In this document: one piece after another, positions 1 to 64,000 of the stretch
Layout: every line of letters starts with the position of its first letter
Numbering within the stretch: position 1 is the stretch's first letter
Origin: Cristatella mucedo
Lineage: Eukaryota; Bryozoa; Phylactolaemata; Cristatellidae
Assembly (NCBI GenBank): GCA_009760855.2
Contig: WPIO01000001.1
Coordinates: 21,542,501-21,606,500, forward strand
Direction: 5' to 3'
Length of the DNA: 64,000 nt
The notes under the pieces: generated by a model
What the model was told of the DNA's origin: nothing
The model's input: only the letters and a program-made list of their open reading frames with translations
Database searches by the model: none
Position numbers and translations under genes: made by a program

Positions 1-167
1 TAGCTGTTTCCCTGTTCAGTCGTCAACTTCCTCTCTTCTCTAGGGCGAATGGCAGTTTCTAAAATGACAGCTTAAGGATCTTTCTGGTTCTTGTTAGGCT
101 AGTCGGCTGTAATTACTCTCCAGGAAAGTATCAAGCCACTGCATGTACATATTCCAAACTCAGCCTG

Positions 168-312
168 ATCTAGCTGCTTTGGCCCAGAGGTTAAGGTGCT
201 CGCCTCGACCAAGGTCTGGCCGAGGTCGTGGGCTCGAGCCCCATTGCATATGTGAAGCGCCTTAAGAGAGGTTTTTAGGGTGCTATACAAAATTAATTAT
301 ATGAATTATATA
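168..312 (+). mobile_element. tRNA-derived SINE (family SINE-1), full-length
   Basis: The 5' half is tRNA-like with an A-box-like GGCCCAGAGGTTAAGG and a B-box-like GGGCTCGAGCCCC; the 3' half is GTGAAGCGCCTTAAGAGAGG...GGTGCTATACAAA followed by an AT-rich tail. Related copies occur at 27225, 30400, 31008, 44990, 51398 and 57243. The 3' half resembles the tail of the L2-like LINEs in this window. Confidence 0.85.
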
Positions 313-885
313 TATATGTATATGTATGTATTTTTAACTGAACTGCATATCTCCATCGGTCTAAGAGCTGCCGTTGCTCCTAGTCTAGGTGCAGTCATCC
401 GAAAATCTCACTCTTTCACCTGCGGAGCCTGCCATGCCTGAGATCCGTCGTACCTCTCCTACCTGCATCGCCACAACATCCTCCCCCTCTTCTGGTCTTC
501 TCGGATCACAAAATAACTCTCCCTGTCTGTTAGAGACTGTTGGCAATCTGCTCACTTTCCCCGGCCTATTCACGATTCTTATGCAAAGATGCACTTTTCT
601 TCTGCTGTCGATTCTTTGCCGTCGTCTTTTGCCATTTCTTTCGACTTTCTTCCCAATTTAGATGTGCTTCTCACGTTATCGTTGCTGAATGAGCCGAGTG
701 CTGTCGGCTACCGATTACACCCCAAAGCTGCTCAGAAATGCACTGTAGACAGCTCTGTGGTATAGCAGCACTAAGTAAGTCATAGTAGGTTTTTTTGGCA
801 TTATAGGTGAACCAGAGAAATATTGCACTGTGTGTCGTGTGTGTGGGGGTGAACATGCTGGCATGTGCACATCTCTGCGTGCACT

Positions 886-886
<1 letters not shown>

Positions 887-973
<87 letters not shown>
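887..973. repeat. (GT)n microsatellite
   Basis: About 43 uninterrupted GT units, in the intron upstream of the first visible Groucho exon. The flanks are also GT-biased to about 1085. Confidence 0.98.
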
Positions 974-974
<1 letters not shown>

Positions 975-1259
975 ATGCGCACGCGATGTGTGAGCGTGCT
1001 GTTTGTATTGCACTGTGTGTTTTGTGGGTGTGGTGTGAATTGGTTGCGTGTGGGTGGGTAGGTGTGTGAGGTGGGATGGGTGTGTCGCACATGCAGACAT
1101 TGGGGGGTATAGTTGAGGCATTTGTAAAGCCTCACTCTGACACCTTTCAGCCATCGCACCTTCTTCTATCGCCAATAACCACGTAGACGCTTAATCGTGC
1201 CAACTGCATTGGATCGTGCCGATTAACCCGGAAAAAGCCAGTCTCTTGTTATCGCCCAG

Positions 1260-18388
<17,129 letters not shown>

Positions 18389-21060
18389 TAAAGCAGAATG
18401 CACTAGAAGCTGGTCCACCATATACGGTCGGCCTGTTAGTCACTGCCAAGATGGCTTAGTGGTGTCTGTCGGCAGCCGATAATCGGTTCAGCGGCCCTGC
18501 TGTGACATTGCATTGACCTTTCTGCCTGCTTGCCTGCACGGAGTCTAATTGGAACTGACCAGCACTTGGAAGAGCAGCAGCACACGTGCAACTGGGGACG
18601 ATGTAGTGGTCTCAAGACTAACCGCGTGACTGTGTCGTAAATGCTTTCATTTTACGGGTCACCTACTTTGGCCGGTGAATTCTTGCACTACTAGCCGATA
18701 TGGCTAGACTCGAGTGTTTGAGCACGCGACTGGAGCATACTGTACCCAGCATCTTGCCAATTTTTTAGGCTAGCAAATTCTGTTGAGACACTGTGTGGCC
18801 GCTAAGTGGCTGCTGTCTATGTAAATAATATCTTGTCTGGAAGCCTTCTGTTCTGTGGCCGTTTTTTACCCGTTTTTCTTAAGATGTGACGTCGATGCCT
18901 TGGATGCTTACGAAAACATAGTACAGAACGATCTGCACCTGCTAGGAGATGGTGACTCCCTGAGAGCGATGATCTTGGCAGTCTGTCCTAGCCCTTGAAG
19001 TTTTTATGATTTGGTTTGTTTGCATAGCAAGCCGTTGCCTCGTTATCCCTCTCTTTGTGAGAGTGTCGCTGTGAGGTCCTCAAGAATGCTGGTGATGTGT
19101 CCACCCTTGTAAGGGCAGCAGCTGAGTTGTATCGCACCTCAACAGAGCTCAGTCTTCAGGACCAGCATTTTATCTTCTGAGCCTGTTGGTACAGTAAATG
19201 GTCAGTTCGGTAATTCAATATCTCCTACCGCGATAATCACATTTACCGAACGGTACTGGCTCAAATCCTATGCAACTGTAGCCCCCAAGGGCTGGCCTTG
19301 ATGGCAAGGATAACTGTGTTTGGCCCCAATCGTAGTGATTGTGTATGCCTAAATAAGCAGCTTTTGCTGGATGGCAGAGTGGTGATTTATTGGATCTAGG
19401 AATGGCCTTCTCCTCTTTGTGCTCGTTCCCTTCGCGTGTAGGCAACCGTGAAATTTGTTGAATGGTTAGCACATTAGCCTGTGGTGTCAGTCGTCTGTGA
19501 AACTCCTGAGGCCGACTGGGCACACTCTTTGTTTCCTGTCCAGAGCTAAGACACCATTACGCTATTTAGAAAATAACTAAATTTAATAACTAAATAACGC
19601 AATTTTGCTGTTCTCCCCCTCCTTCCCCCGTTTTTGTTTACTAGCTTGATCACTGCCGGGGCCAGAACAGTTGGTAATTGATTTTAAGAAGCTGAAGACC
19701 GGCTGTCAAGTCTTTTACGTACGTGAAATGCGATCGTAGCTTCGTCAGAAATATTTTTGATAGGCGAGCTTTACAATTTTATAAACGCTGAAACTTGCTT
19801 AGGCTCAGACCGTGTTTTAGCAGCGTGCATCACCTTCGACTGAGGCTGAAAAAGAAGAGAGGCAGTCAGGGTAGCCATGATTTCTACCTGTGCAAGAGTA
19901 ACGAGCGGAGGTAACGGATGCTCTTGGAATATTATCTCCCAGTAAGATTTATGACGTTTCCGATGGATGCGAGAGACGATATCTGTGAAATCGGGAATAC
20001 GGTAGCGGCTCCAATGCTGTGCAGGTTCGCAATGCACCACAGTAATTCAAACACCAGTTCGCCTCTGCGTTGGCGAATTTTTAAAGAGTGGCCATCATTA
20101 AATGGATTGCTGACAACGAAATAGTGGTAAGTATTCACTTATGTGGGTGATCGATTGCAAAACTGCAATATACGGCTTTGCAGCTTGGCTGAAGGGCTTG
20201 CTCTTACGATTGATGACAAGTTTACCTCAGACGCCGATGGAGCGAGACCTTAGGTAATAAAGAACAACGAAGCGTCATGGAGCAATACTTACGCCTATCG
20301 ACATAGATTCGATATTTTCTTAAGGACAGGAAGTCACCGGGGTAAGTGAGATGGGGAGGCCAGGGGCAGAGGTGAAGCCAAGGGGTGGCAAGCGCGGCGG
20401 CTGGCCCCTCGCATGCCCACTGGGTGCATACACCCAACGCCCCAAGCTGCACGACAGCCAATGGGGCGTTGGGTGTATGCACCCAGAACCCTCGCCACCC
20501 CGGCGCTCCAATCATGTCTTCGCCTCTGGCCATGAGCACATTCATATTAAAGTGCCTAGAAAGAGATTAATTTCTGAGGGCGCTATGCAAACTTTAATAT
20601 TATTTTTACAAGGATGCATTGAACCGGGCGTAGGGGAACTGAAGCCACTCCTCATTTGGTTGAGGTGCTCCGGTCTCGGCTGCCGCCGCAGCCAATACAA
20701 TAGCCAGCCAGTCACGCAACCCCCAGTCTGCCAGAAAATACCCCTTAGCCGCAGATCCGGAATCCCTTGAAAGATAATTAGTTCTCGTAGTTTGCTAAAC
20801 AAATAATCTTACTAGTATTATTTCTATAAAACTAGTAGAATAATTATAAAGCAATTATTAGTACCCCTAGAAGGCGTCGTGGCCTTCCATGTAAGGAATG
20901 CCGGGCTTAGCGAGCGTTTCTAGATTATTGGACCTGTTTCTTTCCAGGGAAGCTACCATTATTTCTTGCATGTTGGTAAAAAGGTTTCTAGCCTGACACA
21001 CTTGGCGTGCATTTTCACGGTCAGTTTCCAAAGGGCATATTCTTTTAGGGGGCATCGACA
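18389..21060. other. Region downstream of Groucho, no gene recognised
   Basis: It probably begins with the Groucho 3' UTR. It includes a 25-bp perfect inverted repeat (20420-20486) and a LINE/SINE 3' tail in + orientation at about 20545-20612 (AAGTGCCTAGAAAGAGATT...GGGCGCTATGC). I see nothing else that I can name. Confidence 0.6.
20420..20486. repeat. Perfect 25-bp inverted repeat, 17-nt loop
   Basis: The arms at 20420-20444 and 20462-20486 are exact reverse complements (CTGGGTGCATACACCC...). A LINE-like 3' tail follows about 60 bases later in the same orientation. Confidence 0.95.
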
Positions 21061-21345
21061 TTTCAGAAGTTACTGCAGAGGATGTGAGTTATTTTTCTCT
21101 TAAAAAGAGTCCTGCAAAGCGGCACGCATTCAGGACGAGACACGTTGGATTGACTGGACACATTCCTTGGCGCACGGCGAGCGGCTTGGCACAACTTAGC
21201 AAGAAGGCGCGTCGACCTGCGAGTTGTGGTGGGGGCTAGCTGCAAGCGACTCACACGGTAAAGCCGGAGACGCGCGAACGCGCGGCTCACTCGAAGCTTC
21301 ATTACAAAGGACTCGGAAATCCCTGCCCAGGGTGCTACCGATTAG

Positions 21346-21391
<46 letters not shown>

Positions 21392-21900
21392 CGAGGACGT
21401 CGCTAGAGCTAGGGCATGTGCAGGCAATCCGGTCCAGGGCGATCTGCAACTCCGGGCGGCATTATTGCAGCTGCGCTAGTAGCGTTCGTGTGTGCACGGC
21501 GTACTGCGACGGACCCACCTCGCGCCAGTGAATAAACTGCCCGCCGCCGCCGCCCCCAGTTTTTCGGGTCGCGGTCAGTCGGTTTCCTCGCAGCAGCCTC
21601 CTCCCCCTTCCAAGCTGCTGCAGCAGCCTTCGGGCGAGACGACGTCGTCATTCGATTACCCGTCGCAGACGTGGCGAGACGGCAAACGCATCCTTCGCGG
21701 TGCTAAAAGCGAAACCAATCGCGGGATAATTAGTTACGGCGCGTAGCTCACGGACAGGTTTACCTGCCGGGGGGAGGGACAGTGAGCATTAAGTAACTCC
21801 ACACACGCCGAGTGCGCCTTCCTTCGTCAGCCCGTGCAGCGGAAAAAACGCAAATATCCGTCCGTGCTGAGCAAGCCCTAGAGGAATGCGGTCGGCGAGC
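21060..21900. promoter_or_regulatory. GC- and CpG-rich island, candidate promoter or 5' exon
   Basis: Base composition changes to GC-rich with many CpGs, including (CT)n at 21349-21379 running into (CG)n at 21380-21391 and a (CCG)n stretch near 21541-21556. An open + frame at 21492-21746 reads PSGETTSSFDYPSQTWRDGK and ends SETNRGIISYGA; it looks protein-like but matches no family I know. No gene can be assigned. Confidence 0.35.
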
Positions 21901-23280
21901 TGCAATTGCCGCGACGCGAAGGCGACTCTCTAGCAAGCAGCCAGTTGCTTAATGGAGCTGCTGCTGCACTGCCATCGCGCCACGCCCCAAATTAGGCGCC
22001 ATATTATGCGGCAATTGTCCCGGCGGAATTAAGACGGACGTGGACGCTTGGAAGAAGCTGTATATTCAAGGGTGAGCGTAATTTGTGAGCAGCAGCCGGT
22101 AATCTAGTTGTGACCACGCGTGGTAAAAAAATTAATTAGCTCCGCAGCTGACGAACAATAAAGAGCTATTCAGTCAGGTCAGTTTTAAGACAAACGCAAT
22201 GTGCTCGCGAATTGGCATAGCCCCGGAAGAAGACTGGATTCAATTCAAGCTCAGTTGGGCTAATAAAATTGAGAGCTTTTCAGCATGTCTCGCTTTAAGA
22301 TAATATACGGCTTGATATACGGTGAAACTTCGGCAGCAGGAGCGAGTGCATTGTTATTGCCTTTTTACCCGTCCGTTGCTCAAATCATTTATTCTTTCCA
22401 TTCGCGATAAGAATTTCATTAAATTCATTGACTCAAAATGAAATGATTGTGAGTCATGCGAACACGCAACATAACAAAAATAGCCAAGTTGGGTTAAAGA
22501 GTTTTCAGAGCAAATGAGAAAAGTTTAGACTGTTAAGTGTAGGGTACGGGATACCATTTAAGTTCCAAGTTTTGCGGTCGTCAAGAGCTGCCTTGACGAG
22601 ACAAAAATGACAGTGAGGCCTTATGCAAAATTTGTCTTAGCAAAAAACTGTTAATCATAGTACCGTTAGTCACACAATGGACCGCGAGGTGCTTAAATAT
22701 CTTACTGTGCTTAAAAATCTTAAGCGTGCGTTTAACAAGGAAGCAGCGTTTTTAATAAAAATGCTTTCTACTCGACCCAAGGAGTTCATTGAACCAGGTT
22801 GCTTCATATTAGAAAGCACATTAAAAGCCCCGATCCTGCGTCTTGAAAAGTACGCGGGACCTCCACGGTAGTCCGACCTTGGCATCGATATATAAGCCAA
22901 AGTCAAGGCTGTCTTCCTGAAAATTGCCTCCTTCAATGCTGATGGAACACATAAAGCGCTTGCGACAGATTTCGCCTTTACGAGCAATTATAGGCTGCAT
23001 TATACCGCTTTTGTATGTGACGTGAAAACAAGCAGGAGGGATAGATAGCTATTGAGGTTCTTGTGTCGCCATGTAAACGATGCCGTGAAATCGGATGAGT
23101 TTTAGCTGACGGTCTGACGTTTTGATATGCGCTAGAAACTATCAATCATATCTATATATCTATTGCTCTTGGCCAAATCGCTGGCTTAAATGGTGAGTTA
23201 CGTAACTTCCACCGTAATGGGAAGCTCTTTGCATCGAACGCCCTGGGAAGGAAATCGCAAAAAGACAAGCAGGATCAAAA
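21900..23280. other. Intergenic, no gene recognised
   Basis: There is a 64-codon open frame at 22677-22871 (+), starting MDREVLKYLTVLKNLK, with no family match I recognise. Otherwise nothing is seen. Confidence 0.5.
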
Positions 23281-23304
23281 TTTCAACTAATTGCTATCGA
23301 ATCA

Positions 23305-23709
23305 CTAGTTTTCATGAGGCAAAAAATTGATGCCCAAGTACCGACCGCTGTAATCACTATGCTGGCGGTCTGGCGGAGGTTGAGGTGGCACGAGTATGCT
23401 AATCTCGACGGCTGAGTGGCGGCGCCGAGGCGGGACCGACCGTGCGTTAGCTGATCCGCCATTTGGCATTGAATTCTGCTGCTCTGCGTTGGAGGATGAC
23501 ATTGGAGGGCAACGGGCAAAGAGGCGAGGAGTCGGGCTTCGACGACTTTTCGTTGCACCGGTAGGACAAGGTGCCGCCTGCGTGCGAAAAAATGAAGCAT
23601 TGGAGGCCGAGCAATGTAGCCGCACCGTACGGCGCTGCCTGTACGCGATTGGACAATAGGGGCCGAGTTTCACGCTGCGAAACATGTTTGTTCGCTTGTT
23701 GACCAACAA
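23305..23709 (-). CDS. Possible exon, proline/serine-rich, unidentified
   Basis: A minus-strand open frame contains SSNAEQQNSMPNGG, SVPPRRRHSAVEISILVPPQ and PPPDRQHSDYSGRY before a stop. Low-complexity composition makes this frame look more protein-like than its neighbours, but no domain is recognisable and no splice junctions were confirmed. It may be a terminal exon or chance. Confidence 0.2.
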   Translation of the reverse strand: MLVNKRTNMFRSVKLGPYCPIAYRQRRTVRLHCSASNASFFRTQAAPCPTGATKSRRSPTPRLFARCPPMSSSNAEQQNSMPNGGSANARSVPPRRRHSAVEISILVPPQPPPDRQHSDYSGRYLGINFLPHEN

Positions 23710-23939
23710 GTATTGCTTGAAGATGCGTGGGCAAGAAGGTCATCATCCGATCACAAAAACTGCTACTACTACTATCACTTCCAGACAGGTTCGGATAAGC
23801 GGTAAATTGCACGCCCGGAAGTGACATTAGGCAACTACGCTAAGTGTTAGATCGCTGTCGGTCAATCGGCGATGACTAGCCGTTCGGAGGTGGCTCGTCG
23901 AGTACAATGACGATGAAGTGCTTGATAGGTGCGTTCAAG

Positions 23940-24112
23940 ACGATGTCACCCCTAACCATATTATTCATTTTGTTTGTTTTTCCAGCATGATTTTACTTAC
24001 CATTCAATTGCATTTCTCTTTGCAACAAATGTGAAGCGCCTAGAAAGAGATTGAGTTCTCTGAGAGCGCTTTATCAAGTGCATTATTATTATTATATTAT
24101 TATTACCAGCAC
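23940..24112 (+). mobile_element. LINE family A 3' end
   Basis: Contains GTCACCCCTAACCATATT, CATGATTTTACTTACCATTC and the canonical tail GTGAAGCGCCTAGAAAGAG...GAGAGCGCTTTATCAAGTGC followed by ATT repeats, i.e. the 3' end of a family A LINE in + orientation. Confidence 0.85.
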
Positions 24113-24328
24113 GTATTTTAAATATTAGCATGTTTTCGACGATTACACACACACTAGTACATATTGGCAAACGGATTGTATGTAGTTAACATTCACCAAA
24201 GCAACACAACATCACCACTACACACTATGGGGATGAAATATACTGCTGCTGCATAGCTAATCATAAGACTCAAAATCAGCAACGCAATAATACAGCACAT
24301 CCCATAGTAAGTACAGCTGATGACACAC

Positions 24329-24536
24329 CTTTGCTCCATTATCCAGCAGGAAGTTAGCAACATTACTATGACCAGCAGATGCTGCCCAGTGGAGAGCCGA
24401 TCTACCGTCCAAATCCACCACATGAATAACGTTACTGTCAACCTTAAAAAGCTCCTGCAGTCTTGGCAATTCACCTTGAAAAGCTAGCTGGCAAGCTTCA
24501 ACATTGGAATTGGACGACACAGCAGTCGAATTTCAC
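24329..24536 (-). pseudogene. Orphan gankyrin-like (PSMD10) ankyrin exon
   Basis: The minus strand reads SNVEACQLAFQGELPRL, then DLDGRSALHWAASAGHSN, then VANFLLDNGAK and a GTGTGT donor. This matches the N-terminal exon of gankyrin, the proteasome assembly chaperone PSMD10 (ANK consensus ALHWA.SAGH...FLL). A possible acceptor TTACAG precedes 24536, but the ankyrin frame meets a TGA at 24533-24535, and the codon where Met would be expected (24518-24520) is GTG. I found no following ankyrin exons on the minus strand nearby. It may be a broken fragment, or a real exon whose partners I missed. Another ankyrin protein cannot be excluded. Confidence 0.5.
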
Positions 24537-24658
24537 CTGTAACTGAAGCGGGCTTTTGCAACAGCTACACAAACCTTGCGACGACGGTTAGTGCACTGAC
24601 TGCATGGCATTCCAAGGGCATCAATTCACTGCAATACGATCACCGATTATATAAAATA

Positions 24659-24832
24659 CAGTCAACTCCACACATAAGAATATCGGATATAGGAATACTC
24701 GTCTTAAAAAATAGCAGTTCTTGACCCCACATGGTATCCCCAATATTAGTCTCACTCCGAATATGGAAATACTCCACATATAAGAATGGCTATTTGCCGG
24801 CCCGATCATATTCTTATAAGCAGAGTCGACTG
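24659..24832. mobile_element. pogo/Tigger-like MITE, copy 1
   Basis: A 174-bp non-coding element flanked by TA dinucleotides with terminal inverted repeats CAGTCAACTCC... and ...AGTCGACTG, and internal AAGAATAT/ATAGGAATA sequences. A 172-bp relative lies at 52380-52551. TA target sites and the CAGTCGACTC terminus suggest a Tc1/mariner-pogo type element. Confidence 0.75.
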
Positions 24833-25130
24833 TAGCCCCATTAGGTGCTAGCAATGCCCATACCGCTGATAGCACATAAAGGTAAGGACAGCTGGTTGCA
24901 CTACCCGGTAAGCTAACGTAACTAACCTGCATGCTACATTACCAATATACCCAATACTTCCGGCTTTTTGCTAAGGTATCCTCATGGGAAGCGATATGGA
25001 GCTTAACACATCCCACGAGGCTAGGAGCTATACAAGCTACATCCCAATAGACCGAGCAAGCGAACAGTTTCTGACGGCCATAGGGCTTTGAAAACAATCT
25101 GAACTAGATTGCACACCGAAGCCACTGGGC

Positions 25131-25300
25131 CGTGATAGCCCAGGAGGTAAGGTGCTTGCTCTTCACGAACAAGTTTGTGAGTTCGAGTCCTGCGGTGGGC
25201 GATTCTGTATTACCAACTACAAGCAGTGGTGATAGCAGTTAAGGCTCTTCTGCTGCTATACACACGAGGCTGTTAAATCAGCTAACATGTATTTATTTGT
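25131..25300 (+). mobile_element. tRNA-derived SINE, second family (SINE-2)
   Basis: The tRNA-like head has A-box-like TAGCCCAGGAGGTAAGG and B-box-like GAGTTCGAGTCCTGC; the body includes GGCTCTTCTGCTGCTATAC and GAGGCTGTTAAATCAGCTAA, then a TATTTATTTG tail. Relatives lie at 47145, 55528, 56983 and 57622. Confidence 0.8.
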
Positions 25301-25769
25301 TTTAAGTGTCTGCAATATTGACAAAACACAAATGAAGGGCCGACACAGCATACTCATAGAAAGAGGAACCCAAGACCCAAATGACAGTAGCCAAAACCTA
25401 GGAGGTAGCTTAGTGTAACTGAGTGAATGGGTGACGATCAGTACTTTGGTTGGAGTCAGTAGACAATGTTCATCTTTCACAGCAAGTGAACCCCCCCCCC
25501 CAGCCTGCTGCAGCTGAGGCCACCGAGCCTTAGTCCAAAGGAAATCGGTCCACGCTTCACCGCCTAAGCTATGGGTTCGAGTACTGCAGCAAGCAATCCT
25601 CTATGGTCCACTGGTCACACAGGCTCTACTGCAATATACTTTAGGTTGTCCTATCAGCTGCACCTGACTTTTTCTTTACGACAATAAGACTTCAAAAGGA
25701 AGACTATGCCAGTCGACCATCCTAAACAGTAGCTGCAATAAAGAATTTGGTATATCAAACTATTTAGGA

Positions 25770-26135
25770 TCGTGTGAAAGATAAACCCTGACAGATTGTT
25801 GGTGACAGAATATTTTGCTTAGCAGGTCCTATACTGTGGAACTCACTTCCACAATTCGTAGGCAACACTCTCCGGCTGCCGACCATAGCAAATTATTTTC
25901 AGCCATCCTGGGCTGCTACTTCTATGCTACACACTATCTCAACTGCCCTTCTGACTCAGCTTCTCTGCTTCTCAATTTCTCTTTGTTACGTGAGAGGCAG
26001 ATTGTCTGTTGGCTGACCGAATGAGGATCGAAAGCCGTTTAGGCTGTGAGTGTGTTTAAGAAAACCCTCCTTCGTAACTCCCAGATAACACCTAGCAACA
26101 CCTAGTAACACTTGGCTGAACTGCTGAACCCAGTA
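25770..26135 (+). mobile_element. LINE family B 3' fragment (degenerate)
   Basis: Resembles the C-terminal coding region of family B (GGTCCTATACTGTGGAACTC, ATCCTGGGCTGCTACTTC), with stops and frameshifts, and ends in AACACCTAGTAACAC-type sequence. Confidence 0.65.
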
Positions 26136-26144
26136 GCTTCAGCC

Positions 26145-26765
26145 TCACCGTACCCTCGCGTCCTCTATGGACAATAAATTTGCTGTTCGATTTCTTTGCT
26201 TAAAGATGGTTAGCGACCATCTCTTGCTAAGTAGGTATTGGACTGTGAAACACACTTCCACATCTCTTATGCAACTACCTCTACTATCCTGCTGCCGACT
26301 GTGGAACATCGTTTCCAGTCTGTCCTGAATTGCAACTCTCATTTGACACACTTCCAAGACTGCCCTTCTGAACCTTCTGACTATTCTTCTTACTCTCTCT
26401 TTGTTTCGTGAGATAATAATAATAATTCACTTGATAAAGCGCCCTCAGAGAACTTAATCTCTCTCTAGGCGCTTTACATTTGCTGTAAAGTGAAATGCAA
26501 TTGAATGGTAAGTAAAATCATGCTTGAAAAACAAACGAAATGAATAATATGGTTAGGGTGACATGCACAGGGTCAGCGTGCAAATGTGGTTAGTAGGCAC
26601 AGGGTCAGCGTGCAAATGTGATTAGTGGAGATGAAGTATGTTGGTTACGGAACGCATATAGAAGGTCACTTAGGCTTTAAGTGCGGTACAGAAAACTCTT
26701 CAGAGTAACACCCACTCAGTCTCTGTGGCTTTGCGGAGTTAGAGAGATACATTACATTACATTAT
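26145..26765 (+). mobile_element. LINE family B fragment interrupted by a family A LINE
   Basis: It starts at TCTATGGACAATAAATTTGC (the DNKLAVPF region of family B), runs to 26414, and resumes after the inserted LINE at 26628 to end in ACATTACATTACATTAT, the usual family B tail. Confidence 0.75.
26415..26627 (-). mobile_element. LINE family A 3' fragment with GAGAT target duplication
   Basis: The minus-strand family A tail runs from AATAATAATAATTCACTTGA to the CATGCACAGGGTCAGC region. The 5-bp sequence GAGAT occurs directly at both edges (26410-26414 and 26628-26632) inside a family B LINE that otherwise contains it once. Confidence 0.8.
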
Positions 26766-27221
26766 CCACGAAGCATAATACGCTATCAGCAGCAATATAG
26801 GTAGCCTGAGAGTAAGAGAGAGAGAGAGAGAGCAGCCACAAGTTGTCAGCCACGTCTGCTACCGGACACTGCAAAGGACATGAATGAATAAGCACAGACT
26901 TGTACCAAAGGAACTAAAGAGACCATGGGTCACGAAACACATATACGAGATGGCATGCTTATGGTAATGGAGGTACATTTGACAGCAAATGTGTCAGCAC
27001 ATTTCGAAATCACCTCAATTGAAGGAACGTGACGTGCTTCACAAGCGCAAACAGCAATGGTGCTATGCTAACACTTGCCATAAGGTTGCTCAAGGCCAAA
27101 TCCTAAAAATGCTTTGGTTTAAGCTGAGGCCATTAAGTTAATCCTACTGAGACCAGTAGTGCAACCATAAGCAAACTGCCTACTACATATAAATCTGCAG
27201 AGGGCCAAATTGTATAAATAT

Positions 27222-27365
27222 AATATAATTCATTTATATAGCACCCCAAGAGAACTTAATCTCTATTCAGGCGCTGCACATATGCCTCGGGGCTCGAGCC
27301 CAAGACCTCTGCCAGACCTTGGTCGGGGCGATCACCTTAACCGCTGGACCAAACCAGCTTAGGCC
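27222..27365 (-). mobile_element. SINE-1, minus strand
   Basis: The reverse complement has the SINE-1 head (TGGTCCAGCGGTTAAGGTGA, GGGCTCGAGCCCC) and tail (AGAGATTAAGTTCTCTTGGG, GTGCTATATAAATGAATT). Near full length. Confidence 0.85.
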
Positions 27366-28224
27366 CAAGCACTGCACTAAGAAGCTCCATACACCAGCTT
27401 AACGACTGCAAGTAATCGACGGCTGTTAATGTTAATCCACACAAAAATCAACCCAAAGATATCTGCCGGTTTTCTTCTAAAGCAAATTTCTTTTCTTCTT
27501 ACAGGTAAATCGTTTTCCCACAGCCTTCCTTAGTAAATAATAGCCTGCTGCTGTTGGTTTTAATTGGCCACGAATTGGTGAAAATTCACAGCTTTCAGAA
27601 TAAAAAGTGGATAGTTCGAATACAGCCTGTCAGCATAAGCGCTAACCGCTTTTGTCATCAGACAGTAGCTCGCTCGGTGCGATGACAGGTGCAACACCAC
27701 CGATAACCTCTTAGTGTGACATCAGCAAAATCCTCGTCAACAATTGACCGTTATCGTATCCATTACAATTCAGGCATTTCGAAAATCAGGGAAAGTCCAC
27801 TCAGATGACGCTAACCACGCACAAGACGCGTCACTTTTGAGTAGAAGTTGGACGGTCAGTAGTCGCAAGGCACACTTCTGACGGTTGGACCACTAACATT
27901 AGGCAGCCGTTAAGGATTAAGGAAAAAGATTCTAAATAAAGAGAGGCAGCAGATGCTGGTCCGCCGCCCAAACTACTTGTTTACCCCTGCATTATCTGCG
28001 CCACTGCTATTCAGATTCCGCACCAGTTGCTGGGCGAACATTTCAAATCAGAAGCATTGTAACATACAGTCCTCACGAGATACCAGGCGGTGATAGAGAG
28101 CCAGAGCCTGGTTAGAACGTAAGCGGTTTGACGACCCAGGACCTGGATAAGTTTGTTGTGTGCAAGGTAAAGCCTGCAACAAAGCTGTAGGAATTCAGAG
28201 ATCATTTGGACCTGTGTTCCTGTG

Positions 28225-28312
28225 CAGCAAATGTAAAACGCCTAGAACGAGATTGAGTTCTCTGAGGGCGCTTTATCAAGTGCATTATAATTATTATTAT
28301 ATTAAGACTGCT
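28225..28312 (+). mobile_element. LINE family A 3' tail
   Basis: GCAGCAAATGTAAAACGCC through GAGGGCGCTTTATCAAGTGC and TAATTATTATTATATT, in + orientation. Confidence 0.85.
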
Positions 28313-28336
28313 CGCGCAGCCGGCCGTCGCACTTTG

Positions 28337-28395
28337 GATCATAAAAGTAAGAGCAACAATACCTTGAAGGTATTGTTGCTCTTACTTTTATGATC
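28337..28395. repeat. Perfect 29-bp inverted repeat, 1-nt centre
   Basis: The arms at 28337-28365 and 28367-28395 are exact reverse complements starting GATCATAAAAGTAAGAGC. The right-hand end is partly repeated just downstream (CTTTTATGATCTATCAAA twice). It starts 25 bases after a LINE 3' tail. Confidence 0.96.
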
Positions 28396-29807
28396 TATCA
28401 AATCTTTTATGATCTATCAAACCAATAATCTTACTGCGCGTTTTCTAGTAATATAGACTGCACCATTTTTCTAAGCCGTCGCAAGCCTATCAAAAATTGT
28501 AAAGGCCGTCTACAGCTAGTTTCAAATTGATTGGACCTGTATGCAATAAGAAGGTGAGTTTAACGAAACTCAGCCGTGCCTCTCAGTGCTAAATCAATCA
28601 GAAATCTGCTTCCAGTCTAGCCGATGCACAATCTATACTTTCAGCAACAGGATTGGCATGGACATGGCTTCTTTATCATGGCTGCATAGGTGCATTACGC
28701 AGCAGCACTAGCTGCGACGTATCCCAGGATGCATCCTCGCGTGAAGAATCAGCCAGCAAGCATAAATACAAAGCTTTTGTTAAATTTAGAAACTTTTCGT
28801 TTATAATACCCATTCTTTCCGCTGACCTCAAGTGAGAAAAGCGTCTGCTTTTGCGGCTGCTGCCTAACAGTGAGACGGATTTCCACAATTCTTCCACGAT
28901 GGCTTCGCTCTCGCTGCCAAACTAATCTCGTCGGCCGCTATTTGCGGCCGCCTCTGATCGGCACGTTCAAGCGCATTCAATTGTCGCATTGACGCAGGTC
29001 TAGCAAGCGATAGCAGATGTGTGCTCAGTTGTCGTCGGGCGCGCGATACTTGCTAGATGAGAAAAAGTTGACGGTTTTTATGTCAGCTTTTTTCAGAGTA
29101 TCTCGAGGCATTTGCTGCTGGTACCGAACGAGATTACACAACTCTTAGTTTTGCCGATTTACAGTCATTATTTAACTCTTAGCTTCGCTGATTTACTGTC
29201 TCACCAAGGTCGGCTCACCAAGATTACTCCTAAAAGCATAATAACTGCCACCGGCTATATCTCCTTCATATGGTAGGCCCCACGCTGTTAACTTGATAGA
29301 GCACATTAACTTCACCTAATCCATTATTAATATGCTGATTAGCAGGCTCCTAACAACCATTGGCCCAGAAGTTTATCTGTGCATGATTTTGCATACTGGC
29401 CTAAGAATAATACACGCATGGATTTTTGGGCTTGTCTATGCACAATTACCTTGCTTGTTATCAATTCACTTTTGGTAATTGAGTCCGGATAGTGATTCTG
29501 TTCTACTAGGGCGCTATACAATAATTGCATTTCACAGAAGTGACTCTGTTGATCGCGTTCCTTAGAATTGGTCGGCCAGGTGCTGCAGCGGCATTAGCTC
29601 TCTAATAGCACATTTCTGCTGCATAGGTTTTATGATCAAAGAAAAATGGCCGCCCTTCATTGCACCTCTAACTCCGTAGCCCGCTGAGGGCACCTTTACA
29701 TTTCAAGAGCTTTTTTCTTTTGTTATTAGACGACAGTGTATGGACAGTGACCAGCTCGAATACCTGCTTAAAACCCTCTCTCACTTTCTCTCTCTCTCTT
29801 TCTTTAA

Positions 29808-30386
29808 TGTAATGTAATGTATCTCCGTCTGTTACTTCACAAATCCATAAAGGCTATGTGGGTGTTACGCAGGAGAGTTTTTTTATAGCGCACTCACAGC
29901 CTAAGCGGCTTTCGGTACGCATTCGGTATCCAGCAGACTTCGTCTCACGCAACAAAGAGAAAGTGGGAAGCATAGCAGATTCAGGCGAGCAGTTGAGGTA
30001 GCGAGTAACATGAAAGTAGCACTGAAAAGGATGAGCCATAGTCGGCAGCAGGAGTAGTTGCGGTTGCGAAAGAATTGTGGAGGCGAGTTCCACAATCTAG
30101 GCCCTGCAGAGCAAAAGCTTTTGTCGCCAACGATCTTTAAGGGAGGAATGGAACAGCTAAATTAGGTCCACACAGGCCCTGAGGGCACGAAGAGGCTGAA
30201 ACGGGTTCAGCAGTTCAGCTAGGTACGAAGGAGCCAAGCCGTGGCGGGCCTTGTGTGTCAGTGTAAGAACTTTGCTCCGTATCCGTTGATCAACCGGCAT
30301 CCATCCTAGCTCTTTCAGCAAAGGAGACACGTGCTCAAACCTCTGGGACTTGAAAACAAGCCTTGCAGCCATAATCATAGCCAACT
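29808..30386 (-). mobile_element. LINE family B, 5'-truncated
   Basis: The minus strand ends in the ATTACATTACATT tail and encodes KSQRFEHVSPLLKELGWMPV, KVLTLTHKARHGLAPSYLAE, ASTILSQPQ and SAMLPTFSLLRETKSAGYRM with frameshifts. A SINE-1 copy adjoins its 5' edge. Confidence 0.85.
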
Positions 30387-30399
30387 TCAGTGGCCTAGT

Positions 30400-30545
30400 T
30401 GCGAACGTTTGAACCAGAGGTTAAGATGTTTGACCTTGACGATCAAGGTTGTGGGCTCGTGCCCTACGCCATATGTGGAGTGCCTGGATAGAAATGAAGT
30501 TCTCTTAGGGCGCTATACAAAGAAATTATATATATATATATATCA
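30400..30545 (+). mobile_element. SINE-1 next to (AT)n
   Basis: SINE-1 head (GAACCAGAGGTTAAGATG, GTGGGCTCGTGCCC) and tail (GAAGTTCTCTTAGGGCGCTA, TACAAAGAAATTATAT) running into the (AT)n tract. Confidence 0.8.
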
Positions 30546-30561
30546 TATATATACATATATA

Positions 30562-30598
<37 letters not shown>
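30527..30598. repeat. (AT)n microsatellite
   Basis: AT dinucleotides with a few C interruptions; seeded at the AT-rich end of a SINE-1 copy. Confidence 0.95.
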
Positions 30599-30601
<3 letters not shown>

Positions 30602-30714
30602 CAGCTCACTGCCTGTGGACTCTCTTCACTCGCAGTAGTTCCGTCGCGGAAGCCTACATTGCGCCCTATATTGCCACGTGATGCAGGCGCGCCATATTGT
30701 GCCGCGATGGACGT

Positions 30715-31310
30715 TCTTGCTTTAATTAGTACATACAGCGCCCTCAGAGAACTCAAGCACTTTTTAGGCACTGTAAGTTTGCTGGAAAGGAAGCATGGTT
30801 GAATTGTTATTGATGGCATGCTCAATGACGACATCTGATGTTGCAATAATAACAATAACAATAATAACAATAATAATGATAGTGATAGTGATACATTTGA
30901 TATAGTGATAAATAGGTGGTTTTTTAGTTGATGATTTAAATGAGGTCGAGTCAGGAGATGCCGTGAAGCGAGTCGGGAGTGAGTTTCGGGTTTTGGGAGC
31001 AGCCGAGCTGGTTTGGCCCAGTGGTTAAGCTGCTCGCCCCGACCAAGGCCTGGCCTAGATCGTGGGCTCGAGCCCTGTGGCAAATGTGAAGCGTCTGAAT
31101 AGAGATTACGTTCTCATAGGGCGCTATATAAATGAATTATATTTTTTAGCGAACTAAAGGCACGGTCTCCAAATTATTTGAGGTTTGTACGAAGTATAGG
31201 TCAACAATTAGATTCCGAAAAGCGGACGGTACGATGCTTAGCCTGGTGGAGCAGTAGATCTGATATGTAGGCTGGCCAAAGAATGAAGGAACCTGTTGGA
31301 TGCTTAGTCA
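30715..31310 (-). mobile_element. LINE family A fragment with nested SINE-1
   Basis: The minus strand shows the family A 3' region: tail at 30735-30780 and ACGGTCTCCAAATTATTTGA / CTAAAGGCACGG after the SINE. A SINE-1 copy interrupts the GGGAGCATACGAACTAAA site near 31003-31150. Confidence 0.8.
31008..31145 (+). mobile_element. SINE-1 nested in a LINE
   Basis: Near full-length copy: TGGTTTGGCCCAGTGGTTAA, GTGGGCTCGAGCCC, CATAGGGCGCTATATAAATG, inserted in the opposite orientation to the host LINE. Confidence 0.87.
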
Positions 31311-31434
31311 CAGTGACCCGCTTTATCTTTTTTAGATAAGTAGTTAGTTTTAGACTTAGTCACCCGCTTTATCCTTTTTTAAGTCAATGCTTTCTGTTGT
31401 CATCATGTCTCCTCATTAAACAAAAAAATGTAAA

Positions 31435-31765
31435 ATTTATTTGTATAGCGCCACAAGAGAAATTAATCTCTTATCATTTGCTTTACATGTCCACACTTAA
31501 AAAGAAACTAAAAACGCTTCTATTGTTGACAACGTTTAGTGGGCCCATGTGATTCGTCCTTAGTATTTCTATGCGTTATGACACTGTGCATGCTGCCACT
31601 TACTATATTTGCATGCTGACTGTGTGCATGTCACCTCTCACCGTGTTATGCTTGCTCATTGAGCATGCTACCGCTAACCATTCGATCATGCTTCCTTTGC
31701 AGCAAACGCAAAGTGTCTAGAAAGATATTGAGTTATCTGAGGGTGCTATATCAAATTTATTATTA
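31435..31765 (+). mobile_element. LINE/SINE 3' tails, two fragments
   Basis: A minus-strand tail at about 31435-31490 (GTATAGCGCCACAAGAGA) is followed by a + family A 3' end (AAAAAGAAACTAAAAACGC, CTTTGCAGCAAACGCAAAG, GAGGGTGCTATATC) ending in TTATTATATTATAT. Confidence 0.7.
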
Positions 31766-31798
31766 TATTATATAAATACATTATCACAGGGATATACA

Positions 31799-31855
31799 AA
31801 TAAATATATGTATGTATATATATATATACATATATATATGTATATATATATATAT

Positions 31856-31886
<31 letters not shown>

Positions 31887-31897
31887 GTGTGTGTATG
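31799..31897. repeat. (AT)n/(AC)n/(GT)n compound microsatellite
   Basis: Alternating TATATA, ACACACACAC and GTGTGT blocks. Confidence 0.93.
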
Positions 31898-31964
31898 AGC
31901 ATGATGTTTTTTCTAGTTCAGCTATTTAGAAGGCTAAGAAAACCCGTCAAACAGCGAACGCAAC

Positions 31965-32996
31965 GAGTTGTATTTGTCATTCAAACCGTCGGAATCTGCT
32001 GCGGCAACTGAGAAACTGAATGCTTGCCTTGCCGATATTCGATCCTGGATATCGGAAAACTTCCTGAAATTAAATGATGATAAAACCGAACTGCTGCTCA
32101 TAGGACACCCTAAGCGTGTGGCTGGATTAAAAGGCTTTGCTGTTCTAATAGGTGATGCTATTGTGCGACCTTCACCACGTGCTCGTAATCTAGGTGTCGT
32201 GTTCGACAGCTGCCTCAATTTCAAAAGCTTCATTCAGAAGACTGCCTCTACAGCTAGCCATCACATCCGATCCCTATCCAAGATTAGGAGCTGTCTCCCA
32301 CAGTGGCTTGTAAAAAATTTAACTAGCTCATTAGTTCTGTCTCGGCTTGGTTATTGTAATTCCCTTTTGGCTGGGCTGCCAAGGAAAGCTATTATGCCAC
32401 TGCAGCGGACTATGAACATGGCTGCAAGGCTAGTCTGCAAGTCCCAGCGGTTTGAGCACGTGTCTCCTTTGCTGAAAGAGCTAGGATGGTTGCCGGTTGA
32501 GCAACGGATCCAGAGCAAAGTTCTTATGTTGGCCTGCAAGGCCCGCCACGGCTTGGCTCCTTCGTACCTAGCTGAACTGCTGCATCAGTTTCAGCCTGTT
32601 CGCGCCCTCAGGTCCTGTGTGGACAATAAATTAGCTGTCCCATTCCTCCGCTTAAAGACAGTTGGTGACAGAAGCTTTGGCTCTGCAGGTCCTAGACTGT
32701 GGAACTCGCTTCCACGATTCTTACGCAACGACTACTACTCTCTTACTGCCGACTGTGGCACATCCTTTTCAGCGGTCCTGAGCTGCTACTTCCATGCTAC
32801 TCGCTACCTCAACTGCTCTCCTGACTCTGCTATGCTTGCCACTCTCTCTTTGTTGCGTGAGACGAAGTCCGTTGGCTACCGAATGCGTACCGAAAGCCGC
32901 TTAGGCTGTGAGTGCGCTATACAAAACTCTCCTACGTAACACCCACACGGTCTTTATGACTTTGTGGAGTTACAGACGGAGATACATTACATTGCA
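31965..32996 (+). mobile_element. LINE family B, best copy; 323-codon open RT C-terminal region
   Basis: An uninterrupted frame (31968-32939) encodes the C-terminal third of an L2/CR1-type reverse transcriptase: [71 protein letters not shown] and VGDRSFGSAGPRLWNSLPR. The YADD-containing part is missing, so it is 5'-truncated. The tail is GGAGTTACAGACGGAGATAC followed by ATTACATTGC. This family differs from A in sequence and tail repeat. It is the least decayed copy in the window. Confidence 0.88.
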
Positions 32997-32999
32997 GCG

Positions 33000-33598
33000 T
33001 CAATTATGAACTGGGAAGTTCAAACTTTGACATAAATCAGCATAAGATCGTAAGATCACCTGCTTGAGTTGGTAGGAATGAGGAAAGAGGAAATCGCAGC
33101 AGTGAGCAAGAAGAGACACGCTGGGCTGGGCTGGCCTGCAGTTACATTTCCGGCAGATTTTAGAGCAAAGCTGCCTTCTGATTCATGGTAATTTCTCGAG
33201 CTCGCTTCATTTAAAGAGCACAACTCGAACGACCTAGTTGACGGTACTACTTTCAACTGTGAGCCAGCAAACTGTTTTTTTTTGTCGTCATTCAATCTCC
33301 GTCTCTAGAATTAGTACGATCCTTCGGCTAGCCGCTCGCATTTAGCGACTCTGGTTTTTGAAAAACTGTACTTCGAAATCAAATTAAGAAAGCCTGTTCT
33401 AAAAATTAAAAACCTGCACGCATCGCTTGCGACGCTACGCTTTGGCGAGTTCGATCGATCCGCAGAGCGAGTACCGGCTACTGCTTCCGGTCCTGTCGGC
33501 TCCTACGGCTTCCGGTCCTCTCAGCTCAGCGTGCTTTTATTTCAAACTCAAAACCGCGTCGGTGCTGAGCGCGAATGCTTTCCTAGCATGCCAACTAG
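33000..33598. other. Region downstream of the MYORG-like gene
   Basis: Probably includes the 3' UTR of the minus-strand glycosidase gene. No other feature recognised. Confidence 0.5.
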
Positions 33599-35167
33599 CT
33601 AGCTTTGAAGGATGAAAATCGGCAGCTCATCCAGTTGAGCGCTGCAGTTGAACCACTGGCTTCCGACCAGTGTCTGCTTCGTGAGCTGCGACTGCCAGCG
33701 ACCGGCGGGCAGGTAGACTCGCCGGCTTCGCGCACCTTGCTGCACCACCGGCGCCACGAGCACGTCGTCGCCGAGAAGGAACTCGTCGTCCACCACCTGA
33801 GCGGTCGCGTCGTTCGGCGCTATCCACCAGAGCGGCCGCACGACGGGCTCGCCGGTGAGCACGGCGTTGTGGGACAAGTTGACCAACCGATCTGCGTACT
33901 CGTCCCTGACCCGCAGGTACTTCTGGGTTATGTTCGTGACCTCCTCGTCATAGCTCCACGGCGCGAGCGAGAACTGCATGCTGGGCAGCAGCACGTTTGC
34001 CTGCAGCCACCTCACATACAGCTCTCTGTCCGGCGAGACGCCCTCGTAGGCGTTTCCGCCGATCATGTCGGGCAGAACGAACGGGTATCCCAATAGGCCG
34101 AAGGTCAGCGCCGACGGGATCAAGGTTCGGAGACCGTTGTCGTAGCCCCACGTGGAAATCTTGTCCATCATTCTCACGAAAATCGGCAGCCTCTGCGAGC
34201 GCCAGCCGACTCTCACCTCCTGCCGCCTTTGGTGGCGATCGGCTTCGAACGCCATGTCTGCGTAGGCCGTGGTGTAGGCAGCCGGACTGAGCCACGGCAC
34301 GGAGCCCTGGCTGGCGTCCGGCAGCCAGTTGGTTTCACCCGCGTCGAACTTGAATGAATCTACGCCGTACAGACCGGTAAGGTTGGACAGTTTCGACAGG
34401 AACCACTCCACTGCCTTGGGATTCGTCACATCCAGCACGCCTCCGACACCGCGCCACCACAGCGCCACGGCCGCCGAGTCCGAGGAAGCCCGCTTCAATA
34501 GGAAGCCGAGCGCCTTTCCTTCGGCGAAAGCATTCGACAGAATATTGGCGAACGGGTGCACCCACAGCGTCACTTTGATTCCGAAGCCGTGCAACGTTTG
34601 AACGAGGGCCTTGGGATCAGGGAACTTTGCTCGATTGAACACCATGTCGCCGTACGCGGGCGTCCAGTCGTCGTCGATTTCTAGCTGCGATATCGACAAG
34701 TTGTAGCTCCTGATCTTGTCAGCATACGACAGCGCACCGTCCTGACTTATGTTTTCCTTGAACATGGCCCACGTGGACCAAATGGGATGGCGAATAACTT
34801 GTTCGCTCGGAATGTCAATCGGCTTCTCCCAGAGAGCGGAGGCCACTTTCTTGTGCAGATCTGCGAAGCTGGACGTCGGCGGAGACGCTTGACACACGCT
34901 GTAGGTGAGTGCAAGATTAGTTTTGTTCAAATTTCTATAAGGGGAATCGTCAAACCGAGACATGAGACACAGCTTGCCATCGGATGAGGAATTTATGCTT
35001 ACGAACAGCGGGATACTGTCTGACTGTATGAACACGGCCACGCCAGCACTGGAGAGCCAGTATCGTTCCAGCACCCCGCCGTATTGATTGGGTTGAAAAG
35101 AATCTCCCGGAACGTAAGGTTTCATGTCCATGTTCCACGTTTCAATGGGCCACGTCTGGGTATGAAC
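33599..35167 (-). CDS. MYORG-like GH31 catalytic exon (terminal)
   Basis: The acceptor (minus strand) is TTTTCTATTGCAG before GTT CAT ACC; the frame stays open further upstream, but that part lacks family similarity and is intronic. The exon encodes 522 residues and ends in TAG at 33601-33599. It carries the substrate-domain strings [15 protein letters not shown], the catalytic Asp pair and the C-terminal beta domain ([26 protein letters not shown]). All catalytic motifs look intact, so it is probably functional. Positions 34541-34788 were copied into a LINE at 35905-36152. Confidence 0.94.
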   Translation of the reverse strand, partial: VHTQTWPIETWNMDMKPYVPGDSFQPNQYGGVLERYWLSSAGVAVFIQSDSIPLFVSINSSSDGKLCLMSRFDDSPYRNLNKTNLALTYSVCQASPPTSSFADLHKKVASALWEKPIDIPSEQVIRHPIWSTWAMFKENISQDGALSYADKIRSYNLSISQLEIDDDWTPAYGDMVFNRAKFPDPKALVQTLHGFGIKVTLWVHPFANILSNAFAEGKALGFLLKRASSDSAAVALWWRGVGGVLDVTNPKAVEWFLSKLSNLTGLYGVDSFKFDAGETNWLPDASQGSVPWLSPAAYTTAYADMAFEADRHQRRQEVRVGWRSQRLPIFVRMMDKISTWGYDNGLRTLIPSALTFGLLGYPFVLPDMIGGNAYEGVSPDRELYVRWLQANVLLPSMQFSLAPWSYDEEVTNITQKYLRVRDEYADRLVNLSHNAVLTGEPVVRPLWWIAPNDATAQVVDDEFLLGDDVLVAPVVQQGARSRRVYLPAGRWQSQLTKQTLVGSQWFNCSAQLDELPIFILQS

Positions 35168-38100
35168 CTGCAATAGAAAACGATTGGTGCTAGCAGCAAG
35201 GGGCACAGAGAGAAGGTTCGGAGCTAAATCACCCAGCCGCATGTTTGGCTGAAGTGGGGGACTCGCTACAAGAATCTCTCGGGCAATCAAACCCCTTTCG
35301 CCGAAAATATCCCGCTTAGCATCCCCCCTCTCGGCTCTCTTTGCCAGAAGAAGGGCTACCAAGCTTCCGCGAAGAGGCTGCAAGGCTTACAGGGCGCTTT
35401 GCCCGAGGCTTTTCGCGAAGCAGATTCGAGGGTGGTTTTCCTCAAGAGGAGATCTATCTGCCATTGCTTCTTGGACGCAGTTATATATAAAAAAGGTTAA
35501 TAATAATAATAATGCACTTGATAAAGCGCCCTCAGAGAACTCAATCTCTCTCTAGGCGCTTTACATTTGCAGCGAAGGGAAATGCAATTGAATGGTGATT
35601 AATATCATGCTTGATAAACAAACAAAATGGATAACATGGTTAGGGGTGACATGCACTGGGTCAGCATGCCAATGTGGTTAGTGGCAGCATGCACAGTGTC
35701 AGCACGCATAAGCACATGAAGGACGAATCACAGGGACCCACGAAATGCTGTCCTAAATAGGTGTGTTTTTAAGTTCTTTTTAAATGTGGTCAGGTCAGGG
35801 GATGTTCTGACGCAAGTCGGGAGGGAGTTCCAGGCTTTGAGAGCATACGAACTAAATGCACGGTCTCCAAAGGATTTAAGGTTTGTACGAGGTATTTGTA
35901 GACTAATATTGGCGAACGGGTGCACCCACAGCGTCACTTTGATTCCGAAGCCGTGCAACGTTTGAACGAGGGCCTTGGGATCAGGGAACTTCGCTCGATT
36001 GAACGCCATGTCGCCGTACGCGGGCGTCCAGTCGTCGTCGATTTCTAGCTGCGATATCGACAAGTTGAAGCTCCTGATCTTGTCAGCATACGACAGCGCA
36101 CCGTCCTGACTTATGTTTTCCTTGAACATGGCCCACGTGGACCAAATGGGATTCCGAAAAACGGGTGGTACGATGCTTGGCCTGGTGGGGGAGTATATCT
36201 GAGAAATAGGCTGGAGCCAAAGAAAGAAGTGACCTAAAAGTGAGCGACAAAACCTTGAAGTCAATCCGTTGCTTGACTGGTAGCCAGTGCAGGTCGGCGT
36301 GAAGTGGTGTAATGTGGCAACTGCGACGCTCACGACAGACAAGCCTAGCTGCGGAGTTTTTCACCAGCTGAAATCGCCTGATAGCACATGCTGGTAGGCC
36401 AGTAAGCAGCGAGTTGCAGAAGTCGAGACGGGATGTCACGAATGCATGGACCAACTTGGACGTGGTATCTTTATCTAAACAAGCCCGAATTTTAGCAATG
36501 TTATGAAGCTGAAAATAGGCAGATTTAACTGTGGAGCTGATATGGTCGTCTAACGAGAGGTCGCTTTGGAATATGACACCTAGATTTCGAGCTGATTCAA
36601 CAGGAGATATGCTGGCAGAACCCATTTTGAGCGTCAGCCTTTCTAATTTGTGAATCACACTGGGTTTGCTCATAACTATTAAGTTAGTTTTATCATCGTT
36701 TAGTTTTAGAAAACTTGCTGCCATCCATGTGCGGATGTCATGAATACATGCAGCAAGTGAGTTGAGAGAATTCGAGGTGCCCAGAGGCTGTGAGGGATCA
36801 AACCAAAGGTACAACTGAGTGTCATCCGCATAGAAGTGAAAGCCTAGATTGTGCTTGGCAATCACATCAGCAAGAGGCAGAGTAGAAACCGTGAAAAGAA
36901 CCGGACCTAGCACGGAGCCCTGAGGTACCCCATTTATTTCAGAGGTACCTCAGATGATCTTTGTCCATTCACGTCAATACTCTAGAGTCTCCCACTGAGA
37001 TAGGACCTGAACCACTGCAGAGCAGTGCCAGTGATGCCCAGGCGAGATGAGAGGCGCTCTAGAAGAACTTTGTGATCGATGGTATCAATAGCTGCCGAAA
37101 GATCGAGCAAAACCAGCAGAGACACTCTACCCATGTCTGCATTCCTAAGTAGGTCGTTGTATACCCGAAGCAATGCTGACTCTGTGGAGTGATTAGCTCT
37201 AAAGCCAGACTGAAACTTACTAGCAAGGTGTGAGGTTTCGATTTATGAGTACAGCTGGTCCGCCACGACCCGTTCCAGTGTCTTCGATAGGAACGGTAGA
37301 AGGGAAACTGGATGCTCATCGTGATTTCAAAAGCCGCCGCTCGGGGCGCCCCTGCCCACGCAGTTTTTTTTAGTAGAGGAGCACACTTTTGGAGTTTCCA
37401 GATGGGTGATCGTTTTTAGACAGGCCCGCAGAGGCGGGCCGCCGCCGAGCGGCGCCGAGCGGCGGCGGCCCGCTGTCGCTTCAGGCTCTTTGTGCTGCGG
37501 ATGTGCGAGTTGTCTGTCCAGCGTGTTGAAAGAGGCGTGGGCGGGTGGCGCGCTCATACGGAGCATCCGTCGGGCTTTCTCGAACAAATTTATGTTTTAA
37601 GTTATCAGGCGATGCAATTTAATTCATCTCAGTCTGTCTCTGTATAAAGCCATCGGGACTTTTGCGGGCGTTCGGCAGGAGAGTTTCTATAGCGAACTCT
37701 CAGCGTAGGCGGCTTTCGGTTCAGACACTTTAGCCAACAGATTCCATCTCGCGCAACAAAGAGAAAATAAGAAGCATAGTCAGGAGAGCAGGAGAGGAAG
37801 TGAGTAATACGGAAGTAGCGGCTCATGACAGTGGAAATCATGTGCCTCAGTCTCTTCGTTTCTTCTCTTCTTCAATCTTAGTCTCGCAGGATAGAAGATG
37901 GCGTTGCGTAAGAAATTTGGAAGAGAGTTCCCGATTCTATGACCTGCAGAGCTAAAGATTTAATCTCCTTGAGAATGGAACAGATAATCGAAGGAATGTA
38001 GCAGCTGATTTATTTTCTGCAGAGGATCTGAGGGCACGATGTGGCTGAAACTGGCGCATGAGTTCAGATAGTTATGAAGAAACCAAGCTATTGTGAGCCT

Positions 38101-39138
38101 TGCGAGTAAGAGTAAGATTTTGGTCTGTATCCGTCTCTAAAGAGTAAGATTTTGGTGTGTATCCGTCTCTAAACCTTGATCGATCGCTGCTCCATCAGCA
38201 AAAGGAGACACGTGGCTGAATCTCTTGCATTTGTTGTCCGGCCTTGCCTCCACATCGTCGTCAGCTGCGAGGCTTAATGACTCCTTTTCGGGAGCCCATC
38301 CAAAACTGAATTTTAGCAGTCCAGTCTAGGCTGAACGAGGAAGCTAGTAAGATCTTTAGCTTGCCGTCGTGGTAGGCCTTGCCTAATCTTGGACAGGAAT
38401 TGAATTGGCTTCCGGCGCTGCCTTATAAGAAGCTTTCAAGCTTCATTAGGTCATCAAAGAGGACACCTAGCTTAGAGAACACTTAAAAATAACAAGCTCT
38501 TGGAGGGGCTAAAGAACTTTTCCTGGCAGGTTTCGAAAAGATGTGCTTGACCTAGCATCACGCTACTCAAGTTCGAGATTTGCCCCCTCCCATACCATTG
38601 GCAAGCAGTGGCAGCCGTAATAGGGTAAGGGTTACGCAGCAGATCTTGAAAGCGACAGAACACTAGTCTGTGCGAGACGGCCACGCAAGCAGTCATACCT
38701 GAGCAGCGCCGTACCAGTGCGCGCCGCTCATGTTCATGCAGTCCTTCACCTCGAACTCATACCAGGCAGCAGCATGCGTCACGCTGTCGCATAGCAGTCC
38801 TACGTCCAGCTGCCTGGTCTTCGAAATTGTGATCCTGTGGTCTTGGTTCACTTTCAAGCATATCTAAGCGATAAGAAGTTGAGACAGAAAGAGGGCGACG
38901 TCGTGCGGCATTCGCAGCTCTTCCGGCCAGCTATTGGACTATCGGCTCCCCACAAAATACGACTGGCGGCTATAGCACAGGCGTGGGTGGAGTGCTGCGA
39001 CTGTGACGCACATCCACCTTCGAGCCCAACAAAGTGCCGCCTCGGTGTTGAGAGAATACCGCCAATTGGTGCGGGAGGCCTTAGCTCCCACAAGCGCGCC
39101 TACTGAGCTTGCACAGTGAGCGAGACGATGGGGCGACT

Positions 39139-39170
<32 letters not shown>

Positions 39171-40142
39171 ACTGCCGTCCTACAGTTACCAACTCCCTTC
39201 AGTTGCTATGCTTCTACAGCCAGCGTGCACGCCTTTCTTGGTGAAGGTCTGCTAGCGATGGCTCAGAAAGAGAGCAGTTTCGGCTGCTGTCCGAATCATG
39301 TGCGCTCTATGCCTGCTTAGGTCGTCGGTGGTTTTGCTTGAGCTATCTCTTTTAATCTATCCGTAACATTGTCACTCGGCGAAACACGCAGTGGCGCAGC
39401 TGTCGGCGGAAGAAAGTTTGCGAAACTTTCTTCGGCGACAGCCCTCCTCTCCTACGGCGGCGAGCTGCTGGGAGGAGTGAAGTTGCAACTCGATACACCC
39501 AACTCTCAACACTACGGTCGAGCAGCAGGTGCGCTATCTTGGACCTTGTTTACTTCTTCCCATAACCGCATGCAGACGCACGAAAGTTATTATGTGTCTA
39601 GTTCAGCCTGCAGACGAAAAACGCGAGCGAGACGTCGAGTAGCAGCTTTGTCGGTCTTTGTTCAAACGTCCTTCTGCGTCGGCATAGCCGGCGACTGCTG
39701 CGCCCGTACACAATAAGCAGTATGGGCTCTGAAAGCTGAGCGCATGTACGGCTTTTTCAGGTCGTCCCAGCCCTGGTGGTGACTACGGGCGAATCGGACG
39801 AATCGGACGGGCGAATCGGACGAGTGGGGCCGCAGCGGCGGCAGCGGCAGCAGCGCTGTACCTACCTGGTCGGCGCTGGCGCTCTCGCAAGCGCTGACGC
39901 TTGCATTCGGTGGTATGTTGGCCGAGAGAGCCACGCGCAGGGCCGTCACGCCCGACGGTTTTATTATGCTCAGCACCCTGTCGCGCACGGAGACGCGAGC
40001 TCCAGTGATCTCCATGTCCTCGAGTGGCTGCATTCCAGAAGGCTCCACCGAGTCGCAGCTCTTGTCGCCATCCAGCACCAGCCTATACGGGAGGAACAAA
40101 TTGGCGCCGCCAGACGCTAGCTTGAGTTGGCTAGCATTGTAC
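33599..40142 (-). CDS. MYORG-like GH31 family glycosidase gene (3 exons recognised)
   Basis: MYORG (KIAA1161) is a GH31 alpha-glycosidase-like enzyme of the secretory pathway. Exons in transcript order: about 40142-39866, 38863-38699, 35167-33599; the last two junctions are phase 0 with good GT-AG sites. Family hallmarks are AHWYGAAQ followed by [53 protein letters not shown], the nucleophile motif SFKFDAGE (Asp codon 34343-34345), the acid/base region [12 protein letters not shown] (Asp codon 34067-34069) and [14 protein letters not shown]. Human MYORG has 714 residues; about 670 are visible. The 5' end (cytosolic tail and membrane anchor in the human protein) was not found. The large intron 38698-35168 is filled with LINEs. 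Confidence 0.9.
35495..37319 (-). mobile_element. LINE family A with captured GH31 exon fragment
   Basis: The minus strand encodes a large RT segment: [37 protein letters not shown] (YADD catalytic motif), [45 protein letters not shown] and, after the inserted fragment, [18 protein letters not shown]. The 3' tail is at 35500-35575 with AATAATAAT. The upstream RT region is 5'-truncated near 37319. It lies in the intron before the MYORG-like catalytic exon. Confidence 0.9.
35905..36152 (-). pseudogene. 248-bp copy of GH31 exon inside a LINE
   Basis: Aligns end to end with 34541-34788 in the same orientation, no gaps, with three base differences by eye (about 98.8% identity); one is synonymous, the others change Val to Ala and Tyr to Phe. 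It encodes [16 protein letters not shown] through [11 protein letters not shown] without stops and is in frame with the LINE C-terminus on its 3' side. About six LINE bases are missing at the site compared with 9921-9935. Confidence 0.93.
37320..37625. other. Unidentified GC-rich insert between two LINEs
   Basis: Contains a GC-rich palindromic block near 37433-37475 (GGGCCGCCGCCGAGCGGC and its complement) and an open minus frame 37587-37327 starting [17 protein letters not shown]. It matches neither the LINE on its left nor the one on its right. Origin unknown. Confidence 0.4.
37630..38420 (-). mobile_element. LINE family B, old degenerate copy
   Basis: The minus strand resembles family B from the LGWLPV region to CAACAAAGAGAAAAT and TTCGGCAGGAGAGTT, with many changes. 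It includes a roughly 35-bp tandem duplication (TAAGATTTTGGTCTGTATCC and TAAGATTTTGGTGTGTATCC) at about 38108-38175. Confidence 0.7.
38699..38863 (-). CDS. MYORG-like gene, middle exon
   Basis: The acceptor is TTCTTATCGCTTAG and the donor GTATGA; the exon is 55 codons, phase 0 at both ends. It encodes [32 protein letters not shown] and [13 protein letters not shown], aligning with the segment of MYORG that ends AHWYGGAE just before the catalytic domain. Confidence 0.88.
39143..39170. repeat. (CTG)9 trinucleotide run in MYORG-like intron
   Basis: Nine CTG units on the + strand, i.e. CAG repeats on the sense strand of the glycosidase gene, between its recognised exons 1 and 2. Confidence 0.95.
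39866..40142 (-). CDS. MYORG-like gene, 5'-most recognised exon
   Basis: The donor is GTAGGT after GCC GAC CAG. The frame reads [40 protein letters not shown] and [20 protein letters not shown]. It lines up loosely with the N-terminal luminal part of MYORG. The 5' border is uncertain: the frame is open back to a stop at 40157-40159, and a possible acceptor lies at 40144-40145. There is no clear start Met, signal peptide or membrane segment. Confidence 0.6.
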
Positions 40143-40225
40143 GCTGACTCGGATTTTTATCAAGCAAATTCATCGTCTGGCTTTACCGACCGGTGAGCGC
40201 GCGCTGTCGATGGGGGCTCAGCCTA

Positions 40226-40323
40226 GTGGGCGCGGCGCGGTGGGCGTGGTGAGGTGGGCGCGGTGCGGTGGGCGCGGTACGGTGGGCGCGGTACGGTGGG
40301 CGAGGTTCGGTGGGCGCGGTGCG
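40226..40323. repeat. 14-bp minisatellite, 7 copies
   Basis: Seven tandem units of the form GTGGGCGCGGTRCG with single-base variants, located just upstream of the 5'-most recognised exon of the MYORG-like gene. Confidence 0.93.
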
Positions 40324-40329
40324 ACGGCC

Positions 40330-42360
40330 CGAGATGGTGCTAAACAGACAGTTATAGATCTGGTTCTCTTTGGCCTCTATCGACACGCTATACTATTCTT
40401 ATTATTTAATGGCAATAAAGAAAGTGCTAACTACTGTTCTGGTACGACTGTTCTGATAGGATCTTAGACGGCCAGCACCCCTTCTTACAATTGTGTAGGT
40501 GTGCCCAGAGGTAAGAGAAAAACGCTTCTCCACTGATTTCTGGGCGAGTTAAGTTTTTAACAGCAAACCAAATGTTCACGCGGCCTCGACTGACTTATAA
40601 GCAGCCTAAAGAGGTATGCGAAAACTCGGTTGGACCTGATTCCGGTCGAGTTTCTGATTGTTAAAAATTGTGGGCTATTCTTTAGCATGACAATTCGTTA
40701 AAAAAAATCCGAGAGGTACGCGAGTCTTTTTCAAAACTAGAAACCGTAATTCTGCATGTAAGCGTATTTTCTTATGCAGCGATACAGCCGGCAGTGAAGC
40801 GCTGCAGCAGCAGCTGTTCGCAACCTTTGCACTCCTAGGAGGAGCATTCCTTCGCGGACGGCTGGGAGGGGGAGCAGCTGTGCCAGCGCCTTATCAGCCT
40901 GCAGTCGCACCGATGCCTGTGTAAATAATCCTTAGCTAAGTTGAGTAGCATCCAATTTCTGGGCCTTCAAAGTCAAAGCATTTTTAATTGCATGCATGAA
41001 AATGGTTTTTTTTAGCTCTCGAGCTAAACGGAAGGTGAGTTAAAGTGCTGTGAAATTGCAAGTATACACTTAGACAGCAGCCATCTTCCGCAATGCCGTC
41101 AGAGCGCAGCGGGTTTGAATCTCTCGATAAAAAAGCGACGAATCTGACCCACGAACGCCGAAATGTTATAGTTGGTGACCTAGGCTGCATGACCATCTAT
41201 CATGACCATCATCACCTGTCAAAGACGCGCTAGAGGTTACCTAGGAGACATGAAGTGCACAATGCAAGAAGCGCAAGCTAGGAGCGAGTAGAACCTCCGC
41301 TACGACGTGCTTCCGGCCTAGCTCCGAACTTTGCGTGCATTCATTTTTGCGCAATTTAACTTCACTGTTATTTAGTATGCATCTGTAAAAAAATGAGTGT
41401 TCTTAAACAGAATAGACTCCAACGTGTCTACAAGCCGGCTAACTTGTGGCTAATGACGCTGCTCAACGAAGCCACTCCGAAGCTTCGCTTGGCATACAGG
41501 GTCGAATACCTTGGATCAGCTGACGTAAAACTCCGGTTGGATGCTAGATGACTTACTGGTACAGCCACCCTATTTGAGCTACGCTACGGATGAGAAAATG
41601 GTAATTATAAGTAAGCTTAATAAAGACATCGTATAAGGACGGGTAGTCTGAATCGGGAGAATTTAAAATAGGGCAGCTTATAGAAAAAGTTAAGGGCTCA
41701 CTGAGCAGAGAAATAAGGCCATGTTAGATAGAGTAACTCTGTCCAGAAGCCTTTGTAATTAATTTTGGAACACTCTTTAGGCCCGATCTGAACAGAGACG
41801 AGCACCCTCTTATGCGTAAACTGAAGCAGCGCGGCGGAAGGACCGCATCCAGGGCTGCATCCCGACAACCTTCTCTCGGGGCGTCCCAGCGAGAAGGAAT
41901 TTTCAAAGAGAGCGAACGAGCGGCGCACCCGTTAAAATATACCGTGGCGGCTGAATTCGTGGTATCCATAGCGCTGGCCCCCTTCAAAAAAGGCAGAACT
42001 ACAAGGGCTCCTACTGAAACTCATCTTGTTGGGTCCGCCTGGCTTATCCACCCACCGAGCTTTTCCCGTCGAGACAGCGGACCCACTTGCGGCAGTTGCG
42101 TGCAGGCCAGCGTGCTGGCTGGTGGCCCTCTCCCGCGTTTCCGAAATAAACGGCATCTGCTTGAGCCATCTTGATTTGTGCGGGCAGTAACACACCTTAT
42201 GGCAGTAAGAGACTTCGCGGCTAAATGAATGGCATTTTCTCTGTAATTAAATAAGTCCAATCACCTACGCTGCTTCGCAACATCGCATTCTTTTCGTGCA
42301 CATTCTTTTCTGAACGTTCACATTCTTTTCTGAAGCACTAGTAAAGATTTACTAGTCACT
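40330..42360. other. Upstream of the MYORG-like gene, no gene recognised
   Basis: Open frames around 41698-42195 on both strands overlap one another and resemble nothing I know. The first exon and promoter of the glycosidase gene may lie here but cannot be picked out. Confidence 0.4.
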
Positions 42361-42504
42361 GACCCTCCAATGTCAGCAACTGGCATTTGTGTGTGCGCAT
42401 TCTCCATTGAGAAAGCGCTTGCAATATTGTTGCACGGCTGCTTCTTGTTGTTCACGGCTGCTTCTGGTACACACATGTAGCACTTTCCAGCCTACCGTGC
42501 TTGT

Positions 42505-42735
42505 ATGTGTGTGTCTGTGTGTGTGTCTGTGTGTTTGTGCCTGTGTGTGTGCCTGTGTGTGTGTGTGTGTGTGTTTCTGTGTGTCTGCATGTCTGTGTGT
42601 GTGAGTGTACATATCTGTCTGTGTGTGTGTCGGTCTCTGTCTGCTCTGTCTCTGTCTGCTCTGTCTCTGTCTCTGTCTTCTCTGTCTCTGTCTGCTCTGT
42701 CTCTGTCTGCTCTGTCTCTGTCTGCTCTGTCTCTG
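42505..42735. repeat. Imperfect (GT)n followed by a TGCTCTGTCTCTGTC minisatellite
   Basis: GT-rich sequence to about 42630, then about six imperfect 15-bp units built from CTCTGTCTCTGTCTG. Confidence 0.9.
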
Positions 42736-42869
42736 TACGCATGCTTTATTTAGCTGGCATGCAGCCATATTACCGGTCAGGCGTGATACATGCTCAGGCT
42801 GGAGATGTGCTCACAAGTTAGTGTCACGTGCATTAGGTATAAGCATGTACACATTAACTTAGAAAATCT

Positions 42870-43430
42870 GAGGAACAGGCGGGGTTTTTGCTTCAATCTA
42901 AGTGTCGTCATGTCATAGGACATCGGGATGTCATTCAACACCGAGTTGCAGGCTTCGATTCACAGAAACTGGAGGCACAGAAACTGGAGGCACAATCTCC
43001 AAAGGATGTGAGATAGGTTAAGTTGCAGCTAAAGAATGTGAATCAAGGGAACGAGAAAAGGCCCGAAGATCAAGTATTTCAGATCGACAACCAGGAGCAA
43101 GAGAACGAAAGAACTTAAAAGTGAGCGGTAGTGCATTGAAATTGATGCACTGCATGACGAGAGTGCAGGTCTGAAAGAAGCGTCGTAATCAGTCAGTTTC
43201 GCCTTTTACAATAGGCAAGCCTAGCTGACGAGCGTTGCACCGTCTTTAAGCGTCTTGGTATGAAGGCAAGATGACCTCGCCCAATTCTCTAAAGACTTGC
43301 CGGAATAGTCGTTGCCATTGATCTCTACATTCTGCAATCATCCACCAAGATATGAGCTATACCGCTGCAGTACGTGGCTAGTGATGCCCAGGCTGGAAAA
43401 TAGAGGCTGGAGCACAACTTGGTAGCCAAA
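42870..43430 (-). mobile_element. LINE family A, heavily decayed
   Basis: Retains ACAATCTCCAAAGGATGTGA, GAACTTAAAAGTGAGCGG and GTGATGCCCAGGCTGGA, which mark the family A RT region in minus orientation, with many indels and internal deletions. Confidence 0.65.
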
Positions 43431-44435
43431 TGCTACCCACAGATCTTGTAGAACTAGCAAAGACCCGCTCTCAACTCCATCTTGCAACTAATTTCAGCAC
43501 ATGTGACAGACCGTGCGTGTATCGCATTCTCACTGCAGTGTATAGGTACTATGTAGGTACTAGGTGTGTATATGCGTTCGCTTGCGTATCAAAATGCATC
43601 TTCGAATCACGCAATCTTTAAAATACTTTGCACTGATACTGCATGCAACAAAAAATAACTTCCTGTACCCACCTACTCAATGCTGAAAAGCTGGAATGCT
43701 TTATAAGCCAGACTATCTCGGCCCTATTTATTAACGGTTATTAGCCGGTTTAACGGTTTCTGAATTACAATAACTAGAATACGATATGATTTGTAGTAAT
43801 GTATTGGTTGTATTCAGGGTGCCTAGCACCTGTAGCTACCCTCTGTTGCTGTCGAATAGAGTGTTCGTCATCATCTTGAACAATGCAAGCAAGCTCGGTA
43901 GCAGTGGGCCTGAATATCGCGAATTTGTGTAGACCTCACCTTAATCTTTACACCAATTTTGCTGCTTGTCATGCAGCTAGTGAAGACCCTCCAGCAACGG
44001 ACGAACAGATTTGAACCTGCGTGTTGCTACTTTAAAAGCATATGAAGTGGTTTTAACTCATTCTTGATCACCCTACCACGGAGCTATTTATACAACAACC
44101 TAACGAGCGCGTGTACCCAATGGCGAAGCCAGGATTTCCAGGGTGGAAAGGGAGAGAGGGGGACAATAGGAGGGAGGGCAATATTTGCAAGACTTGTGTG
44201 TAGGGACAGCAAGATGTTTGCGTAGGCAGGGCAAGAGCAGCATGTAATGTAAAATTGCATTGCAAAATCACAAAGTTGATTCGGCACGAACTCGGCGGTT
44301 GCTCATCGTGTAGAATTAAGACATAAAAATTCGTCGTTAATGACGGTCGGGGTGGGGGTGTAGGATTGCTGGAGGCCCAGGCCGTTCCCCCCTCCGCTGT
44401 AGGGGGAGCTAAGGAACTGGGGGTGTTTGTGGGTG

Positions 44436-44505
44436 CAAAGTGGCGGAGCTAAGGAACTGGGGGGTGTTCGGTACCACCCCCCAGTTCCTTAGCTCCACCA
44501 CTTTG
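44436..44505. repeat. 31-bp inverted repeat with one mismatch, 8-nt loop
   Basis: The arms 44436-44466 and 44475-44505 pair except for one position; the sequence includes GGAGCTAAGGAACTGGGGGG. A related direct copy (GGAGCTAAGGAACTGGGGGT) starts at 44405. Confidence 0.94.
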
Positions 44506-44631
44506 TATACCTGAGGGGCGTTCCGTTCACAGCAAGCTACAGATTCATATGCGACTTAAATAGCTGCTATTAGCCACTTGATAGATCTATGGATAAAATT
44601 CTTCTTTCTGGGTCCATAAACTATAGAGATA

Positions 44632-44712
44632 ATAATAATAATAATAATACACTTGATAAAGCGCCCTTAGAGAACTCAATCTCTTTCTAGGCGCTTAACA
44701 TTTGCTGAGAGA
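44632..44712 (-). mobile_element. LINE family A 3' tail
   Basis: AATAATAATAATAATACACTTGATAAAGCGCCC-type tail (minus orientation) to the CATTTGCTG position. Confidence 0.85.
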
Positions 44713-44989
44713 CACACTGACACTGCTGGCGAACTATTTAAATGTCAAGAGCTCGATAATTTTGTGATTAATGATGTATTCCATATCATTTTTCACTAAC
44801 AATATGTAACCAATCACCCAGCAGTGGGTTCTTGAATTCGCGTTGAATGTTTATCGCTTGCTTAGTGGAAGCGCACATAAAACTGGAAAATGAGTACTGG
44901 TGTAGATGCAAATAAGTATCAGTCATATTGACCAAACTGGAGTGATACAAATTCCTATTATATAGACATGTACATATATACATAATTTA

Positions 44990-45110
44990 TTTTTACAGAG
45001 CCCCAAGAGAACTTGATTAATTTCCTATCCAGGCGCTTCACATTTGCCGCGGAGCTTAGACCCACTGTATTGGCCATCAAAGGTGATCACCATACCGCTA
45101 CTTAACTCAT
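44990..45110 (-). mobile_element. SINE-1, partial and degenerate
   Basis: Minus-strand SINE-1 tail (AGAGCCCCAAGAGAACTTGA, CAGGCGCTTCACATTTGCC) and a remnant of the head (GGTGATCACCATACCGC). Confidence 0.65.
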
Positions 45111-45119
45111 CAAGCTTCA

Positions 45120-47130
45120 TATAGTTGCAGAAAAGTAATCAATGTTTGTCAATATTTTGCTGGTGTGAAAAATCTTACTCAGCCGGTGCCTCTCAAAGTG
45201 TCTAGATAAGTAGAAATTTGTACTCTAGCATCAATAGATTAAATATCGTCTTAATTATCAGGTATAAAGCTAAATTATACTGCATTATTAATATACTGAG
45301 CGCATCATAGTACTTGGTAACAGAAAACTTAACTTAATTAGACAATAGGATGCTATTAACAACAATGTAGCATCTTCGTTCTTGCCTACAACTATAATTT
45401 GAAGAATACTGGCGACCGTTTGACTAAACCAACACTGCCCTTCTCTTCATATCTTTCGGGACAATTTTTAAAATGCTTTAAGCAAGATGGGTATAACTGC
45501 TATTAAGAAGCCCATTGCCCCAACTAGGTAGTGAACTAAGGAGCTAATCTTACGTAAAGTTATGTGAACTATGTATGTCCACTGACATGTCTGCAATTGC
45601 TAGATGACTGAATGTCAGCGGTTGAATGGCAGGCATTTTCCGGTGGCTTTTATGTGGACACCATCTGCAGCATACACATAGGTGTTCCATCCATTACGAA
45701 AAGAGCAGCAGACGGCAAGAAGTACAGGCAGCAAGTTCGCGATGATCCAGTAGGTGACTGTGGCCCTCTTGCCATAATAACGCGCCATTATGCAGCAAGC
45801 TGCCGTATAGCCCGTTGAGAAGACTTACCAGATACTTATGCCAACACTCACTGCTGTGATTAGTACAAGGATGGCCCATATAATTGCATGAGCCGCAGAG
45901 ACCGACCGTGCAGACTGCCTAGCCTTCATCTTCCACGGTGGTTCTGTGGGCGTTCAGTGGGCCACAGGCCGGTTATCACCAAGCGGCAATCTGGGCAGCC
46001 GCTAGAAAGTGGCAGATAACTGCAGCTGTTTATTTACGAAGTGTATCGGCGAAAAGCAAAAACGGACCGGACCTGCGGCAGCCGGGCACTCCGACCACTG
46101 CGATACGTTTCATTTTGCTGTCCAAGGCGCTTAATGAAGCACTCCGAGCCAACTCTCTGAATAGTTAAGGGCAAGTGATGTAACGCAATTGGGTTCGTGA
46201 ACCTGGTGCTTGGCGTGACGTGAGAGCAGAGAGTGCAAGATAGCCCAGAGCTGAACCTTGCCCCTTCGCCGGAGATGTCCTGCCACTTGAAACCAGCATC
46301 AAAATCTGCTTGAGCTTCCTTTGCAAATCTTAAGCGAAAGCCCTCAGGATCTGAATGCCTATACAGACTTTAAACATATAGCGTCGACCCACTGTTACTA
46401 ACCATAGCAAGTCGCATGAGCGATGTTAAAAATACTAAGACATCTTGGCTTTGGGTAAAAGAATTTTGCAACCTTAGTCATTAGTGGAGGCTTGGCGCCC
46501 GCTTTTTGGCTTGGCCACGATATTTTTGGAGCATTTATCCGGTAGCTAGCTGTCTTGGCCTCAGGACCATACAATAGTTTAGAATGCCTGGTTTACAGGT
46601 CGTTATTATTTGGTTTGGCATTACATTTGAATCTGCGGCTTATTGAGGCGGCTTAGTGAGGCATATCAATTCATTTCTGGAGAATGAAGTTAAAGGAATT
46701 AATTTAAACAGTAGTTTTAGTTTTAAGATCATATTAAGAGGATCTATTGTGCCTGTATCTTGCAATTATTTTGGTGAAGTGGAAGATCGGGTTATCAAAA
46801 CAGTGTATTGATGTAGAGCGTAGCCAGAATTTTGGCATAGATAGGCTAAACCTTGACCTAGATGGACGTAGCACAGGATCATGTCCTTAACTTTGAAATC
46901 ATGAAGGCTCTTCAGTTCCACGGAAGACTTTTTATTTTAACTGTTACACTTTTTAACTGCTAGTTGAACTCTTAAAACGCTTTGGCAGAGCTGGAAACTC
47001 AAGGATAAGAACTTGCCTCCCAGAAGCCTGCCTTACACTGAAATAGAAATAATAATGTTTACATCCATTTTGAGCCTAAATTTGGGAAGGGAAGGAGCAC
47101 ATCTCGGCAAGTCCCTTTAGATTGGTAACT
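45120..47130. other. Intergenic, nothing recognised
   Basis: A few 60-80-codon open frames exist (for example 45938-46168), but none resembles a known protein or sits next to convincing splice sites. Confidence 0.5.
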
Positions 47131-47144
47131 CTGGAACTTGATGA

Positions 47145-47315
47145 ACAAATATTAGCTGACCTAACAGCATCCTTTGAATATCTACAGAAAATACTTAACG
47201 GTTATTACCACCGCTTACGGTTGGCAATAAAGGATTGCCCACTGCATGATTCGAACCCACGACCTCGGTCGGGAAGAGCGAGCACCTTACCTTCCGGGCT
47301 ATCACGGCCCATAAA
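47145..47315 (-). mobile_element. SINE-2, minus strand
   Basis: The reverse complement has GTGATAGCCCGGAAGGTAAG, GTGGGTTCGAATCATGC and GCTGTTAGGTCAGCTAATA, matching the copy at 25131. Confidence 0.8.
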
Positions 47316-47490
47316 ATCTGATTGCTACCTTAAACATTACAGCCCGACTCTGCAGGCCAACCTCACACTTAATTTCCAGGCCGAATGTGCCCTCACACTG
47401 GCATCTTTTCTAGTCTCATCTGAAAAAGTGCTTACCCAGGGTTTTTGAGTGAAGAACCTTGAATCCACGTGCCAAAGACACGCCGTCAGA

Positions 47491-47615
<125 letters not shown>

Positions 47616-47794
47616 ATGTGGTAGCCCCTCGCGGAATTTCAGGGGAGGCTAACAGCTCAATGGATATATTGCTCTTTTGGCCCCACTGAGAGCCCGTCCT
47701 AGAGTAATAGAGAACGACCTTGCTGGAGTGGGAACAGCACGAAACGCCATTTTTTTAGCATCCTTCTCCTTCTAAAGACAGAAGACTAATAGTA

Positions 47795-48545
47795 ATAGTA
47801 GTACACTTGATAGAGCGCTTTCAGAGAGTTCAATCTCTTTCTAGGCGCTTTAAATTTGCTGCAAAAGAAACACGATCGAATGGTGAGTGGTATCATGCTT
47901 GATGAACAGCATGAATAACAACGATTGGGGGTGACATGCACAGGGTCGGCAGGCAAGTGTGGTTAGTGGCAGCATGCACGGTGTCTGCACGCATAAGCAC
48001 GTAAAGGACAAGTCACAGGGACCCACTAAATGCTGTCCTAAATAGGTGCATTTTTAATTTATTTTTTATATGTGGTCAAGTCAGGGGATGTTCTGATGCA
48101 AGTCGGAAGTGAGTTCCAGGCTTTGGGAGCATACGAACTAAAGGCACCATCTCCAAAGGAGATCTAAGATTTGTATAAGGCATGGGTAAACAGTTACATT
48201 CCGAAAAGCGGGTGGTACTATGCATAGCCTGGTGGGGGAGTGGATCTGAGAGGTAAGCTGGAGTCACAGAATGAAGGGTCCTGAAAGTGAATGACAGAAC
48301 CTCGAAGACGATTCGTTGCTTGACTGGGAGCCAGTGCAGGTCGGCGAGAAGTGGTGCGATGTGGCAACTGCGACGCTCACGACAGACAAGCCTAGCTGCA
48401 GAGTTTTGCACCAGCTGTGAGCGCCTGATCGCACATGCCGGTAGACCAACAAGCAGTGAGTTACAGAAGTGAAGACGGGATGTCACAAATGCGTGGACCA
48501 ACTTAGATTAGGTATTCCTATCTATACAGAACACGAAGCTGCGCT
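47795..48545 (-). mobile_element. LINE family A, 5'-truncated
   Basis: The minus strand encodes [38 protein letters not shown] and [16 protein letters not shown] with frameshifts, followed by the usual 3' tail at 47800-47860. Confidence 0.87.
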
Positions 48546-48766
48546 TCCGAGGTGAGCCGAGCGGACGCCGTCACTAGCGCTTCCGCCAAAAATTAATTTA
48601 CTTCCGACTAGCAGCCTTTCTAGCCCCAACTAAAAATGTGGTAACCCTTCTTGAAAAATGCATAGAATCCCCTACGCGAAGGCGCGCTGCCCGACAATAA
48701 TTAAATCAGGTTGCTCTCTCCCGGACTTTCGGCGGGAGGGGCCCTGTGCTCGGTAGTGATCTTTTT

Positions 48767-48816
48767 CTTTTAGCTTCCAGCGGCCCCGGTTTTTCGGGGC
48801 CGCTGGAAGCTAAAAG
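48767..48816. repeat. Perfect 22-bp inverted repeat, 6-nt loop
   Basis: The arms at 48767-48788 and 48795-48816 are exact reverse complements (CTTTTAGCTTCCAGCGGCC...), with a T-rich loop. Confidence 0.95.
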
Positions 48817-48819
48817 CAA

Positions 48820-49400
48820 CAACCGGGAATGACACGGTGGAATGCTAGCTTCATTAAACCACTTGCTGCGGCTAGCAACCGTAGGTCGGCGCAGTTTAGC
48901 TGCCTTCAGAGCTGATTTAGAAAGGAAAGTTCTCCGGCAATTTTTTTACAGATAACTTTACAAGCTTCCGGCATCATTCCAAGAGACTAAGTCGAACCAG
49001 GAGAAGGGGAGCATCACTGAATGCCTTTCTAGCATTCTTCGAGGCCGACGGCGAAGACGACGCCCGCTGCCGCCCGACATTGCCTCGACAAGCCTAAGGC
49101 CGGAAGCTTGGTGGCTAGCCGTTTGGAGCGGTCGCAACGAGATTCTTAGGGGGGAGTGAAGACTAGAATCTCCTAGCGATACCTGGGGCTGTTTACAGTA
49201 CTTGGGGCTGTTCTAAGCCGGAAGGGAGGCTTACAGGGCTTTAGAAGCCCCGCATCGCCCTTTCGCCAAACCTGGAGGGCCTCGAGTTCAGGAACCAGCA
49301 CAGCTAATTCGTAGCAATATGGTAACGATCGAGCACTTCAAGCACAGCAGAGAGAGGGGAGCTCAGGGGCTCCTCACTCCTTTCCCACAAACGCAGCGCA
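48820..49400. other. Intergenic, nothing recognised
   Basis: No gene or repeat family identified between the inverted repeat and the next LINE. Confidence 0.5.
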
Positions 49401-49407
49401 CATAATC

Positions 49408-49408
49408 C

Positions 49409-49441
<33 letters not shown>

Positions 49442-50240
49442 ATGTGTACAACGCCGTCAGAGAACTTAATCTCTTTCTAGGCACTTTACATGTTCTGTAA
49501 AAAAAGCATTATCGAATGGTTAGTGGTAGCATGCTAGATGACAACAAGCGTAACAAGGTTACTGGTGACATGCACAGGGTAAGCATGCAAATATTGTTAG
49601 TGGCAGCATGCACGTGTCAGCAAGCATAAGTACCCAAAGGAATCACGAATCACGTGAACCCACTAAATGCAATAGATAGATGCGTTTTTAGCTCCTTTTT
49701 TATTGTCATCAAGTCAAGGGATGTCGTAAAGTCAGTGGGGAGTGAGTTCTATGCTTTGGCAGCATATGAACTAACGTCGCCGAAGGATTTGACGTACGTA
49801 CGAGGTGTAGATAAACGATTAGATACATAGAAACGGTGGTACAATGAGGCTGGTGGGGATTTGATCTATTAGATAGGATGGAGCCAAAGAATGAAGGGGT
49901 CTAAAGTGAGTTACAGAATCTTGAAAACGCTTCGCTGCTTTGCTAAAAGCCAGTAAAGATTGGTAAGAAGCTATGTGGTGTGGTAACTTCGGCCCTCAGA
50001 AGCCGAGACAGGATGTCACGATTATGTAGACCAATTTGGATGTACTATACTTGTCTAGGAAAGCCCGAATTTTAGAAATGCTAGGTAGCTACAAGTAGGG
50101 AGATTTGACTGCGGGCCTAATGCGGTCGTCTAGTGATAAGTCACTTTGGAACACACAGCTAGCTGTCGTGCAGATGCTACAGGAGATATGGTGGCAGAGC
50201 CTATTTTAACATTAAGCTTTCCCATTTCTTTGAGACATTT
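49408..50240 (-). mobile_element. LINE family A, decayed
   Basis: An (AAT)n stretch at 49408-49440 and tail, then ATGCACAGGGTAAGCATGC, GCCAAAGAATGAAGGG and the GCCCGAATTTTAGAAATGC RT region, with many indels. Confidence 0.82.
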
Positions 50241-50287
50241 GATTTTCCCATAATTATTCTTTGCAGACTCTAATTTTTCGTAGCTTT

Positions 50288-50392
50288 TATAATAATAAAT
50301 ATAATAATAATAATGATGCACTTGATAAAGCGCCATCAGAGAACTCAATCTCTTTCTAGAAGCTTTACATTTGCTGCAAAGGGATATTCCTA
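50288..50392 (-). mobile_element. LINE family A 3' tail
   Basis: AATAATAATAATGATGCACTTG-type tail and GCGCCATCAGAGAACTCAAT in minus orientation. Confidence 0.82.
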
Positions 50393-50819
50393 AATTTTGC
50401 TTCAGATAACGTAATACATCTGCCTCCAGAATAAACAAACTCTGACCATAAATATTTCTAAATGCTGCTAGATGCTGCTTGGCTTCGAGTAGGTTTATTT
50501 GGAATGGGCGTTCCCTTCAAGACGCTGAATTTTGGTACAAAAACTGCTCCGCAATTTGCTTAGTTTCTGTTAAGCATTGCTCGACAATCCGTCAGCGATT
50601 CCTCATTCAATACCAAATTGTGGCCAAAGCAAGTATCTTCTTCAGTTTTCAGGCACTCAACTCGGAGATCGGAAATGCTTTAATCCAGCCAACGAAAGCC
50701 GTGTTACAGTTACACTGCTTACCAATATAGTCTCAAGGAACGGGCCTAGTACAAGAATACTGCTAATTATTCTTAACAGTTATCCAGTGCTCTTGACAGC
50801 AAATGTTGCATACTAGCGG

Positions 50820-51268
50820 CCCTTGAGCTGAAGTCCTTCGCCACATACATATCTGGCGTAACTGGTGCTAATCCTTGCAACCGCGCGACGAATACCAGCA
50901 AAATTAGTTGTTCCAGCGCTCCGCTTAAAGACCGTTGGCGACAGAAGCTTTAGCTCTGCAGGTCCTAGACTGTATAACTCGCTTCCACAATTTTTACGCA
51001 ACGGCAACTACTCTCCTGCTGCCGACTATGGCTCATTCTTTTCAGCGGTCCTGAGCTGCTACTTCCATGCTACTCACTACCTCGACTGCTCTCCTGTCTC
51101 TGCTATGCTTCCCACTTTCTCTCTGTTGCGTGAGACGAAGTCTGTTGGCTACCAAATGCGTGCCGAAAGTCGCTTAGGCTGTGAGTGCGCTATGCAAAAC
51201 TCTCCTGCGTAACACCCACATAGTCTGTATGACCTTGTGGAGTTACAGATGGCGATACATTAAAGGTG
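50820..51268 (+). mobile_element. LINE family B, 5'-truncated
   Basis: Encodes VPALRLKTVGDRSFSSAGPR, LYNSLPQFLRNGNYS and SAMLPTFSLLRETKSVGYQM, then the GGAGTTACAGATGGCGATAC tail. Close to the copy at 31965. Confidence 0.87.
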
Positions 51269-51397
51269 GCGCCTCGGAGCATTGCTACAGCGAGTCATAG
51301 ATGCTGCTCCGACACGCGCAGCTGTGCCGCCGAGGGTTGCGGAACGCGGAAGCAATCGAGAACGCTCACAACTAACTAAAAACTCCATGCGCCGCGC

Positions 51398-51540
51398 TGG
51401 TTTGGCCCAGTGGTCTATGTGCTCACCCCGACCAAGGTCTGACCGAGGTTGTAGGCTCGAGCCCCGTGGCATATGTGAAGTGCCTGAATATATATTAAGT
51501 TGTCTTGGGACGCTATACAAATGATATATGTTTGTATTTA
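51398..51540 (+). mobile_element. SINE-1, near full-length
   Basis: TGGTTTGGCCCAGTGGTCTA head, GTAGGCTCGAGCCCCGTGG B box, GTGAAGTGCCTGAATATATA tail. Confidence 0.87.
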
Positions 51541-51889
51541 TTTATAACATGTGTGACTGAAGTGAGTGCAAACTAAAATGGCCTTAAGCCAGAAATAATG
51601 CCTCTAACGAATCTCAAATCTTTTCGGGAAGGTTCCTATTCACCCGAGGCCTATAACTCACTGCAAAATGGCATCACGTCATCTTTAAGCTCAACTAATT
51701 TTAAAAAAGAAGATGATAAGCAACTTTTCCCTCACAGCCATTGGTGTGAATTGTCCTCTGGGTGCTGAAATTGAGCAACTAGTGCTAGTACATTGACAAG
51801 CTTTCTTTGCAGAATATTTAAAGTGCCTAGAAAGATATTTAGTTCTCTTGTCGTAGTCTTTTATTGTGATTCTTTATTTTGCTCATAGT

Positions 51890-52100
51890 AGTAATAATAA
51901 TAAGAATAATAATACACTTGAGAAAGCGCCCTCAGAGAATCTCTCTTCCTAGGCGCTTTACATTTTGCTGTAAAGGGAAATGCGATTGAATGGTGAGTGG
52001 TACCATGCTTAATAAACGACGTGAATAACATGGTTAGGGGTGACATGCACAGAGTCAGCATGCAAGTGTGGTTAGTGGCAGCATACACAGTGTCAGCACG
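51890..52100 (-). mobile_element. LINE family A 3' fragment
   Basis: AATAATAAGAATAATAATACACTTG tail region and the GGTTAGGGGTGACATGCAC block in minus orientation. A short family B tail (CTTTGAGGAGTTACAGAGGG) follows to 52155. Confidence 0.82.
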
Positions 52101-52379
52101 CCCACTTAGACTTAGTCTTTATGGCTTTGAGGAGTTACAGAGGGAGATACACACACGCACACACGCATAAGTTCAGAGCAAGAAACATCTGCATTATGGT
52201 ACACACGTGGCGGGAATTTTTTTTAGCCTAGCTTCAACCAACTCTTCATCGCCAATGCGGCGGCCGCCGACAGCGGAAGCCAGCGCCACGCAGGCTAAAT
52301 GCTAGCCGCCCGACATGGCCCACCCCACCAACAGCGGCGGAGATTGGGGGCGTGTGCATAGATACATGCAGTGTGAGTA

Positions 52380-52551
52380 CAGTCGACTCTGCGTGTAAGA
52401 ATATTGGTTATAGGAATACCCGCTTATAAAAATAGCATTTTTTTGATCGTAGATTATATAAATATTAGTTTCACCACACATATGGGAATAATCCTCATAT
52501 ATGAATGGCAATTTGCTGGCCATAGCTTATTCTTACGAGCGGAGTCGACTG
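52380..52551. mobile_element. pogo/Tigger-like MITE, copy 2
   Basis: 172 bp, flanked by TA on both sides, termini CAGTCGACTCTGCG... and ...GCGGAGTCGACTG. Same layout and internal blocks as 24659-24832. Confidence 0.78.
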
Positions 52552-52927
52552 TACATATCTATGGGCGACTCTGAGCTACTTGCTCAAGTTTTCATATACA
52601 ACTTCAGAAATAATTAACATAAATATAAATAAAATAAATAATTATTTATACACATATTTAGTTTAAAGCCCCTGGGACGGCGTAGCGTTTACACATTTAG
52701 TTTAAGGCAAGCCCTCCGGACGGCGTAGCGATTAACTGCGGCCACGTTACAGGCTGCCATTTTCTGCTTACTCGTGGTGAGGTGTTGGTGGTGCGGAGGT
52801 AGTGGCTCCGCATGTATCGTGCGCATGTGGCCGTTTAACCGGTTTTGGTGATTTCCGTGTCAGCTGGAGTCCTCCCGAATGCTGCAGATGTGCTTGTATT
52901 CTTTTACTGTGCCCTGATTAGCAGTCG

Positions 52928-53095
52928 ATGGCGTTCTTTATGAATGCGCTAGCCAGCGATGGAGCTGTGGTATCGCCCCACTTCAGAATGGACGCCAAGA
53001 TCTTTGACCACATCTTTGACTATAGCGAGCAGCTGTCGGAGTGTCCAATACGTGAGGGTATATTGTCGTATAAAGGCCCTGATGTTAAAGTCTAG
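52928..53095 (+). CDS. Small ORF (55 codons) in exon 1 of the snoRNA host gene
   Basis: Starts ATG GCG TTC TTT and reads MAFFMNALASDGAVVSPHFR, then MDAKIFDHIFDYSEQLSECP, ending VKV and TAG three bases before the intron 1 donor (GTAAGT at 53099). Composition looks protein-like and it is wholly contained in one exon. No family recognised. It could be a real micropeptide or an upstream-type ORF that shapes decay of the spliced host RNA. Confidence 0.4.
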   Translation: MAFFMNALASDGAVVSPHFRMDAKIFDHIFDYSEQLSECPIREGILSYKGPDVKV

Positions 53096-53133
53096 CACGT
53101 AAGTTTATACTACATACTTTTAAGTCGCTGATT

Positions 53134-53192
53134 TAGTGTGATGATTACCACCGCCCCAGGCTGATGTTTGTGACGATTGGCGTTCTGACTTG
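53134..53192 (+). ncRNA. SNORD31-like: C/D-box snoRNA, SNORD31/U31-like, copy A1 (intron 1)
   Basis: C box GTGATGA 53138-53144, D' CTGA 53161-53164, C'-like GTGACGA 53170-53176, D box CTGA 53185-53188. The guide ACCACCGCCCCAGG precedes D'. Its core CCGCCCCAG is complementary to the LSU rRNA string CTGGGGCGG, as in human U31; the base next to D' is G where U31 has T. Confidence 0.83.
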
Positions 53193-53326
53193 CTAGCTTG
53201 CTGTTTTGAGTTCAACTTGGTGATATTCAGGCAATTCAATAAGGTAATATATATTTCAGATGGTGAAAAAAACACCCGAGCATACTTAGTAAGTAAACTG
53301 ATTTTTTGTTTGTGTACTATTTGCCT

Positions 53327-53390
53327 TCATAATGATGAATAATCACCGCCCCAGTCTGAACATGCTGACTGACTGGTAGTTCTGATACGC
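53327..53390 (+). ncRNA. SNORD31-like: C/D-box snoRNA, SNORD31/U31-like, copy A2 (intron 2)
   Basis: C box ATGATGA 53332-53338, D' CTGA 53356-53359, C' TGACTGA 53366-53372, D CTGA 53382-53385. The guide CACCGCCCCAGT next to D' is identical in its core to human U31 as I recall it, and C' TGACTGA also matches. By the D'+5 rule it would direct 2'-O-methylation of the second G in ACUGGGGCGG of large-subunit rRNA. Confidence 0.9.
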
Positions 53391-53546
53391 TTATTAATCG
53401 CCATGAAGTTAAAAATTAATTTTTCGATTATTAATGAAAATATGTTCTTGCAGGTGGTCGGTTCCAAGGCATGCAAATAATTCAGCATCGTTAATGGATT
53501 AAAAGGTATTATTGCATGCGTCTACTGCTGCATTAATCAGTTTGAC

Positions 53547-53618
53547 CGAATATGATGACTACTATTTTGCACAATTCTCAGAACAACACATGTTGTCGGT
53601 TTGACGATGCTGACCGCT
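53547..53618 (+). ncRNA. C/D-box snoRNA, second type, copy B1 (intron 3)
   Basis: C box ATGATGA 53552-53558, D'-like CAGA 53579-53582, D CTGA 53610-53613, with GTTTGACGATG just before the D box. Nearly the same as B2 in the segments TGATGACTACTA, TTTGCACAATTCTC and GGTTTGACGATGCTGACC. The two possible guides (TATTTTGCACAATTCT before D', TCGGTTTGACGATG before D) could not be matched to a target. Confidence 0.78.
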
Positions 53619-53801
53619 GCGGTGTAGCTGCCGTTAATAGCTGTTTTGTTTTGTTTAAGTCGTGCTTATAAGCTGCGCTTGTTTTTTGTAGATGTTCTTA
53701 ATAGGAGCCCCTCGTCAGAATCAACTTATTGCATGTTTTGTGATGTTGTAAAAGCGATACTAACATGTAAGTAAACTGTTTTCTTACATTTCTATGTGTT
53801 T

Positions 53802-53865
53802 GTAAAATGATGAGTAATCGCCGCCCCAGTCTGAATTTTCTGACTGATTGGTAGTTCTGACCCAA
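53802..53865 (+). ncRNA. SNORD31-like: C/D-box snoRNA, SNORD31/U31-like, copy A3 (intron 4)
   Basis: C box ATGATGA 53807-53813, guide CGCCGCCCCAGT, D' CTGA 53831-53834, C' TGACTGA 53841-53847, D CTGA 53857-53860. Very close to A2 throughout, including GGTAGTTCTGA. Confidence 0.9.
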
Positions 53866-54023
53866 AAAAATACCTGTTCGATATCGGTGTTTTCTTCTTT
53901 TTATTGTTAATGAATGTGGCGTTTTGTAGTCTGGCTGGTGCAGAAGACATGATAGTTCATCAAGGGCCGCCGAGTTGAGGATTATCATGGTAATTTTGCT
54001 TACACAACGTCGATTACTTAATC

Positions 54024-54100
54024 TGGCAGTATGTGATGACTACTACTTTGCACAATTCTCTGAACAAATATGTTGTTGGTTTGACGATGCTGACCACTGC
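54024..54100 (+). ncRNA. C/D-box snoRNA, second type, copy B2 (intron 5)
   Basis: C box GTGATGA 54033-54039, D' CTGA 54060-54063, D CTGA 54090-54093. A terminal stem can form between GCAGT (54026-54030) and ACTGC (54095-54099). Same type as B1, with a canonical D' where B1 has CAGA. Confidence 0.82.
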
Positions 54101-54236
54101 AATACTGCTGCTAGTTGTATTGCAGTAAAGTAAATGTATCTAAAGCTGAGAATTAATTTTTTCAGGTAGGCATTTATCAACAACCAAGCCAGCTACCGAT
54201 TAGCATTCGTGACAATTCTTATTGGTTTCATTTGCT

Positions 54237-54242
54237 AATAAA
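54237..54242 (+). terminator. Polyadenylation signal of snoRNA host gene
   Basis: AATAAA about 71 bases into the last exon, followed by T-rich sequence. Confidence 0.65.
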
Positions 54243-54299
54243 TTTGTCTTACACTTATTTCTTAGCGATCGTGTGGCCCTGAAAGCATGCTTTGCTGTA

Positions 54300-55050
54300 G
54301 CACACTTAATGTGCTTGTACTCATGAGTCTAGCTGCTCGATCTCTGCATGTTGCCATTTATGACAAATGACCATCTTGATAGCCTGGCCTATTCATCTCT
54401 GGAAATTACCCTTACCTCTAAGCGATTGCTAATAACTACATTTAATTGCACTAAACCACAGCAAAGAAAATGCATTTTGCTGTGCATTGAGCAAAGGAAG
54501 TCATGCGCAATTGTAGTTTTCAGCGTGTTTTGAGAGGCAGTGGATTTGTCGGCAGACTGCCTAGTCGGCTAAAGTCATATTGTGAAACCCAAATTTCACA
54601 GTACAGGAATTTGTTTGTCAAACATAGTGCCGTTTGAATGGATAAGCTATCTACATCGGAGCTCAGATTTGGATTTACACTGCCTGGCGTTTACTAAACG
54701 GAATCCTGTGCAGCCTTCGAGGTGATATCGGCTAGGTCCCAATGAAAAAAGCTCTGCTAGGGGTACTCGGCTGTTCTGGTACACAACTAACCAGTTGGGA
54801 AATACTGATTCAAAGTGCTGCTCGGCTCGTCAGCAAGCTAGAATTGATAAATGTACGTCATTAACTACCAATTTGCACGGATCTTGTAGTTCCGGTCTTA
54901 GTCTCACCGATTGAGCAAAAGCAGCGTTTGCGGCCAAGATCATACACGATCATGATCGGTAAAGTGCTTGCAAGCAATCAGCTAGGGGTCACTAGGTAAG
55001 GCGGTAATTTTTTGCAACTGAGGCCGTGGGTGTAATGTAACGGAAATTCT
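54300..55050. other. Intergenic, nothing recognised
   Basis: No gene-like frame or repeat family identified here. Confidence 0.5.
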
Positions 55051-55054
55051 CCGT

Positions 55055-55512
55055 TTGTGACTTAAAACCTACTAAAACTATTGGGTGCGGGAGTTTTTTT
55101 GTACAGCTTAAGAGGCTTTTGGTAAGCGTACGGTTTGACTTCACCTTGTACACAACAAAGAAAGTGGAAAGCATAGAGTCAGAAGAGCTGTTGAGGTAGT
55201 GAGTACCAGGGAAGTAGTTGCTCACGACGGCTGGTAAGGATGTGCCATAGTCGGCAGCAGGAGAGTAGTTGTCGTTGTAGTCTAGGACATGTGAGCAAAA
55301 AGCTGAGGAATGGAGCTGCTAATTTATTGTCCACAGGCCTGAGGGCAGGAGGAGGCTGAAACTGGTGCAGCAATTCAGCTATGTATGGAGGAGCCAAGCC
55401 CTGGTGGGTATGGGTCAGAACTAGGCTGTGTATCCATTGACCAACCAGAAGCCATCCTAGCTCTTCTAGCAAAGGAAATACATGGTCAACCCTCAGGGAT
55501 TTGCAAGCTGAT
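55055..55512 (-). mobile_element. LINE family B, degenerate
   Basis: The minus strand encodes LLEELGWLLVGQWIHSLVLT, HQGLAPPYIAELLHQFQPPP and RPVDNKLAAPFLSF with indels. Confidence 0.8.
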
Positions 55513-55527
55513 GACGCATTTGTGATA

Positions 55528-55584
55528 CAGTTATGGCTCTTCTGCCGCTACACAAATGAGGCTGTTAAATCAGCTAACATCATT
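55528..55584 (+). mobile_element. SINE-2 3' fragment
   Basis: TTATGGCTCTTCTGCCGCTA and GAGGCTGTTAAATCAGCTAA match the 3' half of the copy at 25131. Confidence 0.75.
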
Positions 55585-56982
55585 GAGGTGAAAACTCGCC
55601 TGTCCACAGCGGCTGGTGGAAACTGCAGGATTTATAAGGAACCGTGAGAAATTTGCTTCGGAAGGTGGGCCTGAGTCTTCTCAACCTAGCTGGTGAGCCC
55701 GCCCCACTGCCGAACTTCTTAGTTAACGGAGGAAAATCTGTAAAGGAGGAAAATATATTAAATAATTCTTATGACGAACATAAACTTTAACCTCAGGCAC
55801 AGTAGTGCCACAAACTTTCTTTAACTACTTGGACGCAGATCACACCACGAGATAGCAACGATTGAGATTAGCTTAACTGTAAGCTTAGCCCGATTCTTCG
55901 ATTCAAAAGCTCTATATCGTAGCAAACTAAGTGGTCAGTTGTTAAAAGGAGCTCTGTGCTCCTTTCGTCAAAAATGAAGGGTATCGATTGGATGTCTGTT
56001 TACAGTGTGTTGTCATTGCCACATGGAAATAATCTTGCTGGATACCTGGAAACAAAAAATGTGCCGCAAAAAATTAATACGTTTTTCCTAAACGTCCTTG
56101 ATTATTCAGCAGCATCCGTTCTTCGTTCAGAAAGACAGATAGTTCCTTGAGCTAATACCACCTGCGATCGACAGTCGACAGCGTCTAAAGACACTCCTAC
56201 TCAGGCGACGTGAGCAGCTTGCACTGTCATGTCGTTTATGTAGTTGGACAAAAACAGTACACAACGGTCAGTCTATATAGGTATTCCGGGATATACCGTC
56301 AATCTAGGATCGATGCAATGATGCCAGCGGACCGCAATCATCATAGGAGCCTGTAATGTACGAGGTACGATGGGCTCTTTGCACGGTCCACTTATTTGGC
56401 GATCCTTACTCTCGCCGATGTTGACGCCAGGTACAACCTAGGCTTTCACTTTTATTCGGATGACAGGCAGCTGTACTTATGCTTTGATTCTTGCCGGCCT
56501 TCCAGCAAGTCAATTCTCTCCGCTCTCTTGCTGCTTGCATTGCTGACATTCACACTTGGATAGCAGCAATCTTTCTCAAATTGAATAAATGCCAATAAAG
56601 CGAAGTTACTAGTTAAGTGCAAACATAGTAGGACTCGGAAATTGGTAAACCTGTCCCTTTAATTGGTTTCTGCACTATATCTCACGTGGAGTCCGAACAA
56701 AATCTAGGTGTCCTGGTTCCTGAGTTACCTTTCACTAGATGACTACAACAGCTACACAGTCAAGTCTATGACTACTTGCAGCTACAAAGATATCACATCC
56801 AAGTTGGTCAATGCATTTGTGACATCCTCTCTCGATTTCTGTAGCTTGCTACACTTGGTCTACCGGCCTGTACAGTCAGCTGCTTATACTTGGTGCAAAA
56901 CTCTGCAGCTATGCTTGTTTGTCGTGAACGTTGGAGTTGTCACATTAAAGTTATTAAGTTAAGCTGATTCAATAGCCTCATT

Positions 56983-57120
56983 TCTACTGCGGTAAAAGAG
57001 CCTTCACGGCAATCACGAACGCTTGCAGGCGGCAATAAAGGATTGACCACTGCAGGACTCAAACCCACGACCCGCGTCGTTAAGAACGAGCACCTTACCC
57101 CTGGACTAAGACCGGGGCAA
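56983..57120 (-). mobile_element. SINE-2, minus strand
   Basis: GGCAATAAAGGATTGACCAC, the B box complement GGACTCAAACCCACGACC and GAGCACCTTACCCC, matching the minus-strand copy at 47145. Confidence 0.75.
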
Positions 57121-57242
57121 TTACGCCAGTTCTCTTCGACCTTCTCCAGCTCCCCATTAAGCAAGTGTCGACTCCAAGGTTTTGAAACTTGATTTTAGGT
57201 CTTCATTCTCTTGCTCCTTCTCTTACTTACCGAACTAGTGCC

Positions 57243-57395
57243 TAAGCTGGTTTGATCCAGTGGCTAAGGTGCTCGCCCCGACCGAGCCTGGCTGGGGTCA
57301 TGGGCTCGAGCCCCTAGGTATATGTGAAGCGCCTGAATAGAGATTAAGTTCTCTTGGGGTGCTATGCAAATGAATTATATTTTAATTATATTTAA
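57243..57395 (+). mobile_element. SINE-1, near full-length
   Basis: GGTTTGATCCAGTGGCTAAG, ATGGGCTCGAGCCCC, GTGAAGCGCCTGAATAGAG and TTCTCTTGGGGTGCTATGC, then an AT-rich tail. Confidence 0.88.
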
Positions 57396-57621
57396 TCAGG
57401 CTAGGCATCGTACTACTCGCTCTTCGTATTCGAGTCGTTTAGTTGTGACTCGATCCAGTCTGAAATCCTTTGGAGACCGCGTCTTTAGTTCGTAGGCTCC
57501 CAAAGCCAGGAACTCACTCCTTACTGACGTCACGACTTTCCTTACGTGGAATTTAAAAAGAAGCTAAAAACGCATCTGTTCCTCACAGCTTTGTCGGGTC
57601 TGTGTGAATTATACCCGCCAG

Positions 57622-57795
57622 CCGTGATGGCACACTAGGTAAGGTGGTTGCTTTTCAAGACCTCGGTTCCGTGGTCGTGGGTTCGAATCCTATGGTCGGT
57701 GATCCTTTATCACCGCCGAAAGCGCTGATAATAGCCATAAAGGCTCTTATGTCTTTATATAAAAGAGGCTAACAATCAGCTAGTATTTATTTATT
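57622..57795 (+). mobile_element. SINE-2, near full-length
   Basis: GTGATGGCACACTAGGTAAG head, GTGGGTTCGAATCCTATGG B box, AGCCATAAAGGCTCTTATG body and GAGGCTAACAATCAGCTAG with a TATTTATTTATTT tail. Confidence 0.85.
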
Positions 57796-57950
57796 TAGTG
57801 TACTTATGCGTGCTGACGCTGTGCATGTAATCACAACCGCATCGACGTGCTTCCCTTACAACATCGATTAAGTGCCAAGACAGAGAGATTTAGTTCTTTG
57901 AGGGCGCCTTGCAGATAAAATTGCTATATTTTTATTGTCATTAATTAAAT

Positions 57951-60130
57951 AACGCTTTGATGACACGCCTGCTCATCACTTTTCACAATTCAATGCACAA
58001 TTCAATATTCAATTTTCTTGAAGTTGTAGCGGCATGGGCAGATTAGTAATTTATCTCCCTTGATATTCTTACATTATGCTGATCATAGTTGCCCCAGCGA
58101 AGTAGTGTTGTATTACAAAGAGCACAACGTAAGAGTATCCACAGCGACTTTTTAATGGGACTCGCTCATGGACTCACACACATTCAAAACTATATATGTT
58201 GATAACACAAAGAAAGTACGCGTAAACAATCCTCACTCATAAGCGGCCGTTAACTAGGACATTAAATAACTTTTAAAAATCCAAGTGTTAACAACCCTTA
58301 AAAATCCATTTCACGAAGAAGTGCCACATGTATGTAGTCAGGCAGCGAAAGGCAATGTGTACAGCTTGTACGTCAGCAGTTAAGTAGCGTCAGTAAGGAA
58401 GCATTAATACCTATAAACATGAACAACAGCAGCTAACGAGAAGCTTAACAAATACAAAAACTAGTCGCTTTCTTGCTCCAACATGCACAACTCATCGACC
58501 ACGAGCTAAGAAAGCATATCGAAAGCAATTAACAACTGAAAACATTAACAATCTATTTTGGAGAAGCTACGTGAATATTTCTATGGGTATATAGCGAGAA
58601 GACCAATAAAGTTACGTACCGGTGCCTTTTTATAAATGATAATTAATATTAAAGCTGGTAAGCAATCATTACTGTTACGGCAAATTAATATTAGTAAATT
58701 AACGGTAACAGCGAATGACTGCTTGCATGCCCAGACTTGCGACGTTGATTTTACGGTCAACAATTTGTTTCATCTTTGTACACTTGAAAACCTGACATAA
58801 CTGTTCCAGTCGTTCCTTTGCGTGCCCACCTGAAAGTTGAAGGCACTGAAGAGCATTGTCAGTCTTTCCCAATCGTAGTGTGAGATGACCGTTTGAAACT
58901 CCTTTCCACGTGTAATCGAATTATATAAGAATGACATTAGGAACTCTTTAGAGCGCTCAGACCCTGTGAAGTACTCACTTCCTTATACATCCTTACGGAC
59001 TGGCTTTTATATAAAAATAATACTATGATTTTAAAAATTACTAGGGAAGGACTTAATGACTTAAAGACCATCAGCCCCTTTAAGGCAAGTGTCCATCCGT
59101 CCATCCAGTAAATAATTTAAAGTGTTGGAAATCCTTCAAAGGAATGTAATTTCCGATTCGCGACGGAGCTTCCGTCAGACTATTAACTTTTATATTTAAG
59201 AACCATCATTACTTTTAATAATAGCCTGTGGTTTGTACTGCTCCCAGAGAGAACTTATTCTTTCTACATGCTTTGCTGCAAATCGCTACGACAGAATCGA
59301 TTCTTGTGGAATGGAGCATCAAAGGGTCATACTATGTCTACTGAAGTGTCATACTACGACAGCAGCCACAGTCACCAAGAAACGAGAACGCCCGACTAAT
59401 CCTCCTCCACCTGCAACCGTCCAGGTAGATCCCGGGGAAGACTAAAATGGCTTCAGTAACTTGGCGAACTTCCGAGTCAGACCTCACCAGTACGTCTTGG
59501 TAAGCCTCAGCTCACTTAAGACATCGTTTATTGTGGAAGCACGGGTAGAGGTGCTCTCCATTTATCTTTGCCTGCACCTCAAATTGTCGACGGCTGGAGG
59601 AAAGCTCAGCAGCTCGTCTTGTCTGTCAGGCTCAAAGGCAAAGGCTGCCACATCCCACCACTTCCACCTGAGCTTTATTGACTCCCTTCGGAGCATCGAG
59701 ACTGAAGCTTGAGGAGCCTCTCTCTGACCTCTGACCTACGGCGCGTGTCTCTTCACTTAGTTGCACCAGCCTACCTATTAAACTTCGTGGCTCCTTGCGT
59801 ATTTTCGCTTCGTACTTCGTCCTCGGCTTCCAGTCTTCTCAAAGTTCCTGGCATTTAATTGAAACGATTTGGTAATCGAGCCTGCAGCTTGTTATGCACC
59901 AACAAGTCGTCAGGTTAGTTTTCTCTTTATCCCAACGAACTTAATTTGTTTCCTGTGTGCTTTTCGTGCTTACCTGTGCACGATTCACTGCATGCTACGA
60001 TGCAGAGGTCAAACGGATCGGTTGCCATGCATCCATGTTTGCTTTAGGATGCCTGTCCTAAGCACAATACTTATTGATTTTTGCACGACTGTTGTTGTTC
60101 ACATCATTAACCCTTGGCTAATTATTCTGT
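57951..60130. other. Intergenic, nothing recognised
   Basis: Short open frames at 59233-59712 (+) show no family resemblance; no splice framework was evident. Confidence 0.5.
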
Positions 60131-60144
60131 TGGAGCGAGTTTTA

Positions 60145-60192
60145 AAGCTCCTAGATAGAGACGTGGTTCTCTTAGTGTGCTATACAAAGGAC
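60145..60192 (+). mobile_element. LINE/SINE 3' tail remnant
   Basis: AAAGCTCCTAGATAGAGACG and TTCTCTTAGTGTGCTATAC resemble the shared LINE/SINE tail. Confidence 0.6.
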
Positions 60193-60229
60193 CTATTAGT
60201 ATTGTTATCGTAAAGTGGGTTAGGTCTTA

Positions 60230-61390
60230 CGTCAGTAGGAAATGTTACAGCTTAGTTGTAAATGGCTGTCAGTCATCGAGGGCCCTTAAACGTGACACCA
60301 CGTGTCATTTCCTCTAGCATACGTCATCGCCGACGGTAATCTTGGCTTTTCTTTTTATGCCGACGTCACCCAGCTCTACGCTACGATGACGTCCGTCTAC
60401 CATTCTAAGCCTTGGGCTGCATCAGACTCACCTCCCTTGCTGTCTACACCGATGGCACTTATACTTAGATTGCCATCAACTTAATGAACAATAAGGCCAA
60501 CCCAATAGTTATGAGCAAGTCTATTGTCGCAACAAGTTGGAAAACCTCACCCTCAAGATTGCTTGATTTAGCATCACTGTCACTCCAGTGATATCTGCCC
60601 GAAATCTGGGCGTGCTGTTCCAATTCGACTTATCCCTGGATAAGAAGGTTGAATTCACTGCCAAGTCTACCCATTGGCAGCCGAGGAGAGTAGTCAAAAT
60701 TAGGGTCTGCGTGCAACAGTCAAATCAGCTCTTGCGCGATTGCAGAGATTCTCTTAATTCAGAGCTTGCGGCCTGTGCCCTAAACTGTCTGCAGCTGGTT
60801 CTAAACTCTGCAGCTCGGCTGGTCTGTCGTCAACGGCGTAGCTGCTACATCGCATCACTCTTGTTTGAGCCTCACTTGCTCCCTATCGCGCATCGAATTG
60901 CCTGCATGAACCTCTCATTGGTTTGCAGTTCACTTCACTCACTTAAACCAGATTACCTATACGACCTCGTTGCTCATGCAATGTGCTCTCGCACCACTCG
61001 CTCTTCGAGTTCGAGTAGCCTCTCAGCCTTTAGCTAAAATAAATCTCTTGGTATTAGAGCCTTCAGCTCATACGCCAGAGCGGAATTCGCTATCGCTTCT
61101 GGATTTTGTCACCACCTGCATTGACTGGGAATGCCCCTGATTATCTCTTTTTTCTTTTCGACTTTGCTGCCCATGATTCGTAAGTGCTGCTAGCCAGGGC
61201 TTCCAAAAAAAACGGTGGGCCGAGTGCCTTGATGTGTGCTTTTGCACAATTGTCGAAGTAAAATAACATGCAAGTCATTTTAATCCTTGGTTATTGCTTC
61301 CCCTGTAGGAATTTAAAAATCCCCGAATGGAGCTCTAATTCTCTTGGTGCTAGGCAAATGACTTATTATTATTATTATTATTCTATTGTT
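60230..61390 (+). mobile_element. LINE family A, old copy
   Basis: Degenerate RT: GNLGFSFYADVTQLYATM (the YADD motif has become YADV), [39 protein letters not shown] and HLLPIAHRIACMNLSLV, ending in GGAGCTCTAATTCTCTTGG and a TTATTATTATTATT tail. Confidence 0.85.
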
Positions 61391-61394
61391 ACTA

Positions 61395-62640
61395 GATGTT
61401 TGTCGGGAAATAGTCTACTGTTTTCCGGGCTTCGTACTGAGAAAAACGTAAATTTCAATGCCAATAAGCTGTTCTTTCAATGTCAAATGGCGGCATGTTA
61501 CATAAGTCAGCTTATAGCTGCCGAAATATTATTCGCGACCGGTTGTTTTCTAGACCGAGTCGGGCTATTAAGAGGTACTCTGGGTGTCGTTTACATTGCA
61601 GATCATTAGAAATGGACTCTAAATTAAGGGTATGGAATTATTATCTTAAGTATAGTCACTTTTCGTCGCTGCCGAGTTAGTTTCGCTACTGTCAGCATAA
61701 ATGCGTGCGTTGGTGTTGCACCTACCAAGCTGTGCTTGCTCAAAAGTTCAGCGCTTTACCGTTATTTGTTGCGAGTCGTCTGAGATTAAAACCGTTACTA
61801 GCGCTGTGCTTGCAGTCGAGTTTTTTTACGGACCCGGAAGCCGCGGCTCCCACTTTTTCTTTTTACAATAGTGCTAAATTCTCTTCAGTGTTTACTTTAA
61901 ATAGTTTTAGCTGCTTAAGCGCTTCCAAAGTAATGGTTGCTAATGTGCATGATTGAAGGGGTAATATTTCGCTGGCTTGCTGCACATATTGGAATTTCTT
62001 CATAAACATTTTTATCTTGAATGGTTGTTAACGGTTAAAGTTTTTAATGTGCTTCTTTAGCTAAGGGTCGTTTAAGCGCGCGGATAGCAGCTAAGGGTTA
62101 TCATTAGTTACTTAATGGGTTTAAGGTACTTGCGTACTTCCGTAGTAATTGTCACTCATTAATATACTCGGGTTTCGTACGTAGTCTTTAACAAGCTCGC
62201 TGCATCTATGTTGACGTTCTTCTTAAGAATGCTAGAGAGCTACAGGTGTATCTATGCCTCAAGGCACCAGCAAGCGGGAGAGCGTGAGACGATGCAATAC
62301 TCCGATGATGTTTGGGCATGTGAAACATATGTTGAGAAAAAAGCTAAGATGATTAAAAATACTATTCACCTTAGTTTTCATGAAAATATAAAACGTGACC
62401 GTTTTAACTGCGCCGCATACGCTGCTCATCTCGTCGAGGTGCGCCATATTGACGTCTTATTTTGGTGCTTATTGCCGTCCGCCTACCGGAGGACGTCGGA
62501 GGTCCACATTGGGCCTCTGTTGCCAGTCTGTACAGCGGCATTACTGCACATTTGCTCTATCATCTTGCACCATAGCGTGACTTTATTTATACATTATTTG
62601 CGTAGAACATGGCATTTTAAAATGTGTCGCATAGTTAACT
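61395..62640. other. Region upstream of RNF10, candidate promoter area
   Basis: No gene recognised. The sequence GCGCCATATTGACGTC at about 62441-62456 combines a YY1-like core with a TGACGTC CRE-like site about 230 bases before the RNF10 start codon, which would suit a housekeeping promoter; this is only suggestive. Confidence 0.35.
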
Positions 62641-62685
62641 TAGACGTCAATTCCTGTACGACCTTTCGGTCAGTTGAAACAACGG

Positions 62686-62764
62686 ATGCAAAGATCAGAC
62701 TGCGACATGGAGAAGCAAGTTTCTTACTTATCAACTAATAAGGCCAGTGACAGATCTAGAAAAG
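62686..62764 (+). CDS. RNF10: RNF10 first coding exon
   Basis: Encodes MQRSDCDMEKQVSYLSTNKA and SDRSRK plus one base; donor GTGAGT. The overhang base G joins AA of the next exon to give Glu. Family similarity here is weak, so this exon rests on splice phase and position. Confidence 0.65.
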
Positions 62765-64000
62765 GTGAGTGTGACTGGAGAAGAGATGCAGTGTGCTGCT
62801 TTAGATTGAGATCCTTTCGGCATGTTAGCATGGCGTGTTCCTCCAGCTTCGGATGCAGTGGCTGCAACGTAAAGCACTTTCTTGCCTTCAGCGATCCAAG
62901 CTTGCCTTTTAGAATATGCTGGCTATCAACAAGCATTCGAGACACCGCCGGCAAGGAAGCCGGTTCCCCAAAAAGAGAAAGCTCTGGACAAGAGGCCTAA
63001 AGAACGAGGAGGTCGCTACGATATCGACAGCAGTGAGGTAAGTTTAGCCACGGAATGCAGTACTAGGAAAATAGTTCAAACCATGGTTTTTTGGTTCGAA
63101 TTGGAATGACGTGTATGTGTATGTATTGTCATTGGCAAACAGGTGACGAGGAATAAGGGAAAGCCGGTCAAGCATAGTTTAAATCATCTGTTGAACTTCA
63201 CATATGACGAAAGCCTTCATTCATCGGATTCCGCTGCATGGCGAAAGAGATCAGGGCAACACTGGTATAAGCAATGCCGTCCTCGGTTCACCAAGGAACA
63301 GTACTTGCAGGCGAAGTAAGCACCTGTATGTTTTGATGTAACATATATTTAACTCCGTTCGATTGAGGTGGTACCCTGTCCACTTTTGGCTCTCACGTTA
63401 CAGCTGCCAGTTTGTTGTTCGAGAAGGGGCTGATTATGGTGTACTGGCGGCAGATGCCGATTGCACTGTGGATTGGGGCCTCATTGAGCAGTTGGTAGGC
63501 AGCTAGGCTGCTATACCATTTCTTCTGCAGCTGCTCGATTTAGATTGCCTGGTTGTTTAGTGCATGCATGTTGTTGGTTGGTTTTGTTTGTAGAGAATAT
63601 ACGATAATGATATTCCATCGTGTCCCATTTGCTTATATCCACCAACAGTGGCCAGGATCACGAGATGTGGGCATGTTTATTGCTGGACGTGCATGCTGCA
63701 TTACCTCTCCCTGGCTGACAAATCATGCCGGTGCCCCATTTGTTTTGAAGACGTCATGGAGACAGACCTGAAAAGGTTAACAGCAACGATCGGAGCTTTT
63801 GGCTACTGCTTTTTGTTTTGTTAGTATTCGATCTAATTATAATCAGTTGTCTTTGTAGTGTGAGATCCATCTCGTCACATAAATATAAAGTAGGAGAGAA
63901 GATAACAATGACTCTGATGAGGCGCGAACGTGAATCAACTTATGTCCAACCTAAATCAGTATGGAAGACTCGTGATAGCAGACATTGCCGTACGAGTCTG
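62686..64000 (+). CDS. RNF10: RNF10-type RING finger E3 ubiquitin ligase, 5' part (5 exons, runs off window)
   Basis: RNF10 is a RING E3 ligase implicated in ubiquitination of stalled 40S ribosomal proteins and in transcription control. Exons 62686-62764, 62913-63037, 63143-63315, 63404-63494, 63594-63775 and 63859 to the window end join in frame (the last is open, so six pieces). Matches include LNHLLNFTYDES, FTKEQYLQAKCQFVVREG-like wording (the junction gives Asn), VDWGLIEQL, then the C3HC4 RING from SCPICLYPPTVARITRCGH to CRCPICFEDV, then HKYKVGEKITMTLMRRERES. The N-terminal Ser/Gly-rich tail of human RNF10 is much shorter here. Start ATG 62686 is the first Met after an in-frame stop at 62641; ATG 62707 is an alternative. 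Confidence 0.94.
62913..63037 (+). CDS. RNF10: RNF10 exon, basic linker
   Basis: Acceptor TTGCCTTTTAG, donor GTAAGT. Encodes YAGYQQAFETPPARKPVPQK, EKALDKRPKERGGRYDIDSS and Glu. A low-complexity basic segment, as in the N-terminal third of RNF10. Confidence 0.8.
63143..63315 (+). CDS. RNF10: RNF10 exon (LNHLLNFTYDE)
   Basis: Acceptor GGCAAACAG, donor GTAAGC. Encodes VTRNKGKPVKHSLNHLLNFT through RFTKEQYLQA with a two-base overhang completing Asn; matches the NLNHLLNFTFEP...ELFLQAN region of RNF10. Confidence 0.93.
63404..63494 (+). CDS. RNF10: RNF10 exon (CQFVVREGADYG)
   Basis: Acceptor CACGTTACAG, donor GTAGGC. Encodes CQFVVREGADYGVLAADADC and TVDWGLIEQL, matching CQFVVSEDQDY...LVNWDFVEQV of RNF10. 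Confidence 0.94.
63594..63775 (+). CDS. RNF10: RNF10 RING finger exon
   Basis: Acceptor TTTTGTTTGTAG, donor GTTAAC. Encodes RIYDNDIPSCPICLYPPTVA and a C3HC4 RING: C-P-I-C, C-G-H-V-Y-C-W-T-C and C-P-I-C in the expected spacing, all eight zinc ligands present. Confidence 0.96.
63859..64000 (+). CDS. RNF10: RNF10 exon, open at window end
   Basis: Acceptor GTCTTTGTAG; the first base completes Ser, then VRSISSHKYKVGEKITMTLM and RRERESTYVQPKSVW, matching the ESHQYVVGDTITMQLMKREK segment of RNF10. Still open at the last base. Confidence 0.93.

Follow-up and report, generated by a model that had tools for sequence, protein, structure and literature searches.

The + strand at about 52.8-54.26 kb of the window (the whole stretch of 64,000 nucleotides of Cristatella mucedo DNA that was analysed) very probably carries a UHG/GAS5-like snoRNA host gene that encodes no protein, with three copies of U31 (SNORD31), two copies of a second C/D snoRNA, here called type B, and a duplication of a cassette that holds one of each. 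A host of the UHG/GAS5 type had been predicted, and the prediction is supported by the Rfam matches, a 12-base pairing with LSU rRNA, an open reading frame (ORF) of chance length, and exons that have drifted whereas the snoRNAs are kept. Judged by its sequence, the gene is a real and well-preserved snoRNA host. The predicted features, all on the + strand, are as follows.

52760-53098 (+), exon 1 of the host, followed by the donor GTAAGT at 53099; the 5' end is arbitrary as drawn
53099-53259 (+), intron 1, GTAAGT...TTTCAG
53138-53188 (+), putative U31-1 (SNORD31), box C to box D; Rfam RF00089 at 53132-53194, 38.6 bits, E 1.1e-6 for a permissive search of the stretch 52700-54400, below the gathering score of 40
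53260-53288 (+), exon 2 (29 nt), from splice sites
53289-53453 (+), intron 2, GTAAGT...TTGCAG
53332-53385 (+), putative U31-2 (SNORD31); Rfam RF00089 at 53325-53389, 51.4 bits, E 8.8e-9
53454-53505 (+), exon 3 (52 nt), from splice sites
53506-53691 (+), intron 3, GTATTA...TTGTAG
53552-53613 (+), putative type B snoRNA, copy 1; C and D boxes, no Rfam match at the gathering score
53692-53766 (+), exon 4 (75 nt), from splice sites
53767-53929 (+), intron 4, GTAAGT...TTGTAG
53807-53860 (+), putative U31-3 (SNORD31); Rfam RF00089 at 53799-53866, 55.0 bits, E 8.5e-10
53930-53989 (+), exon 5 (60 nt), from splice sites
53990-54165 (+), intron 5, GTAATT...TTTCAG
54033-54093 (+), putative type B snoRNA, copy 2; C and D boxes, no Rfam match at the gathering score
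54166-54262 (+), last exon (exon 6), with the polyadenylation signal AATAAA at 54237; the 3' end is inferred

Five GT-AG introns of 161-186 nt follow one another over 53099-54165, separated by internal exons of 29, 52, 75 and 60 nt. As the original prediction had stated, each of these short introns (5/5) holds one C/D unit. Box C (TGATGA) is located at 53139, 53333, 53553, 53808 and 54034, 40-47 nt inside the respective intron, and box D ends at 53188, 53385, 53613, 53860 and 54093. The distances from the end of box D to the end of the intron are 71, 68, 78, 69 and 72 nt for introns 1-5, in agreement with the predicted range of 68-78 nt. In hosts of the UHG/GAS5 type, a distance of about 70-80 nt separates the snoRNA from the 3' splice site. 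The arrangement of one snoRNA per intron at about this spacing is found in all five introns, and the near-constant distance to the acceptor fits the splicing-coupled assembly of C/D snoRNPs in animals. In this reading, the host transcript would undergo splicing, and every one of its five introns would be trimmed to a single C/D snoRNA. A point against it is that neither the folding energies (z from -1.22 to 0.73) nor the stems next to the boxes stand out from shuffles.

Being short, C/D boxes might have arisen by chance in unrelated introns; the pattern [AG]TGATGA-N40-75-CTGA has eight matches on both strands of the window together, three of them on the - strand. However, the five matches on the + strand are exactly the five units described above, one per intron and at a nearly fixed distance from the acceptor, and the Rfam E values of U31-3 and U31-2 hold for the whole window. 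We give a chance origin practically no credence.

The assignment of three units to U31 is supported by both Rfam and the guide sequence. At gathering scores, Rfam yields two matches over the whole window, and both are SNORD31. Two of the three units thereby exceed the cut-off, and U31-1 lies just under it. The pattern RTGATGA-N3-10-CCGCCCCAG-N-CTGA occurs three times on the + strand of the window and never on the - strand. U31-1 is more distant from the others, having 37/51 aligned bases in common with U31-2 and 42/51 with U31-3. A search of the genome (572,011,866 bases in 688 contigs; 61 of 70,286 first-look candidates scored) revealed no SNORD31 beyond these three.

A U31 has a D' guide complementary to the ACUGGGGCGG site of LSU rRNA. 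The genome contains a degenerate LSU copy, L007, which Rfam identifies as LSU rRNA, and GACTGGGGCGGT in this copy pairs with 12 bases of the U31-2 guide; the pairing consists of the 11 bases upstream of box D' and the first base of D'. In human 28S rRNA, the expected ACUGGGGCGG site scores best for U31-1 and U31-3. Shuffled guides reach the score in 21/200 (U31-1) and 23/200 (U31-3) cases, which is not beyond chance when taken alone, so this pairing is consistent with the family and is no independent proof of it. According to the family identity and the pairing, the U31 D' guide may direct 2'-O-methylation at the conserved 28S ACUGGGGCGG site. For the guides preceding box D of the three U31 units, no target beyond chance was found among the human RNAs scanned (94, 152 and 181 of 200 shuffles).

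The rDNA of the animal itself was searched for in the genome assembly. An LSU query matched two places, L007 and L006, and Rfam assigns nothing to the latter. The 5.8S family was found at five places, of which L008-L011 are eukaryote-like and L012 is bacterial by eye. An 18S pattern matched six places and gave no match in a scan of viral contigs; the regions fetched at four of the six share 18S-like pieces (some 140-290 bases). Six short rRNA probes were found neither in L007 nor in the four regions around the eukaryote 5.8S pieces, and other rRNA probes were absent from the four fetched 18S regions. No complete rDNA unit was present within the stretches fetched. Only fragments were found; the target scans for type B covered human RNAs and the copy L007, and a target elsewhere in the animal's own rDNA is possible. 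The rDNA pieces (18S, 5.8S and LSU; L007-L011 and L028-L031) are located on several contigs and are mutually diverged. A place (L016) on contig C3 (1,507,939 bases) shows a bacterial rRNA stretch together with bacterial ORFs (SdhC-, Mrp- and TrmE-like by eye). Contig C3 has the look of a near-complete genome of a bacterial symbiont, perhaps, by its likeness, a member of the Rickettsiales.

Introns 3 and 5 carry the units that had been predicted as two unassigned C/D snoRNAs. In the scan of the whole window, no Rfam family attains its gathering score at either unit. They are not of two kinds: 56/61 aligned bases are identical with one gap column, and by sequence they represent a single snoRNA present twice. 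A DNA search of the genome located type B twice, both times at this locus. In a permissive Rfam search, only copy 2 gave matches (SNORD79, 20 bits; SNORD96, 19.7 bits; SNORD11B, 19.2 bits; snoR16, 19.1 bits), and these are far under the cut-off with E values from 1.8 to 7.7. Candidate guide sequences of type B are GGUUUGACGAUG and UUUGCACAAUUCU. The D and D' guides of both copies were scanned against human 18S, 5.8S, parts of 28S, U2, U4, U5 and U6, and no site in this set beats shuffled guides (the best site was reached by 51 of 200 shuffles for the D guide of copy 1, 113 for the D guide of copy 2, 161 for the D' guide of copy 1 and 154 for the D' guide of copy 2). Against L007, a scan without shuffle control gave weak pairings only.

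These features could also mean that type B, and possibly U31-1 with its score under the Rfam cut-off, is represented by decayed or non-functional copies and not by active guides. The presumed D' box is CTGA in copy 2 and CAGA at the same place in copy 1. The stems beside the boxes are no better than those of shuffled sequences (the observed values are reached by 78 to 758 of 1000 shuffles). However, TGATGA and the last CTGA are intact in both type B copies, and the two copies have kept their sequence to the extent given above, against 47-52% over all columns for the flanks of their introns and chance similarity for the exons. We regard decay as unlikely, and type B is taken as one further C/D snoRNA that would be present in two copies. 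More speculatively, and in our view improbably, type B might be a lineage-specific orphan C/D snoRNA with both copies under selection and with a target outside the conserved rRNA and spliceosomal sites.

The host RNA itself could be one concrete candidate partner. Residues 53482-53494 of exon 3 could form 13 base pairs, one of them G-U, with the D guide and box D of type B, at 53601-53613 in copy 1 and 54081-54093 in copy 2. This pairing is reached by 2 and 4 of 300 shuffles, in a comparison that was made post hoc. Within a snoRNP, box D is held by proteins. As five guide strings were tried and box D itself is included in the pairing, chance is the likelier explanation. If true, the pairing could couple the snoRNA level to the processing of the host RNA.

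Introns 2-3 and introns 4-5 are repeated at a spacing of 475-481 bases. This spacing indicates that a cassette of U31 and B was duplicated in tandem. A two-intron unit with a period of about 478 bp would have given rise to introns 2-5. The two cassettes were compared as identity over all columns, with 20 shuffles for each comparison. The snoRNA bodies are 89-92% identical between the cassettes, with 89% (48/54) for U31-2 and U31-3 and 90% for the type B bodies. The intron flanks show 46-65%, and every one of them is above its own highest shuffle (42-51%). The exons, in contrast, are at chance similarity: exons 3 and 5 show 36% (shuffles: mean 30%, highest 45%), exons 4 and 6 show 17% (mean 29%, highest 39%), and exons 2 and 4 show 19% (mean 17%, highest 24%). 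As the bodies are kept and the exons are at chance, selection appears to act on the intronic RNAs and not on the exons, a reading that refers to two cassettes of one genome and to exons other than exon 1, which has no duplicate to compare. After the duplication, the snoRNAs alone would have been kept by selection, with the exons drifting freely. One cassette duplication thus serves as a within-gene control for the evolution of snoRNA hosts. RNAs that are about 90% identical next to exons with no detectable similarity are what is predicted if introns, not exons, are the product.

The coding potential of the spliced exons is consistent with this reading. The longest ORF has 55 codons and lies in exon 1 (52928-53095); it is equalled in 159/500 shuffles. 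In exons 2-6, the ORF is at most 33 codons and has not reached a stop where the last exon, as drawn, ends. Chance ORF length and duplicated exons at chance similarity together describe exons without coding constraint, with exon 1 covered by the ORF length. The predicted short, frame-less exons are found in exons 2-5 (29-75 nt) and in the ORF length; exon 1 as drawn is not short. A protein-coding host would have a short protein encoded in exon 1, with the snoRNA introns located behind the stop codon, and the 55-codon ORF is in fact initiated by ATG and ends directly ahead of the first donor. However, besides its chance length, it is closed by a stop codon before intron 1, and the 55-aa product shows no Pfam match at E 0.1. 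A protein-coding host is therefore considered very improbable, and the non-protein-coding host is preferred.

The gene shares several features with mammalian UHG/SNHG1 (the U22 host gene): multiple exons, no evident coding potential, and intronic C/D snoRNAs that include U31. Unlike UHG/SNHG1, it holds three U31 copies and a second snoRNA without Rfam family. An ortholog of SNHG1/UHG would carry U22 and U25-U31; in the window, only SNORD31 reaches the cut-off. Rfam has models for the other members of the set, among them SNORD29, whose model was run against the genome. That search (62 of 144,972 candidates scored) gave 0 matches and detected no control, and has no bearing on absence. The results support a host that is UHG/GAS5-like in kind, and orthology to SNHG1 is not claimed. 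UHG hosts U22 and U25-U31 and lacks evident coding potential; once spliced, its RNA undergoes rapid degradation (PMC7277114). In common with GAS5 and the chicken gas5-like host, the present gene has exons under 100 nt and an array of intronic snoRNAs (PMC2653536). The snoRNA set is different, and exon 1 is longer here as drawn. For chicken and other vertebrates, the same paper proposes that intragenic duplication has been a major driver of the growth in snoRNA numbers (PMC2653536).

An invertebrate host with repeated U31 copies had been thought possibly undescribed. U31 copies occur in Drosophila Uhg1. Uhg1 has 16 snoRNAs, and five positions are targeted exclusively by Uhg1 (PMC4430873). The two figures would fit repeated guides. 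For Drosophila mfl (in part under the earlier name dUhg6), snoRNA copies are described from introns of a single gene (PMC1821038). On this basis, insect hosts with repeated guides were known before, and the claim was too strong as to the kind of gene. A preprint regards the snoRNA clusters of Uhg1-Uhg8 as well characterised (PMC13228274). The present gene has in common with Uhg1-Uhg8 that it is a non-coding host of several snoRNAs, and is unlike them in having five snoRNAs of two kinds only. As for this gene itself, no description was found in the open literature among the matches listed. The gene extends the known animal hosts by one in which U31 is repeated and one guide matches no known family.

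Other features were observed in the window. A GH31 gene is located at 33599-35383 on the - strand; its closest resemblance is to myogenesis-regulating glycosidase (PDB 7qqf, E 2.2e-133). The ORF at 35728-36342 (-) repeats a stretch of the GH31 gene and is fused, by eye, to an apparent reverse transcriptase end. This end is that of the neighbouring ORF 36083-36913, where RVT_1 is below the cut-off. The ORF at 35728-36342 looks like a partial duplicate or a piece carried by a retroelement. A WD40 repeat (PF00400, 36.2 bits) is located at 11490-11795 on the + strand, and its ORF and the neighbouring ORFs at 1.3-16 kb resemble a Groucho/TLE gene by eye.
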